From Rubripirellula tenax (GTDB lineage: Bacteria; Planctomycetota; Planctomycetia; Pirellulales; Pirellulaceae), in contig NZ_SJPW01000004.1 in assembly GCF_007860125.1 (NCBI RefSeq), positions 156,372 to 220,371 of the forward strand: a stretch of DNA of 64,000 nucleotides. The letters are read 5' to 3'. Below are positions 1 through 64,000 of this stretch, piece by piece. A model generated the notes under the pieces. The model saw only the letters and a program-made list of their open reading frames with translations, searched no databases and had not been told where the DNA came from. Each line of letters begins with the position of its first letter. Position 1 is the stretch's first letter. Position numbers and translations under genes: made by a program.

Positions 1-2
1 CG

Positions 3-1616
3 GCTGCCGCGATGCGTGAGTTTGGTTTGACGTCGACGCATCGAGTCCCCGAGCCCAACACGTGGCGTGAATTGCTGCAGACGATCGACGCCCACGTTCC
101 GGTCGCCAATCAAGTCGTGGGATTGCAAGAGTACGGCATTACCAACGCATCTTTGGTCGCCGGTTTGGAAGCCCGTGGGGCCACCGTTGAACCGGTTCGC
201 GTATACGGATGGGAGTTCCCCGAAGACGTCGCGCCGTTGGAAGCGAACGTCCGCGCCATCGCCGCGGGCGAGCGCGACATGCTGCTGCTGACCAGCGCCC
301 ACCAAGTCGTCAACATGCTTCGCATGGCCGAGCAATTGGATTTGGTCGAACCGCTGCGTGCCGGACTGCATCGAACCGTCATTTCGTCCATCGGTCCGAC
401 GACATCTCAGATGCTCGAAGAGTGCGATATCCACGTCGATTTTGAACCGAGTCATCCCAAAATGGGACACTTGGTGACGGAATCGGCCGCACGCTGCGAA
501 GCGATGGTGGCATCGAAACGTCGGCTATTTTCAACTTCCCCCCAATACCGGAGCCAACCTGTGCCGCACGTTTCTGACCAGAGTCTATTCATGCGAGCAT
601 GTCGCGGCGAAGCGACCGAGCGGACGCCGGTGTGGTTGATGCGCCAAGCCGGTCGCTACATGGCGGAATACCGGGAAGTCCGCGCCAAGCAATCATTCTT
701 GGAACTGTGCGCCAATCCGACGCTGTGCAGCGAAATCATGTGTACGGCGGTCGATCGATTGAAAGTCGATGCGGCGATCATCTTTTCCGATCTGCTGCCG
801 ATTTTGGTGCCGATGGGTTTCGATTTGGAGTTCGTTGCCGGTGACGGGCCGGTGATCCACAATCCGATTCGCGAAGCCGACGATCTGGCCCGCGTCAAGG
901 AACTCGACGATCCACAGCAGCTCGATTTTGTCTATGAAACCGTCCGACAAACGCGAGCCGATTTGCCGGAAACGATTCCTCTAATCGGCTTCGCCGGTTC
1001 GCCATTCACCTTGGCCAGTTACGCGATCGAAGGTGGCGGCAGCCGGCAATACACCAACACGAAACGGTTGATGCAAACCGACTTCGGCGCGTGGAATGCC
1101 TTGATGGAGAAATTGTCCGGCGCGATCACAGTTTATTTGAATCATCAAATCGATGCCGGCGCCCAGTGTGTTCAGTTGTTTGACAGTTGGGCGGGGTGCC
1201 TTTCGCCGACCGATTACGTAAAGTTCGTTTTGCCGTGGATGAAACAGATCATTGCGGGCATTTCGCCCGGTGTTCCGGTGATCAACTTTGCAACCGGCAA
1301 TCCCGAATTATTGCCGTTGTTGCGAGGCGATCGTCGCACCGTCGTCGGCGTCGATTGGCGGATCGGACTCGATACGGCCTGGCAGCGCATCGGTCACGAC
1401 TGTGCCGTTCAAGGCAACCTCGATCCGTCGGTCTTGTTGGCCAATCCCGATGTCATTCGCGTTCGTGTCGCCGACGTGCTCGGTCAAGCCGGTGGCCGGC
1501 CGGGTCACATCTTCAACCTCGGACACGGCGTGCTCAAAGAAACTCCGGTGGAACATGCGATCGCCCTCGTCGACGCGGTGAAGGAACTTTCTCGTCGAGA
1601 GCCCGAAGCGTCGTGA
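3..1616 (+). CDS. hemE: Fused uroporphyrinogen-III synthase / uroporphyrinogen decarboxylase (5'-partial)
   Basis: Two consecutive heme-pathway enzymes in one open frame. The first 165 or so visible residues match the C-terminal half of HemD (cyclisation of hydroxymethylbilane to uroporphyrinogen III), including the ITNASLVAGLEARGATVEPV and TSAHQVVNML stretches. The remainder is a full HemE, which decarboxylates uroporphyrinogen III to coproporphyrinogen III: PVWLMRQAGRYMAEYRE near residue 206, AIIFSDLL, GFAGSPFTLASY, LFDSWAG and GHGVLKETP are the usual substrate-pocket blocks. No stop lies between the halves; the linker is about 20 residues. The frame is open to the left edge, and HemD normally has about 250 residues, so the true start lies outside the window. 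The stop overlaps the start of the next gene (GTGA), suggesting translational coupling. HemE assignment is firm; the HemD half rests on fewer motifs. Confidence 0.9.
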   Translation, partial: AAAMREFGLTSTHRVPEPNTWRELLQTIDAHVPVANQVVGLQEYGITNASLVAGLEARGATVEPVRVYGWEFPEDVAPLEANVRAIAAGERDMLLLTSAHQVVNMLRMAEQLDLVEPLRAGLHRTVISSIGPTTSQMLEECDIHVDFEPSHPKMGHLVTESAARCEAMVASKRRLFSTSPQYRSQPVPHVSDQSLFMRACRGEATERTPVWLMRQAGRYMAEYREVRAKQSFLELCANPTLCSEIMCTAVDRLKVDAAIIFSDLLPILVPMGFDLEFVAGDGPVIHNPIREADDLARVKELDDPQQLDFVYETVRQTRADLPETIPLIGFAGSPFTLASYAIEGGGSRQYTNTKRLMQTDFGAWNALMEKLSGAITVYLNHQIDAGAQCVQLFDSWAGCLSPTDYVKFVLPWMKQIIAGISPGVPVINFATGNPELLPLLRGDRRTVVGVDWRIGLDTAWQRIGHDCAVQGNLDPSVLLANPDVIRVRVADVLGQAGGRPGHIFNLGHGVLKETPVEHAIALVDAVKELSRREPEAS

Positions 1617-2599
1617 ATCCTCTCGCCATCGTCTGTCCGTTCTGCCCGCTTCATTGTGACGATCTCCTCGTCGACAAAGACGGTGAGCTGAACGTCGCGT
1701 GTTCGATCGCGTCGCAGGCGTTTGCTGCGGCCGTGGAACCGAATCCGATCGCACGCGAAGCCGTGATGCCGCCCCCGAGCGGCGTCGTACGGTTGGCGGC
1801 GTCCCAGGTTTCGCTTTCCGAAGCTCGCGACTTGGCAGGCTTGCTTCGCACCGGCCGAATCGAATTGACGGTGGACGAAACGCCGACCCAAGCAGCCCTT
1901 CGCGCCGCGATCGCTCGGGACGGCAACATCTCGGCAACGTTGGGAGATGTGCGTAAACATGCCAACGTCGTTTGGAGCGTTGGTGATTGCACGGCCTCGA
2001 TGCCGCGGATCTGGGAACGAGTCGGTTGTGATCCGGTCATCGTCGACGCAATCGGTGCGAACGAATTGGCCGACCTGGTTTACGAAATCGATTCGGGCGC
2101 CACGCAGGTTGATACGCTTGGAAACGCTCTCAAATCAGCGAAGTATCTGGCCGTCATCGTGTCGCCCAGTGCTTTTCGATCCGGCGAAGAAACCGTCACG
2201 GCCGAATTGCTGGTCCGCGCGGTGTTGCGATGGAACCAGGCTTCACGTCGCGCGGTGTTGGTGTCGCTTGACCCGGCCGCGATGCTTCGTTCGGTTGCGG
2301 GTTGGCATACCAATTTGCGATTGCCCCGAACGACCGGGCCGGTGGATGTGCGTATGGGGACGCCGATAACTGGTGCGTACCCCGCGGAGTTACAGATCGG
2401 CGGGATCGATCCGGGGACACCCTTAGCTGCCTCGTACGTTCCCGCTGCGGTGGCCGGAGTTCACTTCGCTGATGCGATCATCCGAGGCGACGCAACGGTA
2501 ACACTGCCGCTCGATAAAATCACGGCCGGCGTGAACGAGCGGCGTTCCGGGCGAGAAATCCTAGACGCATGCGGGCTGTTTGGGATGAACGAAAAATAA
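1613..2599 (+). CDS. Formylmethanofuran dehydrogenase subunit B-like protein (FwdB/FhcB)
   Basis: A 328-residue protein starting at a GTG that overlaps the hemE stop by 4 bp. The N-terminus carries a Cys cluster (CPFCPLHCDD at residues 8-17, then a Cys near residue 30), as in subunit B of the formylmethanofuran dehydrogenase/formyltransferase-hydrolase complex. The C-terminus has the block GGIDPGTPLAASYVPAAV followed by HFADAIIRGDATVTLPLDKI, also typical of that subunit. Planctomycetes are known to carry tetrahydromethanopterin/methanofuran-linked C1 genes; in this complex the B subunit belongs to the molybdopterin-type fold. The protein is short for an archaeal FwdB (about 430 residues), and the bacterial FhcB forms are considered to have lost redox function. 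Other complex subunits are not in this window. An internal longer frame begins upstream inside hemE, but it is out of phase with known homology before the GTG. Confidence 0.75.
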   Translation: MNPLAIVCPFCPLHCDDLLVDKDGELNVACSIASQAFAAAVEPNPIAREAVMPPPSGVVRLAASQVSLSEARDLAGLLRTGRIELTVDETPTQAALRAAIARDGNISATLGDVRKHANVVWSVGDCTASMPRIWERVGCDPVIVDAIGANELADLVYEIDSGATQVDTLGNALKSAKYLAVIVSPSAFRSGEETVTAELLVRAVLRWNQASRRAVLVSLDPAAMLRSVAGWHTNLRLPRTTGPVDVRMGTPITGAYPAELQIGGIDPGTPLAASYVPAAVAGVHFADAIIRGDATVTLPLDKITAGVNERRSGREILDACGLFGMNEK

Positions 2600-2628
2600 G
2601 TGTCCGCCCCCTTTTGTGCGAAGCACAC

Positions 2629-2880
2629 GAAGGGCCGCTGTACCACTACGACGCCGACGACCGACTCGAAGGAGTCAGCCTCGATTACGTCAACCCTCAA
2701 GACGTAAGCCAAAGACCTCACTACGCCTATCACTACGACGAACGGGGCAACCAAACCGGCATCGTCGACCCGCTGGGCCGCGAGACCCGTTTCACCTTCA
2801 CCGACCAAGGCCAACAGGAATCCCGCACGCTGCCGCTGAGTTTTGGCACCGACGGCATCTCCGGAACCCCCGACGATCGG
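2629..2880 (+). pseudogene. RHS-repeat protein remnant
   Basis: About 83 codons read as the inner part of an RHS/YD-repeat protein: LYHYDADDRLEG, YHYDERGNQTGIVDPLGRET and FTDQGQQESRTLPLSFG show the YxYDxxGNxxxxxDPxGRxT pattern. There is no plausible start codon or signal peptide, and the similarity stops abruptly near the GTPDD block, after which the frame runs on for 78 codons without recognisable sequence. RHS proteins are usually more than 1,000 residues, so this is a detached fragment. It lies directly after the fwdB-like gene (30 bp) in an accessory patch that also holds a transposon, which fits a relic of recombination. Confidence 0.6.
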
Positions 2881-3181
2881 TCAGCGAAACATTCAGCGAT
2901 GCGAAAAGAAGCGAACTGCTCCAAAATTTGTTGCCACTTGCCTGTCCTTTTCCTTGCCAATGGTGTGGTGCAACTGAAATTCGTCGACCACGGCGTCAGA
3001 GTGACCCAGGTTGGTCATGTCCGCCAACACGTCCTTGCAACCATTGCGGCGACAGTTTTGCCGGTGTTCGCCGGTGCTAAAAAACAGGTGAGCGATGCTG
3101 TATTTGGGAAGTAAAATCTCGCGACAGCTTCGCGCGGCACACGTAAAAAAAGGGGATGCACCGCCAGATTCGGTGGCAACT
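2881..3181. other. Intergenic stretch, no recognisable gene
   Basis: Several overlapping open frames cross this stretch on both strands, but none has a credible start, ribosome-binding site or recognisable motif. It sits between the RHS remnant and the methyltransferase stop, and probably holds degraded accessory DNA. Confidence 0.4.
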
Positions 3182-3835
3182 TTACTCTCGGGTCCAAAGT
3201 AGAGTCTCTTTGGTAAATAGTGTCCGTCCAATTTGCATATCAAAAAGGACAAGCTGCTCGGCTGGCAAATTGAAGGGGGCTTCGGTCAACCGGATCGGTC
3301 GAGATCCTCCATCGGTTGTTTCTGAATTCGGCTCTTGGAACTCTCGCATTTTCCCAAGAAAATTCAATCGACTGCGTTTCATTTTGCGATAGTCATTGGT
3401 CAACAATGCGTAACGATAGCGATTGAGATTGCCCGACAAAAATTTTTGCACCGACTCGTTCGACAAATGCTGGAGCACGTCTTTGCAAATGCACAGATCG
3501 GCAGACGGCAATTCGTCACTGGTCAGATCCGCGCAAGCGAATCGTATCTTATCGCCTCCGTGTTCACGATTGAGTTCTTCCGATAGCGACGGAACGATGT
3601 CGACGCCGGTGTAGTCAACACGCGACCAGTCAATGTTTCTAGAAAAACTCCAGTCGCCGCAGCCAATATCAACAACGGATTGGATTTCTTCTCGCGCCAC
3701 CACTTTCTCCAAACAGTCCACGTACTCTTTTAGTCGAAAAGGCTCGGAACCGGGCCCGCTTCGCGAAGTGCTTCCCCATTCGTGGTTGTTGTAAATGCTT
3801 GCAAATTTGGATTGGCGGTTCATAGCTTTGGACAT
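3182..3835 (-). CDS. Class I SAM-dependent methyltransferase
   Basis: Small cytoplasmic protein of about 217 residues, here started at the ATG of MSKAMNRQ; an upstream codon in frame (3883) would add 16 residues. The Rossmann-type SAM-binding motif I is SVVDIGCGDWSFSR, followed by motif II YTGVDIVPSLSEELN with the acidic residue at the end of beta-2, then DLCICKDVLQHLSNESV, the usual post-motif region of small-molecule methyltransferases. The N-terminal IYNNHEWGSTSRSGPGS block recurs in methyltransferases found near glycan-modification genes, but no partner is present here, so the substrate is unknown. It stands alone in an accessory patch between an RHS relic and an insertion sequence, which fits horizontal acquisition. 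Confidence 0.75.
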   Translation of the reverse strand: MSKAMNRQSKFASIYNNHEWGSTSRSGPGSEPFRLKEYVDCLEKVVAREEIQSVVDIGCGDWSFSRNIDWSRVDYTGVDIVPSLSEELNREHGGDKIRFACADLTSDELPSADLCICKDVLQHLSNESVQKFLSGNLNRYRYALLTNDYRKMKRSRLNFLGKMREFQEPNSETTDGGSRPIRLTEAPFNLPAEQLVLFDMQIGRTLFTKETLLWTRE

Positions 3836-4139
3836 TTTTGTGATGTGGGCGAGCAACCGAGTTTCGCCTTGTCCGCTTGGCACGCGGAGGGAAACTCGAA
3901 GGCCAATAAAATGCTTTGGTGTCGATACCTGTGAAGGCGATTTTAAAAGGTCGATTTCGGCCCTGCGTTGGCAGTCCTACGATATCTGGCAAGTGGCAGC
4001 TAGTCGGATCGCAGCGGGTAACTTGCTATTCTTGAAGATTTTTGATTCCTCCACAACTGAAACCTGATCGCGAAACAGGCCAATCGACATGCATTGAATC
4101 GAAACACTCTCCACCGCGAGCGTCGAAAGCTGAACAAGG
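3836..4139. other. Intergenic region upstream of methyltransferase and left of the IS
   Basis: No gene recognised. It should hold the promoter of the leftward methyltransferase gene. A 90-codon frame across it has no homology I can name. Confidence 0.4.
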
Positions 4140-4170
4140 AAAGGTGTCAGGACTGAATGGCACTGCCGCT
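4140..4170 (+). repeat. IS left inverted repeat
   Basis: Starts AAAGGTGTCAGG and ends with the 16-bp core GAATGGCACTGCCGCT (4155-4170), which is matched perfectly in inverse orientation at the other end of the element. Confidence 0.75.
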
Positions 4171-4350
4171 GGCTTCTGACGTTTTTGGCGCAGCATTAAG
4201 AACCGCGAAGGCGACGCGTTTGTGAAAATTGAATTTTTGTCAGTGCGAACATTTTTCCTGTTCCGACGTGGACCAGTCTGCCTGTATCATTCGCATCGAC
4301 GTGGCCTTCCCTGGCGTTTGGTGTATGAAAACTTTGGTCAGGGAAGGCCC

Positions 4351-5826
4351 ATGTCGTTTTACTCCAAGTTTCCGCGTGACGCATCGTCATTTCGCATCTT
4401 CAGCGATTCGATGCTGCAAGATTCATCGCTTCCGCTCAGTGATGTGATTGATCAATCCGTGTTCGATGAGGCGTTTGAACTCTTTGATGTCGATTTCTCT
4501 TGCGACGACGATGCCGTTTACACACCCGCGCTGGTGCTGTGGGCGTTGCTCTCGCAGGCGTTGTTCAAAGATGAGCAGCGAAGCTGCAACGCCGCCGTGA
4601 CACGAATCGCTGCGTGGTGGGCTGCTCAAGGCCGGGTCGTTGATGACACCAACAGCGGCGCGTATTGTCGAGCAAGGCAGAAAATCTCCGATGAGCTCGT
4701 CGCGCACTTAGTCCGTACCATCGCACAGCGTGCCGAAAAATCGAGCGACCTTGCCGAACCGCTCGATGACGAGCAAGCTGAAGCGATGCTCACGCCAAGA
4801 GCGATCGCCGACGTTAAATCCAAGCCTCTCGCGGGCCGCGTTTTGATGGTTGATGGGTTCACGGTCGACGCTGCTGATACGCCGGAGAACCAAAAAGAGT
4901 ATCCGCAAAATCCTTCGCAAGAAGAGGGCCTCGGCTTTCCCCTGCTGCGATGTGTTTCATTGGTTTCGATGGCGACGGGAATGCTGGTGGATCTAGCGAT
5001 CGCACCCTACTGTGGCAAAGAGACCGGCGAGACGGCATTGCTTCGACAGATGATTGATTCACTTGGCCCCGGTGACGTGTTGGTGGCTGATTCCTACTAC
5101 TGCACTTACTGGTTGCTGGCGATGTGCCAGGCTCGCGGCGTCGAAGTGGTGATGAAGAATCATCACAAACGTGATGACCACCCTGAGGACGCCGTGCGAA
5201 TTTGCAAAGGTCAGCGAAAGGTTGTTTGGCCCAGGCCGCAGCGTCCAACATGGATGAGCCGAGAAGAATATGCGTTGATGCCAAAGCAAGTTGAAGTCCG
5301 CTTGGTCGACATCAAAGTAGACGAACCAGGTTTTCGTCCGGAAGGATTTACGATTGCTACCACCATCGTCGATCACCGAGTCTATACCGATACTTGGATC
5401 GGTTCGGTCTATCAGAGTCGTTGGCTGGTTGAATTAGATATTCGCTCAATCAAGTGCTCGTTGGGAATGGACATCTTGCGAGCGAAAACACCGCCAATGG
5501 TTCGGACGGAATTGTGGTCGTGCCTGCTGGCCTACAACTTAACTCGATTGAAAATGTTGCAAAGTGGCATCGACGGCTCCCGCGACGTTCGGTCGATGAG
5601 CTTTACTCGGAGCATGGTTCTGCTGGGAACATCGTGGCTGCTCTGCGGCGCACGGGGCGTGAATGATTCATTGGTCGAACTTGGGCAAGCTCAGCCACTC
5701 GACGAGCTCGTGGGTCATCGCGAAGGCCGCATCGAACCGCGAGCGAATAAACGCAGGCCGAAAGTTCTCAAGCTATTGACCGCCCCACGCGCCGCCTATC
5801 AAGTTCAACTGGGCAGCGCCGCGTGA
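4351..5826 (+). CDS. IS4-family transposase
   Basis: DDE-type transposase of 491 residues. The frame is open 43 codons further upstream, but the ATG at MSFYSKFPRDASS is preceded by AGGGAAGG at good spacing, and the upstream part overlaps the terminal repeat region. Visible catalytic features are the first Asp in LMVDGFTVDAADT, the second in DVLVADSYYCTYW, and the IS4 signature Y-x2-R-x3-E-x6-K as YQSRWLVELDIRSIK, which contains the catalytic Glu. The C-terminal REGRIEPRANKRRPK segment is common in transposases of this group in Planctomycetes. No frameshift or internal stop is seen, so it could be active. It acts on the terminal repeats that flank it. Confidence 0.92.
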   Translation: MSFYSKFPRDASSFRIFSDSMLQDSSLPLSDVIDQSVFDEAFELFDVDFSCDDDAVYTPALVLWALLSQALFKDEQRSCNAAVTRIAAWWAAQGRVVDDTNSGAYCRARQKISDELVAHLVRTIAQRAEKSSDLAEPLDDEQAEAMLTPRAIADVKSKPLAGRVLMVDGFTVDAADTPENQKEYPQNPSQEEGLGFPLLRCVSLVSMATGMLVDLAIAPYCGKETGETALLRQMIDSLGPGDVLVADSYYCTYWLLAMCQARGVEVVMKNHHKRDDHPEDAVRICKGQRKVVWPRPQRPTWMSREEYALMPKQVEVRLVDIKVDEPGFRPEGFTIATTIVDHRVYTDTWIGSVYQSRWLVELDIRSIKCSLGMDILRAKTPPMVRTELWSCLLAYNLTRLKMLQSGIDGSRDVRSMSFTRSMVLLGTSWLLCGARGVNDSLVELGQAQPLDELVGHREGRIEPRANKRRPKVLKLLTAPRAAYQVQLGSAA

Positions 5827-5846
5827 ACGTAAATCATTTGATACCA

Positions 5847-5877
5847 AGCGGCAGTGCCATTCGGGTCAGACCCCTTT
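5847..5877 (-). repeat. IS right inverted repeat
   Basis: Reads AGCGGCAGTGCCATTC (5847-5862) followed by GGGTCAGACCCCTTT. Its reverse complement matches the left end with about 25 of 31 positions identical. Confidence 0.75.
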
Positions 5878-5891
5878 GTTTTAGCGGGCTT

Positions 5892-6959
5892 CTACCAACG
5901 CATCAGTGCGGTGCCCCAGGCCAGGCCGGCGCCGAAACCACACAGCAGAACCAGGTCGCCCGATTTGATTCGACCACCACGGACCGCTTCGTCGAGTGCA
6001 AGCGGGATACTCGCTCCCGATGTGTTGCCGTAGCGGTTCAAGTTGACAAACACTTTCTCTGGTGCAACGTCTAGATCAGAAACGGCTGAGTCGATGATCC
6101 GCTGGTTGGCCTGGTGAAGAATCACCATATCCAGGTCTTTCGAGTCGATACCGGCATCGGCAAGCACGTCTTTTGCACTCTCGTCAAATACGCGTACCGC
6201 CCATTTGAAAACGTTGCGACCGTCCATTGTCAAGTATTGCAGTCCTTCGGCGATCGTTTGCGGCGTCAATGCGGTGCGAGTGCCACCGGCCGGAATGCAG
6301 AGCATGTCGCCGCCACAGCCTTCGCTGCCGACTTGGTAAGACAGGATGCCTTGAGGATTCGATTCGTCCGCCACCAGCAGTGCGGCACCGGCAGCATCAC
6401 CGAACAACGGATAAGTTTTTTTGTCATCTGGGTCGACGGTTCGGCTCATCAAATCTGCGCCGACCACCAGCACGCACTTGCTGTTTCCAGCGGCGATAAA
6501 CTGTGACGCTGTGATCAGACCGTACATGAACCCGGCACAGGCGGCGTTGACGTCCATTGCCGGTGCGGTGGCACCGAGTCGTCGCTGCAGGTGACACGCC
6601 GTCGAAGGCGTCGGATGATCGGGGGTGATGGTGGCGACGATGATCAAGTCGATGTCATCGGCCGTCACGCCGGCCTGGGCCATGCATCGGACGGACGCTT
6701 CGTAACAAAGATCGCTCGTCGCTTGATCGTCGGCGGCACGGCGACGTTCATGGATTCCGGTTCGGCGAACGATCCATTCGCTGTCGCAACCCAGCGCCGC
6801 CAAGTCTTCGTTGGTCACGATGCGTTCGGGCACATACGAACCCGTCGCGGCGATCCGGACACTCGCGATTTTGCCCATGCGTCCGCGAGTCGGAATCGGT
6901 GACTCTCGAGTTTCGCATTCGGGAGAGTCAGTGGGTGCGGGAGACGTCGATTCGGTCAT
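5892..6959 (-). CDS. fabH: Beta-ketoacyl-ACP synthase III (KAS III)
   Basis: Condenses an acyl-CoA primer with malonyl-ACP to start type II fatty-acid synthesis. The thiolase fold carries the catalytic triad: Cys141 in NAACAGFMYGL, His282 in ILHQANQRII and Asn312 in NRYGNTSGASIPLAL. The C-terminal GFGAGLAWGTALMRW is diagnostic of FabH. With the first ATG the protein has 355 residues, about 27 more than usual; the extra Thr/Pro/Glu-rich tail precedes MGKIASVRIAATGSYVP, and that second ATG (6878) is an equally possible start. The gene is divergent from the signal peptidase gene 9 bp away and is not next to other fab genes. Confidence 0.93.
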   Translation of the reverse strand: MTESTSPAPTDSPECETRESPIPTRGRMGKIASVRIAATGSYVPERIVTNEDLAALGCDSEWIVRRTGIHERRRAADDQATSDLCYEASVRCMAQAGVTADDIDLIIVATITPDHPTPSTACHLQRRLGATAPAMDVNAACAGFMYGLITASQFIAAGNSKCVLVVGADLMSRTVDPDDKKTYPLFGDAAGAALLVADESNPQGILSYQVGSEGCGGDMLCIPAGGTRTALTPQTIAEGLQYLTMDGRNVFKWAVRVFDESAKDVLADAGIDSKDLDMVILHQANQRIIDSAVSDLDVAPEKVFVNLNRYGNTSGASIPLALDEAVRGGRIKSGDLVLLCGFGAGLAWGTALMRW

Positions 6960-6968
6960 GCTGGCCGC

Positions 6969-8126
6969 GTGATTACAAACGGAACGGGGTACAATCGAAA
7001 CAAGATCAGGCGCCCCGCCGGAGCGCCCGTAAACCGGAAGTATAGCGAGATTGAATTTTCCTTGTTAGATCACGCCAGAACCATACGTCGAGCCATTATT
7101 GGTGCAATCCTGTTGGCGATCGGTATCGTCGTGCATTGGACGCTGTCGGCCCCGAAACCGGATATCTTTCGTATCACAGGTGCCTCGATGGCACCCACGA
7201 TGATGGGGGAAACACGCCAAGCTCGGTGCCAGCCATGCGGACTGGATTGGCCGGTCGACGCAGCGATGGCCGACTACGGCGTGTGCTGGCACTGTGGCGA
7301 GCCGGTGAAAGCCGACGAGCCGAAGGCGGGTGACCGCGTCGAGGTGCGGGCGATTGATGAGATTCGCACCGGTGACCTCGTCGCCTTTCATCGCGACGAT
7401 CTTGCCAGCGTCAAACGCATCGTCGGTGTTCCCGGAGCCACTATTGGACTTCGCGGATTAGAATTGCGGGTGAATGATCGGGCGATTCGAAGCGAGGCTC
7501 GATTACCGGTTGACTTGGACGATCATCGTGCGGTGTCGCGATGGCGTCCGACCATTCGATCCGAGGATCGACATTGGAGCTTGGATGCTCGCGACGCGAC
7601 ATGGATCGTTTATCACCACGCAAGCGTGCACGACCAAAACCGCCCCAGTCCCGTGTGGGACGACTATCCGGTCAACCTGGGCCTGTCTCGTCCACTTGAA
7701 TCGGTTCAAAATCTTGAACTCTGCTGCGACGTGATCGACGCTTCGACGGATGCCGTGTTGCGAGTGCTTCAGTACGGCGACTCAGGAATCTGCTTCGCGG
7801 ACGTGATGCTTCGTGCGGGTGAGAAGGTTTATATCTCGGCGGACCAACTGTTCTCCGGCAAGCTACATGAGCTTGCACCGGAGACGCCCATCGCCTTCCG
7901 CATCCAGTCTGGTTCCGCCGCCGTAGCCGGTTTGTCGATCTACCGATCGGTGTTGTACCGACTTCGGCGGCGTGACGACCGCAGCCGATATCCGATCGCC
8001 CTCGGCGACGGGCAATACTTTGTCCTTGGCGACAACGTACCCATTTCGATCGACAGCCGCGATCATGGCCCGATCCCCGAGTCTAAAATCATCGGCAAAG
8101 TGGTCGTGCTGCCGTCCTCGCCTTAG
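6969..8126 (+). CDS. lepB: Signal peptidase I with Cys4 insert
   Basis: Membrane-bound S26 serine protease that removes signal peptides from exported proteins; 385 residues. One transmembrane segment (residues about 41-59) precedes box B GASMAPTMMG with nucleophile Ser73. The general base Lys149 lies in VKRIVGVPG, and box E is YFVLGDNVPISIDSRDHG near the C-terminus. Between the Ser and Lys boxes is an insert with two Cys-x2-Cys pairs (Cys87/90 and Cys106/109), resembling a zinc ribbon, and about 150 residues of extra sequence separate boxes D and E. The family role is certain; the inserts are unusual. The start is inferred from the reading frame only, and a later start is possible because the first 24 residues are poorly structured. 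Divergent from fabH. Confidence 0.88.
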   Translation: MITNGTGYNRNKIRRPAGAPVNRKYSEIEFSLLDHARTIRRAIIGAILLAIGIVVHWTLSAPKPDIFRITGASMAPTMMGETRQARCQPCGLDWPVDAAMADYGVCWHCGEPVKADEPKAGDRVEVRAIDEIRTGDLVAFHRDDLASVKRIVGVPGATIGLRGLELRVNDRAIRSEARLPVDLDDHRAVSRWRPTIRSEDRHWSLDARDATWIVYHHASVHDQNRPSPVWDDYPVNLGLSRPLESVQNLELCCDVIDASTDAVLRVLQYGDSGICFADVMLRAGEKVYISADQLFSGKLHELAPETPIAFRIQSGSAAVAGLSIYRSVLYRLRRRDDRSRYPIALGDGQYFVLGDNVPISIDSRDHGPIPESKIIGKVVVLPSSP

Positions 8127-8215
8127 GTTGATTGGCAACGGCGGTGGCGAGTCTTCTTTCCGGCCCTTATAACCAACGACGATAGAAATCGGCTGTTTTG
8201 GGAGTCTCGTCGACG

Positions 8216-9277
8216 ATGCAACGTAGCGTTGGTTTAATTTTCTTTGGCGTCTTTGCGATTGCCGGACTGGGACTTGGTGTTGTCACGCTTGGCGGGCTGG
8301 CCCGTTGGTTCGGTGGGCTGGGTTGGCAGTCCGTGCCAGCGACCGCCGAGGTGTTGCGGATCGACGAAGACCGTGATTCCGAGGGAACGTCCTATCGGAT
8401 CGAGTGTCGCTATCGGTATCAGTTTGGTGCACAGGAATTCGTGAGCGATCGAGTCAGCTTCTTTGACGTCGGTTCGTCCAGCGACACCTACGCAAGAACA
8501 TTGCATCGTGAACTGTACGCTGCCAATGAGGCCGGCACGATGACTTGCTTGGTCAATCCCAGCGATCCGTCGCAAGCGGTTCTTGATGGTCGGATTCAAT
8601 CGGCGATGCTCGGTTTTACGCTCTTGTTTTTGATGTCGCACGGCAGCGTCGGTGTTGCCGGACTGGCGTATTTGTGGGCGACTGTACCACCGCGCCTGGA
8701 CGATGGGCGTTATCGGTTGGTTTCCGATCACGCGGGCAAACGCTCGTCGTCGATCGCGATGCTGGGTCTGCACAGTGTTTCGTTGGCCATGGCCGTCACG
8801 ATCGCGATTTCGGGAATTGGGGCTGGGCAATGGGGCGCGATCGTGCCGATGGTTTTGGCGGCGGTTTCCGCCGTGGTTGTCTACTTTTGCTGGCGATACG
8901 TTTTCGAAAAGCAGCCTTCGATCGGCCGGCTTTGGTTGCCCGACCAGGACGGAAAAACCATGGGTTTGAGATTGCCGTGGTCGGCTGCGGAACCGATCGA
9001 TTTGGAAATCCGATGGGTTTTGCCGCCGCGTGATTCCGAGCAAACCGGCGTGGAAAACATTGAATCCCCCGGCGAGTCGGTGCAAGGTCGCGTCCTAGAT
9101 CAGCGGATCGAATTCGATGCTTCCGCACCGCCGTCGCAGTGGTGGGATAAGGCCGCTTCGGAATCGCCGACGAAGGTGAAGCTAGAAATGGTGGGGACGA
9201 TTGCCGGCCGCGGCTACCAAGACTCGTTCACATTGACAGGGGATGCGTTGGCGGCGGTGCGACCGTCGCCTACTTGA
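8216..9277 (+). CDS. DUF3592-like multi-pass membrane protein
   Basis: A 353-residue membrane protein starting at an ATG six codons inside the open frame. An N-terminal transmembrane helix (residues 4-26) is followed by an extracytoplasmic segment with the DUF3592 pattern: WQSVPATAEVLRIDED, then YRYQFGAQEF and CLVNPSDPSQAVLDG. Three further hydrophobic segments follow (around SAMLGFTLLFLMSHGS, VSLAMAVTIAISGIG and AIVPMVLAAVSAVVVYF), and then a soluble C-terminal domain of about 100 residues. Proteins of this type have no defined biochemical role. It lies downstream of the signal peptidase gene on the same strand with a 89-bp gap. Confidence 0.65.
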   Translation: MQRSVGLIFFGVFAIAGLGLGVVTLGGLARWFGGLGWQSVPATAEVLRIDEDRDSEGTSYRIECRYRYQFGAQEFVSDRVSFFDVGSSSDTYARTLHRELYAANEAGTMTCLVNPSDPSQAVLDGRIQSAMLGFTLLFLMSHGSVGVAGLAYLWATVPPRLDDGRYRLVSDHAGKRSSSIAMLGLHSVSLAMAVTIAISGIGAGQWGAIVPMVLAAVSAVVVYFCWRYVFEKQPSIGRLWLPDQDGKTMGLRLPWSAAEPIDLEIRWVLPPRDSEQTGVENIESPGESVQGRVLDQRIEFDASAPPSQWWDKAASESPTKVKLEMVGTIAGRGYQDSFTLTGDALAAVRPSPT

Positions 9278-9343
9278 GCTTCGGCGTCGATACGCATCAA
9301 CTGACGCATCACCATCCGCCGCGTTTCAACCGGAGCCATCGAC

Positions 9344-9955
9344 TTGTCGGCCAAAGAAGAACATATCCTCGTTATTCCCGCTTCCGTCATTGATGCGATC
9401 GGCGATCTCAATGGATTCGAGCCCGATGTGGATCGATTCTTGCAACCGATTCTGGCCAGTGATGCGTTGGCGTTTCACCCGCGCAGTCAGATGGAAACAG
9501 ATCCGTCGTTCAAGCAATTGATCCCGTACGTTTTGCTGGAATGGACCGACGGCGACGGAGTCGTCCACCTGTTCACGTACACTCGGGGCGGCGGTTCAGG
9601 TGAAAAACGCCTTCACGCAAAACGTAGCGTCGGCATTGGCGGTCACATCAGCGAAGAAGACGCCGCCGGCGGTGCCGATCCATACGCGACCGGAATGCAG
9701 CGAGAACTCGCCGAAGAAATCCAGCTCGCCTCGGACTACACCGAATCAAAAGCCGGACTGATATACGATCCGTCCAACGACGTCGGCAAGGTTCACGTCG
9801 GCGTCGTCCACCGATTCGTGTTGAAGAGTCCGGAAGTAAAAAGTAACGAAGCCGACTTGGCCGACGGCGGCTTCGTCGCGGTCGAAACGCTGAAGGCAGA
9901 ACGCGACGGTTTGGAAACGTGGAGCCAATTGGCCATCGACGCAATCTACGGTTGA
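9344..9955 (+). CDS. Nudix-like predicted phosphoesterase
   Basis: Protein of 203 residues that starts at a TTG preceded by GGAG at a suitable distance; no ATG is available near the N-terminus. The central block SVGIGGHISEEDAAGG followed by YATGMQRELAEEIQL reads as a Nudix box (G-x5-E-x7-REL-x-EE with a short insertion), and the preceding YVLLEWTDGDGVVHLFTYTRG gives the beta strands of the fold. It resembles the MutT-like phosphoesterase group of about 200 residues found in many bacteria. The substrate is unknown. The cysteine desulfurase gene follows after 10 bp, so the two are probably co-transcribed. Confidence 0.72.
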   Translation: MSAKEEHILVIPASVIDAIGDLNGFEPDVDRFLQPILASDALAFHPRSQMETDPSFKQLIPYVLLEWTDGDGVVHLFTYTRGGGSGEKRLHAKRSVGIGGHISEEDAAGGADPYATGMQRELAEEIQLASDYTESKAGLIYDPSNDVGKVHVGVVHRFVLKSPEVKSNEADLADGGFVAVETLKAERDGLETWSQLAIDAIYG

Positions 9956-9965
9956 TCGAACGCTC

Positions 9966-11132
9966 ATGATTTATCTGGACAATCATTCGACGACTCGCTG
10001 CGACACTGCGGTCGTCGATGCGATGTTGCCCTGGTTGACCCAGGAATACGGGAACCCACACAGCAGCCACGCCGCGGGGATTGCGGCCGCGGACATCATT
10101 GGTCGATCCATCGCCACAGTGGCTGGCCTTGTCGGTGCGAAGCCCGACTCGATCGTTTTCACCAGCGGCGCGACCGAGTCAAACAACTTGGCGATTCGCG
10201 GCGTGTGTTTGCATCCTCGCCAAAAACGCCGCCACATTGTGACTGTCACGACCGAGCATCCGGCGGTCTTGGATGTGGTCGAGGACCTGAAACGAGACGG
10301 GTTTCGCGTCACCATTGTCCCTGTGATTCAAAGCGGTTCGCCCGGCGCCGGCATCGTCGACATCGATCGATTGGCCGCGGCGATCGATGACGATACGGCC
10401 ATCGTTTCGGTGATGGCCGCGAACAATGAAGTCGGCTCGATCGCCCCAATGCGAGCGATCGCGGATCTGGTTCATGACCGCGGCGCAGTGCTGCACTGTG
10501 ACGCGACCCAAGTATTGGGCCGCTCGCCGATCGACATCGCGGCAATGGATATCGACTTGGTCAGCGGTTCGGCGCACAAATTTTATGGGCCCAAGGGAAT
10601 CGGTGTGCTGGTGGTCGGCGGAGGCGATCGACGTATCCGGTTGCGGCCGCAAATCGTTGGCGGCGGCCAGCAACGAGGCATCCGAAGTGGCACGATGGCA
10701 CCGGCGATGGCTGTCGGTCTGGCGCGTGCCCTCGAAATCTGTACCGAATCGATGGACGCCGACCGAGTCCGTATTCGGGCGATGCGAGACACGTTGTGGC
10801 AGCGACTGTGCGACGGCATCGCGGGCATCGAATTGAACGGGCCCGCGCTCGGTGGCGACGATCGGTTGGCGGGAAACCTGAACTTTCGACTGCCGACGAT
10901 CGAGGGCGAATCGTGGATGGCGGCGGCAGCCGAAGTCGCGTTCAGCACCGGGTCGGCGTGCAGCAACGTTGATCCGACGCCCAGTCATGTGTTGATGGCA
11001 ATGGGGTTGAGCGAGTCCGAAGCACGGCGGAGTGCCCGGTTTGGAATCGGGCGGTTCAACACCATGGATGAAATGGAACGGGCGTCCGCGATTCTGGTCG
11101 AGGCCCGAGATCGGCTGGCGAATCTGGCTTGA
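9966..11132 (+). CDS. Cysteine desulfurase (NifS/IscS family)
   Basis: PLP enzyme that takes sulfur from L-cysteine for Fe-S clusters or tRNA thiolation; 388 residues, cytoplasmic. The start YLDNHSTTR is the classical N-terminal motif. PLP Lys lies in SGSAHKFYGPKGIG (about residue 205), and the persulfide-forming Cys lies in the FSTGSACSN loop (about residue 332). The DATQVLGRSPID and NNEVGSIAPM blocks bind the cofactor. The longer catalytic loop places it in group I (NifS/IscS-like) rather than SufS. No iscU, iscA or thiI neighbour is present, so the acceptor is unknown. Confidence 0.92.
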   Translation: MIYLDNHSTTRCDTAVVDAMLPWLTQEYGNPHSSHAAGIAAADIIGRSIATVAGLVGAKPDSIVFTSGATESNNLAIRGVCLHPRQKRRHIVTVTTEHPAVLDVVEDLKRDGFRVTIVPVIQSGSPGAGIVDIDRLAAAIDDDTAIVSVMAANNEVGSIAPMRAIADLVHDRGAVLHCDATQVLGRSPIDIAAMDIDLVSGSAHKFYGPKGIGVLVVGGGDRRIRLRPQIVGGGQQRGIRSGTMAPAMAVGLARALEICTESMDADRVRIRAMRDTLWQRLCDGIAGIELNGPALGGDDRLAGNLNFRLPTIEGESWMAAAAEVAFSTGSACSNVDPTPSHVLMAMGLSESEARRSARFGIGRFNTMDEMERASAILVEARDRLANLA

Positions 11133-11253
11133 TGCGAGCTTCGCCAAAGCACGCACATTGCCCGTTTTGTTGGGGCCGCGTTCCACGGTGCCAATTGCCC
11201 ACAGAATCTCTCTTTACCCCGTCGCCGGGTCGCCGTTAGGATTGGCGTGAAAC

Positions 11254-11295
11254 CTGAGAGAGAGGCTGCGCGGATGGCACATTAAACTCTCTCAG
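11254..11295 (+). promoter_or_regulatory. Hairpin in the 5' leader of the low-complexity protein gene
   Basis: A perfect 9-bp inverted repeat, CTGAGAGAG (11254-11262) and CTCTCTCAG (11287-11295), encloses 24 nt and ends about 16 nt before the GAAGGA ribosome-binding site. It could affect translation or transcription of the gene that follows; no known riboswitch consensus was recognised. Confidence 0.4.
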
Positions 11296-11323
11296 TTCCA
11301 AAACGTCACTGAAGGATACAGCG

Positions 11324-13144
11324 ATGGGCGGAGTCCCGGTGCTAATGTTGATCGCCTCCATGGGCATGGGGATCACGTACGGATGGCAACCCGATGAGAG
11401 CGGCGACGGTGTGGAATACATCGTTCAAGTACCGCCCTCGGAAATTGATCAATTGCGGCGGATCGGTGAGATCAGCAGTGCGATTGATCCGCGCGTGCGC
11501 GGCCGAGTCAGCAAAATCGTGATTCGCGTCGGCGACGGCCCGTTGCCGCGGAAAACACCGCTCGGCACGGTCGCCCAATCGGACGTTTCGCCGATTCCAA
11601 TCCCTCAAATGTCGAATCCAGCCTCCGGCGATGGCGTGCTCACCTCGTCCGCCCAAACAACTTTGATGAAGCCCGATCCTCAATCGGGTTCCACAGGTCA
11701 GTCCGGATTCAGTTTCCCAAATTCGCTGCCCCCGTCACTCGCCGACATCCCCGATAACGCTCGCAAGAACTTCGACCAAGCCGGACGCGAGATCGTTGAC
11801 CGGGCCGGAGAGCAACTCAAACGCGCTTTTGGCGGTGGAAATGCGAACGCCAATGCGGCTGCCGCTGGCGCGGATCCTAGATTGTCGGGCGTGGTACCGC
11901 CGCCAGCGACCCGGTCTCGCACAGGAAGCAATTCATCGTTTGAACCGCCTGCGTTCGTCGGGCCTCCCAATTTGGGCAACAACCAATCGGGACAGGGTTG
12001 GCCGTCCACATCGCCCGCGACCCGAGACAATTCGTGGGGAGATCCCTCGTTGGCGTCTCGGAATGGTTCGCCGTCGACGAATCCGGCGGCACGAGATGCT
12101 AATGAAACCAATCCGTTCGCGACGACAGGCCTGCGTTCGACCGATACCTTTGGTCGGCCACCGGCTGGACTTTCGACACCCACGGCCTACGGTCGCGATG
12201 TTCAAGCCAACAGCAACCCCGCCGCTCGCAACCCCGCGACGCCGCAGCCAACCCAGTACGAACAGTTGCTGGCTGACCAGCGTGCCCGCGAGTTGCAACA
12301 GCTAGCAATGGACGACGCCGCTGCGAGAACTCGCGCCACGACAACGAGTCCACGACCGGGCTACGAATCCGTTTCAGGTGCTGCTCCGAATCGCCCCGAT
12401 TACCGCGAAGCCACCAGCACGACGCCCGATTCAAGATTGTCGACCGCACAGGTGAACGCGGGTGCTTGGTTCGTTGACGAAAGCGAACGGATCTTCGACA
12501 CCCGACGCAATTTGATGCCCGGCGAACGATTGGGATTGGCGAGTTCCAGTTTCGGTTACCCGGCGAGTACTTACCCGAATTCGAGTGCCTACCCGAATGC
12601 GGCAAGTCCACCTGTGGATCCGCGCTACGCGACGAATAGCACCCAGTCACGCCAGCCGCGGACTTACGATTCGACTTCCGTCGCGCCGCCCGCGTTTGCC
12701 AGTCCTTCGGACCGAGATACCAATGGGCAATCAAGGCAAGCCGCGGACGATCGTTGGCCTCCTTCGCGGCCTGTATCTGCCCCCAGCACCGGTTACGACA
12801 ATCGGCGTCCGGCGTACGAGACGGATCGAAGCTATGCTGACCGTTACCCCGAAGAACAATCATCGGCTTATCGCGAAAATCCGCCGGCAAGCCGTGCAGA
12901 CTACGAGACGAGAACCCGCCCCGCTGCGCAGAATCCGGTGTCGACAACGCCGGCTGTGGGGACCAGCCCCATCAGCTTTGAGCCCGCGCCGGAGATCGCT
13001 GCCCAACGTTTGTTCAACGGTTTGCTACTGATTTCTTTCGTGGCCAATGTCTACTTGGTGTTCTGGCTCAAGAACCTAAGACTCCAGTTTCGTGACATGG
13101 TCGCCACGAAGCGATTGGCCGGAAATGGTGGCTCCGCCGCGTAG
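11324..13144 (+). CDS. Low-complexity Pro/Ser/Asn-rich protein with C-terminal membrane anchor
   Basis: A 606-residue protein of unknown function. GAAGGA at 8 bp supports the ATG. The first 20 residues are hydrophobic (VLMLIASMGMGITYG) and may be a signal sequence. A short ordered region follows (YIVQVPPSEIDQLRRIGEISS and VSKIVIRVGDGPLP), then about 400 residues rich in Pro, Ser, Asn, Ala and Arg without clear repeats. The end has one transmembrane segment (GLLLISFVANVYLVFWL, about residues 565-581) and a basic tail, which suggests a long periplasmic or cytoplasmic disordered region tethered to the membrane. Such proteins are common in Planctomycetes. It is preceded by a leader hairpin and followed by a long gene-free region. 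Confidence 0.7.
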   Translation: MGGVPVLMLIASMGMGITYGWQPDESGDGVEYIVQVPPSEIDQLRRIGEISSAIDPRVRGRVSKIVIRVGDGPLPRKTPLGTVAQSDVSPIPIPQMSNPASGDGVLTSSAQTTLMKPDPQSGSTGQSGFSFPNSLPPSLADIPDNARKNFDQAGREIVDRAGEQLKRAFGGGNANANAAAAGADPRLSGVVPPPATRSRTGSNSSFEPPAFVGPPNLGNNQSGQGWPSTSPATRDNSWGDPSLASRNGSPSTNPAARDANETNPFATTGLRSTDTFGRPPAGLSTPTAYGRDVQANSNPAARNPATPQPTQYEQLLADQRARELQQLAMDDAAARTRATTTSPRPGYESVSGAAPNRPDYREATSTTPDSRLSTAQVNAGAWFVDESERIFDTRRNLMPGERLGLASSSFGYPASTYPNSSAYPNAASPPVDPRYATNSTQSRQPRTYDSTSVAPPAFASPSDRDTNGQSRQAADDRWPPSRPVSAPSTGYDNRRPAYETDRSYADRYPEEQSSAYRENPPASRADYETRTRPAAQNPVSTTPAVGTSPISFEPAPEIAAQRLFNGLLLISFVANVYLVFWLKNLRLQFRDMVATKRLAGNGGSAA

Positions 13145-14066
13145 CTCTGACGAGCAGGGCGTCGTCGAAATATAAAATCGAGACGTTCGGGATAGCGACC
13201 TCCGCCAAGTTCACCAGCCTGGAGAGGGCCTAAGCATGCGCTGTGATGGGGGGTCGTTCTCCACGCGATGCCCCGCGCAAACAGCCGGTAGTCCGGCGTG
13301 AGAACTTCGAAAGCTCAGGTGACTCGACGGCGATCCGGTGCGGTTTTAGTCGAAAATACGCCCGGATCACTCCTTTCAATTGTCGGAATAGCTAGTCGTA
13401 CACATTTTTTGATCGCAAAGAGGGTAGGGCATTTTGTCGCACTTTCGGCGCGCATTCAAATTGTGAACTTCAAAGTTTGCCGGCCGAAGAATCGCGGATT
13501 TATCGTCAAATCCGGCATTTTTGCGATACTTTCCGGTTTTTTTCCCATCCGCATCCGTCGTGTTCGAGCCCCACCCAGCGGGTATGGCTCTCCGGTTGAC
13601 CGCCAGGCACCCCACATATTTTTGACGACTTCTACTCCACGTGGGGTACGAGGGATTGTCCTAGCGGTACAATTCAACAGTTCGAGAGTTTGCGTCTGAG
13701 ATTTTCAATCAATTTCGTCACAAGCTTAATGACGGGGCCTACTTGGGTACGCGTTTTGAGTGAGCAGTCATTCGTGGCTGTCGCTGTCAAATCGCGTCGA
13801 TTTCCAAGCTTGTCTATCGGCTCCCCATTGAGAGAAAGTGATTAAGTTTTGAGCTGCTACGAAGGTTGATCAGTTCTTTTGTAGCGTCATCCGAATTCAG
13901 TCCGGCGTGGTTTTGAAGCGGCGATGAGTGGTCTCACTCATTCCTGTCACAAGCGATCGCCATGATCTCCGCGTTCCCTACGCCCGATTACGAAAAGATT
14001 CGTTGGACAATTCGTCCCGGGGTATCCAGTTTTACCTGTGGCTTTTCTTCACACTTGGATAATGAA
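13145..14066. other. Long gene-free region with predicted RNA structure
   Basis: Over 900 bp between two plus-strand genes without a convincing coding region. A 133-codon frame (13298-13699) has no recognisable motif and no ribosome-binding site. The region holds several strong inverted repeats, listed separately, plus a 7-bp repeat pair ACCCCAC (13609-13615) and GTGGGGT (13641-13647). The last 200 bp presumably contain the promoter of the response regulator. Confidence 0.5.
13236..13368 (+). ncRNA. Candidate structured RNA
   Basis: Two adjacent stems of about 10 bp, each with one bulged base. The first is GTTCTCCACGC (13256-13266) with GCGTGAGAAC (13296-13305). The second is GATCCGGTGCG (13332-13342) with CGCCCGGATC (13359-13368). 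The first loop can also pair outward (GCTGT at 13240-13244 with ACAGC at 13281-13285, and GGGG with CCCC), which would form a pseudoknot. No consensus of SRP RNA, tmRNA, RNase P or a known riboswitch was recognised. Strand is assumed from the neighbouring genes. Confidence 0.35.
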
Positions 14067-14699
14067 ATGAGTAAGAAAATTTTGATTGTGGATGATCATG
14101 AGATCATTCGCTTGGGCGTAAAAGTGATGCTCGAAGGAACCGAATTGGATGTTGCCGCCGAAGCAACAACAGCCGCAGAAGCACTTGCAGCGGTCGAAAA
14201 GTCGACTCCTGATGCCGTGCTGATGGACATCCGAATGGAGGGTGGCGATGGGTTGAACGCGCTGGGGCGAATGAAGCTGGACCATCCCGATCTGCCAATC
14301 GTGCTTTTCTCCGCCTACGACAACCCGACATACATTGCCCGCGCCGTCGCGCTCGGTGCATCGGGCTACGTGCTGAAGTCGGCGACTCGCGAGCGTTTGA
14401 TCGAATCGCTCAACACGGCAGTGGCTGGTGAGTCGGCTTGGACTCGGGAAGAACTTCGCCGCGTCACGGGAGCCTTGGCGACGCCTCGCTTGAGCCAGGA
14501 CATCGAAGTGCCTTTGACTCAGCGAGAGAGCGAAGTGCTTCGCCAAATGGCACTCGGTTTGACGAACAAAGAAATCGCCAAGATGTTGGGGATCAGCTAC
14601 GAGACAGTGAAGGAACATGTCCAGCACATCCTCCGCAAGATTGGGGTTAGCGATCGCACCCAAGCCGCAGTTTGGGCGGTCCGAAAAGACTTGGTCTAA
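14067..14699 (+). CDS. NarL/FixJ-family response regulator
   Basis: Two-domain transcription regulator of 210 residues. The ATG at MSKKILIVDDHE is chosen because it begins a canonical receiver domain; the open frame extends 35 codons upstream without homology. The receiver has the acidic pair Asp9/Asp10, phospho-acceptor Asp54 in VLMDIRMEGGDG, Ser/Thr switch and Lys104 in GYVLKSAT. A LuxR-type helix-turn-helix follows (LTQRESEVLRQMALGLTNKE, then YETVKEHVQHILRKIGVSDR). It should bind DNA as a phosphorylated dimer. No sensor kinase gene is adjacent, so it is an orphan here. The long upstream region may be under its own control. Confidence 0.9.
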   Translation: MSKKILIVDDHEIIRLGVKVMLEGTELDVAAEATTAAEALAAVEKSTPDAVLMDIRMEGGDGLNALGRMKLDHPDLPIVLFSAYDNPTYIARAVALGASGYVLKSATRERLIESLNTAVAGESAWTREELRRVTGALATPRLSQDIEVPLTQRESEVLRQMALGLTNKEIAKMLGISYETVKEHVQHILRKIGVSDRTQAAVWAVRKDLV

Positions 14700-14709
14700 G
14701 CCGGCGAAT

Positions 14710-14767
14710 AGAAATCAACCGAATCCTGCACCTTTTCAGGGTTCGTGATCCGCGTGGTTGAATTTCT
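14710..14767 (+). ncRNA. Candidate structured RNA in the 3' region of the response regulator
   Basis: AGAAATCAACC (14710-14720) pairs with GGTTGAATTTCT (14756-14767) with one extra base. Stacked inside is GAATCCTG (14721-14728) with CAGGGTTC (14737-14744). Together they form an extended arm of nearly 20 bp that begins 11 nt after the response-regulator stop and ends 35 nt before a strong terminator. It may be a 3'-UTR-derived small RNA or only a protective structure. Confidence 0.35.
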
Positions 14768-14801
14768 CTGCCGCTCGTATCGGTATCACGACTGATCCAC
14801 G

Positions 14802-14838
14802 AAAAGAGGCACGTCATCACTGGCGTGCCTCTTTTTTT
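14802..14838 (+). terminator. Rho-independent terminator
   Basis: AAAAGAGGCACG and CGTGCCTCTTTTTTT form a 12-bp stem with a 10-nt loop and a run of seven T. It terminates the response-regulator transcript and, because of the A-run on the other side, could also serve the opposite strand. Confidence 0.9.
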
Positions 14839-14952
14839 GGCTGCCGGCAAAGCTTCTTCCTAGCCGGTCACGCTGATTTGTCGCTCGCCGTTGCACCACA
14901 ATTTGCTGGAAATCCGTTTGCCCGAGATTGACTCTGACGGACCACTTCGCGG

Positions 14953-15528
14953 TTAGCGGTCAATCGGTGTGGACCTGCCAACAATCGTGGTTGCTGATAC
15001 AGGAATTACCCGATTCGGATCGTTCGATCCCCCTGCAGGCAAGTTGTTGAGTGAGCCCTTGGATGGCGCCGAACCCGCCAAAATCATCGATCCACGCTGT
15101 TGATCGGTCACTGCGTACTGAGTGTCGAGGTTGCCGACAACCTGCTCTGGCAGTTTGAACATTGCGCCGGTAGCGCCGTCGACGATCGCCCCGAGTCCGC
15201 CACCCAAAACCAAGTTACCAGCAATCCAGGGGTCAAAGCCCGCATTCAACGCGTGACGCTGACTTGTCGATTGCTCGCCTGCCAAAACGACCGAATATTT
15301 CGCGGGCAGAAATGGCCGCGACTTGGCCGGCAAAGTGATTTTCTGGGGCGTGACACCTTGGTGAACGATTTCGTTCTTCTGGTTGTAGACGGTGAAATAA
15401 GTCGGCGCCGGGCGGTTGTCCACCAACACCGGGTACTGACTCTTGCTAACCACCGTCGCGCAACCGGTGCTCAGCAGCGTTAAACTGGCCACACACGAAC
15501 ACGCGAATCGAATCATTGTTGTGGCCAT
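14953..15528 (-). CDS. Putative lipoprotein with PEGA-like segment
   Basis: About 191 residues when started at MATTMIRFACSCVAS; an in-frame ATG 12 codons upstream is possible. The N-terminus is a lipoprotein signal peptide with lipobox LLSTGC, so the mature protein should be lipid-anchored, probably at the outer membrane. The segment TYFTVYNQKNEIVHQGVTP followed by KITLPAKSRPFLPAKYSVVL has the strand spacing of PEGA-like surface domains. A glycine-rich hydrophobic stretch (NLVLGGGLGAIVDGATGAMF) follows. No function is known. It is convergent with the response regulator across a strong terminator. Confidence 0.68.
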   Translation of the reverse strand: MATTMIRFACSCVASLTLLSTGCATVVSKSQYPVLVDNRPAPTYFTVYNQKNEIVHQGVTPQKITLPAKSRPFLPAKYSVVLAGEQSTSQRHALNAGFDPWIAGNLVLGGGLGAIVDGATGAMFKLPEQVVGNLDTQYAVTDQQRGSMILAGSAPSKGSLNNLPAGGSNDPNRVIPVSATTIVGRSTPIDR

Positions 15529-15755
15529 CGATCTTAACTCTAAGGGGCAAATGTTGATTTCCACCTACCCGCTACCTTTTATCGGCCGTTTGCTTCAATA
15601 CCACCTGTACAGAATCGCCTTGCGTTCATTGGCTTAGCCACCGTCCCTGCGAATTGGGCAAAGCGACGGCTTCATCGAGGGTCACCGTTCTTCGTCCGTA
15701 CCAGGCATGGGTCATGCCCGCCGCGGATTGGCTCGAGATGCTCAATCAACTTTGC

Positions 15756-16481
15756 TCAGTCGTGGATGCTCAGGCGTCGATGCTGGGCCTTTTCGTACGC
15801 GACTTGCGATAGTTCACCGGCGACTTCGCCAACACACCAAAGTCCGCCCGCGACGGCGATCCCAAGAGGACCGGCGAGCGCGCCGACCGACATCGCCGTA
15901 GTGACGCCGACGGCGCGGCTGGCGTTTCTGCGACGTTTCGGATCGCGAAGCCCGACGTGGTGGCCCCCCGCTTCGGTCGCCCACTGGGCCGCATCGGCTA
16001 CCAGCAACCAAGGTGTCGCGCCGCGAAGGACACTTTTTGCACTCAAACGAGCCGCGACGTGCATCGATGTCGTCGCCAGAGCTTTCGCGCCAACGGAACT
16101 GGCTCGATCGAAAGCGACGGAGACTTGGCGGCTCTCCCAACGATCCAAAACGCACCATGCCGCGAAATGTTCACAGTTGTGAAAGAGCAAGTTGTAGTTG
16201 CGGGATCCGATTTTGCTGATTGCACGTTCGACGGTCTCATCAATCGGCAATCGATCCCGGTATTCGACAACGTGCATCGAATCGCGTTGATTCCGTGTAA
16301 CTTCATCCAGTTCGGTTCGCTTGACTTCGAACGTGGCAGCGTCACCCGAGGGGCCCGCGACGCCACCCCTGCCATCGGTGAAGTGGACAGCACTGCCGTC
16401 ACCCAGGTCAATTCCGTGGTGTTGAAACCGAGCGACGCCGAACTGACGCCGCCAAACGAAAAAATGATCGCCGCGAGCCAA
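15756..16481 (-). CDS. LRAT (lecithin retinol acyltransferase)-like domain protein
   Basis: 241 residues. The N-terminal half matches the LRAT/NlpC-P60-related fold: HHGIDLGDGSAVHF contains the first catalytic His, and LLFHNCEHFAAWC contains the catalytic Cys in the NCEHFA motif. The start MARGDHFFVWRRQFG puts the strand before the His in the usual position. The C-terminal 90 residues are alanine/glycine-rich with hydrophobic stretches (VGVTTAMSVGALAGPLGIAVAGGLW), probably membrane-associating. LRAT-like proteins act as acyltransferases or phospholipases on membrane lipids; the bacterial substrate is unknown. It is 23 bp downstream of a membrane-protein gene on the same strand, likely one operon. 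Confidence 0.8.
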   Translation of the reverse strand: MARGDHFFVWRRQFGVARFQHHGIDLGDGSAVHFTDGRGGVAGPSGDAATFEVKRTELDEVTRNQRDSMHVVEYRDRLPIDETVERAISKIGSRNYNLLFHNCEHFAAWCVLDRWESRQVSVAFDRASSVGAKALATTSMHVAARLSAKSVLRGATPWLLVADAAQWATEAGGHHVGLRDPKRRRNASRAVGVTTAMSVGALAGPLGIAVAGGLWCVGEVAGELSQVAYEKAQHRRLSIHD

Positions 16482-16504
16482 ATGGATTTTCCTTTGTTTG
16501 GAAG

Positions 16505-17437
16505 CTACTTCGCTCGGTCGTTGCGAGTCTTGGTAGTCGAAGCTGAATTATAGCCCAGACGTGTTTGATAAGCCCCCGAAAAAGCCACGATCGCCAACGC
16601 CAGCAGGTACCCAATCATAAAAGCCAGGTAGAACGGTGCCGCATCCTGAAACGTGACACTTGGCGGCTTGCCATCAACCAACGCTCGCAGATTGGCTGGA
16701 TCGAATTTGGCTTGCGCTAGCCCCAGCCCCAAACCGCCGAGGACCGCGAAGGATACGGCCGCAAGCGCCATCGTGACCCGGCGAAGACGCCGGTGATCCA
16801 GAAACGCGTAATTCACCGACGCCGCCATCAATGGCCCCAGCCCCCAGATCGCCACCGTGATGGTCCAATAGTCGACCTCGGCAACCGGCGTCGCGTAGTG
16901 GCGAATCGCCGTCAAAAGCGCCGCCGCGCAGGCTGTCGCCATGATCAAGTCCGACAAGCGAAACTGCCGACTTCGTTGATCGGAGATTGCTTCACCAGCC
17001 CGCTTGGTCGTCCACTTCGGAATATGGAAAAGCAGGAAAACAACACACTGCGCCAGGCCAAGGCCCCCGATGTTCGAAAGATGTCGTAACCAATCGTTGG
17101 TGCCAAGGAAGTTCAGGAGCATCGCTGCGACCCCAACAATCAAGACTCGCACAAAAAACTGGATCCATGGCTTGCCGATGCAAGATGCGATCCAGATGGC
17201 TCCCGAAGTCAAACCAAAGACCACCCCGATGCTGGCCAGGTCCAGCATCATCATGCGTTGGCTGGACAGTTGCGAGAAGCTAGTTTTCTCGCCGGCCCAG
17301 CGAAACGCCCATCCCTGCACGAGAGCGATCGCCACGGCAAACACCATCAGGACGAGCATCGATTGTGCGCCCAGTCGCGGTATCAGCACCGAATCGGATT
17401 CGGTGGTAACATTTCGGCGGGATTCCCTTGCACGCAA
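16505..17437 (-). CDS. Multi-pass membrane protein of unknown function
   Basis: 310 residues with seven or eight hydrophobic segments, among them AQSMLVLMVFAVAIALVQGW, IASIGVV-type helices, VRVLIVGVAAMLLNFLG, LGLAQCVVFLLFHI and FYLAFMIGYLLALAIVAFSG. The central cytoplasmic-type segment RQFRLSDLIMATACAAALLTAIR is a pattern seen repeatedly in Planctomycete membrane proteins of unknown function. No catalytic motif was recognised. It is the first gene of a probable two-gene operon with the LRAT-like gene and is divergent from the AroE-like gene. Confidence 0.65.
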   Translation of the reverse strand: MRARESRRNVTTESDSVLIPRLGAQSMLVLMVFAVAIALVQGWAFRWAGEKTSFSQLSSQRMMMLDLASIGVVFGLTSGAIWIASCIGKPWIQFFVRVLIVGVAAMLLNFLGTNDWLRHLSNIGGLGLAQCVVFLLFHIPKWTTKRAGEAISDQRSRQFRLSDLIMATACAAALLTAIRHYATPVAEVDYWTITVAIWGLGPLMAASVNYAFLDHRRLRRVTMALAAVSFAVLGGLGLGLAQAKFDPANLRALVDGKPPSVTFQDAAPFYLAFMIGYLLALAIVAFSGAYQTRLGYNSASTTKTRNDRAK

Positions 17438-17513
17438 CGCATCATTCCTGTGTCACAAGCGGTACACCCGATGCGGGCGTCTTTCAGTCGGCTGTAAGAG
17501 TCTGCTGGGCAAC

Positions 17514-17526
17514 CCCAAGGCTTGGG
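17514..17526. promoter_or_regulatory. Palindrome between divergent genes
   Basis: CCCAAG-G-CTTGGG is a perfect 6+1+6 palindrome in the 153-bp gap between the leftward membrane-protein gene and the rightward AroE-like gene. It could be an operator; no regulator is known. Confidence 0.25.
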
Positions 17527-17590
17527 CTTAGAGTTTTGAACCTAACACCACTTTCACTCAACTCGCGCATCTGAAGCTGATCGATTGAAC

Positions 17591-18319
17591 ATGGATGGTA
17601 CCACCGAACCAATCATCGCGGTCATCGGGCACCCGATCGCTGGCAACCCGAGCCAGTTTGCGATCGAGCGGGCCCTGGCGGCCCATCAACTGGATTGGCG
17701 AGTACTATCGTTCGACGTCCATCCCGAGCACATCGCGGCAGCGCTGGAGGGATTTAAAGTTACCGGAATTGCGGGCGTCGTTATCGCACCGTCCGTGATG
17801 CGAGTCGCTGCCGATTGGTATGCGACCAAAACCGGAATGCCCGCGACGGCGATTGATTGTCTGTACCGCGATGAAGACTTGCAATTCCGCGCGACCTACG
17901 AGCAACAGGCCTGGGTCGATGGCATCATGGACTCACACGCACCGGCGAATCGACTTTGGATCGGAGACCGAGACGACACCCTGCCGATCAGTGTCGATAA
18001 TTTTTCGGATGCGGACTTTGCCGCCAATCCGACGATCGAAACCATTGCCGCCGCAAACTTGATCGTCCTGGCCGGAAACGTCGGCGATATCACGAACCTG
18101 GATGTCGACGAGTGGCCGTCCAATGACGGGTCGACAGTGGTGGTCGACTTGACCGAAGAGCATCCCTACGAGATGGCAATCACCGACTTGGGATATCAAT
18201 GGATCGGATGTCACCAGCGGTGGGTCGGCATGCTGTCACGCTGCTTCGAGCGTTGGACGGGCATCAAGCCGACGGACGAAGTGATCAGTGATGCGATTGA
18301 AGAATACCTCGGCGTTTAA
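17591..18319 (+). CDS. Shikimate dehydrogenase-like N-terminal-domain protein, probably non-catalytic
   Basis: 242 residues. The N-terminus (IIAVIGHPIAGNPSQFAIERALAA, with FDVHPEHIAAALEGF and GIAGVVIAPSVM) follows the substrate-binding domain of AroE. The Ser-x-Ser that binds shikimate and the catalytic Lys of the NVTxPxK motif are absent (GVVIAPSVM instead), and the C-terminal half lacks a clear GxGGxxxA nucleotide motif. It is therefore unlikely to be an active shikimate dehydrogenase. ATG chosen; a TTG two codons earlier is in frame. The next gene starts 2 bp after the stop, and the third gene overlaps the second, giving a tight three-gene operon. Confidence 0.6.
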   Translation: MDGTTEPIIAVIGHPIAGNPSQFAIERALAAHQLDWRVLSFDVHPEHIAAALEGFKVTGIAGVVIAPSVMRVAADWYATKTGMPATAIDCLYRDEDLQFRATYEQQAWVDGIMDSHAPANRLWIGDRDDTLPISVDNFSDADFAANPTIETIAAANLIVLAGNVGDITNLDVDEWPSNDGSTVVVDLTEEHPYEMAITDLGYQWIGCHQRWVGMLSRCFERWTGIKPTDEVISDAIEEYLGV

Positions 18320-18321
18320 GC

Positions 18322-19245
18322 ATGTCAGAACCCCAAGTGAATGCATCTAGACTGGATTCGAGCGGCAACGAAATGGTGCTGCGTGATGATCACATCATCG
18401 AAACCGTTGCGACGCTTCAGCGGCGGATCGAAGACCGTTTTCCCAATGCCGGCTTAGCCAGTTTGTGCATGCGGTTGCATCAAGTCGCGTGCAAGGCAGC
18501 CGAAAAATCGGCTTCGATCGCCCAGCCGATTCGTTGGATTCGCGTGTTCGTTTACTTGATCGCGGCGGCGCTCCTGGGGTCCCTGGTGGCGGCCATCTAC
18601 TTCGCGATTCAATTCGTCAACATCGACCCTGCGGCAATCGCGGAAGAGATTTCCGCGGAACCCGTTGGGGTCGTGTTTTGGATCCAAGCATTGGAATCGA
18701 TTCTCAACGACATCATCTTTTTGGCCATCGCGATTTTCTTTCTGTTCAGCCTCGAGAATCGAATCAAGCGTCGACGCGCGCTGGCCGCGCTGCATGAATT
18801 GCGATCGATCGCGCACGTGATCGATATGCACCAGTTGACCAAAGACCCAGAGCGTTTCTTTCGCAAGAACAGCGATACCAAGCACTCACCCAAGCAAACG
18901 ATGACGCCGTTCCTGCTAAACCGATATCTCGACTACTGCAGCGAGATGCTGTCGTTGACCGGAAAGATTGCGGCTTTGTACGTGCAGCACTTCGACGATG
19001 CCGATGCCGTCGCGGCGGTATCCGAAATCGAACAATTGACGAACGGCATGTCTCGCAAGATTTGGCAAAAGATCATGGTGCTTGAACAGTCTCGCGAAGC
19101 GCTCGACCGCATCGACGCCGAACATGCGACCGCCGCATCGAAGACACACACTGCGCCGGTGACGCCAGCAATGCCGCCCACATCGGATCCGTCCGATTCG
19201 TCGGTCCGCCAAGTACCGCGACGAAGCAAAGGAGACGCCTCTTGA
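18322..19245 (+). CDS. Two-TM membrane protein of unknown function
   Basis: 307 residues. The first 70 are soluble and helical, then two transmembrane helices (IRVFVYLIAAALLGSLVAAI and IFLAIAIFFLFSLENRIK) separated by a short loop, then a C-terminal helical domain of about 140 residues with a Ser/Thr/Pro-rich tail. The segment ENRIKRRRALAALHELRSIA, followed by HVIDMHQLTKDPER and FLLNRYLDYCSEMLSL, is a recognisable conserved block in bacterial proteins of unknown function. Both termini are predicted cytoplasmic. Second gene of the AroE-like/SMUG operon; its stop overlaps the next start. Confidence 0.65.
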   Translation: MSEPQVNASRLDSSGNEMVLRDDHIIETVATLQRRIEDRFPNAGLASLCMRLHQVACKAAEKSASIAQPIRWIRVFVYLIAAALLGSLVAAIYFAIQFVNIDPAAIAEEISAEPVGVVFWIQALESILNDIIFLAIAIFFLFSLENRIKRRRALAALHELRSIAHVIDMHQLTKDPERFFRKNSDTKHSPKQTMTPFLLNRYLDYCSEMLSLTGKIAALYVQHFDDADAVAAVSEIEQLTNGMSRKIWQKIMVLEQSREALDRIDAEHATAASKTHTAPVTPAMPPTSDPSDSSVRQVPRRSKGDAS

Positions 19246-20000
19246 ATTCGCCCAAACGCCAACCGGTGACATCCGGATCTCGCAAGAAGTTGGTCGCTGC
19301 GGCCACGCAACTGCGTCGCAGCGTCGACGCGTTGACCTTTGCCGAACCGGTCACGCATGTTTACAACCCGCTGGGGTACGCCTGGAAAGCTCATCAAGCC
19401 TATTTGTCGATGGCGAATGATGCGGGCTCCCGCGTCGTCTTCTTGGGAATGAATCCCGGGCCATGGGGCATGGCTCAGACGGGCGTGCCGTTTGGCGAAG
19501 TGGCTGCCGCGAGAGACTGGCTAGGCATCAATGTCCCCGTCGATCGGCCCGACAACGAACACCCCAAACGACCCGTCGAAGGCTTTCAATGCGCCCGCAG
19601 CGAAGTCAGCGGACGACGATTGTGGGGGCTGTTTGCGGATCGATTCGATACGGCCAAAGAGTTTTTCGAGGACCATTTCGTCGTCAATTATTGCCCGCTT
19701 GTATTCATGGAATCGTCAGCAAGAAATCGGACACCCGACAAGCTTTCGCCTTCGGAACGTGAATCGTTGGACGCAATTTGCGACCGGCACTTGGCAAAGG
19801 TGCTAACCGCTTTGCGCCCCGAATATGCCGTAGGGATTGGCGCGTATGCGGAAAAGTCGATGCAGCGGGTCGTCGCGTCGATCTCGTGCGATGCCGTGGT
19901 GACTCGCATCCTGCATCCCAGCCCGGCGTCACCGGCCGCAAACCGAGACTGGGCCGGAACGGCCAAATCGCAACTGATCGAAGCGGGCGTTTGGAGATGA
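19242..20000 (+). CDS. SMUG1-family uracil-DNA glycosylase
   Basis: 252 residues. It starts at a TTG that overlaps the previous stop (TTGA) and has AAAGGAG upstream at good spacing. Motif I is FLGMNPGPWGMAQTGVPFGE (about residues 67-86), which forms the uracil pocket and the water-activating loop with Asn. Motif II is HPSPASPAAN near residue 225, with the catalytic-loop His. NYCPLVFM carries the Asn that recognises uracil. Enzymes of this family excise uracil and oxidised pyrimidines from DNA. SMUG1-type proteins are less common in bacteria than UDG family 1 but occur in Planctomycetes. Third gene of a coupled operon. Confidence 0.88.
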   Translation: MNSPKRQPVTSGSRKKLVAAATQLRRSVDALTFAEPVTHVYNPLGYAWKAHQAYLSMANDAGSRVVFLGMNPGPWGMAQTGVPFGEVAAARDWLGINVPVDRPDNEHPKRPVEGFQCARSEVSGRRLWGLFADRFDTAKEFFEDHFVVNYCPLVFMESSARNRTPDKLSPSERESLDAICDRHLAKVLTALRPEYAVGIGAYAEKSMQRVVASISCDAVVTRILHPSPASPAANRDWAGTAKSQLIEAGVWR

Positions 20001-20031
20001 ACGTAGGAACAGGCTGATCGATTTCGCCGCT

Positions 20032-20059
20032 GATGTCAGAGCGGGGATGTCAAAGCGGG
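20032..20059. repeat. Tandem 14-bp direct repeat
   Basis: GATGTCAGAGCGGG is directly followed by GATGTCAAAGCGGG (one mismatch). It lies in the 128-bp gap upstream of the acidic protein gene and could be a paired regulator-binding site. Confidence 0.45.
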
Positions 20060-20128
20060 ATGGCACGACGATCGATCTCCCTTGCGTTACAATAAAAATC
20101 TCTTCTCTATCCATGCAAAAGTGCGGCC

Positions 20129-21352
20129 ATGATCAGCGACGATCTCGAAGAGCTCTACAAGTTGTTGCGAGGTAGCCGTTCGGCAAACGCCGTTCTGGAT
20201 GCTCGCGCCCTGATTCAAGAAAACAAAGCGGTCCTCGCCTTCGCCAAGCTGGTGGACGCGAGAGAGTCGTATATGGAGAGTCGTTCGCGGTTACTGAAAC
20301 AAGTTCCCGAGGAACAATTCAAAGGCACTTCCAAGGAAGACGTGCGGAATCGAAAGGTGTTGCTTCGCAAGCAAGAAAAGACACACGAGATTCTTAAAGC
20401 CTTCGAAGAAGTGATGCCTTTGGTCGAACGCGTTGCGAAACGGGAGGAAGCCGCCGCGGCGGCGGAAGCGGTCAGCGTCACGGTCGATGAAATTGAAGAT
20501 GAAGATGACGAACCCGAACTGGTCGTTTCGCCAGCAGACCCGTCGATCGATGATGATGATGCACCCGCCGACGACGAAGCAGTCGATGAACCCGACGCCC
20601 CCATTCCCTCGCGATTGGCAACATCAGCGGATATTACCCAGCGGTTTGTCGAAGCATTTAACGATCATGACGACGACGGACAGCTCGATCTGGTCAACGA
20701 TGAATTCGGATTTCGCGAAGTCAACTCCGATGACGACATCTACCCCAGTGCGGTGTACTTGATCCGGTTGAATGAAAAAAACTTCTTGGTTCGGACGGCG
20801 CTGACAGCGGCCAGCGACCGCACGATTGAACTGGAAAGCGTGACCGACGAACGCGTCATCAAACCGTTTTCTCGCGAAGACTTTTTTGCTCTCGGCAAGC
20901 GTCACCGGATGGTTCTATTGACCAAATCGTTGATCGTCGAAGACTCCTCGTCATTCGATGACGACGATGATGATGAGAACGGCGAGCAGCATGTGCTGGA
21001 CATGGCGGCGTTCGGCCAACTGTTGACAGCGGCCCAGCGCAGTGGCTTGGTCAGTGGCGCCGACCAAATCGGGCACGTTCGCGATCGCGAATTTCGGATG
21101 GAAAAATATGACCTGGCCTACCAGGCGATCGACGCAATTTTCTCTCGTTTCACGGCCGATGCCAGCCAGCGAGCTCAGCAGTTGGTCCGTGAAGATAACG
21201 ACATCTCAGCGGGCCGATTGAAGATTTCCCCCAAAGACTTACAGGCGAAACGAATCCGCGACCGAATGCAGACCCAGGAAGTCGAACGTGCACGCCGTCG
21301 GTTCCAGGTCGTCCTGGAAGGTTTGCGAGTCCTCGGATCGGGCGTTAGCTGA
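20129..21352 (+). CDS. Acidic protein of unknown function
   Basis: 407 residues, no signal peptide or membrane segment. The first 110 residues are helical and charged (NRKVLLRKQEKTHEILKAFE). An Asp/Glu/Ala-rich linker spans residues about 125-165, then a beta-rich domain (AVYLIRLNEKNFLVRTALTA, SREDFFALGKRHRMVLLTKS), and a C-terminal helical segment with many Arg and Gln (DLQAKRIRDRMQTQEVERAR). A second Asp run (SSFDDDDDDENG) interrupts the C-terminal part. The function is unknown. It precedes the rplA gene by 235 bp, in the place where rplK is usually found. Confidence 0.7.
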   Translation: MISDDLEELYKLLRGSRSANAVLDARALIQENKAVLAFAKLVDARESYMESRSRLLKQVPEEQFKGTSKEDVRNRKVLLRKQEKTHEILKAFEEVMPLVERVAKREEAAAAAEAVSVTVDEIEDEDDEPELVVSPADPSIDDDDAPADDEAVDEPDAPIPSRLATSADITQRFVEAFNDHDDDGQLDLVNDEFGFREVNSDDDIYPSAVYLIRLNEKNFLVRTALTAASDRTIELESVTDERVIKPFSREDFFALGKRHRMVLLTKSLIVEDSSSFDDDDDDENGEQHVLDMAAFGQLLTAAQRSGLVSGADQIGHVRDREFRMEKYDLAYQAIDAIFSRFTADASQRAQQLVREDNDISAGRLKISPKDLQAKRIRDRMQTQEVERARRRFQVVLEGLRVLGSGVS

Positions 21353-21587
21353 GCCCTGGTCTCGCCTCAGACGATGATTATTCTGCGAAAATATCGTGCC
21401 AAAGGGGCTGATTGGCGTTGACGTTCTGCGTTCGGTTCGCCAAATTCTGGCCTTCGCAGGCGAGAGCTTGTTAGAAGTGGGAGAAGTTGCCGCCACCGGC
21501 AGTGTTTTGCTGATCGCCAGCCGCGTTCAGTTTCTGGTGGGCCGGGTGACTTCGCCAAACCACCCGACCAACGAAAGTCGTGACCAG

Positions 21588-22265
21588 ATGGGTAAAAAAT
21601 CCAAGCGCTATCGCGCTTCGCTTGAAAAGCAACCTAAGAACGCTCTGCCGCTCTCTGAAGCTGTAGAAGCACTTAAAAAATACGACTCGACCAAGTTCGA
21701 CCAAACCGTCGAAGTCCACATGCGTTTGGGCGTTGACCCCAACCAGGCAGACCAAATCATTCGTGGTTCGCTGGTACTTCCCAACGGGATCGGTAAAACG
21801 CAGCGCGTCGTCGTATTCGCCAAAGGCGATGCGGCCAAAGCAGCCGAAGAAGCGGGTGCTGACCAAGTCGGACAAGAAGACTTGGCCAAAAAAATCAAAG
21901 ACGGCTGGACCGATTTCGACGTTTGTATCGCCGCACCCGACATGATGGGTTTGGTCGGTCCTCTCGGCCGAGTTCTGGGTCCTCGCGGATTGATGCCTAG
22001 CCCACGGGCCGGAACCGTAACGCCTGACGTTGCGAAGGTTGTTGGCGAGTACAAAGCCGGTAAAGTTGAATTCCGAAATGACAAGGGCGGAAACGTTCAT
22101 GCCATGGTTGGAAAGATGAGTTTCGACACGCCAAAGCTCGTCGAGAACATCAAAGCCTTCACGAACTTCGTCGAAGGTCTCAAGCCCCAGTCGGTCAAAG
22201 GGGCCTATGTTCGAGGGGTTGCGATTTGTGCAACGATGAGCCCCAGCGTCAGAGTGACCGGTTAG
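21588..22265 (+). CDS. rplA: 50S ribosomal protein L1
   Basis: 225 residues, begun at [15 protein letters not shown]; the open frame extends 64 codons upstream, but that part lacks homology. The family signatures are [59 protein letters not shown] split across the central domain, and [15 protein letters not shown]1 forms the mobile L1 stalk near the ribosomal E site and in many bacteria represses its own mRNA. The gene is first of a rplA-rplJ-rplL series. The usual upstream rplK is absent, while the 235-bp leader is long enough for feedback control. Confidence 0.96.
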
Positions 22266-22390
22266 GCGAGGGTCCAGTGCGTTTCGTCGAGTGTGTTTCG
22301 GGATACCGAAGCCGTTTGATGGTCGAACGCAGAACGATTTTTGCCCGCTGAAATTTAGACCGAAACGATCCTGCGAAGTGAACCCAATCG
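22266..22390 (+). promoter_or_regulatory. Probable L10 leader between rplA and rplJ
   Basis: A 125-nt non-coding gap separates rplA and rplJ. In many bacteria this position contains the L10(L12)4-binding leader that represses rplJ-rplL translation. No consensus secondary structure was verified by hand. Confidence 0.35.
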
Positions 22391-22915
22391 ATGAGTAAAT
22401 ACGTCAAAGAACTCGTTACACGCGATATCAAGCGTCGACTCGATGGAGTCGAAGATGCTGTGCTCGTAAAATGTGTGGGGATGGACGCCAACACAACCAA
22501 CGAGCTTCGCGGCGAGTTGGAGAAGATGGACATCCACATGGTGGTTGTCAAAAACTCGCTGGCCCGTCGTGCCACCGAAGGCACTGGGCTGCAAAACGCT
22601 TTTGAAGGCGCCAGCGGACAGATCGGTGTCTGTTGGGGCTCGACCGACTTTGTTTCGCTTGTCAAAGTCCTTGTCAAACTTGACAAGGATAAAGAGAAGT
22701 ACAACAAGTTCGTCGCCGATGGCGGCGTGATGGATGGCGAAAAGCTTGACGCCGATGGCTTGAAAGCTGTCAGCAAATGGCCCAGTCGCCAAGAACAAAT
22801 TTCGATGCTGGTCGGCCAAATCCTTGGCCCAGGCTCCGGACTTTCCGGTGCATTGCTTGGACCGGGTAGAAAACTTAATAGCCAGATTAAAAAGAAGAGC
22901 GAAGGCGACGAATAG
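22391..22915 (+). CDS. rplJ: 50S ribosomal protein L10
   Basis: 174 residues. SKYVKELVTRDIKRRLDG and the HMVVVKNSLARRATEG block are the RNA-binding N-terminal domain of L10. The C-terminal helix that carries L7/L12 dimers follows, with a Gly/Pro-rich segment (GQILGPGSGLSGALLGPGRK) and a Lys-rich tail. L10 forms the base of the stalk that recruits translation factors. Located between rplA and rplL as expected. Confidence 0.95.
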   Translation: MSKYVKELVTRDIKRRLDGVEDAVLVKCVGMDANTTNELRGELEKMDIHMVVVKNSLARRATEGTGLQNAFEGASGQIGVCWGSTDFVSLVKVLVKLDKDKEKYNKFVADGGVMDGEKLDADGLKAVSKWPSRQEQISMLVGQILGPGSGLSGALLGPGRKLNSQIKKKSEGDE

Positions 22916-22975
22916 TTTTTGTCACCCAGCCGACCGTCCCCTACCAAACCACCAACTGTTTTTGAGGATTTAAAG

Positions 22976-23389
22976 ATGTCAGAAGAAACCGCCGTTGCCG
23001 AATACAGCGCCGAAACCAAATCGATGGGCGACAAAATCGCCGAATTGACTCTGAAGCAAGCCAAAGAGCTTAGCGATTACTTGAAGGATGCTTACGGCAT
23101 CGAACCCGCCTCCGGTGGCGGTGGAATGATGATGATGGCAGCAGGCGACGGCGACGGTGCCGCTGCGGCCGTTGAGCAAACCGAGTTCGACGTGATCCTG
23201 ACCGGATTCGGCGACAAGAAACTGAACGTCGTCAAAGTTGTTAAGAACCTGACCGGCGCTTCGCTGATGGAAGCCAAGAAGATGGTTGAAGGCGTTCCTG
23301 CAACGCTGAAGCAAGCCGTTTCGAAGGAAGACGCCGAAAAGGTCAAAGCAGAAATCGAAGAAGCTGGTGGCTCGGTCGAACTGAAGTAG
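22976..23389 (+). CDS. rplL: 50S ribosomal protein L7/L12
   Basis: 137 residues, begun at MSEETAVAEYSAETKS with GAGG upstream; 19 in-frame codons before it have no homology. An N-terminal dimerisation domain (LTLKQAKELSDYLKDAYGIE) is joined by a Gly/Ala/Met hinge to the C-terminal factor-binding domain (EFDVILTGFGDKKLNVVKVV, then LMEAKKMVEGVPATLKQAVS). The hinge includes a Met run (GGGGMMMMAAG) that is unusual. Slightly longer than the typical 120-130 residues. A terminator follows, so the unit ends here instead of continuing into rpoB. Confidence 0.96.
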   Translation: MSEETAVAEYSAETKSMGDKIAELTLKQAKELSDYLKDAYGIEPASGGGGMMMMAAGDGDGAAAAVEQTEFDVILTGFGDKKLNVVKVVKNLTGASLMEAKKMVEGVPATLKQAVSKEDAEKVKAEIEEAGGSVELK

Positions 23390-23424
23390 TTCGAGACCGA
23401 CTTCCAGTCATCAACACGCACGTG

Positions 23425-23455
23425 ACCCCGTTAGCCATTGCCGACGGGGTTTCTT
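23425..23455 (+). terminator. Probable terminator after rplL
   Basis: ACCCCGT (23425-23431) and ACGGGGT (23444-23450) form a 7-bp stem with a 12-nt loop followed by a short T-rich tract (TTCTTG). The tract is weak, so termination may be partial. Confidence 0.6.
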
Positions 23456-23574
23456 GCTGCGCGGTCCGCTCGGCGTGTGTGGATACCCAAGCCCCACCAA
23501 GGCTAGGCAAATTCGCTAGCGTGACACGGTTCGTAGAGCATGCCCGATGCCGTGCGATCTCGAGCCTTTTACGG

Positions 23575-24390
23575 CTACCGAAAGAACGGCAACGCCGGCA
23601 GATTCGCGACTCCGACTCCGCCGCCCGTATTGGGCGCCAGGGCCTGGCCGTAGGTCGCTGATGGTGTCGGCATCAAGTCGGTTGCGGCCATTCCCGATTG
23701 ACCGATCGTGCGGCGGGGCGGATCGCTGGTCATCCGCCCGACTGTCGTTGCCGCGATTCGCGGAGCGGTATACGTCGGCGATTGCGCGTAGTTCGCCCCC
23801 ATCGGCTCGACCCGCTGATCGCTCTCGAGCGGTCGAAGGCGGGCTGCGATCGCATCGGACACGCCCGAGGTCGTGGGTTGGGGCGCGACGCGACCGATGG
23901 CCTCGTATTCGACTTTCTGTTCGCGATCCATACGCACGATCTGTTGTGGAACGTCGACCTTTCGGGTCTCTGGGATCCACTGCGTCTTGGACTGGGTCCG
24001 TTGAACGACTTCGTTTCGAGCTTCCCATCGTGTCTGCGGCACATGCTCGTACGCCACGGTCGGCTGCTGGAATGGGTTCCAGCGTCCGGTGACCCGCGGT
24101 TGCCAAACATTTTCGGTGATCGGCGTGTAGACGGTTCGGTTTTCGGGCCGGGTTTCGTGAACGGTCTTGGGTGTGAAGACCGTTTGTTCCTGCGAAACCA
24201 TCTTTGTTTCGACGACGGGTGTTTCGATCGTCTTGGCGACCTGGCGATAGACAATGCCAGTCGCGGGATCGGTATAGTACCCTGGCCCTGATTGGGCCAG
24301 CGCCGACGTTGATAGGATCGTGGTTGTGATTGCAGCAGCGGTGATCGAAAATCCGCGCATGACAACCCGAGACGAGATCCGAGTTTTCAT
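23575..24390 (-). CDS. Secreted protein with repeated V/Y-T-P motifs
   Basis: 271 residues when begun at MKTRISSRVVMRGF; the open frame extends upstream without homology. A signal peptide (about residues 1-32) ends at STSALAQ. The mature part has a stretch of short beta-strand-like repeats with aromatic/Val-Thr-Pro motifs: TVFTPKTVHETRPENRTVYT, PITENVWQPRVTGRW and TRWEARNEVVQRTQSKTQW. This layout is like secreted Planctomycete proteins with tandem repeat segments, possibly cell-surface proteins. The C-terminus is Pro/Gly/Thr-rich. No enzyme motif. Divergent from the Trm112-like gene. Confidence 0.7.
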   Translation of the reverse strand: MKTRISSRVVMRGFSITAAAITTTILSTSALAQSGPGYYTDPATGIVYRQVAKTIETPVVETKMVSQEQTVFTPKTVHETRPENRTVYTPITENVWQPRVTGRWNPFQQPTVAYEHVPQTRWEARNEVVQRTQSKTQWIPETRKVDVPQQIVRMDREQKVEYEAIGRVAPQPTTSGVSDAIAARLRPLESDQRVEPMGANYAQSPTYTAPRIAATTVGRMTSDPPRRTIGQSGMAATDLMPTPSATYGQALAPNTGGGVGVANLPALPFFR

Positions 24391-24496
24391 GGCAATCCTT
24401 TCGCCTGGTACTGCGGACAAACGGTTGTGAGCAACGAGGCAGAGCCTCCAGACCCAAAAATCGACCAGACACGCATCCCAAACTGAGTGAAAATCG

Positions 24497-24742
24497 ATGT
24501 TAGACCAAAAATTGATCTCGCTACTTCGCTGTCCGATCGACGGAACGCCGTTAAAAGAGGCTGATAGCTCGATCATTGACCGGGTGAATCAAGCGATCGC
24601 CGCAGGAAGTCTTCGAGACCGACACGACCAGAAAATATCTCGCCCCGTTGATGGGGGGCTGGCCAACCAGTCACAGACGCGAATCTATCCGATTCGTGAG
24701 GGAATACCCAGCTTGGTGGCCGACGAGGCGATCGACTTGTGA
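24497..24742 (+). CDS. Trm112/UPF0434-like small protein with reduced Cys set
   Basis: 81 residues. LISLLRCPIDGTPL at the start and YPIREGIPSLVADEAI at the end match the Trm112p-like/YcaR fold, which normally holds a zinc ion through four Cys (CPxCxG and CxxCxxxYP). Only the first Cys is kept; an insert of about 25 residues with RDRHDQKISRPVDGG replaces the middle strands. It is unlikely to bind zinc in the usual way. In bacteria such proteins accompany methyltransferases or lipid A genes, but no such partner is adjacent. Confidence 0.78.
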   Translation: MLDQKLISLLRCPIDGTPLKEADSSIIDRVNQAIAAGSLRDRHDQKISRPVDGGLANQSQTRIYPIREGIPSLVADEAIDL

Positions 24743-24791
24743 GCAGAATCCAGTTTCAAGTTCTCGATCACGTTGCCAATCACAGCGGCGC

Positions 24792-25028
24792 CTACAACCA
24801 ATCGCCTTCTTCACCGCGCGGGTCGCTACACCATTTGGTCAGCGATTCGACGACCATATCGCGTTCAGCCGCGCCGGTCCAAAGCGAATCGTCGACATCC
24901 AGACGGACTTCGTAGTCGCCTTCGTGCATACAGTCCGGCTCGCCACAAAAATGGGGCACATCCGCCACCCAAACGATGCGGTAGAGCGGGACCTGCTTGT
25001 CGTCGATTCGGACCAGCGGTGAATCCAT
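24792..25028 (-). CDS. Small conserved-looking protein of unknown function
   Basis: 78 residues, ATG start, 51 bp downstream of proC on the same strand, so probably in its operon. The sequence IDDKQVPLYRIVWVADVPHF is ordered, then CGEPDC and EGDYEVRLDVDDSLWTG, and a C-terminal Cys. The composition fits a folded cytoplasmic protein better than the overlapping frames, and the two close Cys could bind a metal. Not assigned to a family. Confidence 0.55.
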   Translation of the reverse strand: MDSPLVRIDDKQVPLYRIVWVADVPHFCGEPDCMHEGDYEVRLDVDDSLWTGAAERDMVVESLTKWCSDPRGEEGDWL

Positions 25029-25079
25029 GGTGTCTTTCAGTGAATGGGAAAAGCGGATCGAGGGAACGCGGCTTCGCGG

Positions 25080-25889
25080 CTACGACTTTCCAAGCTCGCG
25101 GCTTCGCTTGGCCGCCGCCGCAACGGCTTCGATCACCGTACCGCGAAACCCATTGTGTTCCAGCGAAGCCAACGCAGCAATGGTTGTACCGCCGGGGCTG
25201 GCCACAGAATCCTTCAGCTCGCCGGGATGCCGGCCCGTTTCGGCGATCATTTTGGCCGTCCCCAGTACCGTTTGCGTTGCCAGCTGCATGGCCAATGGCC
25301 GCGGCAACCCCGCCAATACGCCGCCATCGGCCAGCGATTCGACTAGCAAGCACACGTACGCCGGACCGGACCCGCTTACCGCGGTGACCGCATCCATCTG
25401 GCTTTCAGCCACTTCGACAGCAATGCCGACGGCACCCAACAAGGTTTGCGCCGTATCCCGATCAGCATCCGTCACGGCGGCGGCACAGCAATATCCGCTG
25501 GCCCCCGCGCCGACCAAGGCCGGCGTGTTGGGCATGACACGAACGACCCGTCCATGACCGATCCACTCGATAAGCGATTCAAGTCCGATCCCCGCGGCGA
25601 CCGAAAGCACCAACTTGCCATCCCAGAATTGCGGTTTCTGCTTTGCTACCGTCGCCATGATGTACGGTTTCAACGCCAAAACAACGACATCGGCTTCTGC
25701 CACGGCGGTTGCTAAATCCGTGATTGCGATGTCGCCATGATGATCGGCCCACCAGGAACAGCTTTCCGGGTTCGGCTCAACCAGCCGAATCCCCTCACTT
25801 TGAAGGGTTTTGGCGGCCAGCATCCCGGCCACCAAGGCACGTCCCATTTGTCCGCCACCGACGAGAGCTAGTTTGAGCGATGAATTCAT
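25080..25889 (-). CDS. proC: Pyrroline-5-carboxylate reductase
   Basis: NAD(P)H-dependent last step of proline synthesis; 269 residues, the typical family length. The N-terminal nucleotide-binding motif is LALVGGGQMGRALVAGML. VRVMPNTPALVGAGASGYC and the substrate-site signature TAVSGSGPAYVCLLVESLAD are diagnostic of ProC, followed by ATQTVLGTAKMIAETGRHPG and SPGGTTIAALASLE. Divergent from argB; the 162-bp gap between them should hold both promoters and contains two copies of TTTGAGAT. Confidence 0.95.
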   Translation of the reverse strand: MNSSLKLALVGGGQMGRALVAGMLAAKTLQSEGIRLVEPNPESCSWWADHHGDIAITDLATAVAEADVVVLALKPYIMATVAKQKPQFWDGKLVLSVAAGIGLESLIEWIGHGRVVRVMPNTPALVGAGASGYCCAAAVTDADRDTAQTLLGAVGIAVEVAESQMDAVTAVSGSGPAYVCLLVESLADGGVLAGLPRPLAMQLATQTVLGTAKMIAETGRHPGELKDSVASPGGTTIAALASLEHNGFRGTVIEAVAAAAKRSRELGKS

Positions 25890-26051
25890 GCGGGAGCTTT
25901 CGATTCTTCAGTTTTTGAGATCTGAAGTTTGAAATTTGAGATTCGATTCTTGTTCGTCGAAACCGGTCGGCATCACCAGCTCGGAATTGACCCTAGGATC
26001 GACCGGCTCTAAATTGATCGGTTTTTCCGATTCCGAACACCCCTGAAAAAA

Positions 26052-26945
26052 ATGACATCCATGAGTGCGGACGACTTCAACGTGGACGAAGCCATTGCCA
26101 AAGCCAATACGTTGATCGAAGCGATGGGCTGGATCCGCAGTTTCCGAGGGAAAACAACGGTCATCAAGCTGGGTGGCAGCCTGCTGGATGACGAATCGGC
26201 CCTGATGCACATCCTGTTGGATGTCATTTTCATGGAATCCGTCGGGATGAAGCCTGTCGTCGTCCACGGCGGTGGCAAGGCGATCAATCGAGCTTTGGCC
26301 GAATCGGGGATCGAGCCCAATTTCATCCGTGGCCGTCGCTACACCGACCAGGCGACGCTGGAAGTCGTCTCGCGAGTCTTGGCGGGCGAATTGAACGTCG
26401 GCTTGACGGAAGAAATGGAGCGATTGGGCGGCCGAGCCATGAACCTGTCGTTCGACACCACCAACGTGCTTTTTGGCGAGAAACTGCCGACAGAGGACGA
26501 TGTCGATTTGGGGTTCGTCGGCCACGTCACGCGCGTCGACCGCAGCGTCATCGAAGGCCTTTCGTACACCGACCAAGTCCCCATCATCCCGTCGATGTGC
26601 ATGGGCGAAGACGGGCAGCGATACAATGTCAATGCAGACACCGCCGCGATGGCGGTCGCCCAGTCGTTGGGCGCCGAAAAGTTGGTGTTTCTTTCCGACG
26701 TTAACGGCGTGCGGACCGACAAGGACGACCCGAGCACGATCATTCACACGCTTTCGGCGGCCGAAGCGAGGCAACTGATCGAAGACGGTGTGATCGCCGG
26801 CGGCATGATCCCGAAAGTCGAAGCGTGCTTAGAAACGCTTGGTCGCGGCGTCCGCAAGGTTCACATCGTCGACGGTTCGATTCGCCATTCGCTGTTGCTG
26901 GAAATCTTCACGACCAACGGCGTTGGAACCGAGATTCACCAGTAG
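26052..26945 (+). CDS. argB: Acetylglutamate kinase
   Basis: Phosphorylates N-acetylglutamate in arginine synthesis; 297 residues. ATP-binding Lys in [13 protein letters not shown]; substrate-binding [34 protein letters not shown] and [13 protein letters not shown] are amino acid kinase signatures. [20 protein letters not shown] is the C-terminal motif. The first of two nearby ATGs is used; the other is three codons later. It is the first of five close plus-strand genes (argB, an ArgD-like gene, argF, rph, polA). Confidence 0.95.
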
Positions 26946-26996
26946 GCGACGCGCGACGCGGTTTCGTTTTACCCTTTATACATTCCGGATACCTTT

Positions 26997-28313
26997 ATGA
27001 GCGATACGAACGACGACGAATCGCTCGCCCCGATCGATGGAGCCGAGTTTCCCCAACTGGAGGACGCCGTGATGGGGCCAGCCAATGAACCGGAGCCGGA
27101 AATCGAAACGGGAGCGGAACCCGATGCATCCGTTGCTCGACCATCCCCGCGTAAACGCTTCACCGGACGCGCGATCGGAATTCGCCGCGGCGACGCAAAC
27201 GGTTACGAGATTGTCGACGCTTTGGCGGGCCGTGCTTCCGTTTTCGGCTTCGGCTTTGATTCGACTGCTGATGCGATTCGATCGGTCGCCGATCAGTACT
27301 TGGGCGACGCGTCGGCTTGGCAAGATCGTGGCAATCATTCGCCGTCGTCTTTGTCACTTCGTGATGCGTTTGGTGAGTTCTTGAAACCGTTCGGCGGCGT
27401 CCAAACCGATTCGGTTTCGCTCGCTTCTTCATCCGACGCGGCGATCGAACAGATGCTCGCCAACGTTCGCCATCGTCACGGCGGAAAACGCTATCGCACC
27501 ATCGCGATGGTGGGCAGCGACCACGGGCGGACCGGCATGTGCCGAACGGCCAGTGGTCGACCGGAACTGCACGACGGCTTTGGTCCAATGATGGCCGGTT
27601 TTGCCCACGCACCGACGGGCGATTTGGCGGCCATCGAGTCGATGATCGACGACAACACGGGCTGCATTTTGTTGTGCCCGATCGACTTTGCCGCTGGCGC
27701 TGTCGCGTGCGAGACGGGGTACTTGAAAGGCCTACGACGACTTTGCGATCAACATGACCTGTTGCTTGCCGTCGACGAGACCCAGTTGATGTTTGGTGCG
27801 TCCGGATCGCCGCTCACTTGGACATCGATCACCGACGTGCCGGCCGATATGTTCGCGGTCGCAGGCGGATTATTCGCGGGCATGTCCGGCGGTTTGGTTT
27901 TCGCAAACGAACGAAGTACCTCGCGACGTCCTGCTCACTCGATCGACAATCCGCTGCTTGCCGCAGTGGCGGTGCAGACGATCGAATCGATGTTCGAACA
28001 TGATTTGCTGGAACCGTCCGCCGACCACGCAAGAACGTTTGCAATCGAGTTGGCAGAATCCATTTCATCGTTCGAGTTTGTCCGTGACATCCATGCGACA
28101 GGCATGACGATCGGTGTCGAAACGGACATTGAATCGACCGACGTTGTCGCTGCCGCGACCAAGCAAGGCTTGCGAATCGAGTCGGCAGGAGACGTTGGCA
28201 TTCGCATCCAATTGCCATTGGCTCTAACGCCAGACGACCGAACACAATTCCTATCACGTTTCGCATCGACGCTGGGCGAACTCGAACAATCCACCGCAAA
28301 CATGAATGCTTAG
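26997..28313 (+). CDS. ArgD-like class III aminotransferase homolog lacking the PLP lysine
   Basis: 438 residues in the argD position between argB and argF. An acidic tail of about 55 residues precedes the fold. Traces of acetylornithine aminotransferase remain: SDHGRTGM (cf. FHGRT), LLAVDETQLMFGASGS (cf. DEVQTGxGRTG) and DMFAVAGGLFAGMSGGLVF (cf. LAKGLGGGxPIGA). At the PLP-lysine position the sequence is Ala289-Gly290-Gly291 instead of Ala-Lys-Gly, so no internal aldimine can form there. The glycine-rich phosphate-binding block and the NSGTEANE motif are also replaced (SLASSSDAAIEQM). It is either an inactive homolog with a structural or regulatory role, or an enzyme with altered chemistry. 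argF starts 3 bp after its stop. Confidence 0.75.
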   Translation: MSDTNDDESLAPIDGAEFPQLEDAVMGPANEPEPEIETGAEPDASVARPSPRKRFTGRAIGIRRGDANGYEIVDALAGRASVFGFGFDSTADAIRSVADQYLGDASAWQDRGNHSPSSLSLRDAFGEFLKPFGGVQTDSVSLASSSDAAIEQMLANVRHRHGGKRYRTIAMVGSDHGRTGMCRTASGRPELHDGFGPMMAGFAHAPTGDLAAIESMIDDNTGCILLCPIDFAAGAVACETGYLKGLRRLCDQHDLLLAVDETQLMFGASGSPLTWTSITDVPADMFAVAGGLFAGMSGGLVFANERSTSRRPAHSIDNPLLAAVAVQTIESMFEHDLLEPSADHARTFAIELAESISSFEFVRDIHATGMTIGVETDIESTDVVAAATKQGLRIESAGDVGIRIQLPLALTPDDRTQFLSRFASTLGELEQSTANMNA

Positions 28314-28316
28314 AAC

Positions 28317-29255
28317 ATGATGCAACATCTTCTCACACTCTTTGAACTCTCGCCAAATGATCTCAATCGGATCTTGGATGTTTCCAACGAGCTGAAAAAG
28401 CGATTGGCGGTAGGCGATCGACCTCCGATTTTGGAACGGCGAATGTTGGCGTTGCTGTTCGAAAAGCCGAGCCTGCGAACACGCGTCAGTTTTGAAACCG
28501 GCATGGTCCAATTGGGCGGCGCAAGTTTGTTTCTGGGCGACGACGTGGGTTGGGGCAAGAGAGAATCGGCCCGCGATTTCACTCAAGTGCTGGGTGAGTT
28601 CGTTGACTTGGTTGTTTGCCGCGCGAAATCGCATGACCGCGCCGAACAACTGGCCAGCTTCAACGCCGTCCCGGTGATCAACGGGCTGACCGATTTGTGT
28701 CATCCCTGCCAAGCACTGGCCGATGTGTTGACGATCCAAGAATCACTTGGAACGCTCACGGGAAAACATCTGGTCTTCGTCGGCGATGGAAACAACGTTG
28801 CCCAGTCGTTGGCCCTGATCTGTGCGATGTTGGACATGCCGTTCACCTTGGCGTGTCCAAACGGATACGAAATGGACGCGGATTGGCTATCGCAAGTTGC
28901 CAAGGCGTACCCCAAGGCAAAGATCGAAACGGTTCGCGATCCGATGACCGCAGTGAAGACGGCGGACGCGATTTACACCGACGTCTGGACCAGCATGGGC
29001 CAAGAAGCCGAATCGGCGATTCGCAAAGAAGCATTCGCGAATTATCAAGTCAATGAAAAGTTGATGGGCGCGGCGCTCTCTCACACCCGCGTGCTGCACT
29101 GCTTGCCGGCGATTCGCGGCCAAGAAATCACCGACGACGTCATCGACAGCGGGCAAAGCGATGTCATCCGTCAAGCGGGCAATCGCATGCATGCCCAAAA
29201 GGGTCTAATGGTGTGGCTACTCAACCGCCCCTGGATCGACAAGAACGTCGCTTAA
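28317..29255 (+). CDS. argF: Ornithine carbamoyltransferase
   Basis: Makes citrulline from ornithine and carbamoyl phosphate; 312 residues. Carbamoyl-phosphate motif SLRTRVSF (SxRTR), then [21 protein letters not shown] and the ornithine-binding [11 protein letters not shown] are all present. Two consecutive ATG codons open the frame; the first is used. With argB and the ArgD-like gene it forms the arginine part of a longer operon. argC and argJ are not in the window. Confidence 0.95.
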
Positions 29256-29314
29256 ACCGGGTGGCAGCGATCGGCAAGTCCGACAACCAATTCACCGAAA
29301 ACAAAAAGCCTCCC

Positions 29315-30025
29315 ATGCGCCCCGCCGACCAACTTCGCGAAATTGAAATCCAATGCGGATACCTCGATTCGAATCCGGCAAGTGTCCTGTACCGCTGCGG
29401 ACGAACGATCGTTCTTTGCACCGCGTCGATCGAAGCCAAAGTGCCGCCGTGGTTGGAAGGTAAGGGCAAGGGCTGGGTCACGGCCGAATACAACATGCTT
29501 CCGGGCAGCACCAGCCCGCGAAAACGGCGAGATCGTGATGGCAAGGTCGATGGTCGCACGACTGAGATCCAGCGGTTGATCGGACGTAGTCTGCGGTCGG
29601 TCGTTGACATGAAGGCGCTGGGCGAAAACATGATCACGGTGGACTGTGACGTGCTGCAAGCCGATGGCGGCACGCGTACCGCGTCCATCACCGGGGGATT
29701 CATCGCTTTGGCCAAAGCGATCGAGATTGCGGTTCCCGGTTCGACAATCGGCAACGGACCGATCACCGATTCGGTTGCCGCGATCAGCGTCGGATTGATC
29801 GACGGCGAAGTCAAATTGGACCTCGACTATGTATTGGACGTCGCCGCCGATGTGGACATGAATGTTGTGATGACCGGCAAGGGTCGCTTCGTCGAGATTC
29901 AAGGGACGGGTGAAGAAGCCACCTTCGACGATTCCGAATTGGCCGAACTGCTGCGACTTTCCAAGAAGGGCATCGTCGAATTGACGGCCAAGCAACTCGC
30001 AAGCATTCAATCGCATGGCCGATAA
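29315..30025 (+). CDS. rph: Ribonuclease PH
   Basis: Phosphorolytic 3'-5' exoribonuclease that trims tRNA 3' ends; 236 residues when begun at [13 protein letters not shown], which fits the family. The open frame starts inside argF, but those residues lack homology. Diagnostic segments are [57 protein letters not shown], and [20 protein letters not shown]. The stop overlaps the polA start by 11 bp, so the two are likely translationally coupled. Confidence 0.95.
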
Positions 30026-32819
30026 AAACCAAGAACTGTTTCCCGAGACAAAGAAACTGTTTCTGCTTGACGGGATGGCGTTGTTTTATCGCGCCCACTT
30101 TGCGCTCGTTCGAAGCCCGCGAATGACATCGGCGGGTCTTTGCACGTCGGGCGTGTTCGGCATGGCCAACACGGTCATGGATATTTTGGCCCGTGAAGAA
30201 CCGACCCACATCGCGGTTGCGTTCGACACATCGGAACCGACCCAGCGACATATCGATTACGAGCCCTACAAGGCCCAGCGGGATGCGATGCCCGAAGACA
30301 TGTCGCAACAGCTTCCCTACATCGACAAACTGTTCGATGCGATGAACATCCCTTCGATCCGAATGCCCGGATACGAGGCGGATGACATCATCGGAACGCT
30401 GGCTCACCGCGCCGCCGGGGAAGACTATCGAACATGGATGGTCACGCCCGACAAGGACTATCACCAATTGGTCACCGAGGACGCGGTGGTTTACAAACCC
30501 GGTCGTCGTGGTGACGAAGTCGAGATACTCGGCGTCAAGGAAGTCCTGGCCAAGTGGGAAGTCGAACGAGTTGATCAAGTCATCGACATTCTTGGATTGA
30601 TGGGTGATTCCAGCGACAATATTCCCGGAATTCCGGGAATCGGTCCCAAGACGGCCCAGACGTTGATCGCGAAATACGGCAGCGTCGAAAATCTGATCAA
30701 GCATGCGTCCGAGTTGAAGGGCAAACAACGCGAGCGGGTCGAACAGAACGTGGACATGGCGTTGCTGTCGAAAAAGTTGGTCACGATTCTGTTGGACGTT
30801 CCGGTCGCAGAATCGTTGGATTCGTTCGCACGACAACCGCAAGACATCGAAAAGATGAAAGCGTTGTTCATGGAGCTCGAGTTCGATTCGTTGGGAAAAA
30901 AACTGTTCGGCAAATCGTTCTCGTCCGCGACCACGCGAGCCCAGGTCATTCGCGAAAAACGCGAAACGGAAATTCAAGCCACCTTGTTCGACGAACCCGT
31001 CGACGAAAAGACGATCGATGACGTCCGCCATGTTTACAAGGCGATCACCACGGCCGAACAGCGTGCCGAGCTGATCCAAGAATTACAGAAGCAACCCACG
31101 ATCTGTTTCGATTCCGAGACGACGGGATTGGATCCGCGTACGGCGCTGCCGTTGGGCTTGGCGTTCTGCTTCAAGGCGTCCGAAGCCTACTACGTCGTCT
31201 GTCCGCCGGATCTGGATGAGGCGCGAGGTGTGCTTGGCGAATTCTGTTCGATTTTCGAGAACGAATCGATCGGCAAGATCGGTCACAACTTGAAATACGA
31301 CCTGACACTGTTGAAATGGAACGGCATCGAAGTCCGCGGCGAACTGTTCGATACGATGCTGGCGCACTCGATGAAAGAACCCGAGATGCGACACGGCTTG
31401 GATTACTTGGCCAAGCTGTATCTGGGTTACAAACCGATCTCGATCAAAGAGTTGATCGGCGAAAAGGGGCCCGACCAGAAGAACATGCGAGACGTGCCGA
31501 TCGAGCAACTTTCCCAGTACGCGTGCGAAGATGCGGACGTCACGTGGCAAGTCGCCCAGGCGTTGCGTCCCGACATCGAAGCACGTGGCGTCGCAAAGGT
31601 CTGCTATGAAGTCGAGTGTCCGTTGACGCCCGTGCTGGTCGACATGGAATTCGAAGGCATTCGATTAGACACCGCGGCACTGGCGATCTTTTCAAAGAAA
31701 TTGGAAGTCGAAATCGAGGACCTGCAGGCACAAATTTTTTCGGCCGCTGGGCATGAGTTCAACATCGATTCGCCAAAGCAGCTTGGCGTCGTGCTTTACG
31801 AAGAATTGGAACTCGAAGCGAACCCGAAAAAGACAGCCACGGGTCAATACTCGACCCGTGAGGCCGAATTGGAACGATTGTCAGGGCGTCACGAGGTCAT
31901 CGCCAACGTTCTGGATTATCGCAACGCTCGGAAGTTGAAGTCAACCTATGTCGATCAACTGCCCAACGCGGTGAATCCAAACACGGGCCGGCTGCATACG
32001 CATTACAGCCAATCCTGGACCGCGACGGGGCGGATGCAATCGAACGATCCCAACTTGCAAACGATTCCGGTACGAAAAGAACGGGGCCGTGACATAAAAG
32101 CGGCGTTCGTTGCTCGCGACGACGACCATTTGATTTTGAGCGCCGATTATTCGCAGATTGAATTGCGCGTGATGGCCGAACTGAGCGGCGATCCCGGCAT
32201 GCTGGAAGCGTTTCAATCGGGCGAAGACATTCACACAGTGACTGCTTCGAAGGTCTACAAAGTGGACGTCGCCGATGTGACTCGCGAAATGCGAGATAAG
32301 GCGAAAACAGTCAACTTCGGCATCATCTACGGCATCTCGGCGTTTGGGCTGCAGCAACGTTTGAATATTCCGCGTGCCGAAGCCAGCGAGTTGATTCACA
32401 ATTACTTTGAAAAGTATCCGGGCGTTCAAACTTACATCGACAAAACCATCGCCTTTGCCAAAGAGCATGGTTACGTCGCCACGCAAACGGGCCGGCGACG
32501 CTATCTGCGTGACATCAACTCGCGAAGTCGTACCGTCGTCGCGACAGCCGAGCGGTTGGCAATGAACAGCCCAATCCAAGGCACCGCCGCCGACATGCTG
32601 AAGCTTGCGATGATTCGAACCCATCGTGCATTGCGCGAAGGCGGCTTTGCAACAAAGATGGTGCTGACCGTCCACGACGAAATCGTCTTCGACATGCTGG
32701 CCAGCGAGCAGGACACCGTGATGCCGGTGATCGAAGAAGCGATGAAAACGACGCTTCCGATGACGGTCCCAGTCGTCGTCGAAATGGGCGTTGGAAAGAA
32801 CTGGCTCGAAGCCCACTGA
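30015..32819 (+). CDS. polA: DNA polymerase I
   Basis: 934 residues with three domains. Residues 1-310 are the 5'-nuclease ([46 protein letters not shown]). Residues about 335-520 are a 3'-5' exonuclease that keeps its metal ligands ([29 protein letters not shown]), so proofreading is probably active. The rest is the polymerase: motif [19 protein letters not shown], motif [21 protein letters not shown] and motif C VHDEIVFD. It fills gaps in repair and removes RNA primers. It ends the arg-rph operon. Confidence 0.97.
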
Positions 32820-32898
32820 TCAGCCTAAAGATTGTGCGAGTAAAAGTTCGAGGTTCCGAGACGCTCGCATCTCGGCATGCAGCAATGTATCCGAGCGT

Positions 32899-35130
32899 TT
32901 ACTTCTTCTTTTCCAAGCCTTGATTGGTGATCAACGAGACTCCGAGGCCGGTGCGGAACTCGGGGTTGATGATCGACTCGGGAACATTCACGGTTGAGAA
33001 GAAACCGATATCGGGTGCCTGAGCTTCATCGACCTTCCGCTGCAATGATTCACCCTCAGCGATCCGGACCACCGGCGGCACACCACTGCTCGATCGTCCG
33101 CGCCACGCCGGTTGACCGTCGATGGTAAGTTCGATCGTTGATAGATACGGTTGAACGGATGCTGATTGAACCGGCGCGGCCGGGGTCTCGGGTTGCCCGC
33201 CGTATGGCGACGAGCCGCCGAATCCCGGTGGTCTTCCGAACCCCGGCGGTGGACCAAAACCGGGTCGCGGACCGAATCCGGGTGGACGCATCCCCGACGG
33301 GCCACCGAATCCCGACATCGGGGAAGAGCCGAATTGATAACGCACGGTTTGCGATGGCCCTCGTTTTAATTTAGCGGACAACACGTTTTTCGACGCATTG
33401 TCGATCGTCCAACCGTTCCTTTCCGCTTGATCGACCAAGGCAGTTTGAATCTGGTCACTGTTTTCAATCGCTTGGACATCGATACGCACTGAATCACCGC
33501 GATCAAAAACGATCAGCTCGTCGCGTTTCAAATACTTGACGTAACCGGCCGCATCGTCCCCCGGAAGTCTGACCGCACCAACGCCAACGCCCGTTTTGGT
33601 GCGACCGGCATGAATGCCTCGTTCGACTCTTGACTGGGCGGACGCAGCGTAGATCAAGTGACCGTCGACCGTCCGGCGCACCCGGTCGTCACCGACGCTC
33701 CGGGTCGAAACCCCATCGTCGAATTCGTATCGCCAAAGCGGAATGCCGCGTTCCAGACTGAACAACAGCATCTCGTTGCCGGTCGTCGACAAGCAGACGA
33801 CGTCGCTATCGAGCCAATGAACCGTGGTTGTCGTCGGCAAATCCATAAATCCAACATCGACGGATCGCTGTTCGCTTTGGCCAGTGATGTCAACGGCCAG
33901 CAGACTGCTGTCCAACAATATCAAGACGTGCTTGCCATCATCGGCGATGGCGAGCGAACGAATCTCGCCTTCACATTTCACGGTTGAAAGTTCGGTGCCG
34001 GCAATCGGGTCAACTATTCGAAGACTTCCCGATTCGGGAATCAACAGATAGCGTCGCCCCGGTGACAACTCGGGCGTCGGCGCTTGGGCCGACTGTTGTG
34101 TCGCGGTCCAAATCGCTTTTCGTTCGGCCGCGTTCCAGGCAACCAATCTACGTTGCGAGTCGCGAAAAATGACGACTCGATCACTGGCAAACCGCGCCCA
34201 GCTTCCGTCGCCGCTGCCGTAGTGAGCTTTCGAGGCCACGTCGGAACCATACCAACTGATCTTCTGTTCGGCCTGGGGCATCGACGGCGAACTCTTCCAA
34301 AGCGTCAAGATCGGCTTGTCCGTTCCCGCGTCATAGGTCAACGCCATCTGCGACGGCGCGTGGTAATCCTTCAATTGGATCGCGGGCGGCAGCGGATGCA
34401 TTTGAGTCATCTGCGCCTTGCGGATCGAAACCCACATCAAACGCGTCGGCATTTTGTCTTTCACTGACGAGAACGTATTTTCGAGTGACGCCAGCAACCA
34501 CTGGTCCGAGCCGCCCAGCGGAATGATCGCACCGACTTTGTCAAAGAAGTTGCCGACCTCGAACGCTGCACCGCCTTCGGCGAGCTGCATCGAAGTTCTT
34601 AGCGGGTCGGCAGCAATTGACGCGGATACCGAACCGGATTCGGCAATCTCCGTTGCCGTCGACAAATCCATTTCGACGACGCTGCCACGATGAGCCCCCG
34701 GCGCCGTTGGCGCAACCGCACCTAACTTTTTCGCGAACGCTTGATCGACGGTAGACAATCGCTCGAGGGGCACCGTGATCTCTTTGCCCAATTCCGTCCT
34801 CAGCGTCAATTCAGTCGCTGTGACGCGGATCGGCGCGGCGATGACCGAGAACTCTCCTTCGCCTGCTTTCCAAACGCGAGCGTGTGCCAGGGCATCTTTC
34901 TCGTACTCTCGGCGAACCGCGTTGACACCGAACCATCCCTCTTTCAACGAAATGAATGTGTACTGGCAATAAATGCCTTTTCGACGATCCGTGTTCAACA
35001 CGCGGGCCGGCCGCCATTTGCTCAGATAGTAGACTTCGACTTCTTCACCCGGTTCAAACGGCAGATCGGCTCGAATCGCAATCGATGTACCGAAGAAGAC
35101 GAAAACGGAAACGATCAATACCCGAAACAT
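32899..35130 (-). CDS. Secreted SHD1-domain protein with beta-propeller-like core
   Basis: 743 residues, started at MFRVLIVSVFVFFGTS, which gives a good signal peptide (cleavage after about residue 20). An SH3-like segment (PGEEVEVYYLSKWRPARV) is followed by an SHD1 domain (ARVWKAGEGEFSVIAAPIRV, then KEITVPLERLSTVDQAF), typical of Planctomycete exported proteins. The middle 400 residues have repeated strands of a WD40/PQQ-like propeller (YLLIPESGSLRIVDP, SLAIADDGKHVLILLDSSLL, VVCLSTTGNEMLLFSLERG). A Gly/Pro/Phe-rich region (about residues 603-650) precedes the final domain. Function unknown; periplasmic or surface location expected. Convergent with polA and divergent from the AAA+ gene. Confidence 0.75.
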   Translation of the reverse strand: MFRVLIVSVFVFFGTSIAIRADLPFEPGEEVEVYYLSKWRPARVLNTDRRKGIYCQYTFISLKEGWFGVNAVRREYEKDALAHARVWKAGEGEFSVIAAPIRVTATELTLRTELGKEITVPLERLSTVDQAFAKKLGAVAPTAPGAHRGSVVEMDLSTATEIAESGSVSASIAADPLRTSMQLAEGGAAFEVGNFFDKVGAIIPLGGSDQWLLASLENTFSSVKDKMPTRLMWVSIRKAQMTQMHPLPPAIQLKDYHAPSQMALTYDAGTDKPILTLWKSSPSMPQAEQKISWYGSDVASKAHYGSGDGSWARFASDRVVIFRDSQRRLVAWNAAERKAIWTATQQSAQAPTPELSPGRRYLLIPESGSLRIVDPIAGTELSTVKCEGEIRSLAIADDGKHVLILLDSSLLAVDITGQSEQRSVDVGFMDLPTTTTVHWLDSDVVCLSTTGNEMLLFSLERGIPLWRYEFDDGVSTRSVGDDRVRRTVDGHLIYAASAQSRVERGIHAGRTKTGVGVGAVRLPGDDAAGYVKYLKRDELIVFDRGDSVRIDVQAIENSDQIQTALVDQAERNGWTIDNASKNVLSAKLKRGPSQTVRYQFGSSPMSGFGGPSGMRPPGFGPRPGFGPPPGFGRPPGFGGSSPYGGQPETPAAPVQSASVQPYLSTIELTIDGQPAWRGRSSSGVPPVVRIAEGESLQRKVDEAQAPDIGFFSTVNVPESIINPEFRTGLGVSLITNQGLEKKK

Positions 35131-35302
35131 GGGACCAAGAGTTCGTGGAGAAAATTGCGAGACCGCCCACCGCTGGGTGAAAAACATGCGTTGTTACGGA
35201 TCTGTACCAATCTTAGTAGCAAACCTGACAGGAAAAAACGCGGTAAACTAAGATCCCTTCGAATCCATCTTCTTTTTCTTCCCCGTTCTAGGGAAACCCA
35301 CC

Positions 35303-37375
35303 GTGCCACCGAGCGATTGGAATTGGTTGCCCACGCCACGGTCCGAAATTCTACCGGTCATTTCGGAATCGCTTCGGCAACGGTTCGTTTATGCCGATGA
35401 GATTGCGGACCTTTTATCAGCCGCTTTCTATGAACCTTGCAATTTATTGTTGTGGGGACCGGGTGGGCACGGCAAGAGCGAAATGGTGGTCACGGCGCTG
35501 AAGGCACTCGGCTTGTCGGACGATGAAATCTTCATTCAATCGTTCGGCGAGGGAATGAGCGAAGACCGGTTGTGGGGCGGCCCCGACATGGCTTCGCTCG
35601 ACACGTGCTTGCGGTACGACACTTCCCGTTCATTCTTGGCACCTCAGTATCGTGCGGTCATCTTTGAAGAGATCTTTGACGCACCGGCTCAATCGCTGTT
35701 GCCGCTCAAAGATGTTTTGACGCGGCGGATCTTCATCAACGGTGCCGAACGCGTTGCCATGAAGGCGAAGGTCGTCATCGCATGCACGAACAAGGACCCT
35801 CGTGAATTTAGCGACGGCAATGACGCGATCCTGGCGTTGATGGAAAGGTTTTTATTGCAAAAAGAGGTTCGTTGGCCCGCCTATGAAGCAAAGAACTATG
35901 CCGAGCTGTTCGCAAAAATTCGGCCAACCGCATCGGAAGGAGGGCGTGAACTGCACCAGCGATTAGCGGCTGTGATCGCGGGACTGAACGAAACAAAGAC
36001 GTTTGTGATGTCGCCGCGGATGGCGATTCAGGCACTGGAAGTCGTCACGCGCAGCGCACGGATTCGCGGCGATGATCGCGTTACCGGCCCCGCGTTCCAC
36101 AACATTCGGTTTGTCCAAGGAATGCAGTCCTACACCGCGGACTTGGATCGCAAGATCGATCGCCACCTGCCCGACGATACCAACTTTCGAATTCAATTGG
36201 ACGACGGTGACTTTTCGTCCGTTGGTGATGGGCCGCTGCGGAAGACTCGCCGCGAGATTCCAAAGCTGATCGCGTCGGCGCTGCAACCGAATTTTATCCA
36301 TTGCGACGAAATTGTCCGCGTGTTGACGCTGGCTTTCGTACAGCCTTGCAATGTGCTGTTATGGGGACCGGGCGGCCATGGCAAGAGCGAGATGGTGATG
36401 GCGGCCCTTCGTGTGATGGGATACGACGACGAAGAAATTTTTCTGCAATCGTTCGGCGAAGGCATGAGCGAGGATCGGCTCTGGGGCGGCCCCAACATTG
36501 CCAAACTGGACGTTTGTTTGGAATACGATACTGACCGATCATTTCTGCCTCACGAAGTTGTCGTGCTGGAAGAAATTCTCGACGCTTCGTCCCAGGCTCT
36601 CTTGCCGTTGAAGGACGTTCTTACCCGTAAGTCGTTCATGAACGGCAATAACGCGGTGCCGATGAAGTCCAAGGCGATCATCGCATGTACGAACAAAGAT
36701 CCGCGGCAATACGCCAAGGACAGCGACGCGGTGAAAGCGCTTTTGGAAAGATTTCCTCTGCAACTGGAAGTGCGTTGGCCCTCTTACGAACAATCCGACT
36801 ACGAGGGGCTGTTCCATAAAGCCAACCCGACCGCCAGCGCCGATAAGCGCAAGCTGCATCGAATCTATGCGCACGTCATCGCCAATTTGAACGAAGACCG
36901 CGAAACGGGATTTCACGTCTCGCCGCGAATTGCGCTGGGCGGATTGCGTTTGGCGGGCAATAGCGTCGGTCGGCATGGCCGCAAGAAGATGATTGTCGAA
37001 GACATTTTGACGATCCGAAATGTTCAGGGAATGGAATCCTACAAGCGCGACGTCGAAGGACTGATCCGATCGGCGTTGCTAGAAGGCGGTGTCGAAGTCT
37101 TGCTCAGCGACATTGACGAACGGGCCGAGCGACTGCGAGGAAAGATGGATGACGTCGACAAAATTTTCGCGGCCGGTCGAGGGTTAGACGCCGCGCAGCG
37201 AGGCGAGGTGAATGATGAAGCGATCGCGGCGATGTTGGAATTGATGTCCAGCATTGATCGATTGCAGCATGAGTTGAACTACTTGCAGATATCCGATCCG
37301 AAGCTGCTGGCGTGGCAAAAGGTTTCAGCGGCTCGCGTCGCTGAGATCGCGGCCGAAATCGAGGCGGGAACGTAG
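35303..37375 (+). CDS. Tandem AAA+ (MoxR-like) ATPase
   Basis: 690 residues, GTG start with GGGA upstream. Two related AAA+ modules in one chain: Walker A GPGGHGKSEM occurs near residues 53 and 355, Walker B regions are AVIFEEIFDA (about 118) and VVVLEEILDA (about 419), and each is followed by LLPLKDVLTR and ACTNKDPR (sensor 1). Both copies share QSFGEGMSEDRLWGGP, which suggests an internal duplication. The Walker B Asp is Glu in both copies. A C-terminal helical segment of about 90 residues closes the protein. MoxR-type ATPases work with VWA-domain partners as chaperones or metal-insertion factors; the next gene, 5 bp downstream, encodes one. Substrate unknown. Confidence 0.85.
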   Translation: MPPSDWNWLPTPRSEILPVISESLRQRFVYADEIADLLSAAFYEPCNLLLWGPGGHGKSEMVVTALKALGLSDDEIFIQSFGEGMSEDRLWGGPDMASLDTCLRYDTSRSFLAPQYRAVIFEEIFDAPAQSLLPLKDVLTRRIFINGAERVAMKAKVVIACTNKDPREFSDGNDAILALMERFLLQKEVRWPAYEAKNYAELFAKIRPTASEGGRELHQRLAAVIAGLNETKTFVMSPRMAIQALEVVTRSARIRGDDRVTGPAFHNIRFVQGMQSYTADLDRKIDRHLPDDTNFRIQLDDGDFSSVGDGPLRKTRREIPKLIASALQPNFIHCDEIVRVLTLAFVQPCNVLLWGPGGHGKSEMVMAALRVMGYDDEEIFLQSFGEGMSEDRLWGGPNIAKLDVCLEYDTDRSFLPHEVVVLEEILDASSQALLPLKDVLTRKSFMNGNNAVPMKSKAIIACTNKDPRQYAKDSDAVKALLERFPLQLEVRWPSYEQSDYEGLFHKANPTASADKRKLHRIYAHVIANLNEDRETGFHVSPRIALGGLRLAGNSVGRHGRKKMIVEDILTIRNVQGMESYKRDVEGLIRSALLEGGVEVLLSDIDERAERLRGKMDDVDKIFAAGRGLDAAQRGEVNDEAIAAMLELMSSIDRLQHELNYLQISDPKLLAWQKVSAARVAEIAAEIEAGT

Positions 37376-37380
37376 ATTCA

Positions 37381-38859
37381 GTGTCGCAAACCAAAATCGA
37401 ACGACGTCTTCGCGACTTCATCCGCTTTCACACTCACGTGACGCTGCCGGAAACCAGCGAGCGTCGCCAGCAAATCAATACCAACGAAGTCGTGCGGAAA
37501 CTCGACGCGATCGGGATGCACCACTTGCCCTTGCCGATCATTTGGGACGGCGTGCATTTAATCGACGAAGGAAAAGTCGCCAGCAAAACCGAGATCGCAC
37601 GTCGGACTCGGTTGACGTACCGCATGCGGATGTGGCCGATCGCTCGGTGGCTTGACGACTATTTGGATTGGTCGGTGCGTGACGCCGACATGTACTATCA
37701 GTTGGCATCGCTGCTTCGCGATGTCGAATTCGTTCGAATCAAGGGCCGCACCGACATCGATCGGGCGATCGCGAATGTCGCAGTGATCGCGACGGCCAAG
37801 CGTTCGCTGGTCGTTGGCATCCCGCCCGAGAAAGTTAGCGAACAGATCAATTGGGCGCTCGCCGAGGTCGGCGGACTCGAAGCCGACGAGATCGAATTGC
37901 TAGAGTGTTTGCCGGACGAACGGATGCTCAAACCCACCGACAAAATCGATCCCGACCAAATGGCGAGGGATCGTGGCGTCACGTCGATCCAGTTGATCGA
38001 AACGATCGACACCCGAGGTCGGATCGCATCGCTGTTTAGCGAGTGTTTCGGCGGCATGCGCAAGGTAACGTCCGAAAAAGAAATTCATCCGCTTTCCGTC
38101 CGTCGATTGAATGTCGCATCACGAATGCTGGCCGAACCCAGCTTGGAAGCGCTGATGCGGATCTCGCGTGTCGCCAATGAATACGTCGCGTTTCAGCCGC
38201 GGTTCGAAAAGAAGATGATCCCCGCGGCCGACGGCGATCAAACTCGCATGCGGATGATGCAGTCGTTCGACGAACTTCCGCGAATGGCGCCGGCGGCGTG
38301 GGCCATCAAAGTGGCGTCGTCCAAGTATTTTCGCTATCGATTGGCGACCAAGAGTTTCATGGTCCGCGAGAAGATCAAACGCAGCGATAAAAAGCAGTTA
38401 TTTTACGCGATGCTGGATCGAAGTAAATCGATGCAACAGGGCGAACGAATCTACAAATTGCTGGCGATCTTGATGAACCGACTTCGCGCGGTCGGGCGTC
38501 GTGAAGCCGTCTTGGGTTACAGTTTTTTTGATTCCATGGTTCACGACGAAATTTTGGTCAACGAGGTAGCTGAGGTTCGCGAAGAGATTCGTAAGCTGAA
38601 CTACGAATTCTTTATCGGCGACGACACGGACATCAACTTGGCACTTCGCGAGGGCGTCAAGCGGATTCGGCAGTTGGTGACCGACATCGATGCAGAACGA
38701 CCCGAGTTGATCATCGTGACCGACGGTGATCACGGTATCAATGTGCAAGTCAAAGAGCTGAAGGGCATCGTGCTTCACGTTTTCATCGTCGAAGAAGCCA
38801 ACGACGATCTGATGAAGCTGGCCATCGCGACCGGCGGTGTCGCGTTGCAAGGGCTTTGA
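37381..38859 (+). CDS. VWA-domain protein, partner of the AAA+ ATPase
   Basis: 492 residues, GTG start 5 bp after the AAA+ gene stop. The C-terminal 170 residues form a von Willebrand A domain: MIDAS motif Asp346-x-Ser348-x-Ser350 in MLDRSKSM, a conserved Thr in FIGDDTDINLAL, and the third metal site in IIVTDGDHGI. The N-terminal 330 residues are helical and unique (RRLRDFIRFHTHVTLPETSE, KRSLVVGIPPEKVSEQINWA). No signal peptide, so it is cytoplasmic, like ViaA/CoxE-type partners of MoxR ATPases. The pair presumably works as one machine. Convergent with the helicase gene. Confidence 0.85.
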   Translation: MSQTKIERRLRDFIRFHTHVTLPETSERRQQINTNEVVRKLDAIGMHHLPLPIIWDGVHLIDEGKVASKTEIARRTRLTYRMRMWPIARWLDDYLDWSVRDADMYYQLASLLRDVEFVRIKGRTDIDRAIANVAVIATAKRSLVVGIPPEKVSEQINWALAEVGGLEADEIELLECLPDERMLKPTDKIDPDQMARDRGVTSIQLIETIDTRGRIASLFSECFGGMRKVTSEKEIHPLSVRRLNVASRMLAEPSLEALMRISRVANEYVAFQPRFEKKMIPAADGDQTRMRMMQSFDELPRMAPAAWAIKVASSKYFRYRLATKSFMVREKIKRSDKKQLFYAMLDRSKSMQQGERIYKLLAILMNRLRAVGRREAVLGYSFFDSMVHDEILVNEVAEVREEIRKLNYEFFIGDDTDINLALREGVKRIRQLVTDIDAERPELIIVTDGDHGINVQVKELKGIVLHVFIVEEANDDLMKLAIATGGVALQGL

Positions 38860-38869
38860 TGTCGCGTGC

Positions 38870-40900
38870 TTACCGGCCGAGCGTTCGACCGGGTTTCTTC
38901 TTACGATACTTGTTCGGGTTTTCCGCTTTGCCAACGATTTCGTACAGGAATCGGCTAGGCGTTGTTGGTCGCGGCTTTCCCCATTTGCGACGGGTCAGAG
39001 CCAGCGACATTGTTAAGTCTTCTTGGGCTCGCGTGATTCCGACATAACACAAGCGACGTTCTTCGGCGATGTCTTCTTCATTGCCGCTCTTGACGCTGCG
39101 GCTGTGTGGGATCAATCCGTCTTCCATCCCCACCATGAACACGACCGGGAATTCCAAGCCCTTGGCGGCGTGCAGCGTTAGCAACCAAACGGCGTTCTGT
39201 TTGGCCAGCTTGTCTTTCTCGCTGCCCATGTCTTTACCGGACAACAAGATCTCGCCAAGAAATCCTGTCAGATCGCGTTCGCCGTCACCGTCTTGGTAAG
39301 CCCCCACGGCGTTGGTCAATTCGCCGATCGACGCCATCCGTGATTCGCGTTCTTCGGGTTTGTCGTACAGTCGCGTCAATTCGTCGGCGTACGCAGTTCG
39401 GACAAGCAACGTTTCCATTGCTGCGGTCAACGATTCGTTCTTGGCGCGTAGTTGCACGTCTTTGGCGATCGATGCCAAGCTTTCGATGCCCGCCCGCGCG
39501 GCTGCCGGCAATTCGGATGTCGCTGTTGAATCGGTCATCACGTCCCAGACCGGGACGCCACGATCGACTGCTTTGGCGATCAACGTCTGCACCGTCTTGT
39601 TCCCCAATCCACGCGGCGGCGTGTTAATCACCCGCAACAGCGCGACTTCATCGTTGGGCTGTTCGATCCATTTCAAATACGACAACAGATCGCGGACTTC
39701 TTTTCGGTCAAAGAACGACTGGGCGCCCAACATGACGTAGGGCACCTTCGCCTTTCGCAGTTCCGTTTCGAATAATCGAGGCTGCTCGTTGGTGCGAAAC
39801 AGGATCGCAATGTCACGCGGTTGGACGTGTTCGTTGTCGATCAGGTGGCTGATCCGTGCGACGACCGATTTGGCTTCCGTGATCTCGTCTTTATGTTGGT
39901 CGATTTTAGGGCGTTTTCCGGCCGGCCGGCTGGGAATCAGAGTCTTGTCGTGCCGTGTCGTATTGAATTCGATCAACCGATTGGCCAGCGTCAAGATTTC
40001 GGCCGTGCTGCGATAGTTATTTTCCAAACATACGACCTTGGCATCGGGCCAATCTTTGGAAAAGTTCAAAATGTGAGTCACGTCCGCGCCGCGCCAAGCG
40101 TAAATCGATTGGTCGTCATCGCCGACGACGCAAAGATTGCGGTGCTTCGACGACAAGTGTTTGGTGATCCGGTATTGTGAACCGTTGGTGTCTTGGTATT
40201 CGTCGACCAGCACATGATCGAACTTCGCCGCTTCTTCGTCACGGATCGCTTCATGTTCATCGAATAAGGTTTCGGTGTTGAGCAGTAGATCATCGAAATC
40301 CATGGCTCCGCACGCCCGCAGTCCATTTTGGTAGCGGCGGTAACCCGACGCGGCAAAGTGCTCTTTGTCGGTCGACGCGACGTAGGCTGCTTGATCGGGT
40401 TTGATCGATTGGTTTTTCCAACCGCCGATGATGTTCAGCATGTCGCCGGGGCTCAGTGCGGTTCCCGGCAGACGCAACTCGCGCAAGATTCCTCGCGCCA
40501 AAGTTTCTTGATCGCTGCGATCGTAGATTGAGAACTTCGCCGGGTACCCAAGCGCCTTGGCGTGTCGTCGTAAGATACGGACGCAGTGAGCGTGAAAGGT
40601 GCTGACGGTCGGCTTGGGTGGGGCGGGTTCGTTCTTTCGTCGCCGCTTGCCGGTGCCAATCAGTTCACCGACCCGCTCCTGCATTTCACCGGCCGCTTTG
40701 TTGGTAAACGTCACGGCCAGAATCCGATCCGGTGCTGTACCATGCCGAATCAGGTTGGCGATGCGAAACGTTACGACGCGGGTCTTGCCCGTTCCGGCGC
40801 CGGCAAGCACCAACATCGGCCCAGACAGCGTCCGGACCGCTTCGGCTTGGGCATCATTCAATCCGTCGGTGAGCGATTTCAATCCGTTGTTCGTCGACAT
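38870..40900 (-). CDS. uvrD: UvrD/PcrA/Rep-type superfamily 1 DNA helicase
   Basis: 3'-5' ATP-dependent helicase of 676 residues. Motifs in order: Q motif LNDAQAEAV, Walker A LAGAGTGKTRVV, Ia AVTFTNKAAGEMQERV, II VDEYQDTN, III VVGDDDQSIYAWRGA, IV CLENNYRS, V LLTLHAAKGLEFPVVFMVGM, VI EERRLCYVGITRAQ. Its length is close to Rep (673) and shorter than UvrD or PcrA, and the C-terminal RNA-polymerase-binding tail is missing or short. It may act in repair or replication restart; assignment within the group is uncertain. Its start lies 2 bp after the stop of the upstream gene. Confidence 0.93.
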   Translation of the reverse strand: MSTNNGLKSLTDGLNDAQAEAVRTLSGPMLVLAGAGTGKTRVVTFRIANLIRHGTAPDRILAVTFTNKAAGEMQERVGELIGTGKRRRKNEPAPPKPTVSTFHAHCVRILRRHAKALGYPAKFSIYDRSDQETLARGILRELRLPGTALSPGDMLNIIGGWKNQSIKPDQAAYVASTDKEHFAASGYRRYQNGLRACGAMDFDDLLLNTETLFDEHEAIRDEEAAKFDHVLVDEYQDTNGSQYRITKHLSSKHRNLCVVGDDDQSIYAWRGADVTHILNFSKDWPDAKVVCLENNYRSTAEILTLANRLIEFNTTRHDKTLIPSRPAGKRPKIDQHKDEITEAKSVVARISHLIDNEHVQPRDIAILFRTNEQPRLFETELRKAKVPYVMLGAQSFFDRKEVRDLLSYLKWIEQPNDEVALLRVINTPPRGLGNKTVQTLIAKAVDRGVPVWDVMTDSTATSELPAAARAGIESLASIAKDVQLRAKNESLTAAMETLLVRTAYADELTRLYDKPEERESRMASIGELTNAVGAYQDGDGERDLTGFLGEILLSGKDMGSEKDKLAKQNAVWLLTLHAAKGLEFPVVFMVGMEDGLIPHSRSVKSGNEEDIAEERRLCYVGITRAQEDLTMSLALTRRKWGKPRPTTPSRFLYEIVGKAENPNKYRKKKPGRTLGR

Positions 40901-40902
40901 CG

Positions 40903-41547
40903 TTAGCGCAGTGCGTCGCGATCGATCACAGGGTTAGCAGAACCCGTGGCAATCAATTTGATGAGGTCTTGTTGGGCACGGCCGGTCGTTACGGCTTGGC
41001 GATTGAACGGCACGTAGTAAGACGCGTAATTGCCCGTCCCCGTATCCATCACGTACACGACCGTCGAACCGACGGGGTTATTGCTTGCCCGCGGGAAATC
41101 GGCGCGACCGGTTAACATCAAATAGCTGCCGCCTTTTCCGCCGGTTCCCAATGCATCACCTACGTTGACGGTGAACTGGCCCATGAATCGCCCCAATCGC
41201 GGGTAGATCACCGAGCATTGCAGCAAGCCTGAATTGTGATCCAAGACGAATAGTCCATCGGCTTCTTCGCTGATCGTTCCCGTCGCGATCGAGTATTTTT
41301 CGCTCGACACAGCGGCATTGGCGTGCAGAAGCGGCAAGTCGAATTCCGCCAAACGCGATTCGGCTCGGTCGGCGCGACCTGCAAAATAGGCGGCTGATGC
41401 GATGGCCACGACGACCACAGACAACATCGCCCAGCGTCCCCATCCGCTACAGCATGACGTTTGGTTCATGTCGATTACCGCCATCGGGGCGGTCGCGGGG
41501 CTGGACTCGACTTGATTTTCGCTTGAAAAAGTGTCTGGAAACGACAT
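40903..41547 (-). CDS. Single-TM membrane-anchored protein in the helicase operon
   Basis: 214 residues when begun at MSFPDTFSSENQVESSP with GGAG upstream; the longer open frame has no homology. After about 45 residues there is one transmembrane helix (WAMLSVVVVAIASAAYFAG), then a periplasmic domain with a beta-rich pattern: YSIATGTISEEADGLFVLDH, SGLLQCSVIYPRLGRFMGQF and SYLMLTGRADFPR. It resembles Planctomycete proteins of unknown function. The gene ends 2 bp before the helicase start, so both are likely co-transcribed although their roles seem unrelated. Confidence 0.65.
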   Translation of the reverse strand: MSFPDTFSSENQVESSPATAPMAVIDMNQTSCCSGWGRWAMLSVVVVAIASAAYFAGRADRAESRLAEFDLPLLHANAAVSSEKYSIATGTISEEADGLFVLDHNSGLLQCSVIYPRLGRFMGQFTVNVGDALGTGGKGGSYLMLTGRADFPRASNNPVGSTVVYVMDTGTGNYASYYVPFNRQAVTTGRAQQDLIKLIATGSANPVIDRDALR

Positions 41548-41765
41548 CGGGAATTGCTCCGGGAAAAGGGACGAGACGAACGATACGCGACTTTGGCCGA
41601 GAATCGACGGGTGATCGACAGGCCAAGTGGAAATTTGGGGGCCGAGTTGGAACAGGGTAGGGAATTGTACGCATTGGAGCTGAACTTTACGATTGCATCT
41701 GAAACAACTTGGCGTGACTCCAGCCCGACCGCACCTCCCCCCGCACTCATAGGCTAACAAATCTG

Positions 41766-42962
41766 ATGGGAATCAACGCACCTCTGAATCGCAAGCTCCG
41801 GATGGCTCTCGTCGGCGGCGGCGCCGGTTCGTTTATCGGCCGTGTTCACTCGATCGCAGCATGCTTAGACAATCGTGCCGTTTTGACCGCGGGGGCCCTG
41901 TCGAGCAACCCCGAACGGTCAAAAGCCTCTGCGGCCGATTACGGGATCGCCGATTCTCGGGCATACGGAAGCTATGAAGCGATGCTCGACGCCGAGTCGA
42001 AACTTCCCGAAGATGAACGCATCGACTTCGTCAGCATCGCAACGCCAAACCATTTGCACTTCGAGGTCGCCCGCGCCGCAGTCGAAGCGGGGTTCAATGT
42101 CGTTTGCGACAAACCGATGACGTTCGACCTTGCGCAAGCAGAGTCTCTTTTGGAAACCGTAAAAAACAGCGACGTCGTCTTCGCAGTCACTCACAACTAC
42201 ACCGGCTATCCGTTGGTTCGCCAAGCTCGCGAAATGATTTTGGGCGGTGAGTTGGGCGAGATCAACGCGATCCGAACTCAATACATTCAAGGTTGGCTGC
42301 GAACGAACCTTGAAAAAGAAGACCAAAAACAAGCCGCTTGGCGGACCGATCCGACCAAGAGCGGTGCGGCCGGTGCGTTCGGTGACATCGCCACGCACGC
42401 TTACAATCTGGGCCGTTTCATGACGGGCGAGATGCCCGATACGGTAAGCTGCCATTTGAAAACATTTGTCGAAGGCCGAAAGCTTGATGACTACGGAACC
42501 GCGGTCATTCGTTATCAAAACGGCGCGTTGGGAACTTGCACAGCGTCACAGATCAGCCACGGCCGCGAAAATGACGTCGAGGTAGAAATTGACGGTACCA
42601 AGGGTTCGCTGAAATGGCGGCAAGAGAATCCCAACGAAATGATTTTTCGTCAGAACGGAAAACCGCACCAGATTTACACCCGCGACCCGAACGCACCACA
42701 CACCAACGCCGCGGGCGCGGGTGCTTGTCGGTTGCCAGCGGGGCATCCCGAAGCGTTCTTTGAAGCGTTTGCCAACGTCTACGTTGCTGCGTTTGACGAC
42801 ATGGCAAAGCGTGCGGCGGGCGAGTCGTTTGAACGTGTCAACACGGTCTATCCGAATGTTTACGACGGCGTCGAAGGCATGTACTTCATCCAACAATGCG
42901 TCAACAGCAGCAACGAAAATGCTGCTTGGTTGCCACTGAAGCACGCTGCGGCGCGAAGATAA
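41766..42962 (+). CDS. Gfo/Idh/MocA-family oxidoreductase
   Basis: 398 residues, cytoplasmic (no signal peptide). The N-terminal Rossmann motif is MALVGGGAGSFIGRVHS; VSIATPNHLHFEVARAAVEA and the following CDKPMTFDLAQAE contain the catalytic-site Lys of the EKP-type motif (here DKP). The C-terminal domain includes KSGAAGAFGDIATHAYNLGR with the conserved Gly-Asp-x2-x-His. Enzymes of this group oxidise or reduce sugars and inositols with NAD(P). The SFIGRVHS start is typical of the large Planctomycete expansion of this family. Substrate unknown. Confidence 0.9.
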   Translation: MGINAPLNRKLRMALVGGGAGSFIGRVHSIAACLDNRAVLTAGALSSNPERSKASAADYGIADSRAYGSYEAMLDAESKLPEDERIDFVSIATPNHLHFEVARAAVEAGFNVVCDKPMTFDLAQAESLLETVKNSDVVFAVTHNYTGYPLVRQAREMILGGELGEINAIRTQYIQGWLRTNLEKEDQKQAAWRTDPTKSGAAGAFGDIATHAYNLGRFMTGEMPDTVSCHLKTFVEGRKLDDYGTAVIRYQNGALGTCTASQISHGRENDVEVEIDGTKGSLKWRQENPNEMIFRQNGKPHQIYTRDPNAPHTNAAGAGACRLPAGHPEAFFEAFANVYVAAFDDMAKRAAGESFERVNTVYPNVYDGVEGMYFIQQCVNSSNENAAWLPLKHAAARR

Positions 42963-43030
42963 TCGATACTCCGCCACTCAAAAGTACGACGCCGATCGAA
43001 TCGCCAGCGTCGATTCGCAAGGGACCAGCG

Positions 43031-43984
43031 ATGTTGATTTTGATCGCCGTGTTAGCGGCGGTCGCAGTCATCACATCGCTGCTGATGCCGATGCCGTTCT
43101 ATGGACGAACGTCGTCGGCGATCGGCGACATGGTTCATGCGCCATTGTTTGGCTGTCTTGCCATCGGTTCCATTCATCTTTTGAGCCGTTGGCTTGCAAG
43201 GTTCCATATGCTTCCGTCGGCGGTCGGAATCGCGGTCATCGCGTTGCTACTGTTCGCGTTCGGAGTTGCGATGGAATACGCGCAGTCTTTCGCAAGCCGA
43301 AGCCCATCGCTACACGACGCACTTTCCAACGGGTTGGGCATACTAGCGGGATGTTGTCTCTACATCGCCTATCGCCGCAGAAAGCTGAATCCAGCGGATC
43401 GAATCGTTCCGCGCTTTTTGTGGGGAGCCGCAGGATTCTTGATCGCATTGGTTTGGTGGGGGCCGGTTGGGACGCTTCGTGACGTCCGGGCGCTGGAAAA
43501 GGATTTTCCGCTGCTCGCATCGTTCGAATCGAAAGCGGAATTGGAACGATGGTATTTCAACCAAACCGAGGGTCGCTTAACAACGACTGACGCAACGCAC
43601 GGAAAACGCAGCCTGGAAGTTACCTTTCCAGTCGCCGAGCATCCCGCGGTGACACTGATCGATTTGAAGCATGATTGGTCGAAACTGAAAACGATCGAAT
43701 GGGACGTGGTACTGGATTCGGACCATTCGTTCGAGACCGCAGAAGTATGGATCAATGTGATCGACTATTCCCGAGCCGATGACTACCGCGATATTTTCCG
43801 AAAACGATTCACGCTCCGCCGTGGCGAACCGACCCTTTTGGTCATCTCACGAGACGAACTGCTCGATCCGGCGGACGGCAAACGACCGGTCAAACTCGGT
43901 CGCATCGAGTTCATTGAAATGCAAATGATTCAGCCAACGACCGAAACCATCGTTAGGGCGGATTTTTTGCGTCTACGAATGTGA
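43031..43984 (+). CDS. VanZ-like membrane protein with C-terminal beta-sandwich-like domain
   Basis: 317 residues, started at an ATG preceded by AGGGA; the open frame extends upstream into the oxidoreductase gene without homology. The first 120 residues have four transmembrane helices in VanZ-like order, with the signature IGDMVHAPLFGCLAIGSIHL and GVAMEYAQSFASRSPSLHDA. The latter includes the usual Glu and the N/D-x-x-N/G segment (HDALSNGLGILAG). One more helix (FLWGAAGFLIALVWWG) is followed by a soluble domain of about 150 residues with strands such as LERWYFNQTEGRLTTTDATH and SLEVTFPVAEHPAVTL, like carbohydrate-binding modules. The role is unknown. Confidence 0.75.
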   Translation: MLILIAVLAAVAVITSLLMPMPFYGRTSSAIGDMVHAPLFGCLAIGSIHLLSRWLARFHMLPSAVGIAVIALLLFAFGVAMEYAQSFASRSPSLHDALSNGLGILAGCCLYIAYRRRKLNPADRIVPRFLWGAAGFLIALVWWGPVGTLRDVRALEKDFPLLASFESKAELERWYFNQTEGRLTTTDATHGKRSLEVTFPVAEHPAVTLIDLKHDWSKLKTIEWDVVLDSDHSFETAEVWINVIDYSRADDYRDIFRKRFTLRRGEPTLLVISRDELLDPADGKRPVKLGRIEFIEMQMIQPTTETIVRADFLRLRM

Positions 43985-44067
43985 CAAACACGCTCGCGTA
44001 CCCACTATGATGGAACCGGCGAGCGGACGACTTCCGCCTTCTCGACACCATTGACAAGTGGAACGCG

Positions 44068-47000
44068 ATGACGGACTTAGCCGGCCGATCGGACGACAGT
44101 ACCGCGACAGATGCGCCCAACGCCTTGAAGAGGTTGGCGACCGAGTTTCGGTGGATTGCGTCAATCGATGGCGACTGGAAGTGGGTTGGACCATCGGCTG
44201 AGCATGTTTTTGAATGTTCCGCGGCCGAATTGATCGGCGATCGCGATCAACGACTCAGCCGCATCCACGAAAACGATCGTGCAAGTGTCATCGCGGCGAT
44301 CAACCGAGTCGCTGACGCTTCATCGGCCATTGATGATGAAAACTGTGGAAGCCCGATCGAGATCGAGTATCGGATCACTAAACCGGACGGCAAGGCATTT
44401 TGGCTTCACGACACAATGGTTCGACAGATCGATCGTGCAAACAATGAATCCGATCAATCCGGCGACAATGCATTCATTCACGGCCTGACGCGAATCGTCG
44501 AAGATCGGCGCCATATCGAGCTAGCACTCAACGATGCCGAGGCGGTCTATCTGTCGCTGGTCGAAAGCTTGCCCTTGAGTATCTTGCGCAAGGATGTGCG
44601 CGGCCGAATTCAATATGCAAACGCTCGGGCCTGTGAACAGATCGGACTTGACGTCGAAGATCTAATCGGAAAATGCGATTTCGATCTATTCCCGGCCGAT
44701 CTGGCCAAAAAGTATATGGCCGACGATCTTGAGGTCATACAGTCCGGAAAACTCTATCACGATGTCGAACGGCATCAAGTTGCGGACGACAAGCAAATGC
44801 ATGTCGAGGTGTGGAAGGCGCCCGTTCACAGCGCACGTGGTGATGTGGTCGGAATCCAGATCATGTTTTGGGATATCACCAATCAGATGGATGCCGAACA
44901 TCAGGTCGAATTCGAACGCTTTCTTCTTTCCACCTTGTTAGAAACGGTTCCCGATTCAGTTTATTTTAAGGACGCCGAAAGTCGGTTCATTCGATTGAGT
45001 CGTAGCTGCGCCGCCAAGTTTGGCCTCGACGAACCGCGACTGGCAATCGGAAAATCGGACGCCGATTTCTTTTCACGCGAGCACGCACGCAACGCGATGG
45101 CGGATGAACGCCAAGTGATGGAAACCGGTCAACCCATCTTGGCCCAAATCGAGCACGAAACCTACGACGACGGCATCGAAACGTGGTGCAGCACAACGAA
45201 AGTGCCGCTTCAGGACAAAGGCGGACGCGTGATCGGGACGTTCGGCATTTCGAGGGATGTCACAGAGGAGAAACGTGCGGAACGAGAACTGGCTCGCGAA
45301 CGCGACCTGTTGAAGACAATCATTAACAACGTACCCGACTTGATCTATGTCAAAGATCGAGCCGGGCGTTTCGTCACGGCCAACGCATCACTCCTGAATC
45401 TGCTGAAACTCGAAAGTGCCGAACATCTGTTGGGACGCACGGACTATGACTTTTCGCCTCCCGAGTTGGCATGCGACTACGTCGCCGATGATCAAAACGT
45501 TATGCGACACCGCCGTCCACTGCTGGATCGCGAGGAATCGCATCGCACCAGCGATGGCAGCGCCATTTGTTTGCTGACGACCAAGGTCCCATTGTTCGAT
45601 CCCAACGGTGACGTGATCGGTGTGGTTGGAATTGGGCACGACATCACCGAGCGAAAACGGGCTGACGAAGAACTTTTGGCAGCGAAAGAGATCGCCGACA
45701 AAGCCAACCGCGCAAAGGGTGATTTCTTGGCCAATATGAGTCATGAGATCCGAACGCCGATGAATGCGATCATCGGAATGACGGACTTGGTGCTCGACAC
45801 GCCTTTGGATCCGAACCAAAGGAGCTTTTTGTCGATGGTTCAAGAATCGGCGGATTCGCTACTTTCGATCATCAACGACATTCTCGACTTTTCAAAGATT
45901 GAAGCGGGTAAACTGGATTTAGACCCAAGCGTCTTTGAAGTCCGCGAGTGTCTAGGCGATACGATGAAGACGCTCGGTGTGAAAGCACATACCAAAGGCA
46001 TCGAGTTGGCGTTTCGCATCGCACCCGAGGTGCCCCGTTTTGCGATCGCCGACGCCGGACGGCTACGGCAAGTGCTGATCAATCTTGTTGGTAACGCGAT
46101 CAAGTTTACCGAGAAAGGCGAGGTCGTGGTGGACGTTCGCTTGGCAGACGATGTCGCCAGTGATGCATCCACCGGCGATCAATCAGTCGAGGTCGTCGTC
46201 CGAGATACCGGCATTGGTATCGAGCCGGAAAAGTACGCGTCCATCTTTCACGAATTCGAGCAGGCCGACACCTCCACGACGCGAAAATTCGGTGGTACGG
46301 GCTTGGGTCTGGCAATTTCATCGCGATTGGCACGATTGCTTGGCGGCGAAATTCAAGTCGAAAGCGAAGTCGGCGTGGGCAGCTGTTTCTCGTTCCGTGT
46401 CGATTTGAAGTCGGCACCGGAGCACATCGAATCCACGCAAAAGCGTGGCGTTGTCGTCGTTGGTGGAACCAAGGTGCTGGCCGTCGATGACAACGAAACG
46501 AATCGTTTGATTCTGAGCGAAATTCTTACGAATTGGGGGATGATCGCGACCTTGGCCGAATCGGGGCAGCAAGCGTTGGACGCGATGCGATGCGATGCCT
46601 CATCCGGTGTCCCATATGCGCTCGTGATCAGCGATGTAAATATGCCTCACATGAGCGGCTATGACTTCATCACCGAAGTCCGTTCTGATGACGCGATCCG
46701 ATCAACGCCAATCGTAATCTTGACCAGCGGTGACCGAGAAGGTGAACGCAAGATCGCGGAATCATTGGATGTGCGTCAACGATTGATGAAACCGGTCAAG
46801 CAATCAGAACTGTTCGACGCAATCGTTCGCGTCTTGGGCGTCAATGCGTCCGAAGATGCCCATACGATTGACAGTCAAGATTCCGACAAATGGATCGACG
46901 GACTGCGGATTCTGTTGGCCGAGGATAACGAGATCAATCAGCGTCTTGCGGTCGGTTTGTTGACCAAGGACGGGCACTCGGTCGATGTTGCCTGTGACGG

Positions 47001-47757
47001 CGGCGAGGCGGTCAAAATGCTGGCGCTGAAGAAATATGATGTCGTGCTTATGGATGTTCAGATGCCGGTGATGGACGGATACGAGGCAACCCATCAGATC
47101 CGCATGACAGAGCAGTCCAGCGGCGAGCACATCCCCATCATCGCCATGACCGCCCACGCCATGAAGGGAGATCGGGAAAAATGTTTGGATGCTGGGATGG
47201 ACGAATACGTTCCCAAGCCGATTCGCGTGGCAAGCTTGCGAGAAAAACTACTTGCCGTACGCGCATCCGGTTCTGCGAAATCGACTGAAGTCGTCAACCC
47301 AAGTGAAACGCCAAACAACCGAAACCATCCAATGACATCGGAAAATCAGGACAAACCAATGGCTGATCAAGTCGATACAAACGAATCGGAAGCGGACGCT
47401 GGGCCATCGGCGATTGATTGGCAACAAGCGCTCGTTACCGTCGGTGGTGATGAGCATTTGATGAACGAATTGATGGGCGTCTATCTGGGCGAAGTCAGTA
47501 GTTTGTTGCGAGCTTTTGAACGCGCGATACAATCCGACGATCGCGGCAGCTTGCGGCGAGCGGCACACACACTGAAGGGAGCTTCGCTGTCCGTTGGTGC
47601 GATGCCGACCAGCCGCGTTGCCGAAGTGTTGGAACTCGGCTGTGAAACGGCATCCACGGATGAGCTTACCGAACAGCTGGCGATGACCAAAGCGTCCGCT
47701 CAAATGGCCGTCCGGGCAATCGAACAACATTTAAACAAAGAAGCACCATCAAAGTGA
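44068..47757 (+). CDS. Hybrid histidine kinase (PAS4-HisKA-HATPase-REC2-HPt)
   Basis: 1,229 residues without transmembrane segments, so a soluble sensor. Four PAS-type domains fill residues about 20-540. HisKA follows with phospho-acceptor His559 in MSHEIRTPMNAIIGM, then HATPase_c (N box NLVGNAIKFTEKGE near 672, G2 box GTGLGLAIS near 743). The first receiver (about 800-920) has Asp in VISDVNMPHMSGYDF. The second (about 948-1070) has Asp in VVLMDVQMPVMDGYEA. The C-terminal HPt domain has His near 1167 in AHTLKGASLSVGA. The BarA-like set permits a full His-Asp-His-Asp relay; the final regulator is not adjacent. The mogA start overlaps its stop. Confidence 0.93.
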   Translation: MTDLAGRSDDSTATDAPNALKRLATEFRWIASIDGDWKWVGPSAEHVFECSAAELIGDRDQRLSRIHENDRASVIAAINRVADASSAIDDENCGSPIEIEYRITKPDGKAFWLHDTMVRQIDRANNESDQSGDNAFIHGLTRIVEDRRHIELALNDAEAVYLSLVESLPLSILRKDVRGRIQYANARACEQIGLDVEDLIGKCDFDLFPADLAKKYMADDLEVIQSGKLYHDVERHQVADDKQMHVEVWKAPVHSARGDVVGIQIMFWDITNQMDAEHQVEFERFLLSTLLETVPDSVYFKDAESRFIRLSRSCAAKFGLDEPRLAIGKSDADFFSREHARNAMADERQVMETGQPILAQIEHETYDDGIETWCSTTKVPLQDKGGRVIGTFGISRDVTEEKRAERELARERDLLKTIINNVPDLIYVKDRAGRFVTANASLLNLLKLESAEHLLGRTDYDFSPPELACDYVADDQNVMRHRRPLLDREESHRTSDGSAICLLTTKVPLFDPNGDVIGVVGIGHDITERKRADEELLAAKEIADKANRAKGDFLANMSHEIRTPMNAIIGMTDLVLDTPLDPNQRSFLSMVQESADSLLSIINDILDFSKIEAGKLDLDPSVFEVRECLGDTMKTLGVKAHTKGIELAFRIAPEVPRFAIADAGRLRQVLINLVGNAIKFTEKGEVVVDVRLADDVASDASTGDQSVEVVVRDTGIGIEPEKYASIFHEFEQADTSTTRKFGGTGLGLAISSRLARLLGGEIQVESEVGVGSCFSFRVDLKSAPEHIESTQKRGVVVVGGTKVLAVDDNETNRLILSEILTNWGMIATLAESGQQALDAMRCDASSGVPYALVISDVNMPHMSGYDFITEVRSDDAIRSTPIVILTSGDREGERKIAESLDVRQRLMKPVKQSELFDAIVRVLGVNASEDAHTIDSQDSDKWIDGLRILLAEDNEINQRLAVGLLTKDGHSVDVACDGGEAVKMLALKKYDVVLMDVQMPVMDGYEATHQIRMTEQSSGEHIPIIAMTAHAMKGDREKCLDAGMDEYVPKPIRVASLREKLLAVRASGSAKSTEVVNPSETPNNRNHPMTSENQDKPMADQVDTNESEADAGPSAIDWQQALVTVGGDEHLMNELMGVYLGEVSSLLRAFERAIQSDDRGSLRRAAHTLKGASLSVGAMPTSRVAEVLELGCETASTDELTEQLAMTKASAQMAVRAIEQHLNKEAPSK

Positions 47758-48320
47758 CCTTATCGACTCGGATCGGAATTCTAACGGTTTCAGATCGCGC
47801 TAGTCGCGGCGAGTACGAAGACCTTGGCGGCCCCGCAATTGCGAACTATCTGGCCGAAGTCTTGGACAGCTCCTGGGCGCCGGTGCAACGCATTGTTTCC
47901 GACGACCAAGCTGGAATCGCCGAAGCGATGGTCCAGATGTGCGATGACGAAGGTTGTTGTTTGTTGATCACAACGGGCGGTACGGGGCCAGCGCCAAGAG
48001 ACGTGACCCCAGAAGCAACCGAGGCGGTTTGTGAAAAAATGATGCCCGGATTCGGCGAGTTGATGCGAAAAGTATCGCTCGAAAAAGTGCCAACAGCCAT
48101 TCTGTCTCGACAAACGGCTGGCATCCGTGGAAAAACGCTGATTGTGAATCTGCCAGGCAAGCCCCGTGCGATCGCCGAATGCCTCGATGCGGTGTTTCCG
48201 GCAATTCCTTACTGCATCGATTTGATCGTTGATGTTGGTTCGGATGGTCCATCAGACCCACCGCCACCAAGATTGGAAACGAATTCAAGTCGCTGGGTCG
48301 CCTTTCGACCCAAGCAGTAA
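47754..48320 (+). CDS. mogA: Molybdopterin adenylyltransferase
   Basis: 188 residues, GTG start overlapping the kinase stop (GTGA). The MoCF-binding fold is clear: IGILTVSDRASRGEYEDLGG at the start, then LLITTGGTGPAPRDVTPEAT with the GGTG motif, and AGIRGKTLIVNLPGKPRAIAECL, which holds the PGxPxA-type signature. It adenylylates molybdopterin before molybdenum insertion. The E. coli MogA has 195 residues, so the length fits; MoaB-type variants are close relatives. No other moa/moe gene is in the window. Confidence 0.9.
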   Translation: MTLSTRIGILTVSDRASRGEYEDLGGPAIANYLAEVLDSSWAPVQRIVSDDQAGIAEAMVQMCDDEGCCLLITTGGTGPAPRDVTPEATEAVCEKMMPGFGELMRKVSLEKVPTAILSRQTAGIRGKTLIVNLPGKPRAIAECLDAVFPAIPYCIDLIVDVGSDGPSDPPPPRLETNSSRWVAFRPKQ

Positions 48321-48334
48321 ACGGCAAGCGGCGA

Positions 48335-48850
48335 TCACAGATTCGGCGAAAACATTCGCAGCGGCGCTGCACCAGCCATTTCCAGGTCCAGCAGCCTTTC
48401 TTTGGCCGAAAGACCGCCAGCGAATCCAGTCAATTTTCCTGACGATCCGATCACACGGTGACATGGAACGACGATCGAAATCGGATTTCGCCGGTTTGCT
48501 CCACCAACCGCACGCACGGCCTTTGGGTTGCCGATGGATTGTGCAATCGCCAGGTACGATTTCGTATGCCCGTAGGGAATCGCCCGAAGCGATTCCCAAA
48601 CGCTCAATTGAAACGGAGTGCCGGTCATCGAGATCGGAATGTCAAACGCAGTGCGTTCACCGGCGAAGTACTCCATAAGTTCGTTCGCAGTCTGGATCAA
48701 CACGGGATGGTCATCAGCCGGTATCGAAGGCTGTAGTCTTGTGCGGCAGAGATCTTCGTCTTCCCACAAAATTCCGACCAAATCGTTGTCTCGGGCAACG
48801 AGTGTTAGCTCACCGACCGGCGAACGGAAACGGGAATAAAAGTGATTCAT
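48335..48850 (-). CDS. ogt: Methylated-DNA--protein-cysteine methyltransferase
   Basis: Suicide repair protein that takes alkyl groups from O6-alkylguanine; 171 residues from the ATG of MNHFYSRF. A TTG six codons earlier is also in frame. Acceptor Cys lies in ISIVVPCHRVIGSSGKLTGF, with the helix-turn-helix Arg finger upstream in KAVRAVGGANRRNP. The N-terminal domain (SPVGELTLVARDNDLVGILW) is typical of Ogt. No AdaA-type DNA-binding part. Convergent with mogA. Confidence 0.95.
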   Translation of the reverse strand: MNHFYSRFRSPVGELTLVARDNDLVGILWEDEDLCRTRLQPSIPADDHPVLIQTANELMEYFAGERTAFDIPISMTGTPFQLSVWESLRAIPYGHTKSYLAIAQSIGNPKAVRAVGGANRRNPISIVVPCHRVIGSSGKLTGFAGGLSAKERLLDLEMAGAAPLRMFSPNL

Positions 48851-49514
48851 CGTGCGACCATGTGGCAAAGGAAGTGTGCCGTTCCGACGTCCATGTTAGC
48901 GAGTCGTCTGCGCCAGCGGTTGGTCATTCGCGGCCAACATCTTTCATTAGCGAGTGCCGCCGTCCAGGTGGACGACACGACGAGGGTGGCTGCGGAAGCA
49001 GGATCAAGCTTGTTCACAGCACCGAATTCCCGTAAATGGGAGGCATTCGGATCGGGGATGCCGGGTTTGTCGTACCCACAATGCTTCACGCCGAATCTCG
49101 CAAACATCGCGAGGAATTTGGATTGCCCCGCTGGCTTCTGTCGATTTCCCGTTGCCAATTCAGTGAGCGAAATGCCAGAGTTTTTCATGACAACGAGCCT
49201 CCGCGCGGCGATGACGGCTTTTTTGCAGAAGCCCGCGAACACTCACGGAAGCCAGTTTCACGCGCGTCGCGTGGCACGTGCGCTGGGCGCTCGAACCCGG
49301 ATGACCGTTAAAGCTTTCAGCGACTTGTCCGGATGTGCGGCCTTCACGGATTTTGACGACGATATTTCGAGTCCGGTTGTTCGAGTCATGCAAGTGGTAT
49401 GTCCGATACGGCTAGTAACGGCCAGTCCCGCAAAGTGGATCGTCCGATTTGGACCGGTCCCGTGACCGGGCGCCAACATCAGAGCCCGAACCTCACATTC
49501 ACCGCAACGAAACC
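48851..49514. other. Intergenic region without a supported gene
   Basis: About 660 bp between the leftward ogt gene and the rightward efflux gene. A 207-codon plus-strand frame (48842-49465) and a 131-codon minus-strand frame (48847-49242) cross it. Neither has a ribosome-binding site, family motif or natural composition, and each covers the other, so I do not call them. The two divergent promoters must lie here. Confidence 0.45.
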
Positions 49515-51665
49515 ATGCGTTTGATTTCATCGAACTTGACAAGCGAACGAAAACGAGCCGTACGTCGCCGCGTCGCTCGCGCATTGCTGTGTGGTGTGAT
49601 CGTGGCTGTGGGTGGGTGTCGCCAGTTGGAAAAAATCCCGGATGGGCCGCACGACCATACGCCGTCTTACCATGACAATGTCGGCTTGGAGATTGAGTAT
49701 CCACAGGTGGCTGAGTGTGCGACGTCGCCCCAACTTGCGGCGAAATCGGCGACCGAACCGCTAGCGCTTGAGGATCCGTCCAAGATTCCCGCTTACGAAT
49801 TGTCGCTTGAACAGGCGATTCAATTGGCGGTCCAGCAAAGCCCCGTACTGCGATCCATTGGTGGCGCGATCGTGTCGTCGCCGCAATCCGCACGCACGGT
49901 CTATGACCCCTCGGTGACGGCATCAAGCGTTAATCAGGGCACCGAGGCGGCATTATCGGCTTTCGATGCCCAGTACACCCAGCAATTGTTTTGGAACAAC
50001 GTCGATCAACCCACCAACCGCCAGCCGTTCACCATCGCGGGTGTGGGCGGTGGGCCGCCTTTGGTATTCGCGCCGTTTTCGCAAAGCCAGAATGCCACCT
50101 TCACCAACGAACTGTCCAAACAAACAGCCACGGGTGCTAGATTTGCGCTCCGTCACAACGTTCTATACAACCGCACTCAAGACCCGTCGGTCGCCCAACT
50201 CCTGTTCCCGAGTGTCTTTTCGGGCTCCATCGAAGCCGAATGGCGACAACCGCTTCTGCAGGGCTCCGGAACGACGTACAACCGAATCGCAGGCCCCAGC
50301 AATGTGCCGGGCGTCTACAACGGCGTGCTGATCGCTCGCATCAACGAAGACGTTTCGCTAGCAGATTTCGAAGCCGCAGTGATTCAATTGGCTGCTGACG
50401 TCGAACAGGCGTACTGGGACTTAGCGACTGCGTACCGAATTTTAGACGCCAACATCAAAGGCCGCGAAGCGGCTCAGCAAACGTTTCAGTTTCAACAAGT
50501 GCGGCTGGAGGTTGGGTCCGGACGCAGCGACGAAGAAGCTCAAGCTCGCTCACAATTTTATCAGTTCCAAGCACAAGTCGAATCGTCGCTCGGCGGCACG
50601 GCTGGTCTCTATGCACTGGAACAACGACTGCGTTACTTGATAGGGATGGCTGCTTCCGACGGCCGATTGATTCGTCCGACGACCAACCCGACCGATGCGA
50701 AGGTTGTCTTCGATTGGGAAAGCGCCTTGGGCCAGGCACTGGATCGACGTGTCGAGGTCCGGCGGCAACGATTCTCTGTCAAACGACGCGAACTGGAAGT
50801 CATTGCGTCGAAGCTGAACCTGCGACCGCGACTCGACTTCTTAGCGCAGTATCGATGGCGAGGCCTGGGCAATCACTTGATCGGGGACACCGACAAGTCT
50901 CAGTTCGACAACCTTTACAAAACGATCACCGACGGCGACTACCAAGAAGGCCAAGCAGGCTTTGAGTTGAGTTTTCCGGTTGGCCTTCGCCTGGCTAGCT
51001 TGGCCGTCCGCGAAGCCCGTTTGAACTTGCAACGCGAGCGTGCAATTCTGGATGAAACAGAACTGCGTGTCAGCCACGATTTGTCCGACGCGACGCGGCA
51101 GATTGCTTTGACGTATCAGTTGTTGGAAACGAATTACAACCGCTACCAGGCTGATCTGCGGCAAGTCGATGTATTGAGGCGGCGCTATCGCGACGGGAAC
51201 GACAACATCAACTTCCTGTTGCAGGCGCAGCGTCAGGTCGTGACAAGCGAGTCCGAGTTCTATCGCTCGCTTTTCGCTTACAATTTGGCGATCCGCGACA
51301 TCCACCGTCAAAAGGGATCGTTGCTGGCGTACAACCAAGTTCAATTGGCCGAGGGGCCTTGGGCCGCAGGAGCGGCAGCGGATGCCAATACCGTGGGCCG
51401 GTTCTTGGAACCACGATTGGATCCTTCGGCGGTCAGTGTGCCGGCCCCACTCACCAGCGGACCGTTCATGCCGTCGGCGGTGCAAAACACAAACCCCGCC
51501 ATCAGCGCAAGCACATCAGGCCAGATCATCGGCGATGTCACTCAACAAGCCGTTGCACCGTCCTATGCGACGGTTAGCGAAGCGGACGGTGTGGATCCCG
51601 TGATTGTCGAGCCGTTTCGAAATTCGGCGGCTCGCGAAGCCGAAGCATTCAGCGATTCGCCCTAG
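49515..51665 (+). CDS. TolC-family outer membrane efflux lipoprotein
   Basis: 716 residues, begun at MRLISSNLTSERKR, which gives a lipoprotein signal peptide with lipobox VAVGGC. Two outer-membrane-efflux repeats follow: YELSLEQAIQLAVQQSPVLR at the start of the first, and long coiled-coil helices such as DLSDATRQIALTYQLLETNY and YRDGNDNINFLLQAQRQVVT in the second. A 60-residue insert with aromatic and Asn residues (NAFDAQYTQQLFWNN-type strands) precedes the coiled coil, and the C-terminal 100 residues are Pro/Ser/Ala-rich. It should form a trimeric exit duct, but no transporter gene is adjacent; the partner must be elsewhere. Confidence 0.85.
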   Translation: MRLISSNLTSERKRAVRRRVARALLCGVIVAVGGCRQLEKIPDGPHDHTPSYHDNVGLEIEYPQVAECATSPQLAAKSATEPLALEDPSKIPAYELSLEQAIQLAVQQSPVLRSIGGAIVSSPQSARTVYDPSVTASSVNQGTEAALSAFDAQYTQQLFWNNVDQPTNRQPFTIAGVGGGPPLVFAPFSQSQNATFTNELSKQTATGARFALRHNVLYNRTQDPSVAQLLFPSVFSGSIEAEWRQPLLQGSGTTYNRIAGPSNVPGVYNGVLIARINEDVSLADFEAAVIQLAADVEQAYWDLATAYRILDANIKGREAAQQTFQFQQVRLEVGSGRSDEEAQARSQFYQFQAQVESSLGGTAGLYALEQRLRYLIGMAASDGRLIRPTTNPTDAKVVFDWESALGQALDRRVEVRRQRFSVKRRELEVIASKLNLRPRLDFLAQYRWRGLGNHLIGDTDKSQFDNLYKTITDGDYQEGQAGFELSFPVGLRLASLAVREARLNLQRERAILDETELRVSHDLSDATRQIALTYQLLETNYNRYQADLRQVDVLRRRYRDGNDNINFLLQAQRQVVTSESEFYRSLFAYNLAIRDIHRQKGSLLAYNQVQLAEGPWAAGAAADANTVGRFLEPRLDPSAVSVPAPLTSGPFMPSAVQNTNPAISASTSGQIIGDVTQQAVAPSYATVSEADGVDPVIVEPFRNSAAREAEAFSDSP

Positions 51666-51667
51666 CA

Positions 51668-52687
51668 CTATAGCCATCCAGTTTTGCGAAACGACTTGTA
51701 AAGTATCAAACAAGCCGAGAGCATCACCAAGAGCGAAGCAGGATACCCCCAAGCCCAGCGAATTTCCGGCATGAATTCAAAATTCATCCCGTAAAGGCCG
51801 GCAATCATTGTTGGCACCGCTAAGATCGCCGCCCATGCGGCAAGTCGCTTCATGTCGTCGTTTTGGGCGACCGAGATCAACGCGAGGTTGCTTTCCAGAG
51901 CCGTGTGTGAAAGTTGCTGTAAACCATCGATCAAGTCGGCGATACGGATCACATGATCGTGAACGTCCTGAAAGTACGGCCTTGCGTCAGCCGAAATTAG
52001 ATTCGAATTGGTTCGGGTGAGCTGTGAGGAAACTTCAATCAACGGAGTCACGGCCTGCTTGATGGCTAGAAGGTCGCGGCGCAGGTGGTAGATCCTTTCC
52101 GTGACGCTACGGACGAATTTTCCGCTGAAAATATGCACTTCCAATTCATCAAGCTCGGCCTCTAACGCATCGATCACCGGAAAATACTGATCGACGATAA
52201 AGTCCATCACCGCATGCAAGACGAATCCCTCTCCCTTAGCCAACAGCTTAGGAGTCGCTTCACAGCGGGCACGCACACCCGCGTGCGATTTCAACGAACC
52301 GTGACGTACGGTGATGATATAGCGTGGCCCCAGAAAAACATGCGTTTCGCCAAACTCGATGCGGTGTTCACCACCATCGGACAATCGCGCCGTGCGGATG
52401 ACGACGAACATCGAGTCGTCGTAGACTTCTACCTTTGGTCGCTGGTGTGCGCGGTGAGCGTCTTCAACAACCAGATCGTGCAAGCCGAATGCATGTTGAA
52501 GGTGCATCAAAATCGATTCACTCGGCTCGCAAAGCCCCACCCAGAGAAGTCGATCGGAATTTTTCCAGGCGTCTTCTAAGTCCGCGATGGGTACGTCCGC
52601 AACCCTTACACCGTCACAGTATGCAGCCGAGTTGATCACGCTCCGATGCAATTGCTTTCCAGTTGAATCGCTGCTGTGAGTCGTCAT
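51668..52687 (-). CDS. corA: CorA-family magnesium/cobalt transporter
   Basis: 339 residues when begun at MTTHSSDSTGKQLH. A soluble N-terminal funnel domain with long helices (HAVMDFIVDQYFPVIDALEA, HLRRDLLAIKQAVTPLIEVS) is followed by two C-terminal transmembrane helices. The first ends in the selectivity motif YGMNFEFMPE, and the second is SLLVMLSACLILYKSFRK. The protein should form a pentameric divalent-cation channel in the inner membrane. The open frame goes 31 codons further upstream, but those residues are not like CorA. It converges with the efflux gene with a 2-bp gap. Confidence 0.93.
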   Translation of the reverse strand: MTTHSSDSTGKQLHRSVINSAAYCDGVRVADVPIADLEDAWKNSDRLLWVGLCEPSESILMHLQHAFGLHDLVVEDAHRAHQRPKVEVYDDSMFVVIRTARLSDGGEHRIEFGETHVFLGPRYIITVRHGSLKSHAGVRARCEATPKLLAKGEGFVLHAVMDFIVDQYFPVIDALEAELDELEVHIFSGKFVRSVTERIYHLRRDLLAIKQAVTPLIEVSSQLTRTNSNLISADARPYFQDVHDHVIRIADLIDGLQQLSHTALESNLALISVAQNDDMKRLAAWAAILAVPTMIAGLYGMNFEFMPEIRWAWGYPASLLVMLSACLILYKSFRKTGWL

Positions 52688-53140
52688 GATTGGTTGTCGC
52701 GTTGGATCCCCGCGCTCGCTTTGCGTGGCACGCGATGGATTTTTGATTCGGCGGTGGTGAGTGGTGCGCGGTGTCGCCAAGCAAAATCATTGGCTGCAAC
52801 AAGATCGTCGTTGGCACTCACAACATAGCAAGCAACATTGGGGCCGTTTCCGAGGTACCGCCCATTCGAAGCTTCCGCACAATGGGAAACATATCTCCGT
52901 TCCGGCGATTCCGCTCTGCGATGGTGATCCGAGGTCGCAGAATCCCGGTCACGCGTCCGGCGGTTCTGAGGAACGATCAAAGTTTATGCGGCGCGAGCAA
53001 AAACCAATCGGAATCGAGTGTGTTGGGTCTGCCGTTTGATCCGTTTTTCGAGAGTTCGATGAACTTCCCGGGACTGGCGCAAAACGTGCATCGCAAGTTC
53101 CTTCGTTGTGAAGTTCGCTTCTATTAAATAGGAATCTCTG
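52688..53140. other. Intergenic region, nothing recognised
   Basis: Overlapping frames on both strands without motifs or ribosome-binding sites. It must contain the corA promoter and that of the small secreted protein gene. Confidence 0.4.
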
Positions 53141-53341
53141 ATGCGTCGTTCAATTGCCCTCTCGTTGTTGGCCGCTCTTTCGGGTAGCACGTATGCCCAA
53201 CCCACATCGTCGATCGCCTCGCACCCCACCCGTACGGTTACTTCCCAGGCTCAAACCGCCGAGCCTTCCGAGTTGACCGAGAAGCAAAGGATCATGATCG
53301 AAGTTCGACGCCAAGTCGGCAGCGAGCTAAACGAGAATTGA
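53141..53341 (+). CDS. Small secreted protein of unknown function
   Basis: 66 residues. AGGAA precedes the ATG at a suitable distance. Residues 1-19 form a typical signal peptide (MRRSIALSLLAALSGSTYAQ, cleavage after Ala). The mature part has 46 residues, is rich in Ser, Thr and Gln, and ends in a charged helix (LTEKQRIMIEVRRQVGSELN). A strong terminator 74 bp after the stop supports it as a separate transcription unit. No family recognised. Confidence 0.62.
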   Translation: MRRSIALSLLAALSGSTYAQPTSSIASHPTRTVTSQAQTAEPSELTEKQRIMIEVRRQVGSELNEN

Positions 53342-53414
53342 GCTCACACGGTCGCCCGACCCCCGATGTCTCGCCAAAGAATGGAATGACGCCGTATCTC
53401 GCAACAGTGATGCG

Positions 53415-53446
53415 GCCGTCGCGATGGCGGCGGCTAAATATTTTTT
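53415..53446 (+). terminator. Rho-independent terminator
   Basis: GCCGTCGC and GCGGCGGC form an 8-bp stem (one G-U pair) with a GATG loop, followed by TAAATATTTTTT. It terminates the small secreted protein transcript and lies just before the convergent RND gene's stop. Confidence 0.8.
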
Positions 53447-53460
53447 AACAGCGGTCGCAG

Positions 53461-56400
53461 TCACGGAACCGAGTCCGTTGATTCGACTTCGGCACGGGCG
53501 ACGGCATCACCGTCCAATGCGATCCAACTGTACAAAACCGGCAGCACCAAGAGGTTGACGATCGTTGCTCCGACGAGCCCCGTCAAAATCACAAGAGCCA
53601 TCGGGTATTCGATCTCTTGGCCGGGAAGTTCGCCGGTATAGATCAGCGGTACGAGGGCAAGTCCGGTGGTGAGCGCGGTCATCAGAATCGGCGCTAAACG
53701 TTCTTCGGCGCCGCGAAGGATCAAGTCTTTCGCGTTAATGCCGGGTTCCTCTTCGGCTAAGTGTCGGTAGTGGCTGATCAGCATGATGGCGTTGCGCGCG
53801 GCGATCCCAAGTACGGTCACGAAACCGACCAGTGAACCGAGCGAGATGATGCCGCCACCGGCGAAGACACCCAGCAATCCGCTGGCCAGCGCGAGCGGCA
53901 ATGCCATTAAAATCAACAACACCAATCGCCAACTTTCGAAGTCGATGTAAAGGATGATCGTGATGGCAAAGATGCTGGCGAGTGACAGCAGCAGCAACCG
54001 TTGACGTGACGCCTTCGCTTCTGCGTATTCGCCCAAGAACTCAGGGTGGTAGCCGGTCTTGAATTCGACGTTCGAAAGGACGGCGGCTTCGATATCGGTC
54101 GCAACCGAGGCGAGATCCCGTCCTTCGACATTACACGTCACGTCGAGACGCCGCGAGGCTCCTTCGCGTTGAATCACATTCGGTGCGGGCACGATCGTCA
54201 AACGAGCGACGCTGGACAGCGGCACCTGAGCCCCCGAGGGTGTGTCGATCATCAGCTCGCCCAGCGTTGCCAAATCGGTTCGCAGCTTCTTCTCGCCGAC
54301 GACGACCACTGGAAAGATTGCTTGGTCGCGGAACATTTCGCCGACTTGCATGCCATTGACCAGCGTTGTGACACTCTGCATCAACACACCGGGCGTCAAA
54401 CCGAATTGGGACGCTGCTTCGACTCGCATGTCGATGGCGATCTGAGGAACCAACACTTGCGGTTCAACTTTCAATGTCGTCACGCCAACGATCGGCTTGA
54501 TGACGGATTCGATTTCTTTCGCCGTCGAGCGAAGCTGTTCCAGATCAGGGCCATAGACTCGCACCACAATCGACGCGCTGGTTCCGGTCAGAACCTCTTT
54601 GATGCGTTCGGTCAGATACGTCAGCAAGTCGCGATACAGGCCGGGATAACCATCGACGATCTCTTGGACTTCGGCGACGGTTGTGTCGTAGTCCTTGTCG
54701 TCGTCGATGCTGATCCAAAGTTCAGTGAAGTTGGGACCGACGACTTCGTCGGCGACCGTGGCTCGGCCGATGTGCGATCCGAAATTGCGAACGCCATCGA
54801 CGGCCATCAATTCATCACTGGCCCGAATCGTGATCCGGTTCATCGCGTCGATCCCGATGCCCGGTTTTTCAACCCAGTGCATCAGAAAATCGGTCTCACG
54901 GAACTTGGGCATCAGCTGTTCACCGAGCATCGGAATTGTCGAAACCAAACACCCGAATAGGATCAGCGTCACCGCGATCGTGCCCCATTTGACCTTGAGC
55001 GCGAAGCCCAATATCGATCGATAGATTGCCTTTAGCAGGCGGACGAGCGGCCCATCGGTGCTGCGGCGCTGGGCGGACTTGGGCAGCAAAATCAACGACA
55101 TCGCCGGCGTTACTGTCAATGCGACGAACAGCGATGCGAGAATGGCAAGGATGTATGCTGCCGCCAGCGGACGAAAGAACGCTCCGGCCAGTCCGGTCAA
55201 AAAGAAGACGGGCAGAAACGCGAGCACCACGATGACGGTTGCATAGACGACGGCGCTGCGAACTTCCATGGATGCTTCGAGCACGACGGCAAAGTTGCTG
55301 CGCGGTTGTTCAAGCTTCGCATTGAGTCGCAGACGTCGCATGATGTTTTCGACGTCGATGATCGCATCGTCGACAACTTCGCCAAGTGCGATCACCAACC
55401 CCGCCAGCACCATCGTGTTGACGGTCCCGCCGCGATAGTACAGCACCATCACGGCGGCCAAGAGCGATAGCGGGATGGCAGTCGCGCTGATGACGGCACA
55501 TCGCCAATCGAACAGGAACAAGAGCAGTACGATCACGACCAAAACACATCCGACCAACATCGAGTGCCCCAGATTGGTGATCGCGCGTTCGATGAATGTT
55601 GCCGGGCGAAACACCGTTGTGTCGTATTCGACTTCGCCCATCGCGGGCTTCAATTCCGCCATCGCCTTCTCGACGTTCTGGGTGACATCCAGTGTGTTTG
55701 CCCAGGGTTGCTTTTCGACGATCAATAGCAATCCCAATCGGCTGTTGATGATTGCGTCCCCGATCGGCGGAGCGTAATCGTAGGCGACTTCGGCAATGTC
55801 TTTGATCCGCAACGGAGTGCCAGGTGATGCGGGCGTCGTGGTCGTAGTCGCCGGAAGTTGACCGTTGCCCGACGCCCCGCGAAAGGCGATCACGATCTCG
55901 CCCAGTTGCTCGGGCGTGTAGATGGCGGGGACGTGGCGAAGCGCAAGACGCTGGTTAGCAGTATCAACAAAGCCACCCGCGCCAACAGCCGTCGCATCGC
56001 GAACCGTTTGTAATACGGCATCCAGCGTCAAGCTATTTGCTCGCAAGCGGTCGGGATCGACGATGACCTGCAGTTGCGGTTCCTTTTCGCCCCAGACCGC
56101 GACATTGGCGACTCCCTCGATCGACATCAACCGCGGCCGGATCGTCCATTTGGTCAGCACGGTCATGTCCATCTGCGACTGCGTGTCGGACCACAAACCG
56201 ATCTTTAAACAGCGGCTCAGCGACGACAGCGGCGGCAAGATGACCGGCGGTCGAGCCACCATGGGCAACGACCGAGCCGCCAAGGCCAATCGCTCTTGAA
56301 CCAATTGCCGGGCCACCAACAGATCGGTTCCCGGTTCAAAAATCATCCGAACGCTGGAAAGCCCCAGCACGGATTTGGAACGAACCGTTTGCACAAATGG

Positions 56401-56625
56401 GATGCCGTTGACCGCGTTCTCTATCGGCACCGTGATCAAACTTTCAACGTCCTCGGTCGCGATGCCAGGTGCTTCGGTTTGGATTTCGACCAGCGGCGGA
56501 GCGAATTCGGGAAAGACGTCCAGCGGTACCGAATCCGACGTGCGGATGCCGACGACGATCAGGGCAATCGCTAAGACGAAAACGAGCAGGCGAAATTCCA
56601 GCGAAGTCATGATGAGCCAGTTCAC
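53461..56625 (-). CDS. Heavy-metal-type RND efflux transporter (CzcA/CusA-like)
   Basis: Inner-membrane proton antiporter of 1,054 residues with the usual twelve helices in two repeats. It starts at a GTG overlapping the adaptor gene stop (GTGA); an ATG five codons later is possible. [20 protein letters not shown] and [20 protein letters not shown] begin the periplasmic porter domain as in CzcA/CusA. The fourth-helix proton-relay motif is [20 protein letters not shown], with the Asp/Asp/Glu set typical of metal (HME) RND pumps. It should pump a metal cation, which one cannot be told from the sequence. Third gene of a C-B-A operon. Confidence 0.92.
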
Positions 56626-57959
56626 TTACCGGCTCCGAACTCAGTACCGAACAACTCGGCCGCACCATCGACCACCACCTGCGTGCCATCACTAGGTCCC
56701 GAACCCAGAACAACGTCGTTGCCATCGACGAAACGAACGGCAACGCGGCTTCGCGTGTATTGGCGATCACCGGTGACCTCATAGACCCAAGTGCCCCCGT
56801 TGATGTCATACAGAATCGCACCCGTGGGAACGATCAACGCCGATTCCGTCTTCGACATCGGCAACTCAACACCAATGCGTTGGCCGGGCCGCAGCCCGAG
56901 TTCACGATTGTCGACTTGGTAGTAAAGATCGGCCGACGAAGTCATGGCGTCCGCCGTGGGTGGGGCCGCGACGGGGGTTGCTCGGGCGGTGGGAGAGAGT
57001 GCGTCACCCGAAAGCGAGACCAGCATCGCTGCTTGATCGGTTTGAATACTGGTCAGTAGATCCACAAAAACGGGAACACGAATCCAGATCGTGTCCAAGT
57101 TGACGACTTCAAACATCACCGCGCCGCTAGCCACCGTTTGACCTTCGCTTACTTCGATCCGATTGACGAGGCCACCGATGGGCGTCGTCATGGGCAGTAG
57201 CGTGGCTTCGCCATCGGGCGTCTGTACGTCCAGCATCTTCACCAGGCTTGAAAGTTGCGTCGCTCGTTCTTCCGCAGCAGCCAAGTTGGACGCGGCAATA
57301 TTCAGCGCAGCTTCGGCGTCGTCGACGGCACGTCTCGCGCCGGCACGATCGGCAAACAGTTTCGTCGCACGATCAAACGCAATGCGTGCACCTTCGACTT
57401 CGGCCTTGCCGCGATCCACATCGCCCATTGCAACGGTTTGGGCCGCCATCAAGTTGGCTCGTGCGCCGACCAGTTGAACCTGCTCGGCGGGCGTCGGCAC
57501 ATCCCGTTCGGCCGACAGCAGTGGTTTGAGCGAAAGCAACGATTGGTTTGCGGTAACTTTCGTTCCGGGAAATGGCAACGGAGTGTTGTCCACGCGTGAG
57601 ACGATTCCAGCCAGCGGTGCCGAGACGATGATGGTTCGGCCCGAGGGAACAACGGCTTGGCCACCGAGCGTGCGGCGCCGGGTCACTTCTCGTATGGCTA
57701 CGGCGACCGTGGTGATGCCCAGTCGCCGGTTTGCATCATCGGTCAGTGTGACCGTGGCTAAGTCTGTTTCCACCGGCAGCTTTTCCACTTTCGCCGGACT
57801 GACAGCGTCATGCTTGGGCTTGTCGGTTTTCTGGCATCCCACGACGACAACGACCAGCATCGAAAGCGATGCCACTATTCGTCGACGTCGCACGCCATCG
57901 AATTGCTGACGAAACGGGCCTGAGAGCCAAACGATGAAAGCGTTTGTTGGGATCAACAA
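56622..57959 (-). CDS. RND efflux periplasmic adaptor lipoprotein (CzcB/CusB-like)
   Basis: 445 residues. The signal segment [20 protein letters not shown] ends in a lipobox-like VVVVGC. A barrel-sandwich hybrid half ([20 protein letters not shown]) is followed by a long coiled coil (residues about 165-250, [40 protein letters not shown]), then the second half lipoyl ([20 protein letters not shown]) and beta-barrel domains. The end has [21 protein letters not shown], so it is a membrane-fusion protein. No His- or Met-rich metal-binding tail. It overlaps the transporter gene by 4 bp and follows the outer-membrane gene by 68 bp. Confidence 0.9.
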
Positions 57960-58027
57960 GGGTTAGCCTCAAAGAAAACGCGGCTAACAGGCAAAGGGAA
58001 CGCGGACCGCATCACGCTCCTAAGACT

Positions 58028-59548
58028 TTAGTTGCTCAGATCGAAAAGGGAATCCGGCAAGGTGCCGTTTCCGCGAATCGTCGATTGGTTTTCGGAAGGG
58101 TTTTCGACAACGTTTTCGGAAAGGTTTTCGGAAAGGTTTTCGGAAAGGTTTTCGACGTTCACAAATTCCAGCCCCGCGTCGGCTGCCATCCGCAACTGTT
58201 CGGCGTCGACACCACCGTCGGCGAGGGTGCATCCCACCGCCCGCTCGAGCTCGGCCAACGCCCGAGCATATGCCGCCCGTTGGTCCAGAATTCGAACCTT
58301 CGCGTCCAGGTACTGGGTCGTCGTTTGCAGCACCAACAAATAGTCGGTGCCTCCATCGGCAAAGCCTTTCTGTGAAATCTCAAGCGACTGGGCCAATGCG
58401 GGCGCGACGTCCTGTTCTAAGATTCGAAGATTATCGCTGGCTTGTCGCATCTGTCGAACGGCCGTCCGTACATCGGCGACGATTTGGTCATGAATCGCAT
58501 CACGCGCGTGCATTGCGGCGTTGACTTCCCAGTCGGCTCGAATGACGCCGCCTTGGTTGCGGTTGAAGATCGGAAGGTCGAATCTCATTCCGCCGCCCGT
58601 GCGTCCGCCGGGATCGCTTCGGACGTCGAGCACTCCGTCCAATCTCAAGAACAGCCATCGTGACAAGCCACTGCGCTGCGACGCGGCTGCAACTGCCCAT
58701 TTGGCGGACGCGTAGTCGGGGCGACACGCTAACGCCTGCGCGATCAACGTTGACTCATCAAGCAACGGCACTTGCGGCGATGCGATCGGCAGAGGCATCA
58801 ACGGAACATCTAAATTCGTCAGCCCGATCAACGATGCTACGCGAGCTTCGGCGATTTCGATGGCGTGCGTTTGAACTCCGGAAGCTGCTTTGGCATTGAG
58901 ACGGTCGACCGTTGCGGCAATGGATTCCAGTTCACTGATGTCACCATCGTCGAGTCGCTTCTTTGTCAGTTCGGCAATGTTCTCGCGAATCTGCAACGCC
59001 TCGGTCGCCAAAGACGCTTGCTGGCTGGCGACGGCAAAGTCGGTGTATGCAACGCGTACATTGCGAGCCAGGTCGAGTCCGTTTTGAACAAGTTGCTCAC
59101 CGACGCGGCGGTACTCTCGGTTGGCAGCCTTCACTCGCATCGGTCGCAAGAGGTAAGACTCGATGGGAGCGTACAGTGTGTACTGCCCTTGCTTGGAACT
59201 TGTTGGAAAGTAAATCAGATAGCTTGGGTTCGCCAGCAGACTGGCTTGGACCGCATCGGCGTGGGCCATTCCCAATTGGGCAAGCGTCGCTTGAAATGCT
59301 GAGTTGTTGGTCAACGCCGTTTGCACGGCTTCGTCTTCGCTTAGTCCGTCTTCGAGTACGACGCCCGCTGGAATCTCTTCGCGGCAAGGGGCGATACGTT
59401 CATGCTGAGTCTCCGTCCGCCAACTCACTTGGCGAGAAACAAGATTCGGATCACAGCACGGTTTCGGTGATCGACAACCAAGAGTGATGCCCGTCAAGAT
59501 CGACACGGCCATGAGGGTGTTTATCAAGGGTTGTTTTCGTATCGCCAT
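58028..59548 (-). CDS. Outer membrane efflux lipoprotein of the RND operon (CzcC/CusC-like)
   Basis: About 506 residues if begun at MAIRKQPLINTLMAV; three earlier in-frame ATGs exist. The signal peptide ends in lipobox ITLGC. Two efflux repeats: LSEDEAVQTALTNNSAFQAT at the first, NQGGVIRADWEVNAAMHARD at the second, with FADGGTDYLLVLQTTTQYLD near the end. That pattern is typical of CzcC-type ducts. The C-terminus carries an Asn-Leu-Ser-Glu repeat tract (NLSENLSENLSENVVENPSE) encoded by near-perfect 12-bp repeats. First gene of the operon with adaptor and transporter. Confidence 0.88.
   Translation of the reverse strand: MAIRKQPLINTLMAVSILTGITLGCRSPKPCCDPNLVSRQVSWRTETQHERIAPCREEIPAGVVLEDGLSEDEAVQTALTNNSAFQATLAQLGMAHADAVQASLLANPSYLIYFPTSSKQGQYTLYAPIESYLLRPMRVKAANREYRRVGEQLVQNGLDLARNVRVAYTDFAVASQQASLATEALQIRENIAELTKKRLDDGDISELESIAATVDRLNAKAASGVQTHAIEIAEARVASLIGLTNLDVPLMPLPIASPQVPLLDESTLIAQALACRPDYASAKWAVAAASQRSGLSRWLFLRLDGVLDVRSDPGGRTGGGMRFDLPIFNRNQGGVIRADWEVNAAMHARDAIHDQIVADVRTAVRQMRQASDNLRILEQDVAPALAQSLEISQKGFADGGTDYLLVLQTTTQYLDAKVRILDQRAAYARALAELERAVGCTLADGGVDAEQLRMAADAGLEFVNVENLSENLSENLSENVVENPSENQSTIRGNGTLPDSLFDLSN
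58111..58157 (-). repeat. 12-bp tandem repeat in the efflux gene 3' end
   Basis: GGTTTTCGGAAA is repeated about four times on the plus strand, encoding the Asn-Leu-Ser-Glu tract of the outer membrane protein. In-frame unit length means copy number can vary without frameshift. Confidence 0.75.
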
Positions 59549-59930
59549 CCTTCGCATCGCTTTCGATTTGCTATCAACGAATCCGATGCCCAACGGGTTG
59601 GTCATGCGGTGATTCAATGGACGGTCGGTGTGAGTGAATAACATCTCCCCACCGAAAAATTGGCGACGACGCCCTTAGCGAGCATGTCCCCAACATTGAG
59701 ATCGACCTATGCCTGCGGTGCATTCAGTAGGACAGCATTCGTCGAATCGACCGCAACAATCGGAACGACTGTCTCGTTCGAACGAATGGTGACCGCCGTG
59801 TGTTGCATCCAGGTTCAATGCAACCCGTTTACCAACCGTCACAATCGCTCGAATCGATATCACCGACATGCTCGACAAACTTTCACGTATCGCCATGAAC
59901 GCGTGAGAGCGACGCCAGGATTCGTGACAT
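59549..59930. other. Divergent intergenic region
   Basis: Between the leftward metal-efflux operon and the rightward acyltransferase gene; no coding region is supported. Promoters for both directions are expected here. Confidence 0.4.
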
Positions 59931-60004
59931 AGGTTTTCAATAGATCGTCTGGGACACCGTCCAGACTGGATCATCGGCCTCTCTTCTTCGGAGGGCCGAA
60001 ACCT
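59931..60004 (+). promoter_or_regulatory. Candidate structured leader upstream of the acyltransferase gene
   Basis: AGGTTT (59931-59936) can pair with AAACCT (59999-60004) and enclose two hairpins: GTCTGG (59947-59952) with CCAGAC (59961-59966), and TCGGCCTC (59974-59981) with GAGGGCCGA (59991-59999, one bulged G). This is a three-way junction shape that ends 20 nt before the ATG. The second hairpin is very stable. There is no T-run, so it is not a simple terminator; translation control or an RNA-binding site is possible. Confidence 0.4.
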
Positions 60005-60024
60005 ATTCACCTATTCGAGTCCCG

Positions 60025-60840
60025 ATGTCAACTTCGCAAAACGTGCCGACGAATGCACCAGCGCCGGCAAAGGGCCTTAAGAAGGCAAGTTCGCTAACAT
60101 CCAATCTTGAGTTCGGTATTCTTCAGAAACAGGAAGAGCTGTCTGAGGCATTCGGGTTGGTTTACGAGTCTTATTTGCGGGCGGGTCTGACGCAGCCTAG
60201 GGAGAGCAAGATTCGTTTGACGCCGTTTCATCTGCTTCCCACGACGGAGGTTTTCGCGGCCCGGTATCAAGGCGAATTTGTTTCGACGGTATCGTTGATT
60301 GGTGATGGATACTTGGGGTTGCCGATGGAAGGCATCTATCCGGTCGAAATCAAGCGACTTCGTGACGATGGTTGTCGCATGGCTGAAATCGGATGTCTGG
60401 CCGACCGACGCAACTCGCCGGTTCGCTTCATCGAACTGTTTGCGACGATGGGGCGGATGCTGGCACGCGTTGCCAAAGTGCGCGGCTACTCGGGACTTGT
60501 CGCCGCCGTACACCCGCGGCACGCCAAACTTTACAAACGCATTTTGCCATTTGAGCAAGTGGGTGACGTGATCGAGTGCCCTTACGCCAACGGTAATCCG
60601 GCCGTGATGGTCCGGTTGGTATTTGATGACTATATCGGCACCACGTTGTACGAACGATTTTTCGGTGCCATGGCTAGCGGCATCGATGCATCGCCGCGAC
60701 CGTGGTCGCGCCAGACACGGGCGTACTTCAAGGGTCAACTTCAAACCGCCAAACAAAAAGAAGACAATCACGTCAGCGGGCAATTGGCGTTCGCAGCCCT
60801 AACGGGCCAGTTCGTGTCTCGTGTGCCATCCACTGCTTAG
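60025..60840 (+). CDS. FeeM-like N-acyl amino acid synthase (GNAT fold), exosortase-associated type
   Basis: 271 residues, cytoplasmic. After a Thr/Pro/Lys-rich start, the core begins LEFGILQKQEELSEAFGLVY and continues VFAARYQGEFVSTVSLIGDG, IYPVEIKRLRDDGCRMAEIG, GLVAAVHPRHAKLYKRILPF and NGNPAVMVRLVFDDYIGTTL. This order fits FeeM-type acyltransferases, which join fatty acyl groups from ACP to amino acids and are known near exosortase/PEP-CTERM clusters. An exosortase gene lies 2.5 kb downstream. The product here is unknown, and the family call rests on motif order read by eye. Behind a structured leader; convergent with a small membrane-protein gene whose stop overlaps its own. Confidence 0.75.
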   Translation: MSTSQNVPTNAPAPAKGLKKASSLTSNLEFGILQKQEELSEAFGLVYESYLRAGLTQPRESKIRLTPFHLLPTTEVFAARYQGEFVSTVSLIGDGYLGLPMEGIYPVEIKRLRDDGCRMAEIGCLADRRNSPVRFIELFATMGRMLARVAKVRGYSGLVAAVHPRHAKLYKRILPFEQVGDVIECPYANGNPAVMVRLVFDDYIGTTLYERFFGAMASGIDASPRPWSRQTRAYFKGQLQTAKQKEDNHVSGQLAFAALTGQFVSRVPSTA

Positions 60841-61172
60841 CGCGGCAAAGGACGACTCCAGGCCGCATCGGACATATTGAAAGCGTCCACGTCCGACCCT
60901 GACTCTATCGTCGGGAAAACGACAAAATGAACGGGCTCAGTTGCCTCTTTCGATGGAAGGGGTAGTGGATCGGCGTCGCTCACCGACTTCGTGATCGGAG
61001 TTCCATTGATGACGGATTCGCCACTCGATCGGCGGAATGAATTGTCATCCAACGAGAACCTGTCGTGACATTCTTCGATGACCGGTGCTCCCCGAATCAG
61101 CCAAACAACGGCCAAGGTGCAGATGGCGAAGAACGCAATCGCCAATGCGAGTTCGGTAGGAATATCGATCAT
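60837..61172 (-). CDS. Small single-TM protein
   Basis: 111 residues if begun at MIDIPTELALAIAFFA. One N-terminal transmembrane helix (LALAIAFFAICTLAVVWLIRG), then a charged, Ser/Pro-rich tail predicted cytoplasmic or periplasmic without domains. The stop codon overlaps the acyltransferase stop on the other strand. No family recognised. It lies between the acyltransferase and the FHA-like protein and shares the latter's strand. Confidence 0.5.
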   Translation of the reverse strand: MIDIPTELALAIAFFAICTLAVVWLIRGAPVIEECHDRFSLDDNSFRRSSGESVINGTPITKSVSDADPLPLPSKEATEPVHFVVFPTIESGSDVDAFNMSDAAWSRPLPR

Positions 61173-61435
61173 GTGCCTACGTTCTTTTCGCGAAACCACT
61201 ATTTCAAACTGGTCTTTCTGTCAGCACGGAATTCCGGACAAACTGACACCCCACTAGATGACGCATCGACCATGCCCAAACCCGGAGGTCATTTTTTTGG
61301 GGAACGTCGACCGCATGATCTGTTTCGAACCTGCGGAATCCGAACAAGCGTCACAATCGGAATGTTTGCGAGAATAATGGCGTGAAATTTCGGCGCATGG
61401 GCCGGAAGGCAAGAGGTTCAATCTTGGGGAACGAA
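61173..61435. other. Intergenic region
   Basis: No gene supported. Contains the promoter or leader of the small single-TM protein gene on the minus strand. Confidence 0.35.
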
Positions 61436-62728
61436 TCAGGCCCCCGCAACGTAAACCAGCTGATTGATCAGCGTTGCCACAGCCGCGACCGCCAGCGTTA
61501 GCACGAAAAGGTACGTGAAAGCTACCAAAGCCCTGCGTTTGGAAAATTTCGAGTGGTCGATTGATATCAGCCGATCCGTCACCCTTGAAGTCAGCAAATC
61601 AGGACCTGTCTGAGCAGACTTTTTCCCTGATGAATCATCCAACTGATTGGCTGCGGCGTCGGCCTTTTCAGCGCCTATCGTGATGGTCGACGTGGGCTTG
61701 ATCGGCTTCAGACTTCCCGACGTGAAACTGTCATGTTTCGGCATCGTTGCGACATAGGGTCTGTCGAACCGAACAATAGCAGCTTGGCCGGCAAATTCCG
61801 TTTCGCACAACCGATTTGGCTGAGATGCCACGGGCTCGGTCGGCGGTGGAGCAATCCGCTGCGCCCGCATGGGATGGTCGCCAAGGGTAGAACCATTGGT
61901 TGCTTCCGCAATCCCCGGTGAAAAATGATGCGACATGTTCACGCGGTACAGTTTCGATTCTGTTGATTCGACAACGCCCAACCCAAGCGAAATCTTCAGA
62001 TCCCCCATGCGAAAATACGTATTATCAGCGGTGATCTGATGGACAAACGGAAGTGAGGGCACGTTTCGGGCACCCAGTTTGAGATCAAGTAGCCAGACTC
62101 TTGAGTCCGAGGCAATTACGGCAAAATCACAGGGCATCAGCCCGATTCCATGCAGTCGCAGCGTACTTGGATGATCACTGCCGACTACCGTTACGGGCCG
62201 GCTAAGCTTTTTCTGGATCGTCCTATCTCCCCATGCGAACGTCAGCTCGGTTTCGCCAAGCGGATTACCACCGTGCAGCGGATAATTTTCCGGGGCCGCT
62301 GTGCGGGGAGGGTCGTTGCCGAACCTTGAGGGCGACGCTTCGTGTAGGCACTGAATTCGGTGGCGCCCCACCAATAGCTCCAATTCGGGTCGCATGATCC
62401 CCCACCTGGAAAAGGCGAGCGCACAAAGCGGCCAAGCTTCGATAAACGAGCCGAAGCAACATGCCAAATAAGCAACGTCCGGTACCCGACCACCGGGAAT
62501 GCGTATTCCACAGGTGGGGTGTCCTCCAATCAGAACAAACGGTGCCTCCGGCTCGACAACGCAGGAACCTTCCGACGTCTGCAAGGAAGGAGCGATCGTG
62601 AACCGCCAACGGGAGTAGTTCCAGTAAGGCTGAGCTTCTTCGATTGACCTGAAACCGCGTACGGCCTGGTTATGAATTGACGGAGAAGCCACGCAAATTC
62701 GCTTGGGGGTGAGAGAAATCCGGTTCAT
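61436..62728 (-). CDS. Membrane-anchored protein with two FHA-like segments
   Basis: 430 residues if begun at MNRISLTPKRICVASPS; a TTG 17 codons upstream is in frame. Two segments resemble degenerate FHA beta sandwiches: APFVLIGGHPTCGIRIPGGR with VAYLACCFGSFIEAWPL, and RPVTVVGSDHPSTLRLHGIG with DFAVIASDSRVWLLDLKLGA. Both lack most of the conserved Arg/Ser/His/Asn set, so phospho-threonine binding is doubtful. A Pro/Ser/Thr-rich linker leads to a C-terminal transmembrane helix (ALVAFTYLFVLTLAVAAVAT). The N-terminal part should be cytoplasmic. It is divergent from the exosortase gene and may have a role in that system. Confidence 0.55.
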   Translation of the reverse strand: MNRISLTPKRICVASPSIHNQAVRGFRSIEEAQPYWNYSRWRFTIAPSLQTSEGSCVVEPEAPFVLIGGHPTCGIRIPGGRVPDVAYLACCFGSFIEAWPLCALAFSRWGIMRPELELLVGRHRIQCLHEASPSRFGNDPPRTAAPENYPLHGGNPLGETELTFAWGDRTIQKKLSRPVTVVGSDHPSTLRLHGIGLMPCDFAVIASDSRVWLLDLKLGARNVPSLPFVHQITADNTYFRMGDLKISLGLGVVESTESKLYRVNMSHHFSPGIAEATNGSTLGDHPMRAQRIAPPPTEPVASQPNRLCETEFAGQAAIVRFDRPYVATMPKHDSFTSGSLKPIKPTSTITIGAEKADAAANQLDDSSGKKSAQTGPDLLTSRVTDRLISIDHSKFSKRRALVAFTYLFVLTLAVAAVATLINQLVYVAGA

Positions 62729-62796
62729 GTACCCACTGAACTCGCGATTGTAGGAAACTCTCGCAAGCACTGCCAGCAAATGGAACGCTCGATCGT

Positions 62797-62810
62797 GGGG
62801 CGAAAGCCCC
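62797..62810. promoter_or_regulatory. GNRA-type hairpin in the divergent spacer
   Basis: GGGGC-GAAA-GCCCC: a 5-bp GC stem closed by a GAAA tetraloop, about 70 bp upstream of the FHA-like gene start. Confidence 0.4.
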
Positions 62811-62842
62811 CAATGTTGAAAGATTCGATCAAAGGACCCACC

Positions 62843-62871
62843 CTTATGGTTAAACTACAGACTACCATAAG
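62843..62871. promoter_or_regulatory. Perfect inverted repeat, possible operator
   Basis: CTTATGGT and ACCATAAG with a 13-bp spacer lie in the gap between the divergent FHA-like and exosortase genes. The half-site spacing fits a dimeric regulator, but no regulator is known. Confidence 0.35.
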
Positions 62872-63291
62872 AACCTACTTGGTCCATGCACTTTTATCCA
62901 GGCTTCCCCAAATCGCACTGCCAAGGGAGCGTAAAGGGCCGCTAGGCGAAGGTTCCAATGGAAGCATTTAACGACATAGAAACTTTGAAATTTTCGACTA
63001 GAATTCCGCACTCACCGGACTCTGCGTAAGTTGTTCCGTCCGATTCCTATTTCGGTCCGAGGAAGCTTGCGTTGGACCCTTGACGCTTCGAGTGGCGTCG
63101 ACCAAGAATGCAGTTTCGAAGGTTCAGTGTTCAATGTCCATGCGTGCACTAGTGCCGTAAGGAAGAACCGTTTGACTTCCACCGAAGGAACTACCAGGAT
63201 GTAATCCGATCGGGCTGGCTTCCAAGCCAGCACGCGTTGGGAGTGAAGCGAACCACAAACGAGAATCGGATAGGGTTGAAACTTGGCGAAC
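62872..63291. other. Intergenic region before the exosortase gene
   Basis: No supported gene. A 133-codon minus-strand frame overlaps the exosortase start and is a shadow. AT-rich segments near 62960-63000 may hold the promoter. Confidence 0.35.
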
Positions 63292-64000
63292 ATGAAACCA
63301 AAAAAGCGACGTCGCGCCGGCGGTAGTGTAAGTCGCATCAACCTGAAGGACGTGGCTGCGGCCCAACCGGCAACCCAGGTTTTGTTGCCCTTTGAATCGT
63401 GTGGTGGCGTCAAGCATTGGGTAATGTTGGCGATACCCGTTTTATTGACGGTGCTATACGCCTACTGGCCGACGTTTCTGTGGATGGAAGATGCTTGGCG
63501 GAATGAACCGGACTACTCGCACGGTTATCTCGTTCCGTTCCTAACCTTGATGTTGCTTGTTCACCGTGGTGACATGTTTCCTGGGATTCGCCCAAGTGTC
63601 AGTTACAAGGGCATTTCGTTGATTGTCCTTGCGATATTAATGCGGTTCGCAGGTCGCTTTCTGTACATGGACTTCCTTGACGCATACTCACTGCTACCAT
63701 TGATTGCCGGTGTGGTTTGGACGCTGCTTGGTTCAGCCGCGTTGAAATGGAGTCTTCCGGCGATCGGCTTCCTGTTTTTCATGATCCCGCTCCCCTACCA
63801 GGCCGAGAGTTTGCTCAGTTGGAAGTTGCAAGGCGTTGCAACATCACTAAGCACCGTGTTTTTGCGTGTGCTGGGCCAACCTGCTGTGTCGGAAGGGCAT
63901 GTAATTTGGATTGCAGACCAGCGACTTTTGGTCGAGCAAGCCTGTTCTGGCATGCGAATTTTCATCGGGGTAGCGGCGCTTGCGTACTTCTGGGCGGTGA
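63292..64000 (+). CDS. Exosortase (3'-partial)
   Basis: The first 236 residues of a multi-pass membrane protease-transpeptidase, cut by the window edge. After a basic start (MKPKKRRRAGGSVSRINLKD), hydrophobic helices begin at VMLAIPVLLTVLYAYWPT. Family signatures are DYSHGYLVPFLTLMLLVHRG, IGFLFFMIPLPYQ and the catalytic Cys in LVEQACSGMRIF; the catalytic Arg and His lie beyond the edge. Exosortases cleave and re-attach proteins with C-terminal PEP-CTERM-like signals during export, often beside exopolysaccharide genes. No sorted substrate is in this window. Confidence 0.9.
   Translation, partial: MKPKKRRRAGGSVSRINLKDVAAAQPATQVLLPFESCGGVKHWVMLAIPVLLTVLYAYWPTFLWMEDAWRNEPDYSHGYLVPFLTLMLLVHRGDMFPGIRPSVSYKGISLIVLAILMRFAGRFLYMDFLDAYSLLPLIAGVVWTLLGSAALKWSLPAIGFLFFMIPLPYQAESLLSWKLQGVATSLSTVFLRVLGQPAVSEGHVIWIADQRLLVEQACSGMRIFIGVAALAYFWAV

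Follow-up and report, generated by a model that had tools for sequence, protein, structure and literature searches.

Several AAA+ ATPases of the MoxR type are paired with proteins that carry a VWA domain. In NorQ/NorD and CbbQ/CbbO, which assist nitric oxide reductase and rubisco, respectively, an AAA+ ATPase with a helix-2 insert is accompanied by a protein that has a conserved segment directly before a terminal, MIDAS-bearing VWA domain, and each ATPase chain contains a single ATPase domain. RavA/ViaA is likewise a MoxR/VWA pair with one AAA+ domain. Excerpts of two reports on NorQD place a finger of NorD in the pore of the ring and the NorD C terminus on the ring, with one NorD per hexamer (PMC13036017, PMC9976466). 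The bpMoxR (PF20030) ternary systems combine MoxR and VWA proteins with a β-propeller component (Kaur et al. 2020, PMC7159879). Eukaryotic midasin (Rea1) and dynein, in which one chain of thousands of residues carries six AAA+ domains side by side, are set against MoxR in an excerpt of PMC4047620, which describes all six domains as lying in one ring; an excerpt of PMC7203096 mentions neither MoxR nor midasin. Midasin also employs a MIDAS/VWA domain.

Here we analyse a gene pair in a 64,000-nt stretch of the Rubripirellula tenax genome (contig NZ_SJPW01000004.1, positions 156,372 to 220,371; hereafter the window), for which the original prediction had proposed a MoxR ATPase fused as a double and accompanied by a VWA protein (Table 1). 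The ATPase chain carries two domains with intact motifs, the partner has an intact MIDAS and the two genes co-occur across genomes; the predicted positions, strands and intergenic gap were also correct. Like NorQ/NorD and CbbQ/CbbO, to which it is likened here by description, the pair comprises an ATPase with a helix-2 insert and a VWA protein with a conserved pre-VWA segment, but it differs in having two ATPase domains in one chain. We propose that it is an ATP-driven remodelling machine in which three double ATPases form one pseudo-hexameric ring that works one VWA adaptor, a reading to which we assign a probability of about 0.55.

Table 1 Features of the double ATPase–VWA locus (positions in the window).
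Feature	Position	Strand	Basis
Gene A, 690-aa tandem (double) MoxR-type AAA+ ATPase, GTG start	35303..37375	+	ORF and translation, Pfam
N-half AAA+ domain, residues 13–285	35339..36157	+	153/273 columns invariant (14 doubles)
Walker A of N half, GPGGHGKS, residues 52–59	35456..35479	+	Invariant in 14 doubles
Walker B Glu-Glu of N half, residues 122–123	35666..35671	+	Invariant in 14 doubles and 15 family rows
Linker between halves, residues 286–315	36158..36247	+	Only 5/30 columns invariant
C-half AAA+ domain, residues 316–590	36248..37072	+	187/275 columns invariant (14 doubles)
Walker A of C half, GPGGHGKS, residues 355–362	36365..36388	+	Invariant in 14 doubles
Walker B Glu-Glu of C half, residues 423–424	36569..36574	+	Invariant in 14 doubles
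Helical C-terminal tail, residues 591–690, once per double chain	37073..37372	+	Helices in predicted model
Gene B, 492-aa VWA-domain partner, 5 bp 3′ of gene A (gap 37376–37380)	37381..38859	+	
N-terminal region of B, residues 1–235	37381..38085	+	Profile search against single-domain VWA partners
Conserved segment before VWA domain, residues 236–337	38086..38391	+	Profile search
VWA domain with MIDAS	38392..38856	+	DRSKS at 38416–38430; T416; D448

The two halves of gene A share 54% identity and 71% similarity over 272 aa (E = 3e-102), far beyond chance, so that calling them nearly identical was an overstatement. The four motifs quoted for both halves, GPGGHGKSEM, QSFGEGMSEDRLWGGP, LLPLKDVLTR and ACTNKDPR, occur exactly in each. 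Across all 14 double proteins aligned, each half keeps without exception its Walker A motif, the catalytic glutamate of Walker B, the sensor-1 Asn, a conserved Arg preceding strand 5 and the sensor-2 SPR. The Walker B motifs read FEE and LEE, with Glu where Asp is usual, as predicted, whereas DE occupies this position in all seven ordinary MoxR rows compared. The substitution is not peculiar to this protein: the Glu-Glu pair is invariant in the 14 doubles and in all 15 rows of a family alignment (six halves of three doubles plus nine single-domain relatives), and on this sequence evidence it is a hallmark of the family that is common to single-domain homologues. The change from Asp to Glu could weaken Mg binding or hydrolysis.

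In Pfam searches, gene A matched PF20030 (6.3e-33) and PF07728 (1.2e-16), each over two stretches and both above the cut-off, and the locus is absent among the 16 AAA_3 (PF07726) matches of its own genome. Consistent with the predicted dissimilarity to RavA–ViaA, the double ATPase scored 18.4 bits against the NCBIfam RavA model, for which the cut-off is 681. RavA alone (three sequences, E = 0.0059) was matched among solved structures, and the PDB sequence search with the ATPase returned no CbbQ or NorQ chain at E ≤ 0.1.

The partner protein matched PF13519 at 2.3e-4 (22.2 bits, under the curated cut-off of 27), and its MIDAS (D346-x-S348-x-S350, T416, D448) is intact, as predicted, and invariant in 14/14 aligned homologues. 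A long unique N-terminal domain had been claimed for this protein. The description holds for residues 1–235, for which a search against the VWA partners of single-domain forms gave nothing convincing (best E = 0.23; the reverse search gave one weak stretch at about residues 149–209, best domain E = 0.014). It does not hold for the segment directly before the VWA domain, which matches those partners over residues 236–335 at E = 5e-12 to 1e-6 (given for 12 of 13), is shared with two viral loci and has the lowest dN of the three segments of the protein in 3/3 comparisons. By analogy with NorD, this segment is a candidate finger.

Because PF20030 (bpMoxR) is the top Pfam match and the closest Pfam profile to the ATPase domain (114 bits against a cut-off of 27), its name suggests membership of the MoxR–vWA–β-propeller ternary conflict systems, which an excerpt of PMC7159879 records in planctomycetes; a gene with weak β-propeller matches also lies upstream. 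The defining features tested (propeller, P-loop and third component) largely refute this assignment, which we regard as very improbable. The VWA domain closes the VWA protein, with no propeller C-terminal to it, and both halves of the ATPase have the P-loop GPGGHGKS instead of the GXXXTAKS often found in such systems. The upstream propeller/SHD1 gene lies on the opposite strand and was rejected as a third component: loci L010 and L011 have a polA-like frame (identified by eye) in its place, directly upstream of the ATPase, leaving no space for a propeller gene. No TPR or β-propeller component was conserved among the 11 double loci compared.

A co-conservation check found that the two genes co-occur strictly. 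A full-length double ATPase gene was present in 14/60 genomes searched, R. tenax included, and the VWA gene in exactly these 14; 45 genomes had neither gene and one had a piece of the ATPase at the end of a contig. The Fisher p value for co-occurrence is 8e-14, or 9e-13 with genome G007 counted as a mismatch, for related genomes that are not independent units. The VWA gene lies on the same contigs as the ATPase in L037 and L043 (L012, L018), and genome G027 has retained both genes although some 864 kb separates them. The fused form was found only in planctomycetes of the Rhodopirellula group. The 11 double loci compared have no gene family in common other than the pair (12 were fetched and the partial locus L048 was left out). 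Eight of these 11 loci, all with ATPases at 79–81% identity to that of the window, have a divergently oriented DUF58 family gene upstream; since in 6/6 genomes searched outside this set, R. tenax included, the best DUF58 match is on a different contig or at a distance of over 1 Mb, we judged a link with a DUF58–BatA cluster to be local synteny.

In a tree covering three genera, the N halves form one clade and the C halves another, so the duplication is older than the split of these genera. The identical motifs, which had been considered unusual alongside the fusion, are conserved across the family and are therefore not evidence of recent duplication. With dN/dS of 0.01–0.18 in 16/21 segment comparisons with computable dS, which is near or beyond saturation, the segments compared show purifying selection. 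A rival reading is a mechanically neutral fusion, in which the subunits of an ordinary MoxR-type hexamer were concatenated by chance and one half does most of the work. The greater number of invariant columns in the C half (Table 1) fits such a division of labour, as does the helical tail, which is kept by the C half only: in the family alignment, single-domain homologues have a tail that aligns with the C-terminal tail of the double, and the N half has none. However, the invariance of the catalytic motifs across the 14 doubles extends to both halves, which means that no decay of either half has followed the duplication, an event that predates the sampled genera; we consider a neutral fusion improbable.

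A predicted model of the tandem ATPase (pLDDT 72.5, pTM 0.66, 14 close homologues) is of moderate confidence and suggests that the two domains of a chain are arranged in-plane, as in midasin and dynein, from which the chain differs in having two domains, with the VWA part on a protein of its own. Among the Foldseek matches listed, the best dynein AAA-pair rows had TMq values of 0.51–0.52 and rmsd of 7.6–9.4, with dynein rows overall at 0.42–0.52, some of them poorly aligned (rmsd 24–34). The stacked-tandem targets are 522–592 residues long, shorter than the model, and a dynein-like placement of domains may be a mere default of the structure predictor.

Tandem AAA+ chains of about this length often stack, and six double chains could instead build an N ring and a C ring in the manner of ClpA/ClpB or p97. 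ClpB, ClpA, ClpC, p97 and ATAD2 do appear among the Foldseek matches listed, but at TMq 0.20–0.26 and rmsd of about 17–24, against the values for the best dynein rows, and the single-ring arrangement described for midasin and dynein also argues against stacking, which we consider unlikely. The three-plus-three ring proposed originally is compatible with the predicted model, in which in-ring neighbours appear a likelier match than stacked tandems.

In the single-ring machine that we favour, three double ATPase chains would assemble side by side with N and C domains alternating, and one VWA protein would dock onto the ring, its conserved pre-VWA segment probably entering the pore. The MIDAS would grip a client protein, and ATP hydrolysis would twist or pull the VWA protein so that the client is remodelled or assembled. 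The finger in the pore, the 6:1 domain stoichiometry and the remodelling activity are features that we infer from NorQ/NorD.

Outside planctomycetes, a single ATPase domain accompanied by a VWA gene is the commoner form, and a small third gene often joins them. Judged by their sequences, the fused and unfused forms constitute a MoxR/VWA family of their own, recognizable by GPGGHGKS-like loops and the Glu-Glu Walker B. The single-domain pairs share the motifs of the double and have a homologous VWA partner directly downstream, but differ in their one ATPase domain, the usual third gene nearby and another N-terminal region on the VWA protein. The searches located them sparsely: in CPR bacteria, in one Elusimicrobia and one Thermoplasmata MAG, and on viral contigs. 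The VWA gene adjoins the unfused ATPase in 11/12 genomes, in one case in two pieces; genome G456 gave no VWA match.

This distribution raises the possibility of an ancestral ATPase–VWA–small-protein cassette borne by viruses and mobile DNA; the planctomycete pair would then be a version that was domesticated, or serves defence, and whose client has changed. The pair is found on five IMG/VR contigs, of which three are near copies, and the neighbours scanned on four of the contigs include Sak4-like, primase, DNA polymerase exonuclease or clamp-loader families; the third gene sits no more than 800 bp from the pair in 9/12 single-domain genomes and at viral locus L060; and occurrence is patchy, with 6/379 genomes of one CPR phylum and 1/392 evenly drawn planctomycete genomes positive. 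However, tblastn with the CPR and viral relatives as queries found no match in cultured phages or plasmids, the genes around the pair in the window are housekeeping genes, the two halves branch as under vertical inheritance at the level resolved, and the third gene was absent from all 14 double-bearing planctomycete genomes searched. A defence annotation was rejected, with no PADLOC family for the ATPase and a weak VWA match (E = 0.0099) that we do not believe. We regard a conflict or phage origin as rather unlikely.

The small third protein has a confident predicted model (pLDDT 87.8), for which no PDB structure matched at E ≤ 0.001 (best 0.068), so a known fold was not assigned. Weak HigB2 and toxin–antitoxin rows among the matches listed left the idea of an RNase toxin unsupported. 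Nor is the gene exclusive to the system: it is present in 5/6 pair-bearing CPR genomes, but also in 12/373 without the pair.

In the paper listings searched, there was no description of a double MoxR ATPase fused in one chain and paired with a VWA protein or of a function for this double-AAA+ architecture, nor of the GPGGHGKS-like/Glu-Glu MoxR/VWA family. The system looks like a new form of the known MoxR/VWA assembly machines. In an evolutionary scenario that we put at slightly below even odds, a planctomycete lineage turned an ancestral single MoxR domain into a fused dimer, half-way to the covalent rings of midasin and dynein; three chains would present alternating, diverged sites round one VWA adaptor, and the CPR and viral single-domain cousins would form ordinary rings with the small third protein as regulator or client. 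The recurrent small neighbour gene of the single-domain form is a first candidate client or regulator in a family that spans CPR bacteria, an archaeal MAG and viral contigs. Since this MoxR family exists both fused and unfused, each time with a homologous VWA protein, it provides a natural experiment on the covalent linkage of ring subunits, a step that midasin and dynein have completed.

The open frames of both genes and the 5-bp gap between them lie where the original prediction had placed them, and each of the four motif pairs that it quoted is present in the N-terminal and C-terminal AAA+ domains (the N and C halves) of the ATPase. The halves share 54% identity and 71% similarity over 272 residues (E = 3e-102); thus, the repeat is real but not nearly identical, as had been claimed. 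The MIDAS of the VWA protein is indeed intact, and is invariant in all 14 aligned homologues. A Pfam search matched the ATPase to bpMoxR (PF20030, 6.3e-33, in two stretches) and PF07728, and the VWA protein to VWA_2 alone, below threshold. No NCBIfam model scored near its cut-off with either protein, and PADLOC gave one weak match to the VWA protein and none to the ATPase. Among solved structures, the ATPase matched three RavA sequences (E = 0.0059), and the VWA protein matched nothing better than E = 0.19.

Coordinates of the two genes, of members of the small-protein family (which has others) and of associated features
Feature	Location	Strand	Length	Status
Gene A, double ATPase	window 35303-37375	+	690 aa	open frame
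Gene B, VWA protein	window 37381-38859	+	492 aa	open frame
Gene between polA and the pair	window 32899-35187	-		
Small-protein gene	L050:3160-3687			
Small-protein gene	L053:3707-4228			
Small-protein gene	L055:400-891			
Small-protein gene	L054:4176-4655			
Small-protein gene	L049:7421-7951			
Three small-family copies	G769:C3:99380-113912			
Second small protein	L054:4736-5095			
Second small protein	L050:3722-4075			
Locus L057 (VWA gene split)	G457:C9:184637-185990			

The double ATPase gene is single-copy in its own genome, where 16 AAA_3 MoxR matches (15 above the cut-off) all lie elsewhere. The gene between polA and the pair has weak SHD1 and beta-propeller matches and, by eye, a signal-like N terminus; it is missing from that place in the closest two relatives (L010 and L011).

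We found the full double gene in 14 of 60 genomes searched, its own included, at 73–100% identity: 12 of 22 genomes of the genus and 2 of 38 others. One further genome (G007) carries a fragment cut by a contig end, and the other matches are distant MoxR genes (27–31% identity). The VWA gene occurs in exactly the same 14 genomes, which supports the co-conservation, and adjoins the ATPase gene in 13 of 15 loci examined. The exceptions are G007, because of its contig end, and G027; in G027 the two genes lie ~864 kb apart. Across 392 planctomycete genomes drawn evenly over the phylum, with at most five candidates scored per genome, the own genome alone matched at E = 1e-30 or better among the matches listed. 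A genome scan yielded 21 loci, comprising 12 doubles (Rhodopirellula, Rubripirellula, strains K23_9 and CA13, and MAGs; L048 is a fragment) together with 9 single-domain homologues. The MoxR/VWA pair is real and co-occurring, with an uncommon fused double ATPase. Among the matches listed, titles and abstracts in the open-licence literature describe neither the double form nor the single-domain family, and an open-licence search for bpMoxR found nothing. In 8 of 11 double loci (L037–L044), the region upstream of the pair contains a DUF58-family gene in divergent orientation (~0.6–0.9 kb away in seven, 2.6 kb in L037); in several of them, BatA or GATase/VWA-type genes follow it. The best match to DUF58 in each of six other genomes lies away from the pair.

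The nine single-domain homologues, 39–46% identical to the window ATPase, come from Saccharibacteria, Parcubacteria, Kaiserbacteria, Magasanikbacteria, Doudnabacteria, Elusimicrobia, Thermoplasmata and two further bacteria. In eight, a VWA homologue is encoded immediately downstream; the ninth assembly (G456) contains none. A CPR sample of 379 genomes from the phylum of the Kaiserbacteria genome G454 gave six with a match, three of them new and all three with the VWA gene, so that the pair is present in 11 of 12 single-domain genomes overall, counting L057, where the VWA gene is in two pieces. The ATPase gene of L077 is likewise split. The group is marked by a GPGGHGKS Walker A and a Glu-Glu Walker B, with slight P-loop variation in L060 and L075–L078; by contrast, seven ordinary MoxR rows aligned with it read GPPGTAKS or GPPGTGKS, and DE. 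A second small conserved protein (117–119 aa), with no Pfam match, is encoded upstream of two single-domain pairs.

We built a tree of 35 rows, which comprised the separate halves of 8 of the 14 doubles, 14 singles, of which 3 are viral, and 5 of 10 outgroup rows; all others had been removed in advance. The N halves group in a single clade (97/83), as do the C halves (96/99); these two clades are joined only modestly (92/64), with long-branch warnings. The window C half is 51–52% identical to N halves versus 32–38% to singles, as would be expected had the duplication occurred within the lineage. The duplication is therefore older than the divergence of the three genera sampled. Single-domain proteins have a helical tail, which is kept in the C half only. 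The dN/dS was 0.01–0.18 in the 16 of 21 segment comparisons for which dS was computable, with dS near or beyond saturation.

The tandem was modelled with AlphaFold2 from 14 sequences (pLDDT 72.5, pTM 0.66). A Foldseek search with this model gave 419 matches with E no higher than 0.001, the best 50 of which were compared. Among these, the top fits over both domains were the dynein AAA pairs 7mi3, 9dk0 and 7mgm (TMq 0.51–0.52, rmsd 7.6–9.4); dynein rows overall spanned TMq 0.42–0.52, with rmsd 24–34 in some. Two RNF213 rows reached 0.47–0.48, and ClpB, ClpA, ClpC, p97 and ATAD2 rows 0.20–0.26 (rmsd about 17–24). This dynein-like fit of a predicted monomer favours side-by-side domains, and thus three chains per ring.

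The 'long unique N-terminal domain' ascribed to the VWA protein was borne out for residues 1–235, which have no convincing counterpart in VWA proteins of single-domain systems (best E = 0.23; a weak stretch in the reverse search, best domain E = 0.014), but not for residues 236–335, which match 12 of the 13 given. This latter segment directly precedes the VWA domain, and its dN was lower than that of the other two segments of the protein in all three comparisons made. In NorQD, a NorD finger (residues 403–448), which precedes the MIDAS residues in the chain, inserts into the pore of NorQ and is required for iron insertion, and the NorD C terminus binds the NorQ ring (PMC13036017); one NorD binds per hexamer (PMC9976466). 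By analogy, the conserved pre-VWA segment would sit in the ring pore, and a client would be held on the MIDAS. The machine is best read as a predicted pseudo-hexameric remodelling ring of three double chains.

The pair also occurs on five IMG/VR viral contigs (L060, L078 and the near copies L061–L063). On the four scanned (L060, L061, L062 and L078), replication and recombination genes lie nearby, among them members of Sak4-like, primase, DNA polymerase exonuclease and clamp-loader families. CPR and viral relatives used as queries found no match in cultured phages and plasmids.

Nine of the 12 single-domain genomes encode a small protein, mostly 158–180 aa, less than 800 bp from the pair (five of the nine nearby members were in the search profile); 10 of 12 encode it somewhere in the genome, and L060 carries it too. 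In the CPR sample it was found in 5 of 6 pair-bearing genomes versus 12 of 373 others; it was not found in any of 14 double-bearing genomes searched. Genome G769 has three family copies in ~15 kb around one MoxR/VWA pair, and the L057 genome has no match. Four members (L050, L051, L053 and L055) had no Pfam match, and a confident model (pLDDT 87.8) matched no solved fold (best E = 0.068). The small protein may serve the unfused machine as a client or a regulator; its fused counterpart would have to use something else.
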